From Thioploca sp. (lineage in GTDB: Bacteria > Pseudomonadota > Gammaproteobacteria > Beggiatoales > Beggiatoaceae), in the NCBI GenBank assembly GCA_030627235.1, contig DAOUSL010000005.1:1-59988 (forward strand): 59,988 bases of DNA, given 5' to 3'. Positions 1-59,988 of the stretch are shown here, in pieces. A program made the position numbers and the translations under genes. Position 1 is the first letter of the stretch, and every line of letters starts with the position of its first letter. The notes beneath the pieces were generated by a model. The model was not told the DNA's origin. It made no database searches and saw only the letters and a program-made list of their open reading frames with translations.

Positions 1-418
1 GCCAGACTTGGTTTAAAACAGTTTGTAATTGTTTATTTTCTAACTTTTCAACGTCCATACTGGCACGTAAATTTTGCTCACAAATCTGAATTTGCTTCGC
101 ACCTTGTTTTAATTGATTAGTTAATTCACGACTTTGGTTATAAGCCCACATAATTTTATGGCGGTAAAATAACAAACGCATCCAATCTGAATAAAAATCT
201 GTTTCTTATTCCAGACCTGTCATTTTTTGAAAAACTGAATTGTCTTTAGCAGGATAAAAAGCAATCAGAATATGTTTAGATAAATTCTTAAATTCAAAGA
301 TAATTCCTCCTAAAAAATCACTCTTTCCAACTTCAATAAATTCATCTTGTGGGAACAGAGTTTTACAGCAATTTTTAGCCGGGTAGGGTGTGCAACACAG
401 TTTATAGTTGCCCACCAA
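1..418 (-). pseudogene. Broken gene of unknown function, runs off left edge
   Basis: A minus-strand reading frame opens at a TTG at 418 and stops at an in-frame TAA at 206-208. It then continues open in the same frame to the left edge. The first part (70 residues) holds CCTPYPAKNCCKT and GGIIFEFKN. The second part holds MRLLFYRHKIMWAYNQSREL followed by a helical, Gln/Glu-rich stretch. The amino-acid character is coherent across the stop, so I read one gene broken by a nonsense mutation. The part after the stop could restart at ATG 182. I do not recognise the family. The start is also uncertain, because no ATG lies in frame before another stop near 443. Confidence 0.45.
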
Positions 419-475
419 ATAACCATAAATTCTAACTAAGCCTTACTTGATTCTGTACACACAATCAAACATTAA

Positions 476-506
476 AAAAGCTCCTTGTCATAGACTTGGG
501 GCTTTT
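476..506 (+). terminator. Possible Rho-independent hairpin
   Basis: AAAAGCTCC (476-484) pairs with GGGGCTTTT (498-506), nine pairs with one G-T wobble and a 14-base loop, followed by a T/A-rich stretch. No plus-strand gene ends just before it, so its role is unclear. Confidence 0.3.
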
Positions 507-748
507 GTTATTTATTTTAGCTTGACAACAGAGTATTTCCTTAAATTTTATCGCTATTAATTATTTTTAACTTGGAATTTGTTCTGCATAACTTCAGTTA
601 GAAAGGTAGTTTGAATAATTGTCTGGTTATCAAGTCATACTTAGGGATAAGGATTTAATAAAACCCGAAACTAAACCTATTAAGTTTTTAAAATTTAACA
701 TCTTTTGAATATGACTTGAGTGTTACACATAGTAGGTTTGCTGTTTAG

Positions 749-856
749 GAGCTAAAATTAGGATTAGCACTATTTCATGCTAGAGGTCCAGTTGGATTGG
801 AAGGTCTGACTTCCCAGAAGTTTGTGGTATTAGGAGATGGACATATTCGTCAGTAA
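749..856 (+). pseudogene. C-terminal remnant of gamma-glutamyl phosphate reductase
   Basis: The plus-strand frame ending at TAA 854-856 encodes [16 protein letters not shown] then GDGHIRQ. This matches what I know of the extreme C-terminus of ProA (proline biosynthesis), where HARGPVG is strongly conserved. Upstream the frame reads ELKLGLALF before a stop near 746. The segment usually found between the GLG and HARGP motifs appears deleted. Only about 35 codons survive, so this is a decayed fragment with no function expected. A complete proA should exist elsewhere in the genome. Confidence 0.6.
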
Positions 857-867
857 TTGTTGAGAAT

Positions 868-908
868 GGAATACAAATGTCTGAATATCTTTCAGAATAT
901 TGTATTCC
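868..908. terminator. Two-part hairpin, probable terminator of the regulator gene
   Basis: GGAATACAA (868-876) pairs with TTGTATTCC (900-908). Inside it TCTGAA pairs with TTCAGA around a five-base loop. It lies just past the stop codon of the minus-strand regulator (915) and follows the proA remnant on the plus strand, so it could end transcription either way. Confidence 0.5.
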
Positions 909-914
909 CTAATT

Positions 915-1628
915 TTAACAGCATTTTTTCTGATTATTTAATCCAGTATTGCCTAATGAATACAAACGTAATCTGTCTACATTATCAATATAAATGGTGC
1001 GAGCATCCACTCTGACTAATTCAGCTTTGTTCAAACTATTTAAAATCCTTGAAAAAGTCTCTGGCTGAATAGATAAACGAGATGCAATTACATGTTTAGG
1101 AATTAAAAACTCAATTTTATAAGAATTACGACCGTCTGGAACTTGATAAAGCAAATAATTGATTAAGCGATAAGTGGCACTTTGTAAAGTTAATTGATCA
1201 ATTTCATTAATCCACATATGCAAACGTTGGCTCATATGGGACATAAGAGAAAAACAAGTATCTGGAGATTCTTTTAAAATATTTACAAAAGTTCTGCTTT
1301 CAAAACTTATTATTGAAGATTTACTGATCGCTTGAGCAGTAACTGGATAACTTGAATCTGGCATGAACATCATAGCTTCAGCAAAAGTTTGACCAGGAGC
1401 AATAACTTCAAATACCTTTTCATCACCACCTAAAGAAGAACGCAATAATTTAACATGTCCTTCCCTAAGCAAGAAAAAACGTTTTGCTGGTTGTCCATGT
1501 TTAAACAAGAATTCTCCACTGTCAAGTTTTATTAGACGTACATCCCTCTTAATTTGCTCTAGCTGTTGTTCAGTAAGTTTAGCAAATAAATATACTTGAC
1601 GTAATTCTTGATCACTTTGAAGATGCAT
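915..1628 (-). CDS. Crp/Fnr-family regulator, Dnr/NnrR-like
   Basis: The 237-residue protein has a cyclic-nucleotide-type sensor fold (about 15-120), a dimer helix (125-150) and a C-terminal winged helix (175-215). The recognition helix carries the Crp-type E-x-x-SR signature (E190, S193-R194 in QPETFSRIL). The N-terminus lacks the cysteine cluster of Fnr, so oxygen sensing through a 4Fe-4S cluster is unlikely. The gene is divergent, 168 bases away, from a hemerythrin/DUF2249/NnrS-like operon. By analogy with Dnr and NnrR I infer that it senses nitric oxide and controls that operon. I saw no clear TTGAT-N4-ATCAA box in the intergenic region. Confidence 0.8.
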   Translation of the reverse strand: MHLQSDQELRQVYLFAKLTEQQLEQIKRDVRLIKLDSGEFLFKHGQPAKRFFLLREGHVKLLRSSLGGDEKVFEVIAPGQTFAEAMMFMPDSSYPVTAQAISKSSIISFESRTFVNILKESPDTCFSLMSHMSQRLHMWINEIDQLTLQSATYRLINYLLYQVPDGRNSYKIEFLIPKHVIASRLSIQPETFSRILNSLNKAELVRVDARTIYIDNVDRLRLYSLGNTGLNNQKKCC

Positions 1629-1796
1629 TTTTTTTATAAATTTAATTGTAATTAAGGTATCTGTTATTATATTAATCTAACATAATAATGATATAGTTCA
1701 ATTTAAGATTAGAACATAGTTTTTATAGTAATTTGTTAATAGCTATATTAAAATAACTTATCATTTTTACAAAAAATAACTAATTTAAGGTGGAAA

Positions 1797-2234
1797 ATGG
1801 AAGAAACAATCACTTATACGTTTAGCAAAGAACACACACATTGTGATGAAATATTCGCTAAGGCTGAAAATTCAGTTGCTAAAAAACAATGGACAGTAGC
1901 AGATACCGAATTTAATGATTTTCACACTGCTATGGAAAAACATTTTACTGCAGAAGAAGAAATTTTATTTTCTGCTTTTGAAGAACGCACTGGACAAACT
2001 ATGGGACCTACCCAAATGATGCGGATGGAACATCAGCAAATGCGGCAAATATTTGCTCAAATGCAAACTAGTTTAGCTGAACGAGATGATGAACAATATT
2101 TAGGCTTATCAGAAACTTTGTTAATGTTAATGCAACAACATAATATGAAAGAAGAACAAATGCTTTATCCTATGATTGATCAAGTGTTTGGTGCTGAAGC
2201 AACATCTATTTTAGAACGTATACGAGCAATTTAG
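1797..2234 (+). CDS. Hemerythrin HHE-domain protein
   Basis: The 145-residue all-helical protein carries the spaced His/Glu ligands of the hemerythrin HHE fold. H15, H43 and the H49-x3-E53 to E55 group lie in the first half; H79, H115, E119/E120 and Y124 lie in the second. A non-haem di-iron site is expected, for binding oxygen or nitric oxide. A clear ribosome site AAGGTGG (1787-1793) precedes the ATG. It is the first gene of a three-gene operon with overlapping stops and starts, facing the Dnr-like regulator. A role in nitric-oxide sensing or detoxification is inferred from the neighbours. Confidence 0.85.
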   Translation: MEETITYTFSKEHTHCDEIFAKAENSVAKKQWTVADTEFNDFHTAMEKHFTAEEEILFSAFEERTGQTMGPTQMMRMEHQQMRQIFAQMQTSLAERDDEQYLGLSETLLMLMQQHNMKEEQMLYPMIDQVFGAEATSILERIRAI

Positions 2235-2476
2235 TGAAAACCACTATTGATGTCAGCCAATTAGAGCCATGCGAACCTATGGAACGTATTTTGGCAGCTC
2301 TTCCCAATATCCAAGTTGGAGAGTATTTACACATACTACATCGTATGGAACCACATCCACTATATCCAATTCTAACTCAACAAGGTTATTCTTGGATAAC
2401 TAAAACTAACAAACAGCCAATTGAAATCTATATTTGGCGTAGTGATGATCTTATAGCTAAAGCAAATATTGTATGA
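2234..2476 (+). CDS. DUF2249 domain protein
   Basis: The 80-residue protein starts at a GTG whose first base is the last base of the hemerythrin stop codon, so the two are translationally coupled. The sequence runs from an N-terminal LEPCEPMERILAAL helix to GYSWITKTNKQPIEIYIW, the compact pattern I recognise as DUF2249 (a SirA/TusA-like small fold). DUF2249 proteins are commonly found with hemerythrin-like and NnrS-like genes in nitrogen-oxide-respiring bacteria. The biochemical role is not established. Its stop overlaps the next start (ATGA). Confidence 0.8.
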   Translation: MKTTIDVSQLEPCEPMERILAALPNIQVGEYLHILHRMEPHPLYPILTQQGYSWITKTNKQPIEIYIWRSDDLIAKANIV

Positions 2477-3771
2477 ATACTGCCAATCTAGCTTTACAAC
2501 AAACTCCACCCTTATCAGTTCCAATCCGGTTTTTTATAACTGCACCATTATTTGGTATTTTAGCAAGTTTATTGTTAATTTATATTGGTCCAGATATATT
2601 TAGTAGTCGCTGGGGATTAAACATATTAGCCTTGACTCATCTATTTACATTAGGCTTTGTCAGCATGATAATGTTTGGAGCAATATTGCAATTACTACCA
2701 GTGGTAGCTGGAACTATTATTCCTAAACCAGTTTTAACCAGTTCGATAATCCATATTTTACTTACTGTTGGTAGTTTAAGTTTAACAAGTGGTTTTATAT
2801 TTGGACAGGACTTTTTATTGCGTATTGCTATTGTATTATTAGGCTTAAGTTTTTTTAGTTTCGTCGCCATTGTAGGATATTGTTTGATACAAGTCAAGGG
2901 TAATATCATTATTGGAATGCGGTTAGCACTGCTTGCACTTTTAATAACAGCTGGATTAGGGATTGGATTAGTAGTCAGATTTGCTTACGGAATAACTTTA
3001 CCTTTAGCAATGATCTTGGCTAATATTCATCTCACTTGGGGTTTAGTCGGTTGGGTTGGTTTGTTAATTATAGCAATTGCTTATCAAGTAGTACCAATGT
3101 TTCAAATAACTCCTCAATATAATACTAAATTAATGCGTTGGTTAATACCAATATTATTTCTAGTTTTATTATTATGGACATTAGCTTATCTTTGGTTAGA
3201 AAACAATAAGTTAGTTGGTTGGATAAGTATTTTGATTGGGTTAGGGTTAGCAGTATTTGGTGCTAAGACATTACATTTGCAAATTAAACGACTTAGAAAG
3301 ATACCAGATGTCACTCTTAATTTCTGGCGAGTAGGTGCTGTGGGATTATTACTAAGCATTATATTATGGATTACTGGTATTATCTGGACAGAATTAGCTA
3401 ATCAACCATTTTATCCATTATTATTATTTATTTTATTTGTTGGTGGCTTTGTATTAATGGTAATTCAAGGAATGTTATATAAAATCGTGCCATTTTTAGT
3501 GTGGTTGCATCTGCAAAATCAGCAATTAAACCCATTAAGAACTGTTAATATGATAAGAATTCCCCATATGAAACAAATAATTTCACCAAAATCAGCTCAA
3601 CGCCAATTTTGGGTTTATTTGATTGCTTTATTCTGTAGCATATTGACTTTACAATTTCCAAATTTAATTTATCTAACTGGAATTATATTATTAGTTGCAT
3701 TTATCTTATTAGAATATAACTTATTGAAAGCTTTAAAATTATATCGTTCAGTATTAATTTCTATTCAATGA
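2473..3771 (+). CDS. Polytopic NnrS / haem-copper oxidase subunit I-like membrane protein
   Basis: The 432-residue protein is almost entirely hydrophobic, with about twelve predicted membrane helices. Histidines sit in conserved-looking helix contexts: LTHLFTLGFVSMIMFGA (H56), NIHLTWGLVGWVG, and MLYKIVPFLVWLHL near residue 345. This pattern is shared by NnrS-type and haem-copper-oxidase-like proteins encoded with hemerythrin and DUF2249 genes. I infer haem binding in the inner membrane and a role in nitric-oxide handling. The exact family needs a profile search. It is the third gene of the operon and overlaps the DUF2249 stop by four bases. Confidence 0.7.
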   Translation: MNTANLALQQTPPLSVPIRFFITAPLFGILASLLLIYIGPDIFSSRWGLNILALTHLFTLGFVSMIMFGAILQLLPVVAGTIIPKPVLTSSIIHILLTVGSLSLTSGFIFGQDFLLRIAIVLLGLSFFSFVAIVGYCLIQVKGNIIIGMRLALLALLITAGLGIGLVVRFAYGITLPLAMILANIHLTWGLVGWVGLLIIAIAYQVVPMFQITPQYNTKLMRWLIPILFLVLLLWTLAYLWLENNKLVGWISILIGLGLAVFGAKTLHLQIKRLRKIPDVTLNFWRVGAVGLLLSIILWITGIIWTELANQPFYPLLLFILFVGGFVLMVIQGMLYKIVPFLVWLHLQNQQLNPLRTVNMIRIPHMKQIISPKSAQRQFWVYLIALFCSILTLQFPNLIYLTGIILLVAFILLEYNLLKALKLYRSVLISIQ

Positions 3772-3774
3772 ATT

Positions 3775-4599
3775 TTAATTTCTAACGATTAACACGGCAC
3801 TTTCTGCTAATCTTATTACCTTTTCCGACACACTGCCAAGCCAAAAATTTTTGAAACTAGTGTGTCCGTGATTACCAACTACAATTAAATCACAATTAAG
3901 ATTTTTTGCAGTTTCTATAATAGTTTCAGCATATTTACCAACAATTACTTGCCCAGTTACTTTGATACCTTCAGTTTTTAAAATATCACAAATTTTAGTA
4001 ATTCCAGCTTCCGTATTATCTTTGCTAAATTCTATCTGACTATGAACTACGGTTATTACTGTAACTGGAGCGGCAAAATGTTTAGCTACTTTAGCGGTAA
4101 CTTTAGCTACATTTATCTCGTTATAGCCAATGCCATCCACTGCTAATAAGATATGTTTTCCCTCAACTTTTGCGGTTCTAGGAACTACTAGCACACTACA
4201 ATGAACATGATTTATCACTTCAGCAGTGCGACTACCAAGTAATAATTTCAGCAGACCTTTTTTACCACGTCGACCAACCACAATTAAATCAATATTATGT
4301 TCCTTAGCAGTTGTGACTATTTCTGGATAAATATATTCACTATGACGCAAGATTGTGTAACTTTTTATTCCAGCACTATCAGCATTATTTTGGACTAAAT
4401 TCATGCAATTGATAGCATCTTGTTCAGCCTGCTTTACTAATTTTGGAGCTAGTGTATCATATTCAGGATTACTTAAAACTACTGACATAATACATATATC
4501 ACTACCACAAGTTTTCGCAAAGTTTATCACCTCACGCTCTGCACCAACTATATATTCTGAGCCATCAGTTGCTAATAAAATTTTTGGGAATATTGCCAT
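3775..4599 (-). CDS. Tandem-domain universal stress protein
   Basis: The 274-residue protein contains two UspA domains, about 2-141 and 148-274. Each carries the ATP-binding G-x2-G-x9-G-(S/T) motif: G109, G112 and G122-S123 in the first, G242, G245 and G255-S256 in the second. That indicates the ATP-binding type of UspA and a self-contained pseudo-dimer in the cytoplasm. The gene converges on the NnrS-like gene with only three bases between the stops. Tandem UspA genes often sit beside anaerobic or nitrogen-oxide genes, but no direct link is shown here. Confidence 0.9.
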   Translation of the reverse strand: MAIFPKILLATDGSEYIVGAEREVINFAKTCGSDICIMSVVLSNPEYDTLAPKLVKQAEQDAINCMNLVQNNADSAGIKSYTILRHSEYIYPEIVTTAKEHNIDLIVVGRRGKKGLLKLLLGSRTAEVINHVHCSVLVVPRTAKVEGKHILLAVDGIGYNEINVAKVTAKVAKHFAAPVTVITVVHSQIEFSKDNTEAGITKICDILKTEGIKVTGQVIVGKYAETIIETAKNLNCDLIVVGNHGHTSFKNFWLGSVSEKVIRLAESAVLIVRN

Positions 4600-4675
4600 T
4601 TTAAATATAACTATTAAATTTAGAATTAATCATAAAATAACCATAATTATCAATATTGGCAAATCTTTCTGTATA

Positions 4676-5632
4676 TTATCCAATTATAAACGTTCTTTTA
4701 TCTAGTTTAGGAAAATCTTTTACATTACTGTTTTTATTATCATATTCAATATATACTCCAGCAATATTACCAACTTTAATATTAAATGGTGGAATACCTT
4801 CTAATAATAATATTTCATTAATATTACCAATTCCCTGGTATAATTTTTTCCCTTCTTGATCAATAATCATAATCCATGCTTTTTCTGTAAAATGAACTTG
4901 TAAAGATTTATATAGATCAAGTGCTTTTGTCTCAATAGGTGTTTCCATTGCAACAATAGTATTTTGATCTTTAATAGTTATTTCTACTTCAGCAGGTTCG
5001 ATAGGAGCAACTATTTTTTGAACTGTTGGCATAATGGTAGGCATAATAATATTAGATTCAGTCATGCCTTCCATAGTTTGAGTTTTAACTTCACTAGGAG
5101 ACCATATCTTTTCAAGTGACTGAGAACCTGATTTAAAATGCCAATTTAAAACCATTAAGAATATAATTATAATAAATATTCCAATGACAGATAATGAAAT
5201 ATTTTTATCAGAATTATCAGAATTATTCAAATAAGGAATTAAATATGGTTTTAATTTAGGTTTTATCGGAGAAAGTGTTGGCTGTTTATCTATCATGGTA
5301 TCAAATGATTCCATTATATCTTCTGGTGGAATATCTTGTAATTTCGCATAGTTGCGTAGATAACCACGGACAAATACATTCGGTAATTCATCATATTTAT
5401 CACTTTCAAGAACTCTAATCATACTTGTTTCTAAAAAAAGTTTTTTTGCAGTGGCTTTGACTGACATCCCACTTTTTTCACGTGCTTCACGTAAAATAGT
5501 GCTAGGGGGAATGATATTTTTTTGTGAAATTTCATGATTATATTTGTTATCATTAGAAGAAACTTTATTTTCAATATCTAATATATTATATTCTTCTATA
5601 TCATTGTATTTAAGTTGTATTTCTTGATTCAT
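4676..5632 (-). CDS. rodZ: RodZ cytoskeletal regulator
   Basis: The 318-residue protein has the RodZ architecture. A Cro/CI-type helix-turn-helix domain lies at about 44-110 (LREAREKSGMSVKATAKKL and FVRGYLRNYAKL). One membrane helix lies at about 146-163 (SLSVIGIFIIIIFLMVLNW). A linker follows, then a C-terminal periplasmic beta domain (DUF4115, from about 245) with WIMIIDQEGKKLYQG. RodZ anchors MreB filaments for rod-shape growth. The C-terminal domain is complete. No MreB or IspG gene is adjacent, although rodZ-ispG linkage is common in related bacteria. Confidence 0.88.
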   Translation of the reverse strand: MNQEIQLKYNDIEEYNILDIENKVSSNDNKYNHEISQKNIIPPSTILREAREKSGMSVKATAKKLFLETSMIRVLESDKYDELPNVFVRGYLRNYAKLQDIPPEDIMESFDTMIDKQPTLSPIKPKLKPYLIPYLNNSDNSDKNISLSVIGIFIIIIFLMVLNWHFKSGSQSLEKIWSPSEVKTQTMEGMTESNIIMPTIMPTVQKIVAPIEPAEVEITIKDQNTIVAMETPIETKALDLYKSLQVHFTEKAWIMIIDQEGKKLYQGIGNINEILLLEGIPPFNIKVGNIAGVYIEYDNKNSNVKDFPKLDKRTFIIG

Positions 5633-5745
5633 ACCATATTACTCATATAAATTAAAAGTTGAGATTTATAATTATAAAAATTATATTAATGGTGTTTCGC
5701 AAGATATATACCAAAATACTATTTCTTTAAAACAATGTTATACAA

Positions 5746-5870
5746 CAATACCTTCGCCAATGTTAAAATGTTTCGGGAATGAGATACGATTTACTGAAAT
5801 TCTGATATTACTTAGATTTCGGAAAATCAGCTATGTTCCATTCCCGAAATAACCATTGGCGAAGGTATTG
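5746..5870. repeat. 125-bp MITE-like palindrome containing a family A repeat
   Basis: A perfect 17-bp inverted repeat bounds the element (5746-5762, CAATACCTTCGCCAATG, and 5854-5870). An inner 11-bp inverted repeat TTTCGGGAATG / CATTCCCGAAA lies at 5771-5781 and 5839-5849. The right half, about 5808-5855, is a diverged copy of a repeat also present at 8334-8380 and 33096-33144. No transposase is encoded, so if mobile it is non-autonomous. It fills most of the 343-base gap between rodZ and the next gene. Confidence 0.75.
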
Positions 5871-5975
5871 ATACAAACCACATATTTTTTTGATAAAAGA
5901 ATTACATGTAACTATAATATACTTGTAACATAAAATAGTTTATAATAAACATTACTCTATGAATGGAGATATTCC

Positions 5976-6536
5976 ATGAAAAATCCGAAGATTTTGGTAT
6001 TTGTTATACTATCCAGTTTAAATATTGGATGTACTATGAATTTAAGCTCTCCTTATATGGATGCAATAAGCTTTGCAGGCCCACCAATGCCACCACCAAT
6101 TAATACTGTGCCTTTATTATGGAATGTACCAATTAAAGCAGGTGCGACTATACAGCAACAGTCGATAATTGCAAAAAAACCAATAAAATTAAATTTAGAT
6201 TCCGTTATGTTTGAAATTGGTAAAGCTACTCTTACTTTACAAGGTGAACATAAAATTAATGAGTTTGCTACTGTCATTCAACATTATGGCACTCAAAATA
6301 TTCTTATAGAAGGACACACTGATAATACTGGTAGTAAATCTAAAAATCAAAAACTTTCAGAAAATAGAGCTAATGTAATACGTAATACCCTAATAAATAA
6401 AGGAGTTAAGTCACAAAGGTTAATTACTAAAGGTTTGGGTGAAAAACAACCTATCGCAACTAATGCTACATTGTTAGGTAGACAAAAAAACCGCAGAGTA
6501 GAACTTACTGTTTTACCTATAAAAAAATCTTATTAA
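5976..6536 (+). CDS. OmpA-family lipoprotein
   Basis: The 186-residue protein begins with a lipoprotein signal sequence ending at C19 (SSLNIGC). A Pro-rich linker follows (PPMPPPIN), then an OmpA C-terminal peptidoglycan-binding domain at about 70-182. The domain motifs GHTDNTG (D116), SENRA (R131) and NRRVEL (172-177) are intact. It should sit in the outer-membrane inner leaflet and hold peptidoglycan, like Pal. The next gene dsrN starts at the very next base after the stop, so the two are probably co-transcribed, an unusual partner for a dsr gene. Confidence 0.85.
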   Translation: MKNPKILVFVILSSLNIGCTMNLSSPYMDAISFAGPPMPPPINTVPLLWNVPIKAGATIQQQSIIAKKPIKLNLDSVMFEIGKATLTLQGEHKINEFATVIQHYGTQNILIEGHTDNTGSKSKNQKLSENRANVIRNTLINKGVKSQRLITKGLGEKQPIATNATLLGRQKNRRVELTVLPIKKSY

Positions 6537-7907
6537 ATGTCTAATTTGTTTATTTCTGCTGCCCATAAATCTTCTGGTAAAACAACTATCACGATAGGAT
6601 TGTGTGCGGCTTTGACCGCTCGTTCTGTAATTGTCCAACCTTTTAAAAAAGGCCCTGATTACATTGATCCATTATGGCTTACTCAGGCTGCCAAACGTTC
6701 TTGTTATAATCTTGATTTTTATACAATGAATGAATCTGAGATTCAACATAATTTTAATCATTATAGCCAAGGTTCTGATATCAGTATTATTGAAGGTAAC
6801 AAAGGTTTATATGATGGAATGGATGTCGAAGGTAGTGATAGCAATGCGGCTTTAGCTTCTCTATTGAAAACACCAGTAATATTGGTAATTGATACTAAAG
6901 GCATGACACGTGGAATAGCACCACTATTATTAGGTTATCAGCTGTTTGATAAAACAATTAATATTGCAGGAGTTATCCTCAATCAAGTTGGTGGAGAACG
7001 ACATGAGAATAAATTACGCAATGCAGTTGAGTACCATACTGATATTAAGGTTATTGGATCAGTGCGACGTACCTCTGAATTAGAAATTAAAGAACGTCAT
7101 TTAGGACTAACTCCTAGTAATGAGGCTAACCAAGCTCAAATTAAAATTAATAAAATCGCTGAGTTAGTTGCTTCCCAAGTTAATCTTGAACAAATTATCC
7201 CTCAAAATATCCAAGTAGCTTCCCCAACCTTTAATAATCAACCCAAGACTCTAGTAAAAATAGGAATTATTCGGGATGCAGCTTTTGGTTTTTACTATCC
7301 TGATGATTTAATTGCTTTACAAACTGCCGGAGCTGAATTGATATTTATCGATGCACTACATGATAAACATTTGCCAGCAGTTGATGCTTTATTTATTGGT
7401 GGAGGTTTTCCAGAAACAAAAATGGTGGAATTGGCTAATAATTATAGTTTAAAACAAGATATTTATAATGCAATTGAACAGGAAATGCCAGTTTATGCTG
7501 AATGTGGTGGGCTGATGTATTTATCCCGTCAGATAACTTGGCAACAGAAAAGCTATAAAATGGTAGGAATTTTACCTTTTGACACAATAATGGAAGTTCA
7601 ACCTCAAGGTCGTGGTTATGTTCACCTAGTTGAAATTGGACAAGGATTATGGCCAGTATTAGATTCAACTACTAAAGATTTTTATGCTCATGAATTTCAT
7701 TATTCTAGGGTAGTTAACTTACCAACTGATTTAAAATTTGCCTATAAAGTGTTGCGTGGTGAAGGTATAGATGGTAAACATGATGGAATTATTTATAAAA
7801 ATACTTTAGCCAATTATGCTCATTTGCATGATGTGGAAGGTAATCATTGGACTAAAAGATTTGTCAAATTTATTCATTCTCATAAAATAGGAGAAATAAA
7901 TGCTTGA
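6537..7907 (+). CDS. dsrN: DsrN, glutamine-dependent sirohaem amidase
   Basis: The 456-residue protein is of the cobyrinic acid a,c-diamide synthase (CobB/CbiA) type. It has an N-terminal P-loop (SAAHKSSGKTT, 7-17), the KKGPDYIDP motif (37-45) and EGNKGLYDGMD (86-96). The C-terminal class I glutaminase has nucleophile C323 in AECGGLMYL and His385/His388 in HEFHYS. In Allochromatium vinosum DsrN amidates sirohaem to give the siro(haem)amide cofactor of dissimilatory sulfite reductase. The assignment to DsrN rather than cobalamin synthesis rests on the overlapping dsrR gene downstream. It implies that the organism oxidises stored sulfur through reverse Dsr. Confidence 0.87.
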   Translation: MSNLFISAAHKSSGKTTITIGLCAALTARSVIVQPFKKGPDYIDPLWLTQAAKRSCYNLDFYTMNESEIQHNFNHYSQGSDISIIEGNKGLYDGMDVEGSDSNAALASLLKTPVILVIDTKGMTRGIAPLLLGYQLFDKTINIAGVILNQVGGERHENKLRNAVEYHTDIKVIGSVRRTSELEIKERHLGLTPSNEANQAQIKINKIAELVASQVNLEQIIPQNIQVASPTFNNQPKTLVKIGIIRDAAFGFYYPDDLIALQTAGAELIFIDALHDKHLPAVDALFIGGGFPETKMVELANNYSLKQDIYNAIEQEMPVYAECGGLMYLSRQITWQQKSYKMVGILPFDTIMEVQPQGRGYVHLVEIGQGLWPVLDSTTKDFYAHEFHYSRVVNLPTDLKFAYKVLRGEGIDGKHDGIIYKNTLANYAHLHDVEGNHWTKRFVKFIHSHKIGEINA

Positions 7908-8220
7908 AATTACTGATGAAGCTGCTGCTAGAATTTTACAAGCTGCTAAAGATGGAGAAATAAAAGGAATGGCATTAAGACTTGCACCTTATGTCAAAGA
8001 AGATGGTAGTATTGAATATAATAAAATGGGATTCGATCCCATTAAAGATGATGATATAAAAATTCATTGTGAAGGGATTGATGTTGTATATGAGAAAAAT
8101 TATCAAGATTTATTGCAAGATGCAGTGATGGATTTTGTAGAAATTAAAGCTGATGAGTTTAGTTTTATTTTTCTTAATCCCAATGATCCAAACTATGTTC
8201 CACCAAAAAAAGATAAGTAG
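7900..8220 (+). CDS. dsrR: DsrR, cysteine-poor A-type iron-sulfur scaffold-like protein
   Basis: The 106-residue protein has the IscA/HesB fold pattern but lacks the three cysteines that bind clusters in A-type carriers. Only one cysteine is present (IHCEG), and the position of the C-terminal C-G-C is taken by FIFLNPNDPNY. That loss, together with MGFDPIKDDD and DAVMDFVEI, matches DsrR of the sulfur-oxidation dsr operon. DsrR is thought to act in producing or maintaining DsrEFH/DsrAB rather than in carrying clusters. Its start overlaps the dsrN stop by eight bases, with ribosome site AGGAG at 7889-7893. Confidence 0.88.
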   Translation: MLEITDEAAARILQAAKDGEIKGMALRLAPYVKEDGSIEYNKMGFDPIKDDDIKIHCEGIDVVYEKNYQDLLQDAVMDFVEIKADEFSFIFLNPNDPNYVPPKKDK

Positions 8221-8228
8221 GTAATAGC

Positions 8229-8266
8229 AATTCTTAATTATGAATGCTTAATTCTTAATTAAATTC
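8229..8266 (+). repeat. Family C repeat, left copy flanking gspF
   Basis: This 38-base A/T-rich sequence beginning AATTCTTAATTATGAATG recurs inverted at 9703-9740 with 37 of 38 positions matching. The two copies bracket the gspF gene. Confidence 0.85.
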
Positions 8267-8270
8267 AAAA

Positions 8271-8329
8271 TAAATGTAGGATGCAATGAACGAAGGGAAT
8301 TGCATCAAGATGTAATTCGTAAACTCATT
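8271..8329 (+). repeat. Family B palindromic repeat, 59 bases, truncated copy
   Basis: A 59-base run starting TAAATGTAGGATGCAATG is identical to the reverse complement of 41000-41058. Here the right arm is interrupted and joins directly onto a family A repeat. Confidence 0.85.
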
Positions 8330-8333
8330 GATG

Positions 8334-8380
8334 GTTGTTTCGGGAATGGAGCATAGCGGATTTCCCGAAACCTAAGTAAT
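8334..8380 (-). repeat. Family A palindromic repeat
   Basis: GTTGTTTCGGGAATGGAGCA to CCTAAGTAA is the reverse complement of the copy at 33096-33144 with few differences, and is a closer relative of that copy than of the one at 5808-5855. The ends TTTCGGGAA / TTCCCGAAA pair. Together with families B and C it fills the 228-base gap between dsrR and gspF. Confidence 0.8.
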
Positions 8381-8448
8381 CGAAAAATGCTATATATTTA
8401 AGTTAAATAATTTTCGTAAAATCTCTAATAACCTATCTAATTAGTTCT

Positions 8449-9648
8449 ATGGCTGCCTTTGAATATATAGCATTAAATAAATCTGGTAATACTAAGAAAG
8501 GAGTATTGGAAGGTGATACAGCCCGTCAAATTCGTCAACAATTGCGAGATAAAGATTTAATACCTTTAAGCATAAATGCAGTAATAGCCACTAAACGTAA
8601 ACAACGTTCAATTAGTATTAGTGCCACTGACTTAGCATTATTAACTCGTCAATTAGCTACTTTAGTTCGTTCTGGTTTGGCTTTAGAAGAAGCATTACAA
8701 GCAATTTCAGAACAGACCGATAAAGCTAAGTTAAAGAGTATGTTATTAGCGGTGCGGTCACGAGTATTAGAAGGCCATAGTTTAGCCGATGGATTACAAG
8801 ATTTCCCTAAAATTTTTCCAACCGTTTATCGATCTACAGTTGCTGCTGGTGAACAATCTGGACATTTAGATTTAGTTTTAGAACGTTTAGCTGAATACAC
8901 AGAAAACCGACAATATATTCGACAAAAAACTTTATTAGCTTTATTTTATCCTGCTTTATTAAGTAGTGTGGCAATATTAGTTGTAATAGGATTATTAGCT
9001 TATGTAGTTCCACAAGTTGTACAAGTTTTTGCTAATATCAATCAACAACTTCCTTGGTTGACTCGTGCTTTAATTATGGTTAGTGATTTTTTACGAGCTT
9101 GGGGAATATGGTTATTGCTAATATTAATAGCTGTTGGAATATGGTTACGTTATCTATTACGTTTTGAACGAATATTAATCATTTTTCATAAATTATTACT
9201 TAAAATCCCTTTAATTTCACAGTTAGAATTAGGTACTCAAGTAGCACGTTTCACTCGTACTTTAAGCATCTTGACTGAAAGTGGAGTTCCAATGTTAGAA
9301 GCATTACAGATCAGCAGTAAAGTTTTATCTAACCGCTTATTATGTAAAGCTGTGGAAGATGCAACCAACAAAGTTAGAGAAGGAAGTAGTTTGCATAGTG
9401 CATTAGAACAAAGCCATTTATTCCCTCCAATGATGATATATTTAATTGCTAGTGGAGAGACTAGTGGTAAGCTTGATAATATGTTAGAACGTGCTGCTAT
9501 AATGCAAGAAAGAGAACTAGAAAGCTTAATAGGAGTAATATTAGGTTTATTTGAACCAATATTAATTTTGTTAATGGGTGGTATGGTATTAACTATTGTA
9601 TTAGCTATTCTAATGCCTATTTTTGAATTAAATCAGCTTATTAAATAA
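8449..9648 (+). CDS. gspF: Type II secretion inner-membrane platform protein GspF
   Basis: The 399-residue protein has the usual GspF length and start (MAAFEYIALNKSGNTKKG). It has two T2SSF domains (about 70-192 and 272-393), each with the LxxGxxLxxAL-type helical motif, and three membrane segments: about 165-195, 215-235 and 365-390. GspF sits at the centre of the inner-membrane platform and contacts the GspE ATPase. No other gsp gene is adjacent; the only other secretion-type gene here is exeA at 28.3 kb. PilC of type IV pili is a possible alternative, but the N-terminus is GspF-like. It is bracketed by an inverted repeat (8229-8266 / 9703-9740). Confidence 0.88.
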   Translation: MAAFEYIALNKSGNTKKGVLEGDTARQIRQQLRDKDLIPLSINAVIATKRKQRSISISATDLALLTRQLATLVRSGLALEEALQAISEQTDKAKLKSMLLAVRSRVLEGHSLADGLQDFPKIFPTVYRSTVAAGEQSGHLDLVLERLAEYTENRQYIRQKTLLALFYPALLSSVAILVVIGLLAYVVPQVVQVFANINQQLPWLTRALIMVSDFLRAWGIWLLLILIAVGIWLRYLLRFERILIIFHKLLLKIPLISQLELGTQVARFTRTLSILTESGVPMLEALQISSKVLSNRLLCKAVEDATNKVREGSSLHSALEQSHLFPPMMIYLIASGETSGKLDNMLERAAIMQERELESLIGVILGLFEPILILLMGGMVLTIVLAILMPIFELNQLIK

Positions 9649-9702
9649 TAGGCTATCAAAACCATGTTTGGATTTAAAATATTACATAGGTAAAGTTATT
9701 TT

Positions 9703-9740
9703 GAATTTAGTTAAGAATTAAGCATTCATAATTAAGAATT
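9703..9740 (-). repeat. Family C repeat, right copy; supplies the xthA stop codon
   Basis: This is the inverted copy of 8229-8266 with one mismatch. The minus-strand xthA frame ends inside it: the last codons and the TAA (9732-9734) are repeat sequence. Confidence 0.85.
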
Positions 9741-10493
9741 TTCAAACACTGCCACCACAGGAGCGTGGTCAGAAGGTCTTTCTAAACCTCTTGGTAAAGT
9801 ATCTATCATACAAGCAATGCAATTTAATCTGGAACTAGCCAAAATTAAATCAATACGCAAACCACGATTACGCTTAAATCCTTCTCTTCGATAATCCCAC
9901 CAACTAAAACCTTCTTGTTCAAATAATCGAAAGCAATCTCGCAAACCTAAATCTAATAAACCTTGTAAAGCAGCTCTTTCTTTAGGGCTAACTATAATTT
10001 TATTTACCCAAACTTTAGGATCATAAACATCAGCATCTGTATGAGCGATATTAAAATCTCCTAAAATAATTAATTTGGAGTACTGTTCTAAAGAGGTTTG
10101 TACATAGTTATGTAAATGATTCAGCCAATTCAGTTTATACTCATATTTATCGGAATCTAAACTAGCTCCATTAGGTACATATAAGTTTAGAACTCTTACA
10201 TCATCATAGGTTGCTCCTAATACACGCCTTTGAGGATCATCCAAATCTGGTAAATCAGTGACAACTTCTGTAGCTGTTTTCTTACTTAAAATTGCCACTC
10301 CATTGTAAGCTTTCTGACCTGCAAAAATTACCTGATAACCACAAGCTTCTATTTCAGCAGTTGGAAATAAATCATCTGTTACTTTAGTTTCTTGTAAAGC
10401 AATAATATCTGGTTTGTTTGTTGTTAACCAATCTAGTAATTGTTCTAAACGAACTCGTATAGAATTTACATTCCAAGTAGCAATTTTTAACAT
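9732..10493 (-). CDS. xthA: Exodeoxyribonuclease III (XthA)
   Basis: The 253-residue protein is of the Mg-dependent endonuclease/exonuclease/phosphatase fold, full length for the ExoIII/AP-endonuclease family. Motifs in order are WNVNSIRVR near the start, LQETK (catalytic Glu), LNLYVPNG, GDFNIAHTDADVYDP (Asp/Asn catalytic pair), RIDLILAS and SDHAPVV (His at the C-terminus). It cuts DNA at abasic sites and removes 3' blocks in base-excision repair. The final residues and stop lie in a repeat copy, so the C-terminus may have been slightly altered. Confidence 0.93.
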   Translation of the reverse strand: MLKIATWNVNSIRVRLEQLLDWLTTNKPDIIALQETKVTDDLFPTAEIEACGYQVIFAGQKAYNGVAILSKKTATEVVTDLPDLDDPQRRVLGATYDDVRVLNLYVPNGASLDSDKYEYKLNWLNHLHNYVQTSLEQYSKLIILGDFNIAHTDADVYDPKVWVNKIIVSPKERAALQGLLDLGLRDCFRLFEQEGFSWWDYRREGFKRNRGLRIDLILASSRLNCIACMIDTLPRGLERPSDHAPVVAVFENS

Positions 10494-10920
10494 AGTTATG
10501 AAATAATTTTATGAATAATACTTTATATTATCACAAATTAAAGTTATTAAAAACTAATCTTAACTACTTGTTCTTGATAGTCTGGCATTCCACATTGAGG
10601 ATCAATATTGTCATAGTCAGTTAAAATATTTGCTTCTGGCCATGAATTATCTTATTAATTTTTGACAGACATTATTGTATCAAATTAATTTTACTCTGAC
10701 CCCAATTATTGGTTATAATAACGAAGTAGAGCTTCTTGGCAGTGCGTTACCAAAGTTTGGGAACAATTTTGCTTTTTAATTCTGCAAATCATGATTTGGA
10801 AGAAGCCTATCTTTTACCTAATATTTTATAGTTCAAGCCCATTACCAAAATATTTAATAATTGTCTGTTTATTTTTTCCAACAAGCACACATAATATTCA
10901 CAAGTACAAACCTTTACTAT
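10494..10920. other. Gene-free stretch with an unidentified gene remnant
   Basis: On the minus strand, 10547-10645 encodes a 32-residue stop-to-stop frame (SWPEANILTDYDNIDP then GMPDYQEQVV), which reads like the tail of a lost gene that I do not recognise. To its right lies the 27-bp repeat (10684-10710). The rest, to 10920, is A/T-rich with no frame or hairpin that I can support. Confidence 0.45.
10684..10710 (+). repeat. 27-bp inverted repeat, left boundary of a probable island
   Basis: The sequence, containing ACTCTGACCCCAATT, is repeated perfectly in inverted orientation at 16946-16972. The 6.2-kb segment between the two differs in gene content and base use from its surroundings. Confidence 0.85.
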
Positions 10921-12972
10921 TCATTTAGAACGTTTATCATGCTCAATTTTTTTTAAGGGGAGCATAGCGTCTCCTACACCACTCCAAAAACTAATGTTAT
11001 TAATAACAATTGTAGAAAGAATACCAAAGTGCAAAAAGAAAATACCTATAAGGTTGATTGGTAAGGGTATGAGACTAATAATCAGACTTTTTCGGAATTG
11101 ACTATCTAAACCATTGGCAATATCAAATAGCTTACATAGATAGGATAGACTTCCATCCATGAAAACCACTTGTGCCAAATCAGTCGCAATGAAAGTCGCC
11201 CCTCTTATGGAAATGGAAACATTGGCTTTCTTCATGGCAATCGCATCATTGACACCATCTCCAATAAAGCAGATAGATTTGCCTTCTTGTTGAAGTGTCT
11301 CGACAATTTTCGCTTTATTTTCCGGCAGAATATCATAGAAGTAATTATCCATACCAAGTTCTTCAGCTAATTTTTGGGTGGGGTGCTTATGATCTCCTGA
11401 TACGATAGCGAGATATTTAATCCCACGTTGTCGTAAACCACTGATAATACTTTTTATTTCTGGACGTAGAACCGATTGTATTTCAATCGCACCCTCTATT
11501 TGATTATTGATAGCAACCATCACCAAAGAGTTACCTTGAGAATGGGTATGAACCATTTCTTTTTCTATGTTTTCTGGAATAATCACACCCTCCATAGTCA
11601 TAAAGCGAAGACTACCCACTTTGACAACCCGATTCTTGATACTCACCGTAATACCATAGCCAATTTGATAGTTGGAATCCTTTATATCAGGTAAACTTAA
11701 ATTGGAATTCTTGGCTTTTTGGACGATAGCCTTGGCAATCGGATGTGCCAATTTACGTTCAGCCGCTGCCGCATACGCTAGAATATCATCTGCTTCGTAG
11801 CCATCGCAAATAGTTATTTTACCGACTTCTGGTTGTTCTTGGGTCAAAGTACCAGTTTTATCAAATAGGATAGTATCTATCCCAGTCAACAATTCTAAGG
11901 AACGCCCATCTTTAATTAGAATACTATGATGGGAGGCTAAATTAAGATAATTGAGGGTGCCAAGTGGTCCACTTATTTTTATCCGATAGCCAAAATTAGT
12001 ATTAAGTACTGCAATAGCACCAACTGGACCAGTTGTTAATAAAGCTAAACCAGTTATGCCCAATTGAGGCCAAGCACCTTTATCAGCCCATTCTTCAGCT
12101 TTTAACTGGGTGGTAGTTTTAAAATCAGTGGTACGATTCAAAATTTGACCAATTTGAGAAATTGTCGTATCGATCCCAGCTTTTTCTATCTGAACTTGGA
12201 TTCGACCAGTCATAATTGTTGTAGCCGCAAAAACTTGATCACCCACGCTCTTTTCGGCTGGCTGTGATTCTCCTGTTAATGCGTGTTGGTCAATGGTTGC
12301 CATGCCTTCTATGATAATACCATCAACTGGAACCACTTCACCGGTGTTTACCACCGCAATATCATTTATATGCACATCTTCTAATGGTATCTCAACTTCA
12401 ATATTATCTTTTAAAACCCATACGTTGCGTGGCTGTTGGGTAAAGACATTAATGAGCATGTCTTTAGATTTATCTTGGGTTTTGGCTTTAATTTTTCCGG
12501 AAAGATAATAAATCATCTCCATAACACTTGCGGCAAAGTATTGGTTAATGGCGATAGCACCAATGAAGACTATTGTATCAATCATTTGCCCACTGAATTT
12601 CTTTTCCTGCAACAACGTTGTTTCGAATTCTTTCATATATGGTACAAAATTGTATATATAGAGGCTAAGATTTAAAATTATGATTAATGGGGATGAATAA
12701 AAAAATTGTCTTGTGGTTGATACAAACATTGAAACATAACTAGTGTTTAACCGATGTTCGAGTTGTTTATCAGTTTCGTCCTTAGCAATAATTTTTTGAT
12801 TAGCATTATCTACTGACTCTTCTAGTACAGAAGGTTGAAGTTTTTTGTCCGGTTGAACATTATTTGGGGGATTATCGCGCAGTTTTTCTAACAGCCTTAT
12901 CCCACTATAAGTAGCAAGTAAAATTCCGGCTTCAATTAACATAATCGTGCCAAAACCAACTCGTGGTTGCAA
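10921..12972 (-). CDS. Heavy-metal-type P-type ATPase lacking the CPx motif
   Basis: The 683-residue protein has the P1B core: actuator TGES (233-236), phosphorylation site DKTGTLT (371-377), nucleotide-domain HP (410-411) and hinge GDGVNDAIAMKKANV near 575. The membrane helix before the phosphorylation site, where transporters carry CPC, CPH, SPC or APC, instead reads KISGPLGTLNY (332-342), with no cysteine. No N-terminal CxxC metal-binding domain is seen, only a single helix and a charged linker. The substrate is therefore unclear. The gene lies inside the 27-bp repeat-bounded block and its start overlaps a methyltransferase remnant. An internal ATG at codon 11 is an alternative start. Confidence 0.85.
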   Translation of the reverse strand: MQPRVGFGTIMLIEAGILLATYSGIRLLEKLRDNPPNNVQPDKKLQPSVLEESVDNANQKIIAKDETDKQLEHRLNTSYVSMFVSTTRQFFYSSPLIIILNLSLYIYNFVPYMKEFETTLLQEKKFSGQMIDTIVFIGAIAINQYFAASVMEMIYYLSGKIKAKTQDKSKDMLINVFTQQPRNVWVLKDNIEVEIPLEDVHINDIAVVNTGEVVPVDGIIIEGMATIDQHALTGESQPAEKSVGDQVFAATTIMTGRIQVQIEKAGIDTTISQIGQILNRTTDFKTTTQLKAEEWADKGAWPQLGITGLALLTTGPVGAIAVLNTNFGYRIKISGPLGTLNYLNLASHHSILIKDGRSLELLTGIDTILFDKTGTLTQEQPEVGKITICDGYEADDILAYAAAAERKLAHPIAKAIVQKAKNSNLSLPDIKDSNYQIGYGITVSIKNRVVKVGSLRFMTMEGVIIPENIEKEMVHTHSQGNSLVMVAINNQIEGAIEIQSVLRPEIKSIISGLRQRGIKYLAIVSGDHKHPTQKLAEELGMDNYFYDILPENKAKIVETLQQEGKSICFIGDGVNDAIAMKKANVSISIRGATFIATDLAQVVFMDGSLSYLCKLFDIANGLDSQFRKSLIISLIPLPINLIGIFFLHFGILSTIVINNISFWSGVGDAMLPLKKIEHDKRSK

Positions 12973-13322
12973 TTACTCAAAACATTAAACCTCGTTTTAA
13001 AAACTTCATCTAAAATCCCGTCAATATAATACTTTTTAAGTTGATTATAGTAAAAGTCGTTATTTTCCACTCTCAAAGCAAGCAAAAACATACCTTCCGA
13101 TTTTAAAATACGAATCAGCTCTTCAAAAGAATTTAAGGAAACTTGTCGTCGGGTAAAAACACCGCATGATATCAAAACATCAAATGAGTTGTCGGTAAAA
13201 TCCAACGTTTTACACAACTTTGCTTTAGATAAACTTTTATACTTAATTATCAAAAGGCGGGAGATATGTTTTTTGTACAATTTTTCATAATATTCAGCTG
13301 TCAAAATATAATAGGCCACCAT
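12936..13322 (-). pseudogene. Methyltransferase remnant without its SAM-binding N-terminus
   Basis: The 128-codon frame resembles the second half of Williams-Beuren-type SAM methyltransferases: TLDFTDNSFDVLISCGVFTR, then SFEELIRILKSEGMFLLALR. The glycine-rich SAM-binding motif that should come before is absent. Further upstream, to about 13545, other frames hold degraded pieces (for example DNYDSWEILF). I infer a frameshifted, decayed gene. Its 3' end overlaps the ATPase start by 37 bases. Confidence 0.55.
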
Positions 13323-13551
13323 TTTATTATCATCAGTTGCAACAAAATTTTTTCTCCTTTCATAATGATAGGAATCATAGCAGTTTTATGTTGAAAGTAT
13401 TGACAAGTTATTGAAGGCGAAACCTTGAAAACAATAAGCCCCTTGATATTATTTCAGGAACACCAGCGTCAAAAAGAGGATAATTCGAGTTTTATTAAAT
13501 AATATTTCCCATGAATCGTAATTATTTTTGATAACACTAATTTTCCTTTCA

Positions 13552-14397
13552 TTAATTTTTTCCAAAATGAAATAACCCCCATTTCAAATGACCTTGCTCA
13601 CCTACTTTAATCCAATTTTCCATCCCTTGTCGCACTTTTGCCAAGTAATCGGCTTCAAAAGTTTGCAACAAATCATCATAACCGGAATCAATTTCATGGA
13701 TAACACGCCAATAATGCTTTATCAAATGGGGTGAAATATCTTGCATGTCATGCACTTGCCAACCAAGTTGTATTGCCTGTTCATAGTAAAATGATTGCGT
13801 TGCTAAACTGCTTAAACCAAAACGAGCAAGTACCGGCTTTAAGGCATGAGAGGGACAATCTTCCGATTGCAAAATATCGGTAAAAACAACATTACCACCA
13901 TGCAGTAAAACTCGGTCAATTTCATACAAAATCGCAGAACGATTATCACTATGCAAAAACGCATCTTGCGACCAAACCACATGGTAGGTTTCATTGCCAA
14001 ACTTCAGCGATTCAAAGTTGCCTTGAAAAATCTGAATTTGATTATTTAAACCATGCTCATGAGTTAAGCAGCGATTTTCAGCATTTTGAGTTTCGCTCAA
14101 ATTTAAGCAATCAACATGGAAACCATATTGGCGAGCAAGGTAACGGGCGGTTGCACCGTAGCCCGCCCCCAAATCAAGCAAGCGAGTATTGCCCGGCTGA
14201 CGATTTGATATTATTAACTCCACCATGTTATCAACCATTCGTTGGCAAGCAATGGCAATAGTTTGAGTGTCATCATCGTGCCAACCAAGCCCGATAAAAA
14301 TATCATTTCCAGCCCACACATGCTTATAAAACTTATCGGCAAGGTCATGGTTATAATGTTGACGAGCTTCCGATAAACTAAGGGATAAATTTGACAT
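13552..14397 (-). CDS. Sarcosine/dimethylglycine N-methyltransferase-type enzyme
   Basis: The protein (about 281 residues from the ATG at 14397) matches the SDMT/GsDMT family along its length. It has the FYKHVWAGNDIFIGL N-terminus, SAM motif LLDLGAGYGATARYLA, LNLSETQN, VVWSQDAFLHSDNR, a FTDILQSEDCP loop and the C-terminal WGLFHFGK. The family methylates sarcosine and dimethylglycine to glycine betaine, so an osmolyte or related N-methylated amine is a plausible product. No glycine/sarcosine methyltransferase partner is obvious beyond the neighbouring enzyme. A longer frame runs to 14436 and would overlap the upstream gene by 34 bases; I prefer the shorter start. Base use is richer in G+C than around it. 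Confidence 0.8.
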   Translation of the reverse strand: MSNLSLSLSEARQHYNHDLADKFYKHVWAGNDIFIGLGWHDDDTQTIAIACQRMVDNMVELIISNRQPGNTRLLDLGAGYGATARYLARQYGFHVDCLNLSETQNAENRCLTHEHGLNNQIQIFQGNFESLKFGNETYHVVWSQDAFLHSDNRSAILYEIDRVLLHGGNVVFTDILQSEDCPSHALKPVLARFGLSSLATQSFYYEQAIQLGWQVHDMQDISPHLIKHYWRVIHEIDSGYDDLLQTFEADYLAKVRQGMENWIKVGEQGHLKWGLFHFGKN

Positions 14398-14402
14398 GGG
14401 GG

Positions 14403-15131
14403 TTATTTTTTTTGACACAACCACACCCGCCGCCAAGAATTATTCTCATCAAAAGGTTTGCCAAACAAATCACCATAAGTTCCGATAATTTCAAAACCAT
14501 TGTCATGTAGTTGTGATTGCAATGTTTGCGGTGAATAAAGAAGCTCATCACAGATTGTGGTTTCTTGAGAAAAGGTTTTGTCTTCCTGACGGAAAATATA
14601 CCAATGTTCTCGCCAAAATTTTGCAGTGGCATGGCTTTGAATAACCACGATTGTTGCATTATCATCGCTGACATGTGTTTCTTGTGTGTGATTGCTTGCT
14701 CGAATTTCAACCGGATGATTGGGTAATTCCAATAATAAAATGCCTTTTGGCACTAAATGTTCATAACTACAACGCAAACTTTCAGCAATCGCTGCATGGC
14801 TATCAAGCAAAACTAGAATTGAACTGACCATGAGAATGGCATCAAATTGTTTGTTTAATTGATAATTCTGGATATTGCCATGGTGAATGGTTAATTTGGC
14901 ATTTTTCTTAGCCATAAATGCAATCATTTCTTGGCTTAATTCCAATCCCTCAATATCAAAGCCGGCTTGCTTGAGGGGAATGGTGAATAAACCCGAACCA
15001 CTTCCCAATTCTAAGGCCGATTTCACATGATGTTTTCTTAAAATATCAGCGACATAAGGTACTTTTTCATGGGTATTAGCAAAGACCAAATCATAAGCAT
15101 CTCGAATGACATCGTAAGTCGTCAAACTCAT
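14403..15131 (-). CDS. Class I SAM-dependent methyltransferase
   Basis: The 242-residue protein has the Rossmann SAM site ALELGSGSGLFTIPL (motif I) and GLELSQEMIAFM (motif II). A C-terminal beta region with FWREHWYIF follows, an arrangement like small-molecule N,N-dimethyltransferases of the TylM1/DesVI type. Its start overlaps the aminotransferase stop by four bases (ATGA). It ends five bases before the next methyltransferase, so the three form one operon. The substrate is unknown. Taken with its neighbours, methylation of an amino acid or amine is likely (inference). Confidence 0.75.
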   Translation of the reverse strand: MSLTTYDVIRDAYDLVFANTHEKVPYVADILRKHHVKSALELGSGSGLFTIPLKQAGFDIEGLELSQEMIAFMAKKNAKLTIHHGNIQNYQLNKQFDAILMVSSILVLLDSHAAIAESLRCSYEHLVPKGILLLELPNHPVEIRASNHTQETHVSDDNATIVVIQSHATAKFWREHWYIFRQEDKTFSQETTICDELLYSPQTLQSQLHDNGFEIIGTYGDLFGKPFDENNSWRRVWLCQKK

Positions 15132-16303
15132 ACAATTGCTCCCATAAAATAGTTCCGTAAGCGATCAATACCTTCATTGTATCGACTTTCGCAAAAACTG
15201 AGTCTTAGTGAATTAGGCATACCAAAGTCAGTGCCGGGTACAGTAGATACATAGACTTGGTTCAAAATATCAACGGCTAATTCCTTAGATGAATTCATAT
15301 TTCGATCTTTGATCCATTGCTCACAATCAAGCATGATATAAAACCCGCCTTCAGCTTTTATGGGGTTACAACCGGTATATTGCAGGGTTTCGTAAGTATA
15401 TTCAGCGCGATCACGATAAATGCGGGTCAATTCTTTGGGACTTTCCAAGTCTTTGAGTGCTTCAATCATGCCATATTGACTGACCGGATCAGAGGTCAAT
15501 AAGGTATGTTGTTGAACAATACGCATTGGCATAACAAGGGATTCTGGCAAAATCGCATATCCAACCCGTTTCGTATACATCCGAAAACCTTTGGAGAAAC
15601 CGTTGGTGATGATGTGGACATCTCTATACTTATCCAAATAAGCCAGTGGCGATTCGTATTCTGAGTAAAATAAAACATTGTTATAAATGTCATCGTGGAC
15701 AATGAAAGATTGGCCAGCAACAATGCTGTTGATTCTTATGATTTCTTCATTAGAAATCACGTTGCCAATTGGGTTCCCCGGATTGTTTAAAACAACTACT
15801 GCGGTTTTTACCGGATCATAAACTCTTTCAAAGGAAGCAAAATCGATTTTTTTTGTTATCGGATCGATATCATAATAAGTGATCTTGGCATCTGCTAAAA
15901 TGGCACTCAGCAAATACAAACAGTAATAGGGTCTGGGCAGCATAATTTCTTGCCCTGATTGGGACAATAACTGAAACAAATTGCGGAAAATGGCACTAGT
16001 TCCCACATTGACAACAACATTGTGAGCCGTTGTGTTGACATGAAATTGGGTATTGTAATATTCCGCAATTGCTTCTCTCAATGCCGGCAAACCTTGTGGA
16101 TACACCAAACGAGTTTTCTCGTGTTCATAAACCGTTTCTGAAAACACTTTTTTCACCGGCTCTGGTACTGGTAATTCGGAAATACCAATAGTCAGTTTGA
16201 TTACATCTTGGCCTTGAGTGATTAACTCATCTCCCAACTCGTCCATCACAAACATTTGAAATTCCAAGTCTGATGCTGGAAGTTTTTTAATATAAAGTGC
16301 CAT
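15128..16303 (-). CDS. PLP-dependent class I/II aminotransferase
   Basis: The 391-residue fold-type I aminotransferase has KLTIGISELPVP near the N-terminus, the GTSAIFRNLF helix and VVLNNPGNPIGNV (the Asn/Pro loop). HDDIYNNVLF holds the PLP-ring Asp, TNGFSKGFRM holds the PLP lysine, and LRLSFC near the end holds the carboxylate-binding Arg. The enzyme is complete. The specific amino donor cannot be read from sequence. It is the first gene of a three-gene operon with two methyltransferases inside the inverted-repeat-bounded block. Confidence 0.85.
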   Translation of the reverse strand: MALYIKKLPASDLEFQMFVMDELGDELITQGQDVIKLTIGISELPVPEPVKKVFSETVYEHEKTRLVYPQGLPALREAIAEYYNTQFHVNTTAHNVVVNVGTSAIFRNLFQLLSQSGQEIMLPRPYYCLYLLSAILADAKITYYDIDPITKKIDFASFERVYDPVKTAVVVLNNPGNPIGNVISNEEIIRINSIVAGQSFIVHDDIYNNVLFYSEYESPLAYLDKYRDVHIITNGFSKGFRMYTKRVGYAILPESLVMPMRIVQQHTLLTSDPVSQYGMIEALKDLESPKELTRIYRDRAEYTYETLQYTGCNPIKAEGGFYIMLDCEQWIKDRNMNSSKELAVDILNQVYVSTVPGTDFGMPNSLRLSFCESRYNEGIDRLRNYFMGAIV

Positions 16304-16385
16304 CGTATCTTTTTTATCCTACAGGAAAAGTTAAATAGAGAGCAATTAGGTTCGCTCCTATGGTATATTGGCGTATTCGCCCTAT

Positions 16386-16823
16386 CTATTGGTTCTTTTT
16401 AAACCAAATCAGTTGAATAATGACCGGGATATCTTCAAACCATTGAATAAATTCAATAATATTGTTATCAGAATCGCAGGTAAATACCCAACTACAATGT
16501 CCCTGTATTAGCAAAGGACCTTTAATAATCGGCAATCCTCTTTCTTCCAACATGGATACGACTTCTTCCATATTTTCGGTTCTAAAAGCAATTTGAGGAC
16601 AATAAGGTTGTTTCAATGGCTTTTTTCAAATTTTTTTTTCATCTACAAATTGCAAAAGTTCTAAATTACCACCATTTCCTTGCAATTCAAGGAAAGCATA
16701 AGCTTCGTGATTACTTTTATCAACTTTCCTTAATAGCAGTTTTAGCCCTAATTTCTCAGTATAAAATTTAATAGACTTATCTAAATTAGAAACTTCAAAA
16801 GCAAAATGATCTATTTTAAACAT
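16386..16823 (-). pseudogene. VOC/glyoxalase-family protein with an internal TGA
   Basis: The frame starts MFKIDHFAFEVSNLDKSIKF, a typical vicinal-oxygen-chelate domain with metal-ligand His6 and a LELQ-type Glu. It hits an in-frame TGA at 16626-16628 after VDEKKI and then continues in the same frame as KKPLKQPYCPQIAF and IIEFIQWFEDIPV, which complete the second half of a roughly 145-residue VOC fold. No frameshift is needed, only one nonsense change. The downstream piece could restart at ATG 16616. I regard it as an inactivated glyoxalase-like gene. Confidence 0.65.
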
Positions 16824-16854
16824 GAATCTCTCTATTTTTATTCTAATCTAAAAA

Positions 16855-16942
16855 TCATTCGTCCCAATCTTGATAATAATTTGACATTTCCATACCCTTC
16901 TTTAATAAAATGCCAAAATTCCCTTCAAAATCAATAGCTTTC
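16855..16942 (-). pseudogene. C-terminal remnant of an unidentified gene next to the repeat
   Basis: The minus strand encodes AIDFEGNFGILLKKG then MSNYYQDWDE and a stop at 16855-16857. The frame is lost on the upstream side within a few bases of the 27-bp repeat (16946-16972). It looks like the tail of a gene cut at the repeat boundary. I do not recognise the family. Confidence 0.4.
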
Positions 16943-16945
16943 TAA

Positions 16946-16972
16946 AATAATTGGGGTCAGAGTAAAATTAAT
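16946..16972 (-). repeat. 27-bp inverted repeat, right boundary; supplies the purE stop
   Basis: This is the exact reverse complement of 10684-10710. The minus-strand purE frame terminates inside it (TAA at 16968-16970). Confidence 0.85.
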
Positions 16973-17468
16973 CTTTATTAAGCATATATGTTTGCTCTAA
17001 TTTCTTGGCTTTTTCCGTTACTATGGATTCCAAATCAGTTTTGTATTTTCTAACATTGTCCCTAATTTTTGCATCTTTTACTCCAATAATTTGAGCCGCT
17101 AATATTCCTGCATTCATAGCGTTATTGATTGCAACTGTAGCAACTGGTACTCCACCAGGCATTTGCACGATTGACAATAAAGAATCAAGTCCTTGTAAAT
17201 TAGAAGTTTTTACTGGAACACCAATTACTGGTAGAACTGTAATAGCAGCAACCATACCTGGTAAATGAGCAGCACCACCAGCTCCTGCAATAATTACTTC
17301 AAAACCTCTAGTTTCTGCATTTTTCGCATAGTCAAATAAACGTTCAGGAGTTCGGTGGGCAGAGACAATTGTTAGTTCATAAATTACTTTTAATTGGGAT
17401 AGTATTTTACCAGCTTCAGTCATAACTGATAAATCAGAATCGCTTCCCATTATAATTCCAACTTTCAT
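16968..17468 (-). CDS. purE: N5-carboxyaminoimidazole ribonucleotide mutase (PurE)
   Basis: The 166-residue class I PurE has GSDSDL at the N-terminus, SAHRTPERL and [15 protein letters not shown], the substrate and phosphate-binding loops of the octameric enzyme. It moves the carboxylate from N5-CAIR to give CAIR in purine synthesis. It overlaps purK by four bases and follows it, the reverse of the E. coli purEK order. The last codon and stop are contributed by a 27-bp repeat, so the C-terminus may have been trimmed or replaced, but the catalytic core is intact. Confidence 0.95.
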
Positions 17469-18607
17469 ATCATTTCTGTACCTTTGATTGTTAAAATATT
17501 TTTGGCCATTTCTGCTTTGCTAAGAGCATTATCTAAATTTTCATCTAATATTGTGATATGCCCCATTTTTCTAGATGGACGAGTGGTTTCTTTATCATAC
17601 CAGTGTAAAGTTAGACCAGAGATTGCTAATGCTTCTTGTAAGCCTATAATTATTGGAGTTCCAGTATAATTTTCTTCTCCCAATAAATTTAGCATAACCG
17701 ATGGCTTTAATAAATCAGTACTACCAAGTGGTAAATTACTTATAATACGAATTAATTGTTCAAACTGACTGGTAATACAGGCTTCTATAGTATAATGACC
17801 AGAATTATGTGGTCTAGGAGCAATTTCATTAATCAATACTTGCCCATCATTAGTAAGAAACATTTCAACTCCAAAAACACCAACTCCATCAATAGCCTCA
17901 ATAGCTTGTAATGCAATTGAACGAGCCTTTTGTGTTATCTCTAGACTAATTTGAGCTGGAGCTGCAACAATATCACAAATATTAGTTTTATCATCAAAAA
18001 CCATTTCCACAACTGGATAACAAGCAGTTTCTCCATTGATATTACGAGCTATGATAATCGCTAGTTCTTTATCAAAATCAATAATTTCTTCAATTATGGA
18101 AGGAATTTGTAAAGCATCAACTATATCATCTTTTAAAACCACCACACCTTTACCGTCATAACCACCCATTCTAGCCTTCTGCACAAAAGGTAATTTAGCC
18201 AAATATTCAGAAGATAATTTATCCACTGCTTCAAACTTAGCGGTTGGAATATTATGCTGTTTAAATAATTGTTTTTGTTTTAATTTATCTTGAATTATAG
18301 CTAAAACTTTAGGAGAAGGGTAAATAGCATGACCTGCATCAGCCAATTGATGTAAAGTTTTAATATCAATATGCTCAATATCATAAGTCAATACATCACT
18401 TACATTAGCCAGAGCTGTAAGCTTTTCTGGATCATATAGACTACCAACAATTTTAGAATCAGCAACATCACTGGCTGGACAGTTAGCAACTGGGTCTAAT
18501 ATAGTTACATAAAAACCCATAGTTTTAGCTACTTGAGCTGACATTTGGGCTAATTGACCACCACCTATGATGCCTATTCGTTTAATTGGATAGGAAAATT
18601 GATTCAT
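17465..18607 (-). CDS. purK: N5-carboxyaminoimidazole ribonucleotide synthase (PurK)
   Basis: The 380-residue ATP-grasp enzyme has [11 protein letters not shown] near the start, [15 protein letters not shown] (ATP-grasp loop), [20 protein letters not shown] (Mg-ATP site) and [20 protein letters not shown]. It converts AIR, bicarbonate and ATP to N5-CAIR, the substrate of PurE encoded immediately downstream. The length is normal for the family and all motifs are present. No strong ribosome site is visible before the ATG. Confidence 0.95.
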
Positions 18608-18649
18608 ATTTTTTATAATATTTTTAATATACGGGAAGATATGTAATTA

Positions 18650-21600
18650 TTATTGATACAACCATACACGCATCAAGGATACTAACTTGTCACTATCAAA
18701 TGGTTTAGATAAATAATCATTCGCTCCAGCTTCTATACATTTAGCCTTGTCACCTTTCATAGCTTTAGCAGTTAGAGCAATAATTGGCACTTTACGTAAT
18801 CGTTCTTGAGTTCTAATTTGTCTCATAGCTTCATAGCCATCCATTTCTGGCATCATGATATCCATTAAAATAATAGCAATATCATGATGTTCTGCCAATA
18901 AATCTAATGCTTCTTGACCATTTTGACCAATTACGACTTCCATTTCTCTTTCTTCTAATATGGTGGCTAAGGCAAATATATTTCTAACATCGTCATCGAC
19001 TAACAGTACTTTTTTATGCCGTAAAATAGCTTCTTTATTATGTACCATCTGTAACATATTACGTTTTTCAGCTGGTAATTTAGATTCTACTTGATGGAGG
19101 AATAAAGTTGCTTCATCTAGTAAACGCTCTGGAGAACGTACTGTTTTAACCGTTAAACTTTCTGCAAAATGATTTAATATGGTTTTTTCATCCAGTTTTA
19201 GTTCACGATTTGCATAGATAATAACTGGTATTTGTGACCAATCATCGTCATTATATAACTTTTCTAATAATTTAATTCCTTCTGTATTTGCAATTTCTAC
19301 AATAATACATTCAAATGGAATTTCTTTAAGTTTTTGTAAAGCCTCATTTAAAGTATTAACAAGAGTTGCTTTTACATCACTACCATCAAATAAATCTATA
19401 ATTTTTCCATTATCCACCACAACCAGTAGATTTTTCATGCTTTTACTTAGAAATTGTTCTATTTTTTTGAAAGCTTCTCCTAAATCTATCATACTGATAG
19501 GTTTATGTAAAAAACCGATAGCTCCCATTTTCTTAGCATCCATATCTGAATCTGAAGCGGACATGAAATGTACTGGGATATGACGGGTATCTGGATTATC
19601 TTTTAAGCGTTCCATCACTGTCCAGCCATCTATTTGTGGCAATCCTATATCAAGTATTATCGCATTTGGTTTATATTGTTTGGCTAATTGTAAACCGTCT
19701 ATACCATTTTCAGCAACTAAACATTTAAATCCTTTTTCTTGTGATAAATCTAATAAAATTTGTAGAAATTTACGATCATCCTCTACTATCAAGATAGACT
19801 TATCATTTTCAGTCATATTCTCTCGATCATCTAGGATAGCATCTTCAACTTCTGGAATTACTTCTACATTATTATTAACTACAATTTCTTGATAACTAGG
19901 ATGAATTACATCTTGGCTTATTACATTCTGTTCAAAATCATCATTAATTTCAGAATTATTTTGAGGCAGATATAGACTAAAAGTGCTACCTTCGTTATCT
20001 TTGCTAACTAATTGTAATTCACCACCAAGCAAACCAGCCAATTGGCGAGAAATAGATAAACCAAGTCCAGTTCCACCATAACGTCTGCTCGTAGTACCAT
20101 CTGCTTGTTGAAATGCTCCAAATATAGATTTTTGCTTATTTTCTGGAATGCCAATTCCGGTATCTGTCACACTTATTACTAAAATTTTTCCAATTAAATT
20201 TATCGAATCTATTGCATCTGCATCGATATATTTAAAACTTAAATTTACGTCTCCCTCATGAGTAAATTTAAAAGCATTAGATAATAAGTTATTGATAATT
20301 TGTTTAAATCTTAATCCATCAGTATTTAATGTTTTTGGTGTATCTTCATCGATAGAAATACGAAAAATTATACCTTTATCTTCTGCCAAAGGTCGAAATT
20401 TATGTTCAATATTTTCTATCATATTAATTAATAAAATTGGTTCAATTTGAATTTCTACTTTACCAGCTTCTACTTTAGACAAATCCAAAATATCATTAAT
20501 TAATTTTAATAAATCAGAACCAGCACTATGAATAGTTTGAGCATATTCTATTTGTTTTTGATTCAAATTACTAGTTTTATTATCAGCTAACAATTGAGCT
20601 AAAATTAATAAACTATTCAAAGGAGTACGCAATTCATGCGACATATTAGCTAGAAATTCAGATTTATACTTACTTGCTAATTCAACTTCTTTAGCCTTAG
20701 TTTCTATAGCTTTTTTGGTATTTTCCAGCGTTATATTTTTATCACGAATATCATCTTTTTGTCGTTCTAAATCTATTGTTCGTTCTTCTAATTCTTCATT
20801 AGTTTGGCGTAATTCTTCTTGTTGAGTTTGTAATTCTTCTGCTTGACTTTGTAATTCCTCTGTTTGAGTTTGGGTTTTTAATAATAAGTGCTGCATCTGA
20901 GTTCTAGATTGTGAAGTATTTATTGCTATAGCGATATTGGGAATGATTTGTTGAATAAATTCCATTTGCTTATCAGTTATAGTTTCAAAAGAACCAATTT
21001 CTATAATACCTTTGAGAGTTTCTTCATATTTAAATGGCATGACCAAAATATTTTTTGGGATTGCTTCACCTAAACCAGATTGAATATGAATATAATCTTT
21101 TGGAACTTGACTAATAAGTATAGGTTGACATTCTAAAGCAGCTTGTCCAACTAAACCTTCCCCAAAAGCAATTTTATTAGCTAAGTTTTTTCGGTGAGTG
21201 AAAGCATAGCTTGCAACTAACTTTAACTGTTCATCTTCAACTAAATATAATAATCCAATTTGAGCCTTTAAATAAGGAGTAATAAAATTAATAATATTAC
21301 GAGTTAAAGTACCAATATCTTGTTCTCCACTCATTTTATCATTTAATTCAGTTTGCCCAGTTTTAAACCAATCTTGCATTTTATTTTGAGTTGTAATTTT
21401 ATCCAAGGTATGGGTCATATTTGCTAAAGCACGTCCCAATTGGTCTTTATCTGAAAGCAGAGTAACTTTTTTAGAATAATCACCAGAAGCAATAGCATTG
21501 GCTTGAGATATAGTATTTCTAAAGTTATTTTTTAATTGCCAGGTTGAGATAACTAATTCACCTATTTCATCATTTTTTTGATAATCAATATGACCTTCAG

Positions 21601-22630
21601 CTAAATTTCCATGAGCTAAAAATCTTAAATGTTGATTTACAGCTAATAAAGGTGCTATAAACATATTGGTAAACCAGTGACTAATAAGTAAAGATAATGC
21701 AAATATTAATATAATTTCAACTAAGAATACTTGTTTAAAATAATGGGCTTTGTTAAAAATAAAGTTTTTATTGGTTTGTTTAATTAATATCCAAAAAAAC
21801 TCTTTAGAAAATTTAAATTTTTGAAAGGTCGTTATAATATTATCACTTTCAATAGAACCTTCTTGCCTGCTAATTACGGTAAGTAATTCTGCTGGATTAT
21901 CATGTGGTATATGTTGCTCATGATTATTTGATTTATCACCAACATGATATAAAAGTTTATTATTTTGATCTAATAATAAATAATGAAAATTAGTATTTTT
22001 TAATTCTTTAATAGTATTCAAATAATTTATTATGTTATTGGAATTAAGACTTAATACTAAAATCCCTTGAGTAATATGATTTTGATCAATAATAGGAATA
22101 GAGTAATGAATATTATTCAAACTTGGTAAAGTAACTATATAACCTTTTTTAAGACTGATGGTTTTAATAAAGTAATCAGTATTTTGTTTATTGCTCAACT
22201 CATTTTCTGCAACAATATTGGATTGATTATTATCATAATTAATCCGTAATACTTCTTTACCATCAGTCGTAATTATCTGTAAACTCTTATAAATTTTTTG
22301 GTGAAAAATAAATGAGTTAAATTCTGGTGTAGGATTTGTCAACCAAGTTTTATAAGATTCATTCACACTGAGTTCATTAAATGAATAAAAATCAACTAAA
22401 AAATTTAATTGTTCAGGAATTTTATTTAAAAAACTTTGAATATCAATAATAATATTTTCTACATTTTGTTTATCTTGTGTCCGAATATTTTCAGTGAAAG
22501 TTTGGATAGAAAAATAATATCCATAATATCCCATTAATATAACCGGTAAAATACTAGAAAATAAAATAATGATGCGTAATTTAACTTTTATACCAATATT
22601 AAAAAGTTCTAAATATTTGTAAATAGACAT
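18650..22630 (-). CDS. Hybrid sensor histidine kinase with Cache-like sensor, HAMP, GAF and three receivers
   Basis: The 1326-residue protein starts with a membrane helix (about 18-38). A large periplasmic Cache-like sensor and a second helix near 300 follow, then HAMP, a GAF domain and a Gln/Glu-rich coiled coil (EELQSQAEELQTQQEEL). HisKA carries phosphorylation site H665 in MSHELRTPLNS, and HATPase carries DTGIGIP and GGTGLGLS. Receiver 1 has acceptor D994 (LDIGLPQIDGW). Receiver 2 lacks the usual acidic pocket and appears degenerate. Receiver 3 has D1257 (MDIMMPEMDGY). No HPt domain or separate response regulator is next to it, so the output partner is elsewhere. Confidence 0.9.
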   Translation of the reverse strand: MSIYKYLELFNIGIKVKLRIIILFSSILPVILMGYYGYYFSIQTFTENIRTQDKQNVENIIIDIQSFLNKIPEQLNFLVDFYSFNELSVNESYKTWLTNPTPEFNSFIFHQKIYKSLQIITTDGKEVLRINYDNNQSNIVAENELSNKQNTDYFIKTISLKKGYIVTLPSLNNIHYSIPIIDQNHITQGILVLSLNSNNIINYLNTIKELKNTNFHYLLLDQNNKLLYHVGDKSNNHEQHIPHDNPAELLTVISRQEGSIESDNIITTFQKFKFSKEFFWILIKQTNKNFIFNKAHYFKQVFLVEIILIFALSLLISHWFTNMFIAPLLAVNQHLRFLAHGNLAEGHIDYQKNDEIGELVISTWQLKNNFRNTISQANAIASGDYSKKVTLLSDKDQLGRALANMTHTLDKITTQNKMQDWFKTGQTELNDKMSGEQDIGTLTRNIINFITPYLKAQIGLLYLVEDEQLKLVASYAFTHRKNLANKIAFGEGLVGQAALECQPILISQVPKDYIHIQSGLGEAIPKNILVMPFKYEETLKGIIEIGSFETITDKQMEFIQQIIPNIAIAINTSQSRTQMQHLLLKTQTQTEELQSQAEELQTQQEELRQTNEELEERTIDLERQKDDIRDKNITLENTKKAIETKAKEVELASKYKSEFLANMSHELRTPLNSLLILAQLLADNKTSNLNQKQIEYAQTIHSAGSDLLKLINDILDLSKVEAGKVEIQIEPILLINMIENIEHKFRPLAEDKGIIFRISIDEDTPKTLNTDGLRFKQIINNLLSNAFKFTHEGDVNLSFKYIDADAIDSINLIGKILVISVTDTGIGIPENKQKSIFGAFQQADGTTSRRYGGTGLGLSISRQLAGLLGGELQLVSKDNEGSTFSLYLPQNNSEINDDFEQNVISQDVIHPSYQEIVVNNNVEVIPEVEDAILDDRENMTENDKSILIVEDDRKFLQILLDLSQEKGFKCLVAENGIDGLQLAKQYKPNAIILDIGLPQIDGWTVMERLKDNPDTRHIPVHFMSASDSDMDAKKMGAIGFLHKPISMIDLGEAFKKIEQFLSKSMKNLLVVVDNGKIIDLFDGSDVKATLVNTLNEALQKLKEIPFECIIVEIANTEGIKLLEKLYNDDDWSQIPVIIYANRELKLDEKTILNHFAESLTVKTVRSPERLLDEATLFLHQVESKLPAEKRNMLQMVHNKEAILRHKKVLLVDDDVRNIFALATILEEREMEVVIGQNGQEALDLLAEHHDIAIILMDIMMPEMDGYEAMRQIRTQERLRKVPIIALTAKAMKGDKAKCIEAGANDYLSKPFDSDKLVSLMRVWLYQ

Positions 22631-23322
22631 AATTATATGATTATAATAAGAAAATAAATGAGTAATAACTGTAAAATATGAATGCTATTTAGAGTTAGTC
22701 AGCCTGTTTTTTTATTGTTCTAAACTAAAATTAAAATCAATTTGCCTATAATACTCTCATGCTGTACGATAGTGAAGATAATTTTATGTAAGTTTAAATT
22801 TTGCATAAAACACTTAAAAAATAATTAATATGCAACCATTTTTAAGCAGTTTAAACTAATTGTTAACAAGTTGTGGATTGGAATATATTATTATAATTTA
22901 GGTAGGAACATCATGAAATTATGTTATTATAAACAATTGGTAACAATTTTGCAATCTATCTAATATAAGATATATCACTAGTTAAAAACTTTCTTTAAAG
23001 ATAATTTTCCAGATAAATTAGGGTTATTTATTATCATTAATGGTTTGTTGAAAGAATAATTTAAATACTATCTTTAAGTATAATTTATAAAAATTCAACC
23101 TATTATTTAGGTTATATCTCTAAAAAACAGGAGTATAGTTCATTTGATAAAACATTAAAATTTATAATACCAGAAATTGTGGTGTAAAATATTTAATGTC
23201 TGATAATGCTAGAATGCCGGTTGGTTATGTACATATTTTAAGGAAAACTAAATTTCCTTAGTAATTCTTCCCCGAAATATTAACAAGTTCGGGAGTTTTC
23301 TTGCAGTTTTTTTGAAACTGGC
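22631..23322. other. 692-base gene-free region upstream of the cNMP-binding gene
   Basis: Very A/T-rich. The right part has a TATAAT at 23163-23168, then two hairpins before the next gene: TAAGGAAA/TTTCCTTA (23239-23260) and CCCGAA/TTCGGG (23271-23293), the latter followed by T-rich sequence. This could be a leader with an attenuator or a short RNA gene. I saw no coding frame. Confidence 0.4.
23239..23300 (+). terminator. Tandem hairpins in the leader of the cNMP-binding gene
   Basis: Hairpin 1 is an 8-bp stem (23239-23246 with 23253-23260) with a 6-base loop. Hairpin 2 is a 6-bp stem (23271-23276 with 23288-23293), followed by AGTTTTC and a further T run at 23307-23313. They lie 20-80 bases upstream of the coding start, where they could attenuate transcription. 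Confidence 0.35.
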
Positions 23323-23760
23323 GTGATGATCCCACTAGAAAAAATCATTGTTCTCAATAAGGTTCCTTTGTTTTCAATGTTGAAGACCGAAGACCTACAT
23401 ATGATCTCAACTATTGCCGGTGAAGAGGCGTATGAGGATGGACATACATTATTTTATGAAGGAGATATTGGGGATAGATTGTTTATTGTTGTTGCTGGTG
23501 AGGTAATGATTTTAAAAAAAAATAAAGATGGTGAAGAAAAACACTTAGCAACATTAAAGGAAAATAATTTTTTAGGTGAACTCGCATTATTTGATGCTGA
23601 AACCCGTACTGCGACTGCCAGATGTATTGGCCCTTGTATATTTTTGGTAATTGAACGTAATGATATGGAACAATTAGCTCACGAATATCCAGCTATTGCA
23701 TTTGGTTTTATTAAAGTATTAATTAGCCGTATGCGTGGAATGGTTCTTGATAAAAACTAA
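23323..23760 (+). CDS. Stand-alone cyclic-nucleotide-binding protein
   Basis: The 145-residue protein is a single cNMP-binding domain. The phosphate-binding cassette reads FLGELALFDAETRTATA, close to the canonical F-G-E-(L)-A-L-x-R-T-A-T pattern, so real cyclic-nucleotide binding is plausible. No DNA-binding domain is attached. The start may be the GTG at 23323 or the ATG at 23326; neither has a strong ribosome site. It lies 27 bases before the nucleotide-transporter/HEAT gene and is probably co-transcribed with it, perhaps as its regulatory subunit (inference). Confidence 0.8.
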   Translation: MMIPLEKIIVLNKVPLFSMLKTEDLHMISTIAGEEAYEDGHTLFYEGDIGDRLFIVVAGEVMILKKNKDGEEKHLATLKENNFLGELALFDAETRTATARCIGPCIFLVIERNDMEQLAHEYPAIAFGFIKVLISRMRGMVLDKN

Positions 23761-23787
23761 GAGCCATGGCAATTTATTACCTAAATT

Positions 23788-26634
23788 ATGATAGCACATT
23801 TCCTAGGTAATTTATTCTCTATAAAACCTAATGAACGGGATGGAGTATTTTATTTCTTCCTAGTTTTATTAATTTTTTCCTTTGGTGCAAGTTTTGCCCG
23901 TAGTATTGGTATGACATTGTTGGTAGGTGAAATGGGTGGTAAAACTTTACCTTTAATGTTTGTATTCATAGATTTATCTGTGATGTTAGGTTCACCAATC
24001 TATGCTCATTATACCAAAAAATCTAGTGGTCTTGTAATTTTAGGTTTTTTTTTATTAGCAACAGCTGTATTTTCAATACTTGCACAATTATTATTTATTA
24101 TAAAAGATATTTGGTGGGCAGAACAAGATTGGGTATACGGATTATTTTTTGTTGGTTTTTTCTTCTTTTATATTCTAATTAATATTCACATCAGTAGCTT
24201 TGTTGCTTCCTATTTTACCGCAGTCCAAGTCAAACGAGTAACCCCCATTATTAATGCTGGCTTTCCTATTGGAGGAGCTTTGGGAGGTAGTACTTTGCTA
24301 GTATTATTAAGTGTATTTCATATCCAGCCACAAAATCTAGTCGCAATATTAGGTGTATCTTGTATAGGTTCCTATTGGTTATTAAGAGTAATTAATGCTC
24401 GATTTAGCCCAGTGCGAGTAGGAAGTTTGCAATCAAGTTCATCTCAGTCAAAAAGTCCATTAAGCGAATCGTTGATAGCTTTTAAATATATTATTGGCTC
24501 TAAACTAATGATTTATATGTCATTAGGCTTAGTTTTATTTGTTATAGCAAGTAAAGTATTAGAATATCATTATCAAACGATCATTTATTATGAGATTTTT
24601 CAAGATTCTACTCAACGTGCTAAATTTTTTGCTACTTATGAAGTATTTGCTAATTTAGCTTGGTTATTTATTCAGCTATTTCTAACTTCACGCATTATAA
24701 TGAAATTGGGAGTTGGTGCTAGTAATGTGCTTTATCCAATATTAGCAACAATAATGTCTTTGGCTTTATTCATATTTTTCTACCAAATAGATACTCCATT
24801 ATCTGAAAATTTTACGATCATGTTGATGTTAGGAATTCTAACCCAGTTTGTAAATCAAGAAATGCGTGGTGCTTTAAGAACCCCAGTAAATAATTTGCTC
24901 TTTAATGCGATTCCTCCTAATCAATGGGGAGTAAATAAAGCATTCCTTAATGGTATTATATTTCCAGTATCAACAGTAACAGTGGGAATTTTTTTGATGT
25001 TAATTACTGGTGACACTAATACTTCAATATTGCAATCTTTGTTTCCCAAAGAAAACTTACATTATTTATTACCATTAGTTGCTCTTGTTGTTTCATTATT
25101 AGGAATCTTAGCTGCTTTACCACAATGGTCTGCTTATAATAAAGGAGTATTTGGCCTACTTAATCGAGAATTATTTAGTCGTCAAACTGATGTAAAATTA
25201 AGTGGTTGGAGTAATAATAGCTTAAAACAAGTAATAGAACAAAAATTAAGTAGTGTTGATCCTTATCATGTAGTTGCAGCCTTAGAAATGATTAGGGTAT
25301 TAAGGTTAAGTTATTTTATCAGTCAAGTAGGAGATTTGTTACTTAAAACCCAAGTATTTAAAATCAAAGAACATTGTATTAATACACTAGCAGCGTTACC
25401 ACAATCAAACACTAGTGTAAATTATTTGGTTGAAGCTCTGCAAACAGAAAAAGATGCTGTGGTTCTACCACTAATTTTAAAAAATTTGGCTAAATTTCAA
25501 TTAGTTGATTTTAATGATACGATAGAAAAGTTATTGACACATAAAAATACTCAAGTTTTTGTGGAAGCTTGCTTATGTTTACATAAACATCCTAATTATA
25601 AGCATAAAGACTCTATTGAAAGAAGAATTTTAGCTCGTTTACAACGTAATAATGAATCAAAAGATATTGCTCTTTATTTGTATGCCTTAGGAAAATTACG
25701 TCATTCTTATTACAGCAGTAAGGTGTTGCCATTTTTAGATAATAATAATAATAAAGTTCGTTTAGCTGCATTTACTGCTTTTATTCATATGCTAGAAGGT
25801 CAGCTTGAACCGCATAAGGAATTATTGATCAAAGCTTTGAATTCAACAGATAAGGATATGAAAACTGCGGCCTTACGAGCTCTAAAAGAATGTCAATCTT
25901 TAGATGATTGGTCTCCCATCATAGAACTTTTAGGTGCTAGAGATCGTACTTTAGTTTCTGAAAGCAAAGAATTATTGCGTTTAAGTTTGGGTACTTGTAA
26001 GACAGCATTAACAAGTTATGTATTTTCTGATAAAATATCAGTGCAACAAAGATTTGAAATATTATCCCTAATTTATTCAAAATTAAATCCAGAACAACAT
26101 AAACTGTTACAACAAAGAGCTGACGAATCTTTAAAAAAATTTGTCCAAATAAATGGTTTATTAAAATTACATGAATCATTAGGCTATAATAGTAAAACAC
26201 ATGATTTAATTGCGAAAATTTTGCAAGAAATAGCTGAAGAACATTTACAACATATTATAACAATTATAACATTTGCTTCTGATCAAAATATTGAGTTTTT
26301 TCAAAGAGTTAGTAGAGGAGTGTTATCGTTAAGTCGAGCTAATCAAGGTAATGCTTTGGAAGTATTGTCGAATGCTAAAGAAAAATATCTAGTATCAAGA
26401 TTACTTAAATATTTTGAGGAACGCTTAACTGATATAAAATCAGTTGGTCGTATTTATTTAGCTTTATTTGGTGAGACGCATAAATTAAGTAAAAACAATT
26501 ACGAATATTTATTAAAAATTTTAGATAATGATATGATTGATGCTTGTTTGCTATATCTAGTTAAAGAAGGTAATAATAACGTGGATTTAAAAAATTCTCG
26601 GACAAAAGTACGTGAATTAATGACCGAAGTTTAA
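23788..26634 (+). CDS. NTT/MFS-like membrane protein fused to HEAT repeats
   Basis: The 948-residue protein has about 12 hydrophobic helices in its first 440 residues (for example FYFFLVLLIFSFGASFARS and INAGFPIGGALGGSTLLVL). This layout resembles the ATP:ADP antiporter (NTT/TlcC) and related MFS-like families. The second half, about 440-948, is soluble and made of helical HEAT-like repeats (VRLAAFTAFIHMLE, MKTAALRALKECQSL). Free-living bacteria carry such NTT-HEAT fusions, whose substrates are mostly unknown; classical NTTs are found in obligate intracellular bacteria. It follows a cNMP-binding gene closely. Confidence 0.7.
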   Translation: MIAHFLGNLFSIKPNERDGVFYFFLVLLIFSFGASFARSIGMTLLVGEMGGKTLPLMFVFIDLSVMLGSPIYAHYTKKSSGLVILGFFLLATAVFSILAQLLFIIKDIWWAEQDWVYGLFFVGFFFFYILINIHISSFVASYFTAVQVKRVTPIINAGFPIGGALGGSTLLVLLSVFHIQPQNLVAILGVSCIGSYWLLRVINARFSPVRVGSLQSSSSQSKSPLSESLIAFKYIIGSKLMIYMSLGLVLFVIASKVLEYHYQTIIYYEIFQDSTQRAKFFATYEVFANLAWLFIQLFLTSRIIMKLGVGASNVLYPILATIMSLALFIFFYQIDTPLSENFTIMLMLGILTQFVNQEMRGALRTPVNNLLFNAIPPNQWGVNKAFLNGIIFPVSTVTVGIFLMLITGDTNTSILQSLFPKENLHYLLPLVALVVSLLGILAALPQWSAYNKGVFGLLNRELFSRQTDVKLSGWSNNSLKQVIEQKLSSVDPYHVVAALEMIRVLRLSYFISQVGDLLLKTQVFKIKEHCINTLAALPQSNTSVNYLVEALQTEKDAVVLPLILKNLAKFQLVDFNDTIEKLLTHKNTQVFVEACLCLHKHPNYKHKDSIERRILARLQRNNESKDIALYLYALGKLRHSYYSSKVLPFLDNNNNKVRLAAFTAFIHMLEGQLEPHKELLIKALNSTDKDMKTAALRALKECQSLDDWSPIIELLGARDRTLVSESKELLRLSLGTCKTALTSYVFSDKISVQQRFEILSLIYSKLNPEQHKLLQQRADESLKKFVQINGLLKLHESLGYNSKTHDLIAKILQEIAEEHLQHIITIITFASDQNIEFFQRVSRGVLSLSRANQGNALEVLSNAKEKYLVSRLLKYFEERLTDIKSVGRIYLALFGETHKLSKNNYEYLLKILDNDMIDACLLYLVKEGNNNVDLKNSRTKVRELMTEV

Positions 26635-26639
26635 CTGTA

Positions 26640-26687
26640 ATTCCTATTAAATAGGAATCTTTCCTAAATAATCCAATTTAGGAAAGA
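26640..26687. terminator. Double bidirectional terminator between convergent genes
   Basis: ATTCCTAT/ATAGGAAT (26640-26658) is followed by a perfect 12-bp stem TCTTTCCTAAAT/ATTTAGGAAAGA (26658-26687) with a 6-base loop. It lies between the NTT-HEAT gene stop (26634) and the PH-domain gene stop (26719). Confidence 0.75.
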
Positions 26688-26718
26688 TGTCTAATTTATA
26701 AAATCAAAATATTATTTA

Positions 26719-27186
26719 TCACTTATTTTTACGACGATGTTCATCTATAATTGTTTTGATTTTATAAGCATTAGGAATACCATCAACTATTATTTCAGCT
26801 TCAGACGAAGCAGCACTAGATATTTCTACCCTACTAATTCCCATAATTCGTTGCATAACAGTTTTCTCTATTTCTACACTACGAATATCTGATAAAAAAA
26901 CTTCTTTTATATTTTTAGACAGAATACCTGTTCGAAATGTGATTCTTTCGTTTGAAACTGTAAATTTAATATTGATAGCTCGTACCCACCAAAAAAATAG
27001 CCCACCCCAAAAAATTATTGAAATAATAGCACCTATTACAATTGTACCAGTTTGTCCACCTTCTGGCATCGATATGAATAATGCAATCCAACAAATTATT
27101 GGCATGATCGTGTATGTTATAAACCAAAAAGGGCTATTGCGAAACATGGATGGTCCAGAATCATATAGTATCGTTTCTTTTGTCAT
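26719..27186 (-). CDS. Membrane-anchored bacterial PH-domain protein (YdbS-like)
   Basis: The protein has two membrane helices near the start (about 20-40 and 48-70, FWWVRAINIKFTV at the end). A bacterial pleckstrin-like domain (bPH2, formerly DUF304) follows, with VSNERITFRTGILSKNI and VEIEKTVMQRIMGISRVEI. I start it at the ATG at 27186, which has GGAG six bases upstream, rather than at the in-frame ATG at 27198. The function of such proteins is poorly known; membrane-lipid or membrane-protein binding is usual. It converges on the NTT-HEAT gene. Confidence 0.75.
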   Translation of the reverse strand: MTKETILYDSGPSMFRNSPFWFITYTIMPIICWIALFISMPEGGQTGTIVIGAIISIIFWGGLFFWWVRAINIKFTVSNERITFRTGILSKNIKEVFLSDIRSVEIEKTVMQRIMGISRVEISSAASSEAEIIVDGIPNAYKIKTIIDEHRRKNK

Positions 27187-27257
27187 TATATACTCCATTA
27201 TTATATTTTAACTTATATTCAAGCATATATGAGGTAGTTATGTCAATACAACATCAT

Positions 27258-27641
27258 TTAAGATAGTGATTCTGCTTTACAATAAATATATTTTGGAGCT
27301 ATGGGGAAATATTTATATAATGCTGGACATACAGTTAAGTCATATTGTTGCCAATAATACCAATTTCCTTCAAATTCTTCTTTTACCCAAATTAGTTCGG
27401 CTTGATAATTAGGGAATTTATTGTTAGAGAATAATAATCTAAATACTTGATTAGCATTGGGAATATTTTTAACAAAAAGATCAATAATTGCTGGCATTTC
27501 TTCTACAAATGGTTCTTTTATCAAACCAACTTGTTCATCATCAAATACCCAAGTATCTCGATAAGGAAAAATTACTACAATAGAATTAGATATGATTTTA
27601 ATAACTACAATTTCAAATATTAAAAATATAAAATATTTCAA
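27258..27641 (-). CDS. Small conserved protein, probably DUF6717-like
   Basis: The 127-residue protein has an N-terminal hydrophobic stretch (about 3-24), then TWVFDDEQVGLIKEPFVEEM, NANQVFRLLFSNNKFPNYQA, NWYYWQQYDLTVCPALYKYF. The order WVFDD, GL-x-EPFV, FRLLFS, NWYY, CPALxKYF matches what I remember of the DUF6717 family, known from diverse bacteria without an assigned function. The hydrophobic N-terminus may be a signal or anchor. It lies between the PH-domain gene and the tRNA operon and has no obvious operon partner. Confidence 0.6.
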   Translation of the reverse strand: MKYFIFLIFEIVVIKIISNSIVVIFPYRDTWVFDDEQVGLIKEPFVEEMPAIIDLFVKNIPNANQVFRLLFSNNKFPNYQAELIWVKEEFEGNWYYWQQYDLTVCPALYKYFPIAPKYIYCKAESLS

Positions 27642-27681
27642 CGGTATTATGCCATATTAAAATAAATTTTTTTATTTTTAC

Positions 27682-27709
27682 TTGACATATTAACTATATT
27701 TGATACAAT
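27682..27709 (+). promoter_or_regulatory. Sigma-70 promoter of the tRNA operon
   Basis: TTGACA (27682-27687) and TACAAT (27704-27709) are separated by 16 bases, about 24 bases before tRNA-Gly. The fit is strong, with a perfect -35. Confidence 0.75.
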
Positions 27710-27732
27710 TGTTGAGTTCATTCAGATGTAAT

Positions 27733-27808
<76 letters not shown>

Positions 27809-27810
27809 AT

Positions 27811-27881
27811 GGCTGAATGGCAGAATGGCTATGCAGCGGTTTGCAAAACCGTCTATGTCGGTTCAATTCCGGCTTCAGCCT
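27811..27881 (+). tRNA. tRNA-Cys (GCA)
   Basis: The cloverleaf has acceptor GGCTGAA/TTCAGCC, anticodon loop TTGCAAA and discriminator T73. Unlike its two neighbours the CCA end is not encoded, so it depends on the CCA-adding enzyme. It is two bases downstream of tRNA-Gly. Confidence 0.95.
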
Positions 27882-27890
27882 TTTTATTTA

Positions 27891-28253
27891 GCCCGGGTGG
27901 CGGAATTTGGTAGACGCAAGGGACTTAAAGAAAATTTGAGCACCTAAGGCGAAATCCTTTTGTGAATGGAGTCTAATTCGGTGAAACCTGTAAAATGGCA
28001 ATGCCGAGCTAAGTTTAATTCAGTTATTTAAAGAAAGTATTTCTTTAGATATTTATTACTGAAGTTAAAAAAGTGTAGAGGCCATACGGTTCCTACCTGA
28101 ATAAGTTTTTCTATATTTGAAAAATTTAAAGGTAAAGACATGGTCCAGACCACAAACATATTTCTAATAAAAATATGGCAGTGAAAACTGTAGTTGGTAA
28201 GAAAATCCCTCGATGGCAACATCGTGCCGGTTCGAGTCCGGCCTCGGGTACCA
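27891..28253 (+). tRNA. tRNA-Leu (UAA) split by a group I intron
   Basis: Exon 1 is 27891-27926, ending in the first anticodon base (GGGACTT). Exon 2 is 28202-28253, starting AAAATCCCT and ending in CCA. Joined, they give an 88-base class II tRNA. Its acceptor is GCCCGGG/CTCGGGT, its anticodon stem AGGGA/TCCCT, its loop contains TAA, its long variable arm is CGATG/CATCG and its T stem is GCCGG/CCGGC. The third position in the Gly-Cys-Leu operon is where E. coli has its tRNA-Leu(UAA) gene, so the gene itself is native and the intron is the addition. Confidence 0.93.
27927..28201 (+). ncRNA. Group I self-splicing intron in tRNA-Leu(UAA)
   Basis: The 275-base insert sits between U34 and A35 of the anticodon, the position used by cyanobacterial and plastid tRNA-Leu introns, and ends in the expected G (28201). 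Core elements are in order: P-like AATTCGGTGAAACCTG (27975-27990), Q-like GCAATGCCGAGCTAA (27998-28012), R-like GTGTAGAGGCCATACGG (28073-28089) and S-like AAGACATGGTCC (28135-28146). R and S can form P7 (GCCAT with ATGGT). A short guide GAG in TTTGAGCAC (near 27938) pairs with the exon end CTT through the usual U-G at the splice site. No homing endonuclease frame is present. Confidence 0.9.
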
Positions 28254-28309
28254 CCATATATTTCCTCGAATTATAATTGGATTCGGCAAACTATTTGATA
28301 GAATCTGAG

Positions 28310-29941
28310 ATGTACATAACACATTTTGGCCTAAATGCCGTTCCATTCTCTATAACACCTGACCCACACTATCTGTATTTAAGTGTACGCCATCGTGAAG
28401 CTTTAGCACATCTATTATATGGTGTGAAGGAAGGCTCTGGGTTTGTACTACTAACAGGTGAAGTTGGTACTGGTAAAACGACACTTTGTCGTAGTCTAAT
28501 TGAGCAATTGCCAGAAACTGTTGATATCGCTCTATTACTTAATCCACGTCTTACATCTATAGAATTACTCAAAGCATTATTTGATGAGCTTAAAATTAGC
28601 TATGAAAATAATTTTGTTGAAAAAGATTTTATAGATATTCTCAGTAGCTATTTATTAACAGCTCATTCAGTAGGTCGTCGTACTGTCTTTATCTTGGATG
28701 AGGCTCAAAGCCTTACTCCAGACGTTTTGGAACAAGTAAGATTATTAACTAATTTAGAAACTGCTAATCATAAATTACTCCAAATAATTTTAGTCGGTCA
28801 ACCAGAATTAAATACTCTTCTTAAACGCAATAATTTACGTCAACTATCTCAACGAATTACTGCTCGTTATCATTTATTACCCCTATCTTCTAAAGATACT
28901 CAAGCTTATATAAATCACCGTCTAGCAATTAGTGGAGCTAAAAATCCTATATTTGTTAATGCTGCTATGCGTTTGGTATATCGTTATTCTGGTGGAATAC
29001 CTCGTTTGATTAATGTGATATGTGATCGATCTTTATTAGGTGGTTATGTTGGTAATGAAAATAAGATAAATTCCCGTATTGTCCGTAAGGCAGTAAAAGA
29101 AGTTCGTGGGGAGAATATTAATAGGAATTATCATTTTTTAAGTATACTTCTAACTGTTTTCTTTTTGACTGCATCAATGCTGTGGCTTTATCCAAAAGCT
29201 GAAATTTTGTGGACAAGATATTTTAATAATGAAATAATTATAACAGCTCAACCAGAAAAAATATCTCAGATTAATCAGGTTGTTAATGATGAACCAATAT
29301 TGTCATTATCAGAACCTATTTTGCCTGATCCAATACCAATTATAAAACTAGAAGAATTGTTACTTAAAACAAATACTGAATCGGCTTTTATAACATTATT
29401 TAGTTTTTGGGATTTAGATTACAATAGTCTTACTGGTGAAAAAGCTTGTCAACGAGCGGCAACTAAAAAATTAGCTTGTTTGCTTAGAACTGGAAATTGG
29501 CAAGAATTGCGAGAAGTTAATCGGCCAGCAGTTATTGAATTAGTAACGAATGATGGTGGTCAACATCATTTAGTAGTAACCAAATTAAAAGATGATATTG
29601 CCACTGTAGCAATAGTTGGAGAAACTTATGAATTTTCGATTACTGAAATTAATAAATATTGGCTAGGTCAATTTTTGCTGTTATGGCAACCACCATTATT
29701 ACCAATACCAATTTTGAAAATAGGTTTATCTAATAATGCGGTAATTTGGATACGGAAACATTTAGATATCATTGAAGGAATAAGTAGTAATTCATATTCT
29801 CCACGTTTTGATTATGCTTTAAGAACAAGAATTATAGCTTTTCAGCGTCAGCAGAAACTTGATGCGGATGGGATTGTTGGAGAACAAACTATGCTAGTTA
29901 TACAGGCGTTAGCTAAAGTAGGGCCTTTGCTAATTGAGTAA
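28310..29941 (+). CDS. exeA: ExeA/GspA-type ATPase with peptidoglycan-binding domain
   Basis: The protein (543 residues from the ATG at 28310, chosen over an upstream TTG at 28277 that nearly touches the tRNA) begins with the ExeA signature ITHFGLNAVPFSITPDPHYL. Walker A is GEVGTGKT (50-57) and Walker B is TVFILDEAQ. A membrane helix follows the ATPase domain (FLSILLTVFFLTASMLWL). A C39-peptidase-like domain comes next, and then a C-terminal PG_binding_1 domain with QQKLDADGIVGEQT. In Aeromonas ExeA works with ExeB to assemble the type II secretin through peptidoglycan. No gspB is adjacent. Confidence 0.88.
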   Translation: MYITHFGLNAVPFSITPDPHYLYLSVRHREALAHLLYGVKEGSGFVLLTGEVGTGKTTLCRSLIEQLPETVDIALLLNPRLTSIELLKALFDELKISYENNFVEKDFIDILSSYLLTAHSVGRRTVFILDEAQSLTPDVLEQVRLLTNLETANHKLLQIILVGQPELNTLLKRNNLRQLSQRITARYHLLPLSSKDTQAYINHRLAISGAKNPIFVNAAMRLVYRYSGGIPRLINVICDRSLLGGYVGNENKINSRIVRKAVKEVRGENINRNYHFLSILLTVFFLTASMLWLYPKAEILWTRYFNNEIIITAQPEKISQINQVVNDEPILSLSEPILPDPIPIIKLEELLLKTNTESAFITLFSFWDLDYNSLTGEKACQRAATKKLACLLRTGNWQELREVNRPAVIELVTNDGGQHHLVVTKLKDDIATVAIVGETYEFSITEINKYWLGQFLLLWQPPLLPIPILKIGLSNNAVIWIRKHLDIIEGISSNSYSPRFDYALRTRIIAFQRQQKLDADGIVGEQTMLVIQALAKVGPLLIE

Positions 29942-29943
29942 AA

Positions 29944-29984
29944 CGGTAGTCTTGAGTCTTGAACGTTTAACACTCAGACTACCG
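29944..29984. terminator. Bidirectional terminator after exeA
   Basis: CGGTAGTC-T-TGAGT pairs with ACTCA-GACTACCG, 13 pairs with one bulged T and a 14-base loop, directly between the convergent exeA stop (29941) and the next minus-strand stop (29994). Confidence 0.75.
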
Positions 29985-29993
29985 AAAAACTAA

Positions 29994-30416
29994 TTATAAA
30001 CTAATTGCAGAATACCATTTTGAACCAAACAGACCACCTTCTTTAGCTTTCCAGCCATTAGTTTCCATCATCTGTTTTAAACGTTTTTTAAGTTCATGAT
30101 CTGGAATTTTACCTTTACTATGAGTTTTAAATACTGACGCAGCATTTTCAAACTCTTTTTTATCTACTTTACCATCATTATTAGCAAAAGCTTCCAATAC
30201 ATCCTTAGCCCGATCTTCAGCATCTCGTTCTAAAACTAAGTTTTTTTCAGAAGCAGCTTGCCGTATAATAGACAAACCTTCCTCTACTCCCATACCTTTT
30301 TTTATCCCTTCTTCAAGGATTTTCTTTTCTTCTTTACGGTCAATATATTGATCATCAAAAACTTGTAACATGATGTAATCAATAAACTGTTTTTTTACTT
30401 CTTCTGAAACTGCCAT
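29994..30416 (-). CDS. Small EF-hand-like protein, tandem paralogue 1
   Basis: This 140-residue soluble, highly charged, helical protein belongs to a set of three tandem paralogues. Shared features are DDQYIDRKEEKKILEEG near residue 21, a second acidic motif NNDGKVDKKEFENA near 94, and the C-terminal GLFGSKWY. The NDGKVDKKEF stretch fits an EF-hand-type calcium loop; a TerB-like fold is another possibility. I know no assigned function. It is the last of the three genes on the minus strand. Confidence 0.65.
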   Translation of the reverse strand: MAVSEEVKKQFIDYIMLQVFDDQYIDRKEEKKILEEGIKKGMGVEEGLSIIRQAASEKNLVLERDAEDRAKDVLEAFANNDGKVDKKEFENAASVFKTHSKGKIPDHELKKRLKQMMETNGWKAKEGGLFGSKWYSAISL

Positions 30417-30469
30417 AATAACCTCAAATAATTAATGTAACCAGCCCGTTATACCTGGATACCAAAATT

Positions 30470-30874
30470 TTAAATAGTTGTATACCACTTAATTCCAAAC
30501 AAGCCACCGGCTTTCCAGCCATTAGTTTCCATCATTTGCTTCAAACGCTGTTTTATTTCTTGATCAGGAACTTTACCTTTACAAGCAGTTTTAAAAATAT
30601 TAAAAGCCTCTTCAAATTCTTTCTTGGTTATTTTACCATCTGTAACTGCTTTTTCAAGCACAGCTTTAGTTTTATCTTCGATATCTCGTTCGATTACTAA
30701 GCCTTTTTCTTCTGCTATTTCATGAATAAGAGTAAGAGTATCTTCCACACTAATATTGTTTTTTACTCCAACCTCAAGAATTCGTTTCTCTTCTTGCCGA
30801 TCAATATACTTATCATCAAATCCTTGCAATGTGATAAACTCAACAAACTGGTTACGAATACTTTCTGAAACCAT
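30470..30874 (-). CDS. Small EF-hand-like protein, tandem paralogue 2
   Basis: This 134-residue paralogue of its two neighbours carries the same DDKYIDRQEEKRILEVG motif and a GLFGIKWY end. The central acidic motif is shorter (VTDGKITKKEFEEA), with fewer acidic side chains than an ideal EF-hand loop. The KGKVPDQEIKQRLKQMMETN segment is nearly the same as in paralogue 1, pointing to recent duplication between these two. Function unknown. Confidence 0.65.
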   Translation of the reverse strand: MVSESIRNQFVEFITLQGFDDKYIDRQEEKRILEVGVKNNISVEDTLTLIHEIAEEKGLVIERDIEDKTKAVLEKAVTDGKITKKEFEEAFNIFKTACKGKVPDQEIKQRLKQMMETNGWKAGGLFGIKWYTTI

Positions 30875-30889
30875 ATTTATACCCCTTAA

Positions 30890-31306
30890 TTAAATTTCTG
30901 AAAACCATTTTGAACCAAATAATCCACCTTCTTTTACTTTCCAACAATTATCTAATATTATTGTTTTAACTAGTTTTTTAATTTCTGGTTCAGGTATTTT
31001 ATTTTTAGAAGTTGATCTGAACAGAATTAATGCAGTCTCAAATGCTTTTTTATTAATATTACCATCATTAATAATAAATTGTTCTAAAAATTCTTTAGTA
31101 CGTTCTTCTATATCTCTTTCAATTACAAAATCTTTTGAGTAGGCAACCTCACGTATAATAGCAAGCCCTTCGTCGACACTAATGCCTTTTTTAATTCCTT
31201 CCTCAAGAATTCTTTTTTCTTCTTGTCGATCAATATATTGGTCATCAAAAACCTGTAACATAATAAACTCGACCAACTGTTTTTTAGCCATCTCTGATAT
31301 TGCCAT
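30890..31306 (-). CDS. Small EF-hand-like protein, tandem paralogue 3
   Basis: This is the 138-residue, first-transcribed and most diverged member of the triplet. It keeps DDQYIDRQEEKRILEEG and GLFGSKWFSEI, while the central motif reads INDGNINKKAFETA and the following helix has lost the GWK tryptophan pattern (NCWKVKEGG). It starts 68 bases downstream of the membrane-TPR gene on the same strand and may be co-transcribed with it. Confidence 0.65.
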   Translation of the reverse strand: MAISEMAKKQLVEFIMLQVFDDQYIDRQEEKRILEEGIKKGISVDEGLAIIREVAYSKDFVIERDIEERTKEFLEQFIINDGNINKKAFETALILFRSTSKNKIPEPEIKKLVKTIILDNCWKVKEGGLFGSKWFSEI

Positions 31307-31373
31307 AATTTTTTTTATACAGGATATTATAGTTATTTAGGAGTTAAAATAATATTGTAACAATGCAATAAGT

Positions 31374-32183
31374 TTATGAAATTAATTTATAACGTTGAGA
31401 AGCTTCTTGTTTTCTACCTAATTCTTTCAATACTTTAATTGTTTTTCTAATAGTTCTGACATAATCTTTGTTATTTAGTGTAATAATATGAGGTTGTTTA
31501 TAAATATCTAAAGCTTGATTTAAACGATATAAAGCAGGATCAAGTTTAGTTTTATGATATAAAATAGTACCAATTTTTTCTAGTAATTTAGCTCGTTTAA
31601 TATCTAATTTTTGTTTTGCCATTAACTCTGGTTTACGATATATGTCTAAAGCCCGATTATAACAAGTTAAAGATTCCTCAATATTATCTATGCAATATTC
31701 TTGATAAGCCATAGTTTCTAGTCCTTCAACCTTATCTAATAACCATTTGTCATCATCATTATCAGTTTGAAGCAATTTAGTTTTTGTTATGCAATATATT
31801 TTATGAGTAACTAATAACAATAAAACTATAATGATGGATAATTCTTCTATTGAAAGTCCTGCAGAAGAAAATATTAAAAAAGTTATACATAATATTAGGA
31901 CTAAATATTGCCTAGCTTTTGTCTTAAGTATATTATTATATAAATGTTCTAAAACCCATATAAAAATAGTTTCTAGAGCTAAAATTCGTAATATTTTAAT
32001 TACAAAAATAATAATTGAACTAGAAAATAGTTCAGACAGTTCTGATATAAAACTTAAAAAAAATCCTGGATATTTTACAATCAACCTACCAGATATTAAT
32101 GAAAAAACTATTAATATTCCAGCATTTAACAATAAAAATCGAAATAATGTTATAAAATCTTCAAAAGAGATAAGCATAGTCAT
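31374..32183 (-). CDS. Membrane protein with C-terminal tetratricopeptide repeats
   Basis: The 269-residue protein has about four membrane helices in the first 130 residues (for example ILIVFSLISGRLIV, YLVLILCITFLIF, LSIIIVLLLLVTHKIY). A cytoplasmic segment with two or three TPR-like repeats follows: ESLTCYNRALDIYRKPELMA and PALYRLNQALDIYKQP are clearly related. TPR domains bind partner proteins, so this could be the membrane anchor of a small complex, perhaps with the three charged paralogues encoded directly downstream (inference). Function unknown. Confidence 0.65.
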   Translation of the reverse strand: MTMLISFEDFITLFRFLLLNAGILIVFSLISGRLIVKYPGFFLSFISELSELFSSSIIIFVIKILRILALETIFIWVLEHLYNNILKTKARQYLVLILCITFLIFSSAGLSIEELSIIIVLLLLVTHKIYCITKTKLLQTDNDDDKWLLDKVEGLETMAYQEYCIDNIEESLTCYNRALDIYRKPELMAKQKLDIKRAKLLEKIGTILYHKTKLDPALYRLNQALDIYKQPHIITLNNKDYVRTIRKTIKVLKELGRKQEASQRYKLIS

Positions 32184-32280
32184 TGCCTAAAATATATAGT
32201 ATTAACTATGTAGCACTGATAATGCCAAACTTATTCATTTGATTTATATCTCTTTTTTTATAAGAAAAATATTTCAAACG

Positions 32281-32335
32281 TTGAAACTCAACACATTATG
32301 CTGAAACTCAACACATTATGTTGAATTTCAGCATA
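32281..32335. repeat. Short direct repeat with a strong hairpin
   Basis: A TTGAAACTCAACACATTATG unit at 32281-32300 recurs at 32302-32320 lacking one base. The second copy forms a 17-bp stem with one mismatch (32297-32313 with 32319-32335, loop CATTA). It lies in the 226-base gap between two minus-strand genes and may stop transcription. Confidence 0.55.
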
Positions 32336-32409
32336 TTTTAATAAAAAATCTGAGTTCGATATAATAATATATTCAAGATATTTCACAAATTTGGTTATCA
32401 TTGAATTTT

Positions 32410-33000
32410 TTACCAGGAATTATTACCTGGTTTTGGTAAAGCATTAATATCAATTTCACCATTTATTGTAATAGGCAATGCTTTTATAACCATAAAGATA
32501 GATGGAATTTTTTCATCTGGCAACATAGTCAATAAATAGTTATGCAAACGACCTGCTATTACTCGTTGTAAAATTTTCAAGAAGCCTTGTTTGTTGAGTA
32601 TATAATTTATGCTTTGCTCAATATTTTTTTGCTCATTATCATCAAGAATTAATTGAACTCCAGCCTTTGAGTTTCTATACCAGGCTATTGTACCATTCAG
32701 CCATTTTTCCTCAGTCTCACCGGGTAAACGCACATACAAACGGATCATGGCATCTTTTTCTAAGGAAGGCGTTCCTATAATACAAAAACCATTATATGAT
32801 ATATCTTCTGTATGTATAGTCATTTCCTGCTGTTCATATTCTAATAAACAGGAACTATGATATGGCAATCTGTCTGGAATTAATCCTGATACAATATAAG
32901 CTACTAAAACATCTGGTTGTGATTCAATAACAGCAACTTCTTGTACATCTGGATGCTTATTTAGGGTTTCTTCTATTTTTTTTATATTAACATTAAACAT
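32410..33000 (-). CDS. PilZ domain inserted in an adenylation-domain C-terminal fold
   Basis: The 196-residue protein starts with KIEETLNKHPDVQEVAVIE (7-26) and LVAYIVSG (32-39), the usual start of the C-terminal subdomain of NRPS/acyl-CoA-ligase adenylation enzymes. It ends with LPDEKIPSIFMVIKALPITI then NGEIDINALPKP (160-191), the end of the same subdomain. In between, about 45-145, is a PilZ-like beta domain with EDISYNGFCI (D66, S68, G71), the D/N-x-S-x-x-G cyclic-di-GMP motif; the partner RxxxR motif is not clear. The catalytic A10 lysine is Glu in NGEID, so adenylation is not expected. Its start overlaps the original end of the upstream methyltransferase. Confidence 0.75.
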   Translation of the reverse strand: MFNVNIKKIEETLNKHPDVQEVAVIESQPDVLVAYIVSGLIPDRLPYHSSCLLEYEQQEMTIHTEDISYNGFCIIGTPSLEKDAMIRLYVRLPGETEEKWLNGTIAWYRNSKAGVQLILDDNEQKNIEQSINYILNKQGFLKILQRVIAGRLHNYLLTMLPDEKIPSIFMVIKALPITINGEIDINALPKPGNNSW

Positions 33001-33715
33001 CTTTATGTTGTAAAATTTTGTTTGCTATAGCACAATAAGACATAAATGGTTTGCCGATTTTTTCTGTGATATTTATATTGGAGAACCAACCTTTCGTTAC
33101 TTACGATTTCGGGAAATCCGCTATGCTCCATTCCCGAAACAACCATATTGTACTAAGATCAAGATTATTCATTTGTTCTTTATCACGAAAACCAAGCACA
33201 ATCTTACCATCAATTTTTATTACTCTAAATATTTCTTGTAAGTAAATTTGCGGATTATCCCAAAAATATAAAGTGTTTACTGAACATACTTTATCAAAAA
33301 ATTTGTTTGCATAAGGTAAATTACTACATTCACCAAGTTGAATTCTTAATTTATTATTTGCAATATAATGTTGATTTAACTTACTAGCTTTGATTACCAT
33401 TATTTCTGAAAAATCAATTCCTTCAACATAATTTGCAATTGCAGCAATTTTATTAAGTAATTTTCCTGATCCAAACCCAATTTCTAAAATATCATCGGTT
33501 TCTGTCAATTCTAAAGATTCTTGAACAAAATCGTTTAAATCAGTATTGCTTTTAAATAGGATTGGCATAACATAACGTCCAATCAGACCTGATGGTTGTC
33601 TAGCTTGTTGGGATAAAATTTTGGTTGGAATTAGATTAAATAATTTCACAAGTCTTTTTTTTATAGTTTTATTCAGCTTTATTACCTTGTTGTATTTTAT
33701 CATCAACTCTATCAC
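32993..33715 (-). pseudogene. SAM methyltransferase truncated by a family A repeat
   Basis: The open frame 33101-33715 (up to 204 residues) encodes a UbiE-like methyltransferase with PSGLIGRYVMPILF, SAM motif ILEIGFGSGKLL and GFRDKEQMNNLD. Its last 12 or so residues (LFREWSIADFPKS) and stop are translated from a repeat copy (33096-33144). Beyond the repeat, another frame (33091 down to a stop at 32993) still encodes GWFSNINITEKIGKPFMSYC then AIANK, the expected C-terminal strand of this family. An insertion, with some loss of coding sequence, has replaced the middle of the C-terminal part. The SAM-binding core survives, so partial function is possible. The start is ambiguous (33715 or 33703), overlapping the upstream gene. 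Confidence 0.7.
33096..33144 (+). repeat. Family A palindromic repeat inside a methyltransferase gene
   Basis: GTTACTTACGATTTCGGGAA to CCCGAAACAACC is the same element as 8334-8380 (inverted) and the right half of 5746-5870. The TTTCGGGAA/TTCCCGAAA arms pair. It contributes the final codons and stop of the truncated methyltransferase. Confidence 0.8.
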
Positions 33716-34121
33716 GTATAATGTTTAGAACATTTTTATTTGATTTCTCTTGTATTGTACCAAAAAGTTGCTTATGGTCAGATATAAAACGTATTGAAAC
33801 ATATTCTTGCTGTGGACTTTCCAGCTCTTGAATAAATTTGATTACTAGTAATGGATCATGGTCATTATCAATAATACGAGCATGATATAGCTCACAATAT
33901 TGATATATAAAATAGCCATTTCCATCTATTTCAGATGATTTTATTCTGCTATAAACTCTATCTTTAAGAATATTATATACTTCAATATAACCTTGTTCTT
34001 CCCATATATAAATAAGTCTAGCTAATTCATTTGTATAATCATTAGGATCATAGCCATATTCATAGCTAAAATAACTGAATAATTCATTAACCTTGACGTT
34101 GGAAATAGGCTTTCTGGTCAT
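33669..34121 (-). CDS. Hypothetical soluble protein
   Basis: The 150-residue protein reads YFSYEYGYDPNDYTNELARL, WEEQGYIEVYNILKDRV and HDPLLVIKFIQELESPQQEY, with no membrane segment or motif that I recognise. Its 3' end overlaps the methyltransferase start by 46 bases and its start overlaps a small upstream frame by 35 bases, so the genes look translationally coupled. Composition and length are those of a real gene, but its role is unknown. Confidence 0.55.
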   Translation of the reverse strand: MTRKPISNVKVNELFSYFSYEYGYDPNDYTNELARLIYIWEEQGYIEVYNILKDRVYSRIKSSEIDGNGYFIYQYCELYHARIIDNDHDPLLVIKFIQELESPQQEYVSIRFISDHKQLFGTIQEKSNKNVLNIIRDRVDDKIQQGNKAE

Positions 34122-34263
34122 TAAAAATTCTCTTTAAACTCACAGCTTTTTCTTGGATAGTTTTACCAACAACAGGTATGTCAACATGTTTATCGCCTAT
34201 TATAAGATAATCTTTAGCTAAGCCCAAGGTAGTATCTTTATTAGTTTTAATTTGTTTAGTCAT
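34087..34263 (-). CDS. Small hypothetical protein, overlaps the next gene
   Basis: A 58-codon frame from ATG 34263 to TAA 34087-34089 encodes LGLAKDYLIIGDKHVDIPVV and GKTIQEKAVSLKRIFNDQKA. It overlaps the start of the 150-residue gene by 35 bases in another frame. The arrangement (a very small gene overlapping a small gene) resembles toxin-antitoxin pairs, but no family signature supports that. It could also be a chance frame. Confidence 0.35.
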   Translation of the reverse strand: MTKQIKTNKDTTLGLAKDYLIIGDKHVDIPVVGKTIQEKAVSLKRIFNDQKAYFQRQG

Positions 34264-34291
34264 AATAGTACCATTATATATTGAATTAGAT

Positions 34292-34819
34292 TCATAAATC
34301 TTTTAAAAATACTGCATTAGCATCTTTTTCAGATAAAGTTGGATTAGTAATTGGCCAATCAATATTAATTTCTGGATCATTCCAACGAATACTACCTTCA
34401 TCTTTTGGATGGTAATATTCGGTGCATTTATAATGAAAATCTGCTTGTTCAGAAATTACACAAAAACCATGAGCTAAACCAGGTGGAACATAAAATTGAG
34501 TATGTTTATCTGCTTCTAAAGTTATTCCTACCCATTGTCCATAAGTTGGAGAATTAAGTCGGATATCTACTGCTACATCAAATACTATGCCTTGAGTTAC
34601 GGTAACTAATTTACCTTGTGGATACTGTTTTTGAAAGTGTAAACCACGTAACACTCCTTTAGCAGAATGGGAATGATTGTCTTGGATAAATGTTTTAGCA
34701 ATCCCAACTTCAGCATATCTTTCAGCATTGAAACTTTCTAAAAAAAATCCACGAGCATCACCAAATACTTTTGGTTCTATAATTAATACGCCAGCAATTT
34801 TAGTTTTGGTTACTTTCAT
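34292..34819 (-). CDS. rfbC: dTDP-4-dehydrorhamnose 3,5-epimerase (RfbC/RmlC)
   Basis: The 175-residue cupin has FGDARGFFLESFNAERY, FIQDNHSHSAKGVLRGLHFQ (catalytic His), GIVFDVAVDIR, and the FYVPPGLAHGFCV strand with the second conserved His. It inverts C3 and C5 of dTDP-4-keto-6-deoxyglucose on the way to dTDP-rhamnose. It is the third gene of rfbB-rfbA-rfbC, immediately after rfbA. The reductase rfbD is not in the window. Confidence 0.95.
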   Translation of the reverse strand: MKVTKTKIAGVLIIEPKVFGDARGFFLESFNAERYAEVGIAKTFIQDNHSHSAKGVLRGLHFQKQYPQGKLVTVTQGIVFDVAVDIRLNSPTYGQWVGITLEADKHTQFYVPPGLAHGFCVISEQADFHYKCTEYYHPKDEGSIRWNDPEINIDWPITNPTLSEKDANAVFLKDL

Positions 34820-35692
34820 TTAAAGTCCATGCTTTAACAAATAGTTAAGATAATGACCATAACTGCTTTTTTGTAGAGGTTTAGCTAAATCCTGTAATTG
34901 TTCAGTAGAAATATAACCTTTACGCCAAGCAATTTCTTCTGGGCAAGCAATTTTAAGGCCTTGTCTTTTTTCAATAGTCTCTACAAATGAAGATGCTTCT
35001 AATAAAGATTCATGAGTACCAGTATCTAACCAAGCCATACCACGTCCCATTTTTTCTACTTGTAATTTCTTATTTTGTAAATAAACTTTATTGACATCAG
35101 TAATTTCTAATTCACCTCGGGCTGAAGGTTTAATAGTTTTCGCAATTTGTACTATATCAGCATCATAAAAATATAAACCAGTTACTGCATAATTGGATTT
35201 TGGTTGTTGAGGTTTTTCTTCTAAACTAATAGCTGTACCGTCTGTATCAAACTCAACTACTCCATAACGTTCTGGATCATTAACCCGATAAGCAAATACA
35301 ACTGCTTTATCTTTTAAAACTGCCGCTTTTAGTAATTTTTTTTGTAAATCATGCCCATAAAAAATATTATCTCCCAATACCAATGCACAAGCAGAATTAT
35401 TGATAAATTCTTCACCAATAATAAAAGCTTGAGCCAAACCATCCGGTGATGGCTGAATTGAGTAACTTATATTAATACCCCATTGATTACCATTTCCTAA
35501 TAATTGCTCAAACCTTGGGATATCTTGGGGGGTAGAAATTAATAAAATATCCTTTATTCCTGCTAACATTAAGGTTGTCAACGGATAATAAACCATTGGT
35601 TTATCATAAATTGGCAATAATTGTTTAGAAATAATTTGGGTGATTGGATATAAACGAGTTCCAGAACCACCTGCTAAAATAATACCTTTCAT
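34820..35692 (-). CDS. rfbA: Glucose-1-phosphate thymidylyltransferase (RfbA/RmlA)
   Basis: The protein is about 290 residues from the ATG at 35692, which overlaps the rfbB stop as ATGA; a longer frame to 35746 lies inside rfbB and is unlikely. It begins [17 protein letters not shown], the nucleotidyltransferase signature. [13 protein letters not shown] (metal Asp), GVVEFDTDG and [20 protein letters not shown] follow. It makes dTDP-glucose, the first step to dTDP-rhamnose for O-antigen or other glycans. Length and motifs are normal. Confidence 0.95.
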
Positions 35693-36729
35693 AATGTACC
35701 TAAACGTTCTCTCTGATAACTTCCATCTAATACACGTTGACACCAATTATTATTGTCTAAATACCATTGTACCGTTTTCTGTAAGCCAGTAGCAAATGTT
35801 TCTTGTGGTTGCCAACCCAGTTCATTTTTAATTTTAGTAGAGTCAATAGCATAACGCAAGTCATGACCTGGCCGATCTGTTACATAGGTAATTAAGTTTT
35901 TATAAGGATTTTTACTCGGCACTAACTCATCTAAAATATCACATAATGTCGTTACTACTTCTAAATTAGTTTTTTCATAATTACCACCAATATTATATAC
36001 TTCCCCTATTTCTCCTTGTTTTAATACTTTGTATAAAGCACTGGCATGATCATCTACATATAACCAATCTCGGATATTTTCTCCTTTCCCATAAATTGGT
36101 AATGGTTTACCTTCTAAAGCGTTTAAAATTATCAGTGGAATTAATTTTTCTGGAAATTGGTAAGAACCATAATTATTGGAACAATTAGTAGTAACTACTG
36201 GAAGTTTAAAAGTGTGAAACCAAGCTCGTACTAAATGATCTGAAGATGCTTTACTAGCAGAATAAGGTGAATTTGGCTGATAAGCGGTAGTTTCAGTAAA
36301 TAGTCCTTCGGTACCTAAACTACCGTAAACTTCATCAGTAGAAATATGCTGAAAGCGAAATTTAGATTTATCTGTCAAAGTTTGCCAATAATTACGGGCT
36401 GCTTCTAACAATGTATAAGTACCAACAATATTAGTATTAATAAATTCAGCAGGGCCATCTATAGAACGATCTACATGTGATTCTGCTGCTAAGTGCATAA
36501 CAGCATCTGGTTTAAATTCTGTGAATATTTTTTGTAATTTTTGGGCATCACAAATATCTGTTTGAGAAAAATTATATTGAGGACTATCTATCACAGAAAT
36601 CAAAGAATCAAGATTACCCGCATACGTCAGCTTATCAATATTCATAATTATCGTATCAGTATTATTGATCAGATAACGAATAAGTGCAGAACCAATAAAA
36701 CCAGCACCACCAGTAACAATGAGTTTCAA
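35689..36729 (-). CDS. rfbB: dTDP-glucose 4,6-dehydratase (RfbB/RmlB)
   Basis: This is a 346-residue short-chain dehydrogenase of the extended type with [15 protein letters not shown] (NAD site), [19 protein letters not shown], the STDEVYGSL active-site strand, the [12 protein letters not shown] catalytic Tyr-Lys pair and [17 protein letters not shown]. It forms dTDP-4-keto-6-deoxyglucose. It is the first gene of the rfbBAC operon, starting 32 bases downstream of the hairpin that terminates the upstream OmpA gene, so it must have its own promoter. Confidence 0.96.
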
Positions 36730-36760
36730 CTTTATAACCTCTTTAAAATACTTAAAAAAA

Positions 36761-36794
36761 AATGCGATGCTCCTAATATTAAGAACATCACATT
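36761..36794 (-). terminator. Rho-independent terminator of the OmpA/TSP3 gene
   Basis: Read on the minus strand, AATGTGATG pairs with CATCGCATT (one G-T wobble), followed directly by a run of nine or so T residues. It ends transcription of the gene that stops at 36820, before rfbB. Confidence 0.8.
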
Positions 36795-36819
36795 TATAAA
36801 TTATCTAGCTGTGGAAAAA

Positions 36820-37734
36820 CTACCTAATATCACTACGTTCTACAGCAATCTCAACTCGACGATTTTGAGTTCGACCAGCTCTAGTTGAATTAGCAGCTAC
36901 TGGTTTTAATTCTCCTTCACCAATCGCTTTAATTCTATCTTCTGGTATTCCTAAGCTAATCATATATTTTACTACGCTAGCAGCACGTTTTTCAGATAAT
37001 CTCTGATTATATCTATTAGTACCAGTTGAATCTGTATGACCAATCACTACTATCATAGTTACGTTAGCAAAGTCACCAATTCCATTAACAACATCGGCAA
37101 TAATAGATTTACCTTCACTAGTCAAACCATATTTATCAAAATTGAATAAAACGTCAGCATCAAGAGTAGGTAATGTTTTAATACATTCTAATGGTTCAGT
37201 TTCACAAATATTATGACAACCATTTTCGTCAACTGCATAACCTATAGGGGTATCTGGACATGTATCTCTATAATCAGGCACTCCATCCCGATCTGAATCT
37301 GTTGGACAACCACGATTATTAACTCCACGATCTATTTCCATTGGAGTATTATTTGGGCAGTCATCTCTATAATCAGGTACACCGTCGCCATCACTATCTA
37401 TTGGGCAACCTTTATTAGATCCGTCTTGATAAACTCCTTTAGAAACTTCTTCAACAGTATTATTTGGACATTTATCATCATCATCATTGATACCATCCCC
37501 ATCCTGATCAAAGGAATCACCACATTCTTGAAATAAAGCGTTTGGAGTGTTAGGAGACCTAGGAGTTAAAACACATTCATTTTCACGTTTAGTTAATACT
37601 GGATTGCCCTGAGTATCCAACAAACGATAAGTTTCTTCACTAGCCGCCAAAACAGAAGTCACTGCCGTTGACAGCAGAGTACCTGCGACTACTCCTACTA
37701 AAATTTTACGACCATAGTAATCAGACATAAACAA
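36820..37734 (-). CDS. OmpA-family protein with thrombospondin type 3 calcium repeats
   Basis: The 304-residue protein has a signal sequence (about 9-31, ending SVLAA). A set of Asp-rich thrombospondin type 3 repeats (about 75-170) follows: DQDGDGINDDDDKCPNN, DSDGDGVPDYRDDCPNN, DSDRDGVPDYRDTCPDTP. These bind calcium in OmpA-type outer-membrane proteins. The C-terminal OmpA domain has VLFNFDKYGL, GHTDSTGTNRYNQRLSEKRA and QNRRVEI for peptidoglycan contact. No N-terminal beta-barrel is evident, so it probably works as a periplasmic, calcium-stiffened linker. An M3 start is also possible. Confidence 0.87.
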   Translation of the reverse strand: MFMSDYYGRKILVGVVAGTLLSTAVTSVLAASEETYRLLDTQGNPVLTKRENECVLTPRSPNTPNALFQECGDSFDQDGDGINDDDDKCPNNTVEEVSKGVYQDGSNKGCPIDSDGDGVPDYRDDCPNNTPMEIDRGVNNRGCPTDSDRDGVPDYRDTCPDTPIGYAVDENGCHNICETEPLECIKTLPTLDADVLFNFDKYGLTSEGKSIIADVVNGIGDFANVTMIVVIGHTDSTGTNRYNQRLSEKRAASVVKYMISLGIPEDRIKAIGEGELKPVAANSTRAGRTQNRRVEIAVERSDIR

Positions 37735-38121
37735 AATCCCTTAATATAATGACATACGCCTTGTGAAGTTCAACTTTTATAGATTTATCCAACAAGACAT
37801 AGTTTGATTTAAAAATCATATAATCTTAAGCACATTGTATCAATTTTACAACAAATGCTTTACACAAAACTTTTAATTTAAATTATTGTATCACACACAC
37901 TGTAACACTTCTAATGCTCAGAGTAAATATTGCATTATGTGGTATTTTAGCAACGTATCAGAAGATAAGCAAGATATAGTTATCAATTTTTTAGATATGT
38001 AATGAATGAATTATACAATATCTATTTACTAAAATGATATTTAATACGGTGCAACTTAAACAGTAAAATTATGAAACAAACTACCAAGCTTTGAATAAAG
38101 TTTTTATTAATAACTGATAGT
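37735..38121. other. 387-base gene-free region between OmpA/TSP3 and glutaredoxin genes
   Basis: A/T-rich, containing the upstream region of the minus-strand OmpA gene and the 3' flank of grxC. I see no coding frame, repeat or convincing hairpin. Confidence 0.4.
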
Positions 38122-38373
38122 TTATTGCAGTAGAGAATCAAGTTTTCCTTCAATGTCAAGTTCGGCTAGATCATCGAAACCACCTACATGTAATTCTCCA
38201 ATAAAAATTTGGGGTACAGTGCGTCTCCCAGTAATATTAATCATACTGGTCATTTCATCAGGATTACTATCGATAAAAATTTTCCGTACTTGCATGCCTT
38301 TTTTATTGAGCAACATCTCCGCTCTATTACAATAAGGACAAGTTTGAGTACAATACATGCTCACATCAGGCAT
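38122..38373 (-). CDS. grxC: Glutaredoxin 3 (GrxC type)
   Basis: The 83-residue class I glutaredoxin has the dithiol active site CPYC in MYCTQTCPYCNRAEMLL. The cis-proline is in RRTVPQIFIG, and HVGGFDDLAELD closes the glutathione-binding site. It reduces disulfides with glutathione in the cytoplasm. It is monocistronic as far as the window shows. Confidence 0.93.
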   Translation of the reverse strand: MPDVSMYCTQTCPYCNRAEMLLNKKGMQVRKIFIDSNPDEMTSMINITGRRTVPQIFIGELHVGGFDDLAELDIEGKLDSLLQ

Positions 38374-38549
38374 TATGGTCTCCTAAAAACTTGATAATAT
38401 ACAAACCTTTAAATTGGCTGTTTTAACAAATCTTGTAAATAAATTATGGGTAGTAACCCATTTATATATTATAAATAAGCCAGACAACCTTTATTAAAAT
38501 AATTTAGGTTATATAGCTAATATTTAATAAAAAACTATCTCTATTAAAC

Positions 38550-38593
38550 TTATAATGTATTCAGATAATATTATTTATCTGAATACATTATAA
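38550..38593. terminator. Perfect 19-bp palindrome, probable terminator
   Basis: Bases 38550-38568 pair perfectly with 38575-38593 around a 6-base loop, 17 bases past the stop of the small minus-strand gene at 38611. It is A/T-rich without a long T run, so the terminator reading is probable, not certain. Confidence 0.6.
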
Positions 38594-38610
38594 TTTAAAA
38601 TCAACTTAAA

Positions 38611-38802
38611 CTAGGAAGTCCATTTACTAGCTGAATCAGTAGTATCATTACCACCATCTTCATAACCAGATTCATAAGCTTCAGTAACACGTTGTTCTTC
38701 ACGAGCAGGATTTTGTAAATAACCACCCATCCAACCGACTATATATTCACGGTTCGTTTGGTTTTTTTCTAGTTTAGTAATAGTATCGTAATATTTTGAC
38801 AT
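38611..38802 (-). CDS. Small conserved-looking hypothetical protein
   Basis: The 63-residue soluble protein contains LEKNQTNREYIVGWMGGYLQ and EQRVTEAYESGYEDGGND. The acidic, Gly/Tyr-containing C-terminal half and the ribosome-site-like AGGT before the ATG suggest a real gene, ended by a strong palindrome downstream. I do not recognise the family and infer no function. Confidence 0.5.
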   Translation of the reverse strand: MSKYYDTITKLEKNQTNREYIVGWMGGYLQNPAREEQRVTEAYESGYEDGGNDTTDSASKWTS

Positions 38803-39140
38803 TAAATTTATACCTGTTTAAAAATTATAGATAAAGCAATTAGGTAATTTGCTATTGATATCCTGATTAAATCAAGAATTTGTTATAAATCGAATAAAAC
38901 CACACTAGTGTAGTGTAAGTTTATTTAATTTTCAAGTGTTCATAACTTGATTATAGATAGATTTAAGCTTTTAAGTATACTACAGATTAGAGTAATATTT
39001 TTAATTTTTTCAAAGCATTAATATAACTCTAATTATAATTCAGAGTACTAGTATTGTTTTTTTTAATTAATGCCAAATATATTGTTTTAACATCCATTTA
39101 ATAATAAACGGTTCAATAAAATTACTTGTAGGTGGAAAAT
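38803..39140. other. Divergent A/T-rich intergenic region
   Basis: About 338 bases between two divergent genes. It contains a 10-bp palindrome ACACTAGTGT near 38912 that could be an operator. I see no coding frame. Confidence 0.35.
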
Positions 39141-39605
39141 ATGAAAAGTTTCCAAGAGTTAGTTAATAATTGTTTAAAAACAGTTAGAGAAGTTTTTCCA
39201 TGGGATTTAGAAGAAGGTGTAGATCAGAAGGCATCTCCAGTATTATTAGATATCAGAGAACCTTATGAATTTGATGTTTTACACATAAAAGGTTCTATGA
39301 ATGTACCACGAGGTATTTTAGAATTAGCTTGTGATTATGGCTATGATAATACGATACCAGAACTTGTTAATGCACGAAATAAAGAAGTTATTGTAATTTG
39401 TCGATCTGGTCATAGAAGTGTTTTAGCAGCCCATACTATGCAGATTATGGGCTATAAATCAGTGAAGTCTTTAAAAACTGGAGTAAAAGGTTGGAATGAC
39501 TATGAATTGCCATTACAAAATGTTAAAGGTCAATCAGTTGACAGTGATATGGCAGACGATATGTTAATATCTCGTGTCAAACCAGAACAACAGTATCCGG
39601 ACTAA
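39141..39605 (+). CDS. Rhodanese-domain protein
   Basis: The protein (154 residues from the ATG at 39141) has one rhodanese domain. I prefer this start to the in-frame GTG at 39132 because AGGTGG at 39130-39135 is the ribosome site. The domain contains LLDIREPYEFDVLHIKGSMN, then the active-site loop VICRSGHRSV with the catalytic Cys, and GYKSVKSLKTGVKGW. An N-terminal helix with Cys (VNNCLKTVREVFPWDL) precedes it. Sulfur transfer is expected and fits a sulfur-oxidising organism, but the substrate is unknown. Confidence 0.88.
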   Translation: MKSFQELVNNCLKTVREVFPWDLEEGVDQKASPVLLDIREPYEFDVLHIKGSMNVPRGILELACDYGYDNTIPELVNARNKEVIVICRSGHRSVLAAHTMQIMGYKSVKSLKTGVKGWNDYELPLQNVKGQSVDSDMADDMLISRVKPEQQYPD

Positions 39606-39645
39606 ACTTTAAAACCAAAAAAATCGTAGGTAATTTGGATAATAT

Positions 39646-40923
39646 TCAATTGCCTCGATTAGCTATTATATTTATTCGTCGTTTGCGTAATTCCTCGCTG
39701 ATTTCCTTCCCTTGAAAACCATCTTTTATAACTGTAGCTACTTTAATTTGATTAACCAGTTTAAATAAATAATAAAATTCCTGTGTATCCTCTCTATGGT
39801 ATATCTTACAAGCTAGTAAAAACTGTTCAAATCTCTGTGTACGTCGAAAAGCATCCAAACCTTGTAACACATCGTGTAATGCTTGAGGTGATAATTCAGC
39901 GGTATTTTGACATGATTTATGATAACGAGCCATTAATATAGCTAATTCACGATATTGGCTAGGTACTTTACATCGTTTACATAATATTTTTATAAATTCA
40001 ATATTTTTTTCTATATTATTTTTAGCCAAATTACACATTAATATTGCAAATAATATTTGACTATTATCAGTATGGTAACGAGCTAGTTGTAAATATAAAA
40101 TATTTATTGAGTTACAAGTAACGATTTTATCAACAGTTTTTTGGCCAATTCCATCTGCTTTTTTAAGCTCCTCAATGGATTTAATCATTTTATTATTTTG
40201 ACAAAATTTAATAATAGCAAAAACTTTTTTTGGTCCAATACCTTGCAAATTACTAAACAGTTTTGCATCAATTGTATTGATATTAATTTTTTCTAAATTA
40301 CTAAATTCTGGGAAAATCCGTTCTAATGCCCCACAAGTATGTAATATTTTAAAAAAATTTTCTGGTTTTTCAGTAGTTAAAGCTTTTACTGTTTCTTGCC
40401 AAACTCGTTCTGGAACTAAGGCATCAACTTCACCATTAGCAACCATATTTTTCATTAAAGCTAAAGTTTCTTCAGCAATTTCAAAATCAAATCTAGCAGC
40501 AAATCTAGCAATTCTTAAAATTCTAACTGGGTCTTCCACAAAAGCTGGAGAAACATGTCTTAAAATCTTATTGCGTAAATCTTCCATTCCGTTAAATGGA
40601 TCAAATAATTGACCTTGATCATTTGTGGCCATAGCATTGATGGTTAAATCACGTCGTTGTAAATCATCTTCTAATGTGACATCTGATGCAGCATAAACAC
40701 TAAATCCAGTATAACCAGAACCAGTTTTACGTTCAGTTCTAGCCAAGGCATATTCTTCATGGGTATCAGGATGTAAAAATACTGGAAAATCTTTTCCAAC
40801 TTGAGTATAGCCTGCTTGTAATAAAGTTTGTGGAGTAGCTCCAACTACCACCCAATCTTGATCTTTACTTGAATAACCAAGAAACTTATCACGTACTGAA
40901 CCTCCAACTTTATATATTTTCAT
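39646..40923 (-). CDS. cca: CCA-adding tRNA nucleotidyltransferase with inserted ComEA-like HhH domain
   Basis: The 425-residue class II enzyme has an intact catalytic head: VGGSVRDKFLG, D21 and D23 in KDQDWVVVG, RRDLTINAMA (90-99), EDPVRILRIARFAARF (130-145) and PERVWQE. After RIFPEFSNLE (203-211), about 60 residues (211-269) form two helix-hairpin-helix motifs, ININTIDAKLFSNLQGIGPK and SIEELKKADGIGQKTVDKIV. They closely resemble the secreted ComEA-like protein encoded divergently next door. In E. coli Cca this position leads into the HD phosphohydrolase. Here the HD residues are missing (CNLAKN in place of HDLGKG). The C-terminal tail (GFQGKEISEELRKRR) is normal. It completes tRNAs without an encoded CCA, such as tRNA-Cys here. 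Confidence 0.88.
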   Translation of the reverse strand: MKIYKVGGSVRDKFLGYSSKDQDWVVVGATPQTLLQAGYTQVGKDFPVFLHPDTHEEYALARTERKTGSGYTGFSVYAASDVTLEDDLQRRDLTINAMATNDQGQLFDPFNGMEDLRNKILRHVSPAFVEDPVRILRIARFAARFDFEIAEETLALMKNMVANGEVDALVPERVWQETVKALTTEKPENFFKILHTCGALERIFPEFSNLEKININTIDAKLFSNLQGIGPKKVFAIIKFCQNNKMIKSIEELKKADGIGQKTVDKIVTCNSINILYLQLARYHTDNSQILFAILMCNLAKNNIEKNIEFIKILCKRCKVPSQYRELAILMARYHKSCQNTAELSPQALHDVLQGLDAFRRTQRFEQFLLACKIYHREDTQEFYYLFKLVNQIKVATVIKDGFQGKEISEELRKRRINIIANRGN

Positions 40924-40990
40924 TTATTTAAGTTAATAATTTGTTATTAGACATCGTTTCATAAATACCGAAATATAGCTATGTATAATA

Positions 40991-41058
40991 GTAGGATGTA
41001 ATGAGTTTACGAATTACATCTTGATGCAATTCCCTTCGTTCATTGCATCCTACATTTA
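40991..41058 (-). repeat. Family B palindromic repeat, complete copy
   Basis: The arms GTAGGATGTAATGA (40991-41004) and TCATTGCATCCTAC (41040-41053) pair at 13 of 14 positions, and 41000-41058 is identical (inverted) to 8271-8329. It sits in the 453-base region between the divergent cca and ComEA-like genes; the rest of that gap is A/T-rich without a clear gene. Confidence 0.85.
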
Positions 41059-41376
41059 TGTACTCTTATTTAGGAAATGTAATATTAGTAATAATCTATT
41101 TTTTTGAAATATTCTATTATTAAAAATAAAATGTTATAATTTTAGATTATATTTTATAGATTTGGGATATGATGGTGATATTCTAACAATGATATATATT
41201 CAACACAATATATTTTAATATTTCTATAAAAAATTGAATTGAAAATTTTAACAATAGGCTTCTTTATTTTAAAGAAATTTTCTATTCAGCAAACCTCAAT
41301 TTGGTATTTTAATGAATATTCTTCTGAAATATTTGGTAGGCAGTTTTTAGATGAATATAAATCAGGGAGTTTGACT

Positions 41377-41871
41377 ATGTTAATTCGTAAGATTATTTTA
41401 TTGTTTTTAATGAATTTATCAATTCTGGTTTTACCAGTTGCCTATGCGGAAGCTAACATTAATAATAAGATTAATATTAATACAGCTGATGCGTTGACCT
41501 TGGAAAATTTACAGGGTATTGGACCTAAAAGAGCTGCTTCTATCATAGAGTTTCGTGATAAAAACGGTATGTTTGAATCTGCTAATGATCTTAAAAAGAT
41601 TAATGGCATAGGCCAGAAAACTGTTGATAAAAACTTGGATATAATAGAAGTTGCTTTTATTCCAAAGGAAATAATAGAAGATACAGATGATTCATCAGAT
41701 ACTGAAGAAGTAGTTGAAGGATCTAAAGATACTGAAGAAGTAGTTGAAGGATCTAAAGATACTGAGAAAGTAGTCGAAGAATCTAAGGATACTAAAGAAG
41801 TAGTTGAACCATCTAAGGATACTGAAGAATCTAAAGATACTGAAGTAAAAAAGACTGAAGAAGATAAATAG
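41377..41871 (+). CDS. Secreted ComEA-like helix-hairpin-helix protein with acidic repeats
   Basis: I start this 164-residue protein at the ATG at 41377, with AGGGAG about seven bases upstream. This gives a clean signal peptide (MLIRKIILLFLMNLSILVLP, cleavage after VAYA). A longer frame to 41239 exists but has no signal. The mature part has the ComEA HhH domain: KININTADALTLENLQGIGP, KRAASIIEFRDKNG, NGIGQKTVDK. About five degenerate 10-residue repeats of the type DTEEVVEGSK follow, then a Lys/Glu tail. ComEA-like proteins bind DNA in the periplasm during uptake. The acidic tail is unusual and might repel DNA or bind cations or a partner. Confidence 0.8.
   Translation: MLIRKIILLFLMNLSILVLPVAYAEANINNKININTADALTLENLQGIGPKRAASIIEFRDKNGMFESANDLKKINGIGQKTVDKNLDIIEVAFIPKEIIEDTDDSSDTEEVVEGSKDTEEVVEGSKDTEKVVEESKDTKEVVEPSKDTEESKDTEVKKTEEDK
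41701..41830 (+). repeat. 30-base coding tandem repeat
   Basis: The unit encodes DTEEVVEGSK. Two units at 41699-41758 are essentially identical in DNA and two or more diverged units follow. The in-frame unit length suggests copy-number change by slippage. Confidence 0.75.
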
Positions 41872-41876
41872 ATAAA

Positions 41877-41929
41877 AAAGTGAGTGGTAGATTTTAGAAA
41901 CTAATCTTAAAAATTCTATCACCCACTTT
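41877..41929. terminator. Bidirectional terminator between convergent genes
   Basis: A 15-base arm at 41877-41891 pairs with 41915-41929 with one mismatch and one G-T pair. It lies between the ComEA-like gene stop (41871) and the relA stop (41939). Confidence 0.7.
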
Positions 41930-41938
41930 GGTAAATTT

Positions 41939-44113
41939 CTAACTTTTACGCCATACTTTCATAATGTTAGCCAAATTATCTATTTTTGATAAAGTACGGT
42001 TTAATTGTTCTAAAGTATTTACTTCTAAAGTAAAATTCATATTTACATGGTTATCTTTTTTATGAGTTTCACTATTAGTTGCAATAATATTTATATTTTC
42101 ATTAGTAATAATATTACAAACATCTAGTAATAGTCCAGGCCGATCAAAACTACTGATTTGAATACTTATCGGATAAATTTCTAAATTATCAGGTTTAGAC
42201 CATTCCACTTCAATCAAACGTTGATTCCCTTCATCCTGCCATCGTAAAACATTAGGGCAATCATGATAATGTATAACTACACCACGTCCTTTACTGATAT
42301 AACCAATAATTGGATCATAAGGTTCGGGATTACAACAATTAGCCATTTTAGTAAGTAAACCACCTACACCTTTAACATGAATTTCAGTAGTATTATCGTC
42401 TTTAGTGGTTGTTGAAATTGGTACTATTTGTTTAGGCAAAACTTCTTCTTGAAAAATATTAGCTATTTGAGCTGTAGTAATTTCCCCCTTACTAACTGAA
42501 ATCAATAAATCATCTATAGATTTAAAATTTAGATTACGAGCTAATTTTTCATAATTATAATCTTTAATATTAAGTCGGCGTAATACTCGTTCTAATAAAC
42601 TACGACCTTCATTAATATGTTGATGATTATCCTGTTTTTTTAGCCATTGTCTTACCTTAGAACGAGCTTTAGATGTTTTTAAATAACCAGCTTGAGGTAA
42701 TAACCAATCACGACTAGGCTTTTCGGTTTTAGAAGATAAAATTTCAACCATATCGCCACTTTTAAGAGTATAAGTTAAAGGCACGATCCGATTATTAATT
42801 TTTGCTCCTCGACAACAATGACCCAATTCAGTATGAATATGATAAGCAAAGTCTAATGGAGTAACTCCTTGAGGCATATCTATTACTTCACCTTGAGGAG
42901 ATAATACATAAACTCGATCCTCAAAAATTTCCGCTTTAAAACGATCTATGAAATCATTAGCATCTCCATCTTCATCTTTCCACTGCAACATGCGACGTAA
43001 CCAAATTATTTTTTGTTCAAAACTAGTATCTTCATGTTTTAAATCTTCTTTATAACGCCAGTGAGATGCTACCCCAAGTTCTGCATGATGATGCATTTCA
43101 AATGTACGAATTTGAACTTCAAAAACCTTCTGTTCAGGACCAATTACTGCCGTATGTAAAGATTGATAATCATTATTTTTAGGATTGGCAATATAATCAT
43201 CAAATTCGTTACACATTGGTTGCCATTTATTATGAATTATACCCAATACCACATAACATTCAGTTACAGTTTTAACTAGAACTCTTACCGCTCTTACATC
43301 AAAAATTTCTTCAAAAGCAACTCCTTTACGTTGCATTTTATGCCAAATACTATAGATATGTTTAGGTCGACCAGAAATATCTGCTTTAATATTAATTTGA
43401 CATAATTCATTATCTAAAGTGACCATGATTTGTTGGATGTAGTTTTCTCGGTCTAAACGTCGCTCATCCAAGAGTTTTGCCATTCGTTGATAAGTATCTG
43501 GCTCTAAATAGCGTAATGATAAATCTTCTAATTCCCATTTTATTTGCCAAATACCAAGCCGATTTGCAAGAGGAGCAAACAGTTCTAAAGTTTCACGAGC
43601 TACTCGTTGCTGTTTTTCTATAGATTGGTATCCTAAAGTTCGCATGTTATCTAATCGATCTGCTAACTTAATCAGTACCACTCGTATATCTTCAGCCATT
43701 GCTAATAGCATCTTACGCAAACGTTCAGTTTGTTCATTGGTATTAATTTGGGAATTAATTTCTTCGATAAATTTCATCTTGGCAACTCCATCAACTAATT
43801 TCATAACAGTTGAACCAAAACGTTTTTCTATTTCATATAAATTTATATTTTCGCTAACATCATGTAAGATTGCTGCAATCAAAACCTCCGTATCCATACC
43901 TAATTGTGCTAATATATTAGCTACTGTAATAACATGTTCTAAATATGGTTTACCAGCATAAGTACGAGCTTGATGAGTTTCTTCAGCCCAATTACAAGCG
44001 TCAATTAATGCTTGTCTTTCAGTTTCAGAACGATTTTTAATGATATTTTCCAGCCAACTTTGTAAGTCAAAATTATGACTGGTTATATTTAAGGAGTTTG
44101 TAGTACTTACCAT
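41939..44113 (-). CDS. relA: RelA-type (p)ppGpp synthetase with a largely retained HD domain
   Basis: The 724-residue long RSH protein has HD, synthetase, TGS, helical and ACT domains in order. The synthetase is RelA-like (FDVRAVRVLV, and EFDDYIANPKNNDYQSLHTA with the acidic EFDD loop). TGS has VYVLSPQGEVIDMPQGVTPL. The zinc-finger region has CCNPEPYDPIIGY, and ACT ends the protein. Unlike E. coli RelA, the HD region keeps LEHV, AAILHDVSEN and LADRLDNMRT. The His/His-Asp/Asp metal ligands of SpoT-type hydrolases are therefore present, with only the ED pair changed to EN. It may be bifunctional. Confidence 0.9.
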   Translation of the reverse strand: MVSTTNSLNITSHNFDLQSWLENIIKNRSETERQALIDACNWAEETHQARTYAGKPYLEHVITVANILAQLGMDTEVLIAAILHDVSENINLYEIEKRFGSTVMKLVDGVAKMKFIEEINSQINTNEQTERLRKMLLAMAEDIRVVLIKLADRLDNMRTLGYQSIEKQQRVARETLELFAPLANRLGIWQIKWELEDLSLRYLEPDTYQRMAKLLDERRLDRENYIQQIMVTLDNELCQINIKADISGRPKHIYSIWHKMQRKGVAFEEIFDVRAVRVLVKTVTECYVVLGIIHNKWQPMCNEFDDYIANPKNNDYQSLHTAVIGPEQKVFEVQIRTFEMHHHAELGVASHWRYKEDLKHEDTSFEQKIIWLRRMLQWKDEDGDANDFIDRFKAEIFEDRVYVLSPQGEVIDMPQGVTPLDFAYHIHTELGHCCRGAKINNRIVPLTYTLKSGDMVEILSSKTEKPSRDWLLPQAGYLKTSKARSKVRQWLKKQDNHQHINEGRSLLERVLRRLNIKDYNYEKLARNLNFKSIDDLLISVSKGEITTAQIANIFQEEVLPKQIVPISTTTKDDNTTEIHVKGVGGLLTKMANCCNPEPYDPIIGYISKGRGVVIHYHDCPNVLRWQDEGNQRLIEVEWSKPDNLEIYPISIQISSFDRPGLLLDVCNIITNENINIIATNSETHKKDNHVNMNFTLEVNTLEQLNRTLSKIDNLANIMKVWRKS

Positions 44114-44210
44114 AATTTAAGATTGTAATATTGCATATAGAGCTACTTTTATTTTATAGTAAAGATTAATTACATTATTTAAGTTTTAATTAAATACTAA
44201 TCATCAACAA

Positions 44211-45332
44211 ATGAAAAAAAGAAATCCTAAAAACCCTAAAGCTCGTAATAATTCGGCTCATGCTTCATTAAAAAGTTATTTTGATCGAATTTCTAATAGT
44301 CTTGAAGATCGGCTCAGTGAATATGTACAAATGAAGAAATATGTGCGTATTTATGAAGAATCTATGAAGATATTAGAAATCGAGAAAACTATTAATATAG
44401 CCGCTGGAAGTATTTATGAAATAAATGTTGATAAAAAGCTAGATTATGATTCTTTAAAAAATTTAATATATTCTTTAGATGAAAAAAATAAAGCCTTAAG
44501 GCATTTCATAAAAGGTAAACCACAATCATTACAGCTAAAATTACTAACCCAAGTTTCTAAAAATATTTTCATAACTATTAATCATTTAATGAAAATTAAT
44601 AAACATCTTACTCGAATCAATAAAGCAATACCAATTATAAAAGCTTTATTAAAATCACAAGATGGAGAAGATAATTTTGAAAATGATCCTATTTTAATTG
44701 AAATTAGTAATACATTATCTGTTAGTGTTGATGAGCCAAATTTAGATAATATAAAATCTATACTAATTAAGGAAAATGTTAATTTATTTCAAAATGATGC
44801 TAAATTAAATTTCGAACAAATTAATGATGTAAGTGACAAATTAATTGGTTTATTAAATGATAAATTATTATTGATAATTGGTATTTCCGAATTCTTAATT
44901 GCTGGAGTTGAAGATGATGGAGCTAATGATATTATAGCAGAACATAGAATTCCAGATGAATTAAGAGTTTTATTTTTGGCAACAGAAGTTTTAGACATTA
45001 TTTATCGAATTAAGGAGATAAGAAATAGCATTAAAACTATTTTTGGTAGTATCAAATTATTTTTACAAATTATTAATAGTGATCGACTAGGAACTCAGTA
45101 TCAAAGTTTATTAAGAAAAGGCGAAGAGAATAGTGTATATGAATTATTATCAAGTACAACTCCTAACACTCTACAAAGGATTAAAAAATCTATTATTGAG
45201 ATAACTCCCGGTTTAGATTCGCTTGATCTTAAATTAAAAATAGATACTCTTGATTTAGATATGATAATAAAAATTGCCTATGGTTTAATTTATGAAAAAG
45301 CTAATAAAATTTGGGAAAATCCTTATACTTAA
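44211..45332 (+). CDS. Large hypothetical helical protein
   Basis: This 373-residue soluble protein has a basic N-terminus (KKRNPKNPKARNN) and a mainly helical, Leu/Ile/Lys-rich body (ITINHLMKINKHLTRINKAI, then DELRVLFLATEVLDIIYRIK). I see no signal peptide, membrane segment or catalytic motif. It is divergent from relA with 97 bases between starts. The uninterrupted frame and regular helical pattern support a real gene. I do not recognise the family and cannot assign a function. Confidence 0.6.
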   Translation: MKKRNPKNPKARNNSAHASLKSYFDRISNSLEDRLSEYVQMKKYVRIYEESMKILEIEKTINIAAGSIYEINVDKKLDYDSLKNLIYSLDEKNKALRHFIKGKPQSLQLKLLTQVSKNIFITINHLMKINKHLTRINKAIPIIKALLKSQDGEDNFENDPILIEISNTLSVSVDEPNLDNIKSILIKENVNLFQNDAKLNFEQINDVSDKLIGLLNDKLLLIIGISEFLIAGVEDDGANDIIAEHRIPDELRVLFLATEVLDIIYRIKEIRNSIKTIFGSIKLFLQIINSDRLGTQYQSLLRKGEENSVYELLSSTTPNTLQRIKKSIIEITPGLDSLDLKLKIDTLDLDMIIKIAYGLIYEKANKIWENPYT

Positions 45333-45649
45333 AACTTAGGAATATGGTTATTATTCATTCTTTGGCAATAATATTTTACTTATGAATATTAAATGTGTTT
45401 CTTAGTCTATTTCTTTACTTAAGCATTATTAATTTATCAAAGAATTTACTTCAACATTGTTTGTAATTTCATACAATCGGGAAACGCTATATTCCTATAT
45501 AATTAACTAAACGTGCTAAATCTGAAGAAAAACTTATTATTTTCCTTGAGATGGATTTTATTCGTGATTGGAGACATTTTAAGGAATTAATCCATAGATT
45601 ATAATTTCTAATTTTATATTGGAGGCTGACCTTAGGCGGCTCAAGAAAG
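45333..45649. other. Gene-free stretch with a decayed frame and an attC-like end
   Basis: The plus strand at 45513-45604 reads RAKSEEKLIIFLEMDFIRDW then RHFKELIHRL and a stop, the tail of an unidentified lost gene. Near 45476-45497, CGGGAAACGCTATATTCC resembles a worn family A repeat. The segment ends in CTTAGGCGGCTCAAGAAAG (45631-45649), which resembles the 3' end of integron attC sites. Confidence 0.4.
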
Positions 45650-46222
45650 ATGATGGGTAAAATTTTAGGAATAGTGGCATTACTGATTTTATCTCAGGAA
45701 GCATCAGCAAATGCAGGAATACCCATGCTGGCTATTGCTTGGCCAGCATATTGGATTGCATTACTACCAGTTATACTATTTGAAGGATTTCTAGCCAAGA
45801 ATATACTAAATACAGGATGGAAAACTAGCTATAAAGTTACGGCTATTGCAAATATAGTAAGCACATTTGTTGGTATACCAATAATGTGGGTGCTGTTGGT
45901 GTTTATAGAGATACTTGCATCTCTGGGAGCATCAAAAATAGGATTGGAAGGCTTTATATTTAACTTATTTATGTTTGTGATTATGTCACCATGGCTTTAT
46001 ACATTATCAAATGCTTGGCATCTATACGCAGCCTTTGTTATATTAGCTATTCCATTTTGCATCGTGTCAATTTTAGTAGAGAATGCTATTGGGCGAAAAA
46101 TTCTAAAAGAGATTGATAGAGATAAGGTTTATCATTGGGCAAGAACATCAAATATATATTCTTATTTTGCCATTATAGTATTTTCAATATTATATCCCTT
46201 AATCTATCAACATAGCATATAA
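45650..46222 (+). CDS. Polytopic membrane protein in a cassette-like setting
   Basis: The 190-residue protein has a signal-like N-terminus (ILGIVALLILSQEASANAGI) and about four more hydrophobic helices (PMLAIAWPAYWIALLPVILF; IVSTFVGIPIMWVLLVFIEI; WHLYAAFVILAIPFCIVSIL; YFAIIVFSILYPLIY). I recognise the NAGIPM motif and overall shape from hypothetical membrane proteins of scattered bacteria, but no function is known to me. The ATG follows an attC-like sequence directly and the TAA overlaps a TAACAA that starts a second one, as in integron gene cassettes. Confidence 0.7.
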   Translation: MMGKILGIVALLILSQEASANAGIPMLAIAWPAYWIALLPVILFEGFLAKNILNTGWKTSYKVTAIANIVSTFVGIPIMWVLLVFIEILASLGASKIGLEGFIFNLFMFVIMSPWLYTLSNAWHLYAAFVILAIPFCIVSILVENAIGRKILKEIDRDKVYHWARTSNIYSYFAIIVFSILYPLIYQHSI

Positions 46223-46353
46223 CAAAATGCTCCAGTGGACGTGCCAAGTGCTCCGCTGAGAATAATCGTTATTCGTGTTAAATGCAAGATTGAACTTTCT
46301 CTTAATTAGAGTCTTGCACCCGACCTATCAGCGACTCAAAAAAAGATGTTACA
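46220..46353 (+). other. attC-like recombination site (possible)
   Basis: It begins TAACAA overlapping the stop codon and continues GCTCCAGTGGACGTGCC. It contains an inner inverted repeat TGCAAGA/TCTTGCA (near 46282-46319) and ends CAGCGACTCAAAAAAAGATG plus TTA (to 46351). The start and end resemble the R/L boxes of integron attC sites, and the end recurs at 45636-45652 and 59620-59640. The core pairing is imperfect, so a covariance-model test is needed. Confidence 0.4.
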
Positions 46354-46355
46354 TA

Positions 46356-47666
46356 TTATTTTAATCTATTGATATGCTTAATAATTTGTTCAATTGTATA
46401 ACCTTTTGGAATTTTGGGAATTATTACTGGTGTAATTAACCACAATATCATACTTGCTAATCCAAAAATAATAACTGCAATTTGTATAATAGTATTCGTT
46501 ATTTTATCGGTGAATTTCATCACTGATTCTAAAATTTCAGCTTCTTGTATAGTTACAAATATTGCCCATTGTAAACCAAAAATATTAAGTGGAGTATAAG
46601 TGGCGAACACAAATTCATCATTATAATCCATATATAAATCTTGCCCAATAATACCAGCAAATACATTTTCAGTTCCAACCGTCTCAACTTTTTGTAAACC
46701 AATACTGGTATCTTTCAGTTTAATTTCGGCCACAATTTCATTAGGTAAACCAGCTTGTTCGATTGCTAACAAATAATCTTCTTGATATTCAATCAGTTTA
46801 CGGCTGTCATTACGCATAGTACCATCAATTGCTATAATATAGCTTTCCCCAGTTTTTCCTGCTTCTGCAAATTGCCATACCTTATTATTAGTCATTATAT
46901 TATTTATAGATTCACTATTTATTTGTAATATTAAAATTCCTATTTTCTGTCCATCTAAAAAGATTGGAGTTCCGATAAATGCTACATGAGTATTGTAGTA
47001 TGGAAAATATGGAGTAAAATCTACTAACTCAGTTTTATTACTTAAATTAATTTGTTGAACAATACTGTTTAATGGAATTAAATATGGTTCTTTAGATAAT
47101 GAAACTGCAAAATCTATATTTTTATTAGCAGAATATACAACCCTACTAGTTTTGCTATCAATTAATAAAATATCTTCTATATCATTATGTTGTAATTGTT
47201 TAATATCATTATTATAAGTTTTATGAGTTTTATAATATTCATCAGTTAATAATGAGTTAGTTTTATTGACAATATAGTGATATTGCATAGTGATCGTTGT
47301 GTCATCTAATTTAGGCAATGAGATTGGTGGCTGATTATTTAATAGTTTATATTCATTAAAAAAATTATTATAATATTCTGATACTATATTGCGGTATTTA
47401 TTGATAGGCTCTTCAGTTTGAAAAAACGTATTTTTAAAATCATACATAGCAGAAATAATAACAGTATTATTCGCATATAATTGAGTTGTTTTATGTAGTT
47501 CTGTCAAATATGATAAAATTTGTTGCTTTTTATTATTCCTAATTGCTATCAATTTATTTTGATTGTTTGCTATGACTAATTGTGTAATCTGAACTTCTAT
47601 AGCTTTAACACTAAAATAAGCTACTATTGAAATTGATAATGCTAATACTATTAATACTTTAACCAT
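46356..47666 (-). CDS. Double-Cache periplasmic sensor without an output domain
   Basis: The 436-residue protein has an N-terminal membrane helix (VLIVLALSISIVAYFSVKAI). A periplasmic double-Cache domain follows (IEDILLIDSKTSRVVYSANK, FAEAGKTGESYIIAIDGTMR, PLNIFGLQWAIFVTIQEAEI), then a second helix (IIQIAVIIFGLASMILWLIT). The protein stops about 26 residues into the cytoplasm (TIEQIIKHINRLK). Proteins of this layout normally continue into HAMP and a cyclase, kinase or methyl-accepting domain. The stop lies next to the attC-like sequence, so the 3' part may have been lost. It could also signal through a separate partner, such as the divergent hybrid kinase. Confidence 0.8.
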   Translation of the reverse strand: MVKVLIVLALSISIVAYFSVKAIEVQITQLVIANNQNKLIAIRNNKKQQILSYLTELHKTTQLYANNTVIISAMYDFKNTFFQTEEPINKYRNIVSEYYNNFFNEYKLLNNQPPISLPKLDDTTITMQYHYIVNKTNSLLTDEYYKTHKTYNNDIKQLQHNDIEDILLIDSKTSRVVYSANKNIDFAVSLSKEPYLIPLNSIVQQINLSNKTELVDFTPYFPYYNTHVAFIGTPIFLDGQKIGILILQINSESINNIMTNNKVWQFAEAGKTGESYIIAIDGTMRNDSRKLIEYQEDYLLAIEQAGLPNEIVAEIKLKDTSIGLQKVETVGTENVFAGIIGQDLYMDYNDEFVFATYTPLNIFGLQWAIFVTIQEAEILESVMKFTDKITNTIIQIAVIIFGLASMILWLITPVIIPKIPKGYTIEQIIKHINRLK

Positions 47667-47996
47667 AATTATATATTAAAGAAAATATTTAGTTAAAACT
47701 ATTTTTTGCTAAGTATGATAATTCTCACTTAGTAACAATTAATGCAATTCTAAATAATATTGATTATCTAATGATGTTAGACATTCTCATTTTTTTTTGA
47801 TAGAATTCATTATAATACCCTAATTTTTATCTTAAAGATTTACATAGAATTTAATTTCAAAAATAAGTATAATAATATCTAAATATATATCATAAATAAA
47901 TGATATTACTCCTAAATTAGTAATAGTGTAAATATATTCAATATGTTAATAACTTATTCAGGATTACCTAAATAATTCTAAAATGAGCCAACCATT
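47667..47996. other. Divergent A/T-rich intergenic region
   Basis: The 330 bases between the Cache sensor and hybrid kinase starts contain TATAATAC near 47811 as a possible -10 element. I see no frame or repeat. Confidence 0.35.
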
Positions 47997-50222
47997 ATGT
48001 TAAAAAATTTCCATAAATTAATAGTATATATACTAATATTGAGTATTTTAATAATTCTACCAACCACATTTATACAATATTACTATGTAACTGGTTTTAT
48101 ACCAAGTTTAATTCTAAATTTAATAAGTATTGGGTTATTTTTATTCTTAACTTTAAAATTTCTTTATACTCAGATATTTTATAATATTAACCAAATTACT
48201 ACTAATATATCTGAACATCCAAATAAAGAATTAAAATTAACTAATTTACCCAATGAGTTAAGTAATATAGTTAATCATATTAATAATCTTACAAATTCTT
48301 ATAACAAAATTAAGATTCAAGAAAATGATGTACAAAAATTATTAGATACCACACTTATTGGTTTATGTTTGTGGAAATTGGATGGAACTATAGAATTTGT
48401 CAATCCAACTTTTGCTAAAATGATCGGACGTTCTATTGAGTCGGTTCTAAATTTAAATTATTGGCAAAATATTACCATAGAAACAAATATAAAAAATGAG
48501 CAAAAAAAATTACAAACTTTAGCAACTGGGGAACATTATGGTCCACTAGAAAAAGAATATCAACATAAAGATGGATACTATGTTCCAGTTAAAATTGCAG
48601 GTCTAATAATTAAAAAAAATAATATATATTACGTTTGGTCTTATATAGAAAATGTAAGTGGAGAAAAATGGAAAAATGCTGAATTATTATCATCCAAAGA
48701 AAAAGCTGAAAAAGCTAATTTATCCAAGAGCCAATTTTTAGCTAATATGAGTCATGAATTGCGTACCCCAATGAATACTATCGTTGGCTATACTGAAATG
48801 TTAGAAGAAGAAATCAGAGAATGTAAAAAACCACGGTTATTACAAGACGTTAAAAGTGTACATGCAGCATCGAAACATTTGTTAAATTTGATTGATGGAA
48901 TTTTGGATATTTCTAAAATTGAAGCAGGGAAAATGCAATTATATGCAGAACGGTTTGATTTAAAAGTCATGATCAAAAATACTATTTCCACTTTGCATCC
49001 TCTAATAGAAAATAAAGCCAATGCTATAAAAATAATATTTGATGATAATTTAGGAGAAGTTTACACAGATTTAACTAAAGTCAGACAAATTGTATTTAAT
49101 TTACTTAGCAATGCTTCCAAATTTACTGAACAAGGTATTATTACTTTAAAAGTTCATAGATATAAAGAAAAAGAAAATGAATTTATCAATATCCAAGTAA
49201 TTGATGAAGGAATTGGTATGACTAAAGAGCAGCTAGATAATCTATTTCAAGTATTTACTCAAGCAGATGCTTCTATATCTCGGGACTATGGTGGCACAGG
49301 TTTAGGCCTAGCAATTAGTAAACATTTTGTAAAGATGCTTGGCGGAACTATTGCAGTGGATAGTAAGTATGGTAAAGGTAGTAGTTTTAATGTTCGTATA
49401 CCAGCATATTTACATATGACTAAACCTGATGAAATTGATAATATTCCAATCAGAATTCCAGATATGCCAGTGGAAAGTGGTTTATTATTGGTGATCGATG
49501 ATGACGAAACAGTAAGGAAATTGTTAGATGCTTATTTAAGCAAAATAGGCTACCGAGTAGTTGGAGCTGCAAGTGGTTCAGAAGGATTAGAATTAGCTAA
49601 AAAATTACATCCTGATGCAATTACTTTAGATGTGATGATGCCTGGTATGGACGGTTGGGAAGTATTGTCTGAATTAAAAGCAGAACCAACCTTATCACAT
49701 ATTCCAGTGATTATGTTAACTATGACTGAAGATCAAGACATTGGTTATTCTTTAGGAGCAGCGGAATATTTAACTAAACCAATTTCTCGTACCCAATTAA
49801 TTGAAGTATTGCGTAAATACCATATTGAAGATTCTGATCGTACTGTAATGGTAGTAGAAGATGATGATACTACTAGAGAAATGATGGTAAGGATGCTCCA
49901 TAAAGTAGGTTGGAAAGTTATTGAAGCTGAAAATGGAGAAGTTGCTTTACGTCGTTTAGAACAATCGAAACCGAATCTAATTTTACTAGATTTAATGATG
50001 CCACAAATAGATGGTTTTGAATTCATTATTCAACTACGACAAGATAAAAACTGTTCCTCAATTCCAGTAGTTGTTTTGACAGCTAAGGATATTACTCCTG
50101 AAGACCGTTTATGGTTAAGCAATCGAGTGGATACAGTATTTCAAAAAGGCTCTTATAGTAGAGATGAATTACTTACCGAATTAAGACAATTATTAGTTGG
50201 AACTGTTAAAAAAAATGGGTAA
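47997..50222 (+). CDS. PAS hybrid histidine kinase with two receivers
   Basis: The 741-residue protein has two N-terminal membrane helices (about 8-27 and 33-55) with almost no periplasmic loop. A PAS domain follows at about 113-230 (LDTTLIGLCLWKLDGTIEFV). HisKA has H253 in MSHELRTPMNT, and HATPase has DEGIGM and GGTGLGLA. Receiver 1 has D545 (LDVMMPGMDGW) and receiver 2 has D665 (LDLMMPQIDGF). There is no HPt module. It overlaps the start of rlmE by eight bases, an odd partner for a housekeeping gene. Confidence 0.9.
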   Translation: MLKNFHKLIVYILILSILIILPTTFIQYYYVTGFIPSLILNLISIGLFLFLTLKFLYTQIFYNINQITTNISEHPNKELKLTNLPNELSNIVNHINNLTNSYNKIKIQENDVQKLLDTTLIGLCLWKLDGTIEFVNPTFAKMIGRSIESVLNLNYWQNITIETNIKNEQKKLQTLATGEHYGPLEKEYQHKDGYYVPVKIAGLIIKKNNIYYVWSYIENVSGEKWKNAELLSSKEKAEKANLSKSQFLANMSHELRTPMNTIVGYTEMLEEEIRECKKPRLLQDVKSVHAASKHLLNLIDGILDISKIEAGKMQLYAERFDLKVMIKNTISTLHPLIENKANAIKIIFDDNLGEVYTDLTKVRQIVFNLLSNASKFTEQGIITLKVHRYKEKENEFINIQVIDEGIGMTKEQLDNLFQVFTQADASISRDYGGTGLGLAISKHFVKMLGGTIAVDSKYGKGSSFNVRIPAYLHMTKPDEIDNIPIRIPDMPVESGLLLVIDDDETVRKLLDAYLSKIGYRVVGAASGSEGLELAKKLHPDAITLDVMMPGMDGWEVLSELKAEPTLSHIPVIMLTMTEDQDIGYSLGAAEYLTKPISRTQLIEVLRKYHIEDSDRTVMVVEDDDTTREMMVRMLHKVGWKVIEAENGEVALRRLEQSKPNLILLDLMMPQIDGFEFIIQLRQDKNCSSIPVVVLTAKDITPEDRLWLSNRVDTVFQKGSYSRDELLTELRQLLVGTVKKNG

Positions 50223-50817
50223 ACACTGGTTAGAAGAACATAATTCTGATACTTATGTTAAACAATCTCGATTGGATGGTTATCGTTCTAGAGCAGTGTA
50301 TAAATTAGCTCAGATTGATGCTAAAGATAATTTATTTACTTCTCATATGACAATAGTTGATTTAGGTGCAGCTCCTGGTGGCTGGTCTCAATGGGTAGTT
50401 AAAAACAAACAACTTAAAGTATTTGCATTAGATATATTATCAATGAAACCATTGGCAGGCGTTACTTTTATTCAGGGGGATTTTCGAGAAGATGAAGTAT
50501 TGAATAAATTATTAAAGCTATTGAATGGTAGTAAAGTTGACCTTGTAATGTCTGACATGGCACCCAATATCAGTGGGGTAAAAGATGTGGATCAAGCACG
50601 TAGTATGTTATTAGCTGAGTTGGCTAGAGACTTTGCATATGAAGTATTATCTCCAAATGGACATTTTTTAACTAAAATATTTCAAGGTGAAGGATTTGAT
50701 CCTTATATCAAAGATTTAAGACAAAAATTTAAGAAAATTGTTACTCGTAAACCAGAAGCTTCACGAGCTAGATCAGCTGAAGTTTATTTAGTTGGGAAAA
50801 ATTATCTTGGGGAATGA
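50215..50817 (+). CDS. rlmE: 23S rRNA 2'-O-methyltransferase (RlmE/FtsJ)
   Basis: The 200-residue protein (ATG 50215, MGKHWLEEHNSD; a longer TTG frame at 50197 is unlikely) has VDLGAAPGGWSQW (SAM site), VMSDMAPNISG (catalytic Asp), LTKIFQGEGF (catalytic Lys) and SRARSAEVYLVG (Glu). It methylates U2552 of 23S rRNA during late 50S assembly. The gene precedes ftsH as in E. coli. It overlaps the hybrid kinase stop, so translation may be coupled. Confidence 0.95.
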   Translation: MGKHWLEEHNSDTYVKQSRLDGYRSRAVYKLAQIDAKDNLFTSHMTIVDLGAAPGGWSQWVVKNKQLKVFALDILSMKPLAGVTFIQGDFREDEVLNKLLKLLNGSKVDLVMSDMAPNISGVKDVDQARSMLLAELARDFAYEVLSPNGHFLTKIFQGEGFDPYIKDLRQKFKKIVTRKPEASRARSAEVYLVGKNYLGE

Positions 50818-50971
50818 AAAACTTGGTTAATACTTTAAATATCCAAGAATGATAATTCTTTCTTAATTCTAAAATTACCAATTATAGAAATAATTCTACA
50901 CTAGATTTATAAAAAATCCAAAAACTGTTATTATATAAAGCTTAAGTAATTTTTAATCAAGAGGCACATTT

Positions 50972-52849
50972 GTGAATAATGATATAGTAAAAAATCTTTT
51001 ATTATGGGTAGTAATTGCATTAGTTTTAATGATGGTATTCAATAATTTCGGTTCGCAAAAACCACCTCCAACTGTCGTAAATTATTCTAAGTTTATTCTC
51101 GACATTAAACAAGGACAAGTTAAAGAAGTTGTTATTGATGGACGTACTATCAATGGTATTACTAACCAAGGTATTGAATTTGTAACTTATAATCCAGGAG
51201 ATAAAGGTTTAATTGGTGATTTATTAAATAATAATGTAAAAATTATTTCTAAGCCACCAGATCAACAGTCATTATTAATGCAAATATTTATCTCTTGGTT
51301 TCCAATGTTGCTACTATTTGGTTTGTTGATATTTTTTATGAGACAAATGCAAGGTGGTGGACGAGGTGGAGCTTTAAACTTTGGTAAAAATAAAGCTAGA
51401 ATGGTTGAAGAAGATCAGATAAAAATTACCTTTGCTGATGTTGCAGGAGTTGACGAAGCTAAGGAAGAAGTAGCTGAATTAGTCGAATTTTTACGAGAAC
51501 CAGCCAAATTTCAAAAATTGGGTGGTAAGATTCCGCGTGGGGTATTGATGATAGGCTCACCAGGGACAGGTAAAACCTTATTAGCAAAAGCCATTGCTGG
51601 AGAAGCTAAAGTACCATTTTTCATTATTTCAGGTTCTGATTTTGTGGAAATGTTTGTTGGGGTTGGTGCTTCTCGAGTTAGAGACATGTTTGAACAAGCA
51701 AAAAAACACGCACCATGTATTATTTTCATAGATGAAATTGATGCAGTAGGACGGCATCGTGGAGCTGGTTTAGGTGGTGGACATGATGAAAGAGAACAAA
51801 CTTTAAATCAATTATTAGTAGAAATGGATGGTTTTGAAGGTAGTGAAGGTGTCATCGTGATTGCAGCAACTAACCGTCCTGATGTATTAGACCCAGCTTT
51901 ATTACGTCCAGGTCGGTTTGATCGGCAAGTAGTAGTACCATTACCAGATATTCGTGGTCGGGAACAGATTTTAAAAGTTCATATGCGTAAAGTTCCAATT
52001 GCTGATGATGTTAGACCAGGTATTATCGCTCGTGGAACTCCTGGTTTTTCCGGAGCAGATTTAGCCAATTTAATTAATGAAGCAGCATTATTTGCGGCTC
52101 GTGCTAATAAACGTTTGGTAGAAATGAATGAATTTGAAAAAGCTAAAGATAAAATTATGATGGGAACTGAACGCAAATCTATGGTAATGACTGATGAAGA
52201 AAAGAAATTAACTGCTTACCATGAAGCCGGTCATGCTATTGTAGGACGTTTAGTACCAGAGCATGATCCAGTATATAAGGTTACTATCATTCCTCGTGGT
52301 AGAGCTTTAGGAGTTACTATGTTTTTACCAGAAACTGATCGATTAAGCCATAGTCGGCAAAACTTAGAAAGCCGAATTTCTACTTTATTTGGTGGTAGGA
52401 TTGCAGAAGAATTAATTTTTGGGTCAGAAGCTGTGACTAATGGAGCTAGTCAAGATATAAAACAAGCTACTGAAATAGCTCGAAATATGGTAACTAAATG
52501 GGGCTTATCAGAACAATTAGGTCCATTGAGTTATGGTGAAGACGATAATGAAGTGTTTTTGGGTCATAGTGTAACTCAACATAAAGTTATATCTGATAAA
52601 ACAGCTTTTAATATTGATGAAGAAATTCGTAATTTTATTAAAATTAATTATAATCGTGCAGAAATCATAATCAAAGAACACAAGGATGTTTTACATACTA
52701 TGGCTGAAGCATTGCTAAAATATGAGACGATTGATAATGATCAAATAACTGATTTGATGGCAGGTAATGAACCTAAGCCTCCAAAGGATTGGATTGATAA
52801 TAATGCAGACAATATTAACGAACAGTTAGACGTTACAAACGTTACTTAA
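50972..52849 (+). CDS. ftsH: ATP-dependent zinc metalloprotease FtsH, copy 1
   Basis: This 625-residue FtsH starts at a GTG (ribosome site GAGG upstream). It has two membrane helices (about 8-25 and 105-127), Walker A GSPGTGKT (195-202), Walker [11 protein letters not shown], the SRH region ([20 protein letters not shown]) and the zinc site HEAGH (417-421). It degrades membrane and short-lived cytosolic proteins. It follows rlmE at 154 bases, the conserved gammaproteobacterial order, so this copy is probably the ancestral one. Confidence 0.96.
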
Positions 52850-52864
52850 TATTAGGAGAGCCAT

Positions 52865-54763
52865 ATGAATAATTTCCCGAAAATCTTATTATGGGTTATA
52901 GTTGCCCTTATATTAATGATGTTGTTTAATAGTTTAGAAGAACAAAAAAACTCTACTCCTATAGTAGAATATTCGAAGTTTATTCAAGAAGTTAAATCTG
53001 GCCAAATTAGAGAAGTTACAATTAAAGATATTGTTGTCAAAGGATTTTATAAAAATGGAGGACAGTTCATTACTTATAATCCAAATGACAATGGTTTAAT
53101 TGGAGATTTATTAGCAAATAAAGTAGAAATTATTTCAAAACCACCAGAGAAACAATCTTTACTGATGCAGATATTTGTTTCTTGGTTTCCAATGTTACTA
53201 CTATTTGGAGTCTTAATTTTTTTAATGCGACAAGTACAAGGTGGTGGACAAGGACCATTTTCATTTGCAAAAAGTCCAGCCACTAAAATTGAAGCTGATA
53301 AAATTAAAATTACTTTTGCTGATGTTGCTGGAGTGGATGAAGCTAAAGTTGAAGTATCTGAATTAATCGATTTTTTGAGTGATCCAAGCAAATTTCAAAA
53401 TTTAGGTGGTAAAATTCCACGTGGAGTATTGATGTCTGGGGCTCCTGGTACAGGTAAAACTTTACTAGCGAAAGCTATTGCTGGAGAAGCTAAAGTACCT
53501 TTTTTCTCTATTTCAGGTTCTGATTTTGTAGAAATGTTTGTAGGAGTTGGTGCTTCTAGAGTTCGTAATATGTTTAAGGAAGCTATGGAAAGTGCTCCTT
53601 GCATAGTTTTCATTGATGAAATAGATGCAGTAGGCCGACATCGTGGAGCTGGAGTTGGTGGTGGTCATGATGAAAGAGAACAGACTTTAAACCAATTATT
53701 AGTGGAAATGGATGGCTTTGAAGGTAATGAAGGAGTCATTGTAATTGCTGCTACTAATCGTCCAGATGTATTAGACCCAGCTTTACTACGTCCAGGTCGT
53801 TTTGATCGACAGGTGGTAGTACCATTGCCAGATATTAGAGGCAGAGAGCAAATTTTAAAAATTCATATGCAGAAAGTTCCAGCGGCTGATAATATACAAT
53901 TGGGTGTAATAGCTCGTGGTACTCCTGGATTTTCTGGAGCTGATTTAGCTAATTTAGTTAATGAAGCTGCCTTGTTTTCAGCTCGCCATAATAAAAAAAT
54001 GGTAGATATGGAAGAATTTGAGCTGGCTAAAGACAAAATTATGATGGGAACTGAGCGTAGGACAATGATAATGACGGAAAAAGAGAAAAAACTTACCGCT
54101 TATCATGAGGCTGGTCACGCTGTTGTAAGTCGTTTAGTTCCTGGACACGACCCAGTATATAAAGTAAGCATTATTCCTAGAGGTAGAGCTTTAGGAGTAA
54201 CTATGTTTCTGCCAGAAACTGATAGACTTAGCTATAGTAAACAAATTTTAGACAGTAAGATTTCAACTTTATTTGGCGGTAGGATTGCAGAAGAGTTAAT
54301 TTTTGGCACAGATTCAGTTACTAATGGAGCTAGTCAGGATATTAAATATGCTACTGAAATTGCTCATGATATGGTAACTAAGTGGGGTTTATCAGAACGG
54401 TTAGGGCCATTGTCTTATGGTGAAGATAATAATGAAGTATTTTTAGGTCGTAGTGTAACTAAACATAAAGTATTGTCTGATGAAACAGCTTACATTATTG
54501 ATGAAGAAATCCGAAATATTATTGATATCAACTATGCTCGTGCTGAATTATTGCTGAAAGAGAATATAGATATTTTACATACAATGTCTGAAGCATTACT
54601 TAAATATGAAACACTTGATAGTAAACAAATAGAGAGTTTGATGACTGGTAAAGAACCTGAACCACCTAAAGATTGGATTGATCCTAATGAACTACAATCT
54701 GATAAAACAACCAAACTGGAATTTGTATCAATTAACAGAATGGCTGATTTAGCAAATTTTTAA
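52865..54763 (+). CDS. ftsH: ATP-dependent zinc metalloprotease FtsH, copy 2
   Basis: This 632-residue paralogue begins 15 bases after copy 1 (ribosome site AGGAG). All catalytic motifs are kept: GAPGTGKT (192-199), [15 protein letters not shown] (414-418). The AAA and protease domains are very similar to copy 1. The N-terminal periplasmic part (for example [20 protein letters not shown]) and the C-terminal 30 residues ([12 protein letters not shown]) differ more. DNA differs at many synonymous sites, so the duplication is not recent. The copies could form hetero-hexamers. Confidence 0.95.
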
Positions 54764-54777
54764 CTCTAATATTTTGG

Positions 54778-54811
54778 TTGGAATCTCAAGATACATTCTT
54801 TTGATTCCACC
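54778..54811 (+). terminator. Possible terminator after the ftsH pair
   Basis: TGGAATC-T-CAA pairs with TTG-ATTCCA around a 12-base loop, followed by a T-rich stretch. It lies just past the second ftsH stop. Confidence 0.45.
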
Positions 54812-54893
54812 AAATCTTTTCTTAATTAACTGAATCAATTATGTAGAATTACCCTATTTAATAATATCAGTAAATAGTATTTAACCTACAGCC

Positions 54894-55208
54894 TTATAAA
54901 ATCAATAATCGTTCTACTAAATTACCATTTTGTAGATGTTCCGTGATGATTTCATCAATATCAGATTTATTTTGGAAAGTATACCAGGTTTCTTCTGGAT
55001 AAATCACCATAATTGGCCCATATTGACAACGATCCATACAACCAGCAGTATTGGCTCGTACTTTACCCTTGCCAATAATCCCTAGTTCTTTAGTACGTTG
55101 TTTCAAATAATCACGCATTTCCTGAGCTTGATAATTTTGACAACAATTTCCTTCAGATCGTTGATTAGTACAGAAAAATATATGATAACTATAATGAGAA
55201 TCAGACAT
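54894..55208 (-). CDS. Thioredoxin-like [2Fe-2S] ferredoxin
   Basis: This 104-residue protein of the shethna-type/thioredoxin-like 2Fe-2S family begins HIFFCTNQR with the first cysteine, then GNCCQNY, and has the second pair in TAGCMDRCQYGP. Four cysteines with this spacing bind a [2Fe-2S] cluster in such proteins. PIMVIYPEETWYT and the C-terminal helix complete the fold. It probably carries electrons in the cytoplasm. It is downstream of bioA on the same strand, 24 bases away, and could be co-transcribed. Confidence 0.85.
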   Translation of the reverse strand: MSDSHYSYHIFFCTNQRSEGNCCQNYQAQEMRDYLKQRTKELGIIGKGKVRANTAGCMDRCQYGPIMVIYPEETWYTFQNKSDIDEIITEHLQNGNLVERLLIL

Positions 55209-55232
55209 AATTTATTTAAAAAATAATTAAAA

Positions 55233-56513
55233 TTAAAGAGTATTAACCACTTCAATTATAGCATCAGTTACCTGAGTAAGTTCTGCTGGAGTAATAATAT
55301 ATGGTGGCATTATATAAATAAGATTTCGAAATGGACGTATCCAAACTCCAAGTTTAACAAATTTTTGTTGGACTTGTTCAATATTTATCGGTTTTTTAAG
55401 TTCCACAATCCCAACTGCACCTAAAACTCGTATATCAGCCACTTGTGGTAAAGTGGAACATGGTATTAATACATTAGATAATTGTTTTTCAATCTGAGCA
55501 ATCCGTTGTTGCCAAGGACTTTCTAATAAAAGCTTAATACTTGCTACAGCTACGGAACAAGCTAATGGATTAGCCATAAAAGTAGGGCCGTGCATAAAAA
55601 CTTCTGGTGGATTACTTGAAATAGTATCACTTATTTTACTATTTGTCAGAGTTACTGCCAAGCTCATATAACCACCAGTCAAAGCTTTGCCTAAACATAA
55701 AATATCAGGAATTATATCAGCTTGCTCACAGGCAAATAAAGTTCCAGTACGTCCAAATCCAGTAGCAATTTCATCTAAAATTAATAAAACTTTATATTCA
55801 TCGCATAACTTTCTAACTTGTCGCAAATATTCTGGACAGTAAATTCGCATCCCACCAGCACCTTGCAATAATGGTTCTAATATTACTGCTGCAATTTCAT
55901 TATGATGTTGTTCTAGTAATGTTTTGAAACTAATTATATCTTTTTGATCCCAAGCTGCATCGTGTTTACAAGTTGGAGCTTCAGCAAAATAATGGGATGG
56001 TAATATATGAGAAAAAATATTATGCATACCACTAATTGGATCACAAACTGCCATTGCTCCAAAAGTATCACCATGATAACCAGAACGAATTGTCAATAAT
56101 TTTTGTTTTTCTGATTGTCCAGAAGCATACCAATATTGAATAGCCATTTTAATAGCTACTTCTACTGCTACTGAACCGGAATCACAAAAAAAAACTTGTT
56201 CCAATGATTCTGGGGTAATTTTTATTAATAATTCTGCTAATTCTACAGCTGGCCGATGAGTTAAACCACCAAACATGACATGAGCCATTTTATCCAATTG
56301 AGAATTTATAGCAGCATTTAATTGAGGATGATTATAACCGTGAATAACAGACCACCACGATGCCATGCCATCTATCAATTTACTACCATCTTCTAATTCC
56401 AGATACACACCTTCAGCAGCCACAACTGGATATACTGGTATAGGATTGTGCATTGATGAGTACGGATGCCAAATATGTTTTTTATCAATAGATAGCCAGT
56501 CTTGTTGGTTCAT
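55233..56513 (-). CDS. bioA: Adenosylmethionine-8-amino-7-oxononanoate aminotransferase (BioA)
   Basis: The 426-residue class III aminotransferase starts HIWHPYSSM, typical of BioA. It continues with DGMASWWSVIHGYNHP, FCDSGSVAVEVAIKMA, HGDTFGAMAVCDP, LILDEIATGFGRTGTLFACE (PLP Asp), GKALTGGYMSLA (PLP Lys) and MHGPTFMANPLACSVA. It makes 7,8-diaminopelargonic acid in biotin synthesis using S-adenosylmethionine as amino donor. No other bio gene is adjacent. Downstream is a ferredoxin, and upstream is the motor pair on the same strand. Confidence 0.95.
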   Translation of the reverse strand: MNQQDWLSIDKKHIWHPYSSMHNPIPVYPVVAAEGVYLELEDGSKLIDGMASWWSVIHGYNHPQLNAAINSQLDKMAHVMFGGLTHRPAVELAELLIKITPESLEQVFFCDSGSVAVEVAIKMAIQYWYASGQSEKQKLLTIRSGYHGDTFGAMAVCDPISGMHNIFSHILPSHYFAEAPTCKHDAAWDQKDIISFKTLLEQHHNEIAAVILEPLLQGAGGMRIYCPEYLRQVRKLCDEYKVLLILDEIATGFGRTGTLFACEQADIIPDILCLGKALTGGYMSLAVTLTNSKISDTISSNPPEVFMHGPTFMANPLACSVAVASIKLLLESPWQQRIAQIEKQLSNVLIPCSTLPQVADIRVLGAVGIVELKKPINIEQVQQKFVKLGVWIRPFRNLIYIMPPYIITPAELTQVTDAIIEVVNTL

Positions 56514-56577
56514 TTTTATATATTTATAAATGTGGATGCTGAAATTAATGTATTACAAGACAATAATATCTAGGAAT

Positions 56578-57606
56578 TTAGCGACGATAAGTCAAAACAA
56601 TTTCTATCCTACGATTAAGCTGTTTTTTATCTTTATCATCATTTTCCAATCTAATTCTTTCCCAAGTATAATTATCTTCGGCAGTCCTGCTGACAGGTTT
56701 ATAGCTACCAAATGAGGTGGCAGACATCAAAATTTTAGCTGGATTAATCTCAAGCTGTTCTTTTAAAAATAAAAATACTTCCAATGCTCGTTCAGAAGCT
56801 ATTTTTAGATTATATTCTTGACTTTGTTGCGAATCGATATCATATTGTTTCGGTGCGGTTATATCAGCATGACCTTGAATTTGAATTTCTTGAATTGCTG
56901 GTAATTTAGTTTTAATTACATTGCCCACAGTAGTTAATATATCTCGGCCTCGAACTTTTAATTTAGCTTTCCCAGAAGTAAATAACACACTGCTGCCAAA
57001 GCTAATTTTCTGTTCTTGCAAAGTAGTATCTTCTACACAAATACTATCATCTTGTAAAATTGGAATACAATGTTCACTATCAGTAGCAATAAAGTTATAA
57101 TTACTGGCAATTTGTTTAAATAATTCATCTTTACTCATCTCAACTTTGGAAGTATCTGGGCCGAAACCTTCATATTTCACTAAGTTCTTATAGTTTTTTA
57201 GTTTATATTTTAATTTTTTATTATCTTCTTCATATGCGTTCAATGAAATTTGGCATTCTTGTAAATCTAACTTACAACTTTTTAGCTTAGTTTCTAATAT
57301 CTTAACTTGTAACTGTAATTCAGTTTTATCATCACTCATTTCTTGGGTACTGAATTCACAGATAGCAGTTTTTTCTATACAAGATGCTAATTTTGCTTCC
57401 AATATTTTGATTTGAGAGTTTAAATAAGCTATTTCTTGATTATATTCTTGTTCTAATTGAGCAGTGTATAAATTATTGTTTATAACCGATTCTGTAGCAG
57501 AAATTTTCACTACTATGAAGGCTATAAAAAAGAAAATAAATAAATGGAAAAACAGGTCAGAAAAACCTATCCAAGAAACATTGCTTTCAGTATCATCATT
57601 GAACAT
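56578..57606 (-). CDS. MotB/ZorB-like OmpA-domain stator subunit
   Basis: I start this 342-residue protein at ATG 57606, with AGGA upstream, rather than the longer frame at 57642. One membrane helix (about 18-38, LFFHLFIFFFIAFIVVKISA) is preceded by Asp17 in WIGFSDLFFHL, the position of the proton-carrying Asp of MotB/ExbD-type subunits. A coiled coil with several cysteines follows (about 45-140), then an OmpA-like domain with SSVLFTSGKAKL, QGHADITAP and LNRRIEIVLTY. It is encoded two bases after the MotA-like partner. ZorB of Zorya phage defence and MotB are the closest architectures. Confidence 0.78.
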   Translation of the reverse strand: MFNDDTESNVSWIGFSDLFFHLFIFFFIAFIVVKISATESVINNNLYTAQLEQEYNQEIAYLNSQIKILEAKLASCIEKTAICEFSTQEMSDDKTELQLQVKILETKLKSCKLDLQECQISLNAYEEDNKKLKYKLKNYKNLVKYEGFGPDTSKVEMSKDELFKQIASNYNFIATDSEHCIPILQDDSICVEDTTLQEQKISFGSSVLFTSGKAKLKVRGRDILTTVGNVIKTKLPAIQEIQIQGHADITAPKQYDIDSQQSQEYNLKIASERALEVFLFLKEQLEINPAKILMSATSFGSYKPVSRTAEDNYTWERIRLENDDKDKKQLNRRIEIVLTYRR

Positions 57607-57607
57607 T

Positions 57608-59002
57608 TTAGTTCCTTTTAGTTTTATCCAACAATTTTTCAAATAAGCTTTTTTTGATGATTAAACCACTTTGATCCATCACATCTTTAACTAACTTAAC
57701 ATTAATTTTATTAATTTCCGTAACTCTAGTAGTCTGATCAGTATATTCATCAAAAGCTGTAGCTAAATCTCTAGAATTTTCACCAATATCTTTCAAGAAA
57801 TCACAAATAATAATAGTTTTCAGTTTTTCTGTTTCACAAACTTGCTCATTAATCTTTGCTACACCAGCATGTAAATCATTAACAACAAGTTGAACTTGTT
57901 CATCTATATTTGATTTTAATTCACAAACTTGCATAAATTCAACTCGTAATTTATCATAAATTTGCTTAACTTCTTGCTCCCATGAACTAATTAAAATTGC
58001 CGCAGTTTTTTCTAAATTACGATCTAAAATTACTTTAGCATTTTCAGTGTTATGGTCTAGATAAATTCCATGAGTATTAATAAGAGCTTGAACCTGTTCA
58101 ATTAAATCATGTTTAAATGCTTCTTGTGATTCTTTCAAATCGTTACTTATAGATACCAAGCTATTCAAAAAAGGATGGTGAATATTTTTAATATCAGAAT
58201 TTAATTTTTCCATTCGAGCAGCAATACTATCACCACCAGCAATAAATTTATTTTGTAATTCACTAGTTTTCTGTAACTGTTCTTGAAAGGTAGTTTGAGA
58301 ACTTTTGATTATTTCTAATGCACCTTGAATATTTTGTTCTGAATGAGATAATAATTTTTCTAACGAGTTTTGGTTGGAATTTTTCAATTCATCCAATACC
58401 ATAGATAAAGTTATGATATTTTCCTCATCTTTATTCAAGAAGTTTTGTAATAGAGAATATAAATTAGAAATGTCTCGAATTGAGCCATTTAATTCATTTT
58501 GTTCTAGCTGTTTTTCTCGTAACCAAAGGCCTCTATAGAATATAAGTTCAATGCCTCTTAATATATAACAAAAAATTGCAAATAAAATTCCAGCAGCGCT
58601 GAAAGCTAATCCACTTTTAATTGCATGAGCCATATATTCTTGATTTTTAGCTCCTAATTCATGATTAGTAACAGTAGTAAAAAAATCTGGAGTAATAGCA
58701 CTTTGTACTGATAGAGCCGCTCCAGCTAGACCAACTAATAAAAATATTTCAGCAAAAAAATGATAACGTTTGGTAATTTTATTGATAGTTAATTCTATTA
58801 CAAATGGCTGAGGATGTTTGTAAGTTCTAATTTTCTGCCAAGTACCAGAGATAAAAAATGAATAAAAAAATGTGGTTAAAACTATAACAAATAGAAACAT
58901 ATGGATACTAAACCAAAAATGTTCTTGGTAGTATACTAGCCATTCACCATATGCAAAATTAGTTATATCGCTGTTAATTAATAATTTAGAGAAATCGTCC
59001 AT
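57608..59002 (-). CDS. MotA/ZorA-like motor subunit with long coiled-coil tail
   Basis: The 464-residue protein has three membrane helices: about 29-52, 82-103 (IFLLVGLAGAALSVQSAI) and 128-150 (KSGLAFSAAGILFAIFCYIL). The last two match the pore helices of MotA/TolQ/ExbB-type stators. A roughly 300-residue cytoplasmic coiled-coil tail follows (160-464; for example LSHSEQNIQGALEIIKSSQT). MotA and ExbB lack such a tail. ZorA of the Zorya system has one. The MotB-like partner is encoded next. No flagellar, ton/tol, zorC, zorD or zorE gene is in the window. Confidence 0.75.
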   Translation of the reverse strand: MDDFSKLLINSDITNFAYGEWLVYYQEHFWFSIHMFLFVIVLTTFFYSFFISGTWQKIRTYKHPQPFVIELTINKITKRYHFFAEIFLLVGLAGAALSVQSAITPDFFTTVTNHELGAKNQEYMAHAIKSGLAFSAAGILFAIFCYILRGIELIFYRGLWLREKQLEQNELNGSIRDISNLYSLLQNFLNKDEENIITLSMVLDELKNSNQNSLEKLLSHSEQNIQGALEIIKSSQTTFQEQLQKTSELQNKFIAGGDSIAARMEKLNSDIKNIHHPFLNSLVSISNDLKESQEAFKHDLIEQVQALINTHGIYLDHNTENAKVILDRNLEKTAAILISSWEQEVKQIYDKLRVEFMQVCELKSNIDEQVQLVVNDLHAGVAKINEQVCETEKLKTIIICDFLKDIGENSRDLATAFDEYTDQTTRVTEINKINVKLVKDVMDQSGLIIKKSLFEKLLDKTKRN

Positions 59003-59869
59003 AAGCTGCTAGGTTTAATTGATTTGGTATTGAATAAATCTTAACATTATTTTGATAATACTACTAATAATTTACCAATAAGTGTTCCGATTCTATCTTT
59101 TAAGTCAGGTAAGATGGGTAATTCATTTTATCGTTGCTTATATTACCAGACTTATTTTAACCATTTTTTAGCATGTTGCATTAGACATACTTTAATCTTT
59201 AATTATAGTAATGTTGGTTTATAATTTCTAATGATTATGAAAAAGATTTTACATATTTTTTTACCATTTGTTAAATGTGATAATTGGATTTAACAATCTG
59301 TTAAATTGTGTTGACTTTATATTCAAGACCAAAATACAATGGTTAACTCGTGAGCCGAATATGTTTGATTGATAAATTATGATTTGGTAAAACCTTGCTA
59401 CGCTTTTCCAAGTTGCTGTAGTTGGGTAATTGTTGAAACGGACACTTTACTTAATGAAAGGTTATTTACCTTGTGTATCTGTACCAGATGCGTTTGGTGG
59501 TACAACTGTTTATGATATTATGTTAAATCAACAGGTAGATATTTTTATTTTTGATTTAGATATGGGCAGTATTAAGCCTCGTTAAAAATAGTTCCAACTA
59601 AATTTTGAAGGCCTATTTTCAGCGGCTCAAGCAAGATGTTATAGGCGCTGCTCCACTACGTTACGCAACGCCTATAATGGCGAGTTGAGGAGATGATATA
59701 ACACCTGAAAAAACAAAACATTTATCGTAATGATAAACTTCATTGCGTTACACCAGCCCTACAAAAACATTTTGCACTCCTAATTAAACTTAATAATTAA
59801 CGCTCCTTCTCCCAAAATTGTCATAATTTCCAAATTAACAGCAATATTCATCATTTCCCATTGAACTGG
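59003..59869. other. Gene-poor right region with remnants and an inverted repeat
   Basis: It holds a short frame, 59454-59585 (YLMKGYLPCVSVPDAFGGTT then VDIFIFDLDMG), that could be a response-regulator receiver remnant. It also holds an attC-end-like sequence at 59620-59640 (AGCGGCTCAAGCAAGATG). A 9-bp inverted repeat TTATAGGCG (59639-59647) / CGCCTATAA (59669-59677) surrounds ACTACGTTACGCAA. The region 59003-59450 is A/T-rich with nothing that I can support. Confidence 0.4.
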
Positions 59870-59988
59870 CTAACGTGTATCTGTACCAAAATATGGTAGT
59901 GTTATAGATGTAATGCCAAGATAAATTATATTAAGAAAAACATTTATAATAATGATGAATAAAAGAATCCCTACCCAAATTGCTCCAA
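59870..59988 (-). CDS. C-terminal end of a membrane protein, cut by the window edge
   Basis: The minus-strand frame is open to the right edge and ends in TAG at 59870-59872. It encodes GAIWVGILLFIIIINVFLNI, then YLGITSITLPYFGTDTR. The long hydrophobic helix supports an integral membrane protein. The family cannot be told from this fragment. Confidence 0.45.
   Translation of the reverse strand, partial: GAIWVGILLFIIIINVFLNIIYLGITSITLPYFGTDTR

Follow-up and report, generated by a model that had tools for sequence, protein, structure and literature searches.

A group I intron in the anticodon loop of tRNA-Leu(UAA) of Thioploca sp. and its relatives in Pseudomonadota and phages

The closest described counterparts of the intron analysed here are those of BOGUAY (Ca. 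Maribeggiatoa) and Bud S10 (Ca. Thiomargarita nelsonii), in each of which tRNA-Leu-TAA and tRNA-Arg-TCT are interrupted by putative group I introns (PMC4853749, which for BOGUAY credits MacGregor et al. 2013); that publication gives neither structure nor subgroup for them. The window, i.e. the whole analysed stretch of 59,988 nucleotides from Thioploca sp. (contig DAOUSL010000005.1), contains an intron in the same gene and in the same bacterial group. Set beside the BOGUAY and Bud S10 introns by description only, it is in all likelihood orthologous to them; it is therefore not new to the Beggiatoaceae, and its mechanism is ordinary.

Two better characterized systems lie further away. The trnL(UAA) intron of Anabaena self-splices in vitro; introns of this type share with the window intron the site after U34, a similar 5' end (AAA...TTGAGC) and the terminal G, but differ from it in the P4/P5 sequence (TTCGGTGAAACC in the window, CTCAGGGAAACC in Anabaena). 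The introns in tRNA-Ile(CAU) of Azoarcus and tRNA-Arg(CCU) of Agrobacterium belong to group IC3. These have the core motifs AAATTCGGYGAAACC, GGCAAYGCCGAG and GTGTAGAGAC in common with the window intron, but sit in other tRNAs and use another splice-site pairing. The core motifs of the window intron resemble those of the Azoarcus IC3 intron in a comparison with one Azoarcus sequence, and membership in IC3 is at most tentative. In the trees the Azoarcus intron falls inside the same large group as the window intron.

The features of the locus are as follows.

27682-27709, plus strand: putative sigma-70-like promoter of the tRNA operon, from sequence reading (TTGACA at 27682-27687, 16-nt spacer, TACAAT at 27704-27709)
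27733-27808, plus strand: tRNA-Gly(GCC), first gene of the operon (ARAGORN; RF00005, 69.9 bits)
27811-27881, plus strand: tRNA-Cys(GCA), second gene of the operon (ARAGORN; RF00005, 59.0 bits)
27891-27926, plus strand: 5' exon of tRNA-Leu(UAA), with U34 at its end (in silico splicing to an 88-nt tRNA-Leu(taa))
27927-28201, plus strand: group I intron of 275 nt without a homing endonuclease ORF (RF00028, covariation, ORF list)
28202-28253, plus strand: 3' exon of tRNA-Leu(UAA), with A35 at its start (in silico splicing)
28277-29941, plus strand: downstream gene for an ExeA-type ATPase with a peptidoglycan-binding domain (AAA_22 and PG_binding_1)

A sequence-only reading of the locus had proposed an intron of 275 nt between U34 and A35, and these coordinates hold to the base. 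Its assignment to group I was borne out by a strong covariance-model match to RF00028 at 27917-28167 (65.8 bits, E 1.7e-14, whole model covered; gathering cut-off 50 bits), the only RF00028 match in the whole genome (4.58 Mb, 98.9% complete). Joining the exons in silico reproduced the predicted 88-nt product, a normal tRNA-Leu with the anticodon TAA, and the folding energy of the gene was 5.4 standard deviations below that of 100 dinucleotide shuffles. ARAGORN found tRNA-Gly and tRNA-Cys upstream and missed the split tRNA-Leu gene; genomes searched with such tRNA finders therefore appear to be without tRNA-Leu(UAA). No endonuclease frame was found in 27927-28201, where the ORF list held a 64-aa frame and part of a 60-aa antisense frame. 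The intron-encoded homing endonuclease that marks a mobile intron is thus missing from the window copy; four gammaproteobacterial relatives and phages have one.

The upstream tRNA-Gly and tRNA-Cys agree with the earlier description of a native host tRNA in a Gly-Cys-Leu operon. A TTGACA box similar to that of the window is present upstream in two congeners (L298 and L394). The ExeA-type gene also follows tRNA-Leu at six other loci (L297, L298, L307, L322, L394 and L395), and three intronless loci (G001, G014 and G007) are flanked by the same gene as their intron-bearing congeners. Eight of the nine fetched intronless loci lie in the Gly-Cys-Leu operon, the ninth being Cys-Leu near a contig end. 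The intronless alleles L319, L321 and L322 likewise lie in this operon; the exception, L320, adjoins Leu(CAA). Intronless alleles from the same genus, or from genera with both states, read GGGACTTAAAATCCC at the insertion place, which confirms the insertion point between U34 and A35. A chimaeric assembly of the window was considered and ruled out, because congeners have the same intron, operon and flanking gene. Elsewhere in the window, the minus strand at 29994-31306 encodes three paralogues of 134-140 aa in tandem (the one tested had no Pfam match), and 23788-26634 encodes a 948-aa protein that combines a transporter-like membrane part with a C-terminal half containing HEAT repeats, located behind a small cyclic-nucleotide-binding-like protein.

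Leu(UAA) introns had been regarded in the sequence-only reading as cyanobacterial or plastid only. This view does not stand, given that Beggiatoaceae introns are published (PMC4853749) and that the site is also occupied in other Pseudomonadota, in many phages and in no fewer than 11 families of Gammaproteobacteria. Among 369 sampled Gammaproteobacteria genomes, 15 from 11 families carry an intron at the same tRNA-Leu(UAA) site, as do nine Pseudomonadota genomes outside this class; they were detected with a pattern that spans the exon and P4 and whose reversed control gave no matches in the Gammaproteobacteria set and one outside the class. Because exact patterns miss variants, these counts are lower bounds. 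The betaproteobacterial MAGs with the intron carry the names Dechloromonas, Azonexus and Rhodocyclales. The spread of this one insertion through so many gammaproteobacterial families, through other Pseudomonadota with Betaproteobacteria among them, and into phages is new to us. Group I introns were also observed at six loci in other tRNAs of relatives, among them Arg(CCU) in one genome (G013) and probable Ile(CAU) in three (G007, G040 and G036); further tRNAs that are probably split are Asp in G035 and Lys in G046. Two family genomes have a group I intron match within an apparent iscU/nifU gene.

A BLAST match to huge phages prompted searches of IMG/VR with two patterns, which gave 103 and 16 contigs. 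The exons were joined in silico to a tRNA-Leu(taa) in 98 of these IMG/VR contigs and in the huge phages LR756501 (735 kb) and LR756511 (595 kb). As IMG/VR consists of predictions, single contigs in it may be non-viral; the isolate Agrobacterium phage Atu_ph07, with an unannotated intron of 278 nt at the same site, is a certain case. In one viral contig (L175) a baseplate gene lies close to tRNA genes for Ile, Met and Leu, the last of them with the intron; cyanophage S-TIM5 has the same Ile-Met-Leu order with an intronless Leu gene, the exons matching at 96.6%. Many BLAST matches to cyanophages were rejected as intron copies, as only the exons matched. A first viral pattern (at least 120 contigs) was not counted; its spacing fits intronless Leu genes too, and no contig fetched with it passed the intron test. 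The marine phage KT997847 was seen to have two RF00028 matches, at 2947-3127 and 3656-3836, adjoining pieces annotated as capsid.

Long phage copies contain an HNH ORF (that of LR756511, for example), and one (L221) a LAGLIDADG ORF; an HNH ORF is also found inside long gammaproteobacterial Leu introns (L326, L327, L331 and L333). The phage HNH passes the Pfam cut-off for PF01844, the family of the HNH homing endonucleases of phage introns, and the bacterial HNH was recognised by 52% identity to a phage one. Homing of copies with an HNH or LAGLIDADG endonuclease into Leu(UAA) genes that lack the intron is to be expected; this link rests on other members of the intron family, the window intron having no HNH ORF. 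A search of the open literature found no report of phage tRNA-Leu introns, and according to a 2014 review all phage introns known by then were in protein genes (PMC3984707). Phages may be a reservoir or vector of the tRNA-Leu intron. That phage Leu(UAA) genes commonly carry it, and that phages as both reservoir and vector seeded the introns of Proteobacteria, the ancestor of the window intron included, is a tenable proposal to which we would give slightly less than even chances.

Intron trees were computed with 86 and 77 introns over about 206 columns, and many of their forks are open. The window intron clusters with those of its congeners (100/99), the family introns cluster with one phage copy (99/98, with long branches dropped), and this group in turn joins the introns of other Gammaproteobacteria and those of a few phages (87/89). 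Phage introns are scattered in the trees, requiring 9 to 11 changes, and the Arg(CCU) intron of G013 pairs with a phage Leu intron (97/88).

Within the Beggiatoaceae, 22 of 42 genomes have the intron-bearing gene, 13 have an intronless allele and none has both forms; with the two search patterns used, neither form was found in the other seven, several of which are incomplete. On an rpoB tree of 34 genomes the presence of the intron requires at least seven state changes, including changes within three genera. The distances of intron and host are weakly correlated (Spearman 0.32), a value reached in 58 of 5000 permutations, and on the strength of this correlation descent in the family seems to be largely vertical and to include several losses. 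For the window copy, inheritance from an ancestor within the Beggiatoaceae is most likely. The earlier notion of a likely acquired intron stands in so far as the intron comes and goes in the family, but not for the divergence of the intron, which tracks that of the host weakly yet above chance. In several family genomes (L359-L369 and L383-L393) rpoB itself has extra in-frame stretches, with open frames of 1490-2115 aa, which are probably inteins.

The state changes on the rpoB tree could also reflect repeated recent homing from phage or other bacterial donors, which would then explain most of the presence in the family in place of an early gain followed by losses; the scatter of phage introns among bacterial ones fits this explanation, as does a Hydrogenophilaceae MAG contig (L041, JACAEC010000061). 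At 5133-5260 this contig breaks off 127 nt into an intron that is 98.4% identical to that of a Beggiatoaceae genome (L317, G006), behind a betaproteobacterial-looking exon; exon and flanks differ from the Beggiatoaceae counterpart. However, with its end inside the intron L041 could represent either a transfer or an assembly chimaera, the introns of one genus or of sister genera cluster, intron and host distances correlate, and losses fit the same counts. Repeated homing is thus regarded as doubtful, at perhaps one chance in a few, and early gain with mainly vertical descent is preferred.

For an origin of the intron in cyanobacteria, whose tRNA-Leu(UAA) intron occupies the identical insertion site, speaks evidence, reported for other elements, that Beggiatoaceae and cyanobacteria have exchanged genetic material (PMC4679880); moreover, an AU test did not reject the family introns and Anabaena as one clade (p 0.395, with one Anabaena sequence). 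On the other hand, the family's introns are most closely related to other introns of Gammaproteobacteria and phages, and in the best trees the Anabaena intron branches outside every Leu intron from proteobacteria and phages (99/95); this placement and the P4/P5 difference given above both depend on a single Anabaena sequence and weigh little. Two patterns for cyanobacterial-type Leu introns, run over viral contigs, gave one false match and then none, and a search for intron matches in plasmids and phages gave none. These comparisons decide neither for nor against a cyanobacterial origin; acquisition from cyanobacteria is considered unlikely.

The fold was assessed in an alignment of 27 Leu introns with their anticodon-stem flanks from the family, other Gammaproteobacteria, other Pseudomonadota and Betaproteobacteria, counting P1 to P9 with P7 as a pseudoknot with P3. 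Its elements in the window are listed below.

27924-27940, plus strand: P1, exon CUU with internal guide sequence GAG; the U-G splice pair at 27926 is present in 27 of 27 introns
27968-28093, plus strand: P3 (27968-27973 with 28088-28093), compensatory changes in four of five pairs
27977-28008, plus strand: P4 (UUCGGU with GCCGAG) around P5
28009-28073, plus strand: P6, one pair being U-A in 20 and C-G in 6 of 27 introns
28080-28145, plus strand: P7, the guanosine-binding helix, in pseudoknot with P3; paired in 100% of cells, compensatory changes in two of four pairs
28095-28133, plus strand: P8
28157-28190, plus strand: P9 with a terminal GAAA hairpin (28179-28190), compensatory changes in all seven counted pairs
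28201, plus strand: terminal G of the intron, invariant in the 27 introns

Over 41 pairs in 27 introns, 96.6% of the 1107 cells pair, a percentage that leans toward the window copy, on which the structure was drawn by hand; double (compensatory) changes, which lean less, were counted at 24 of the 41 core pairs, the P3/P7 pseudoknot included. None of 500 shuffles equalled the observed covariation, and sliding the partners by one to three columns lowered the pairing to 27-47%. The splice pair, the terminal G and the P7 pairing, all noticed earlier in the single sequence, thereby recur throughout the alignment. That the window intron is degenerate and non-splicing, UUA being read by another tRNA, is highly improbable: in the window copy P2 has two positions without a partner and P3 and P7 include G-U pairs, which points that way, but every catalytic helix is retained with compensatory change, the copies of congeners are just as intact, the tRNA exons are intact, and a search of the genome, 98.9% complete, yielded no Leu(UAA) gene free of the intron.

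The genome thus appears to have no UUA reader other than the intron-bearing gene. UUA makes up 60% of the 1601 leucine codons in 31 long ORFs of the window; from this share and the sole detected reader we infer that splicing is required and takes place in vivo, and loss of splicing should be severe. Splicing and its chemistry are inferred from the intron family. Gly, Cys and Leu would be made as a single precursor transcript, in which the intron would fold and a guanosine bound in P7 would attack after U34 at the U-G pair of P1; the released 5' exon would then attack after the terminal G, rejoining the anticodon loop as CUUAAAA. Taken together, the locus is interpreted with high confidence as a functional group I ribozyme intron without an endonuclease, in the only UUA-tRNA gene detected and belonging to an intron family of Gammaproteobacteria, other Pseudomonadota and phages, which was probably present early in the Beggiatoaceae and has descended mostly vertically, with loss or exchange on several occasions.

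Taken alone, the window intron merely adds a copy to a feature known in the Beggiatoaceae; it is the wider survey that shifts the view. Introns occupy the anticodon of tRNA-Leu(UAA) across Pseudomonadota and in many phages, beyond cyanobacteria and plastids, and this broader distribution, together with the phage copies, is the part worth pursuing. Phage tRNA introns with endonucleases would offer a tangible way in which tRNA introns could spread, and the pairs of intron-bearing and intronless genomes within single genera make gain, loss and dependence on splicing directly testable.
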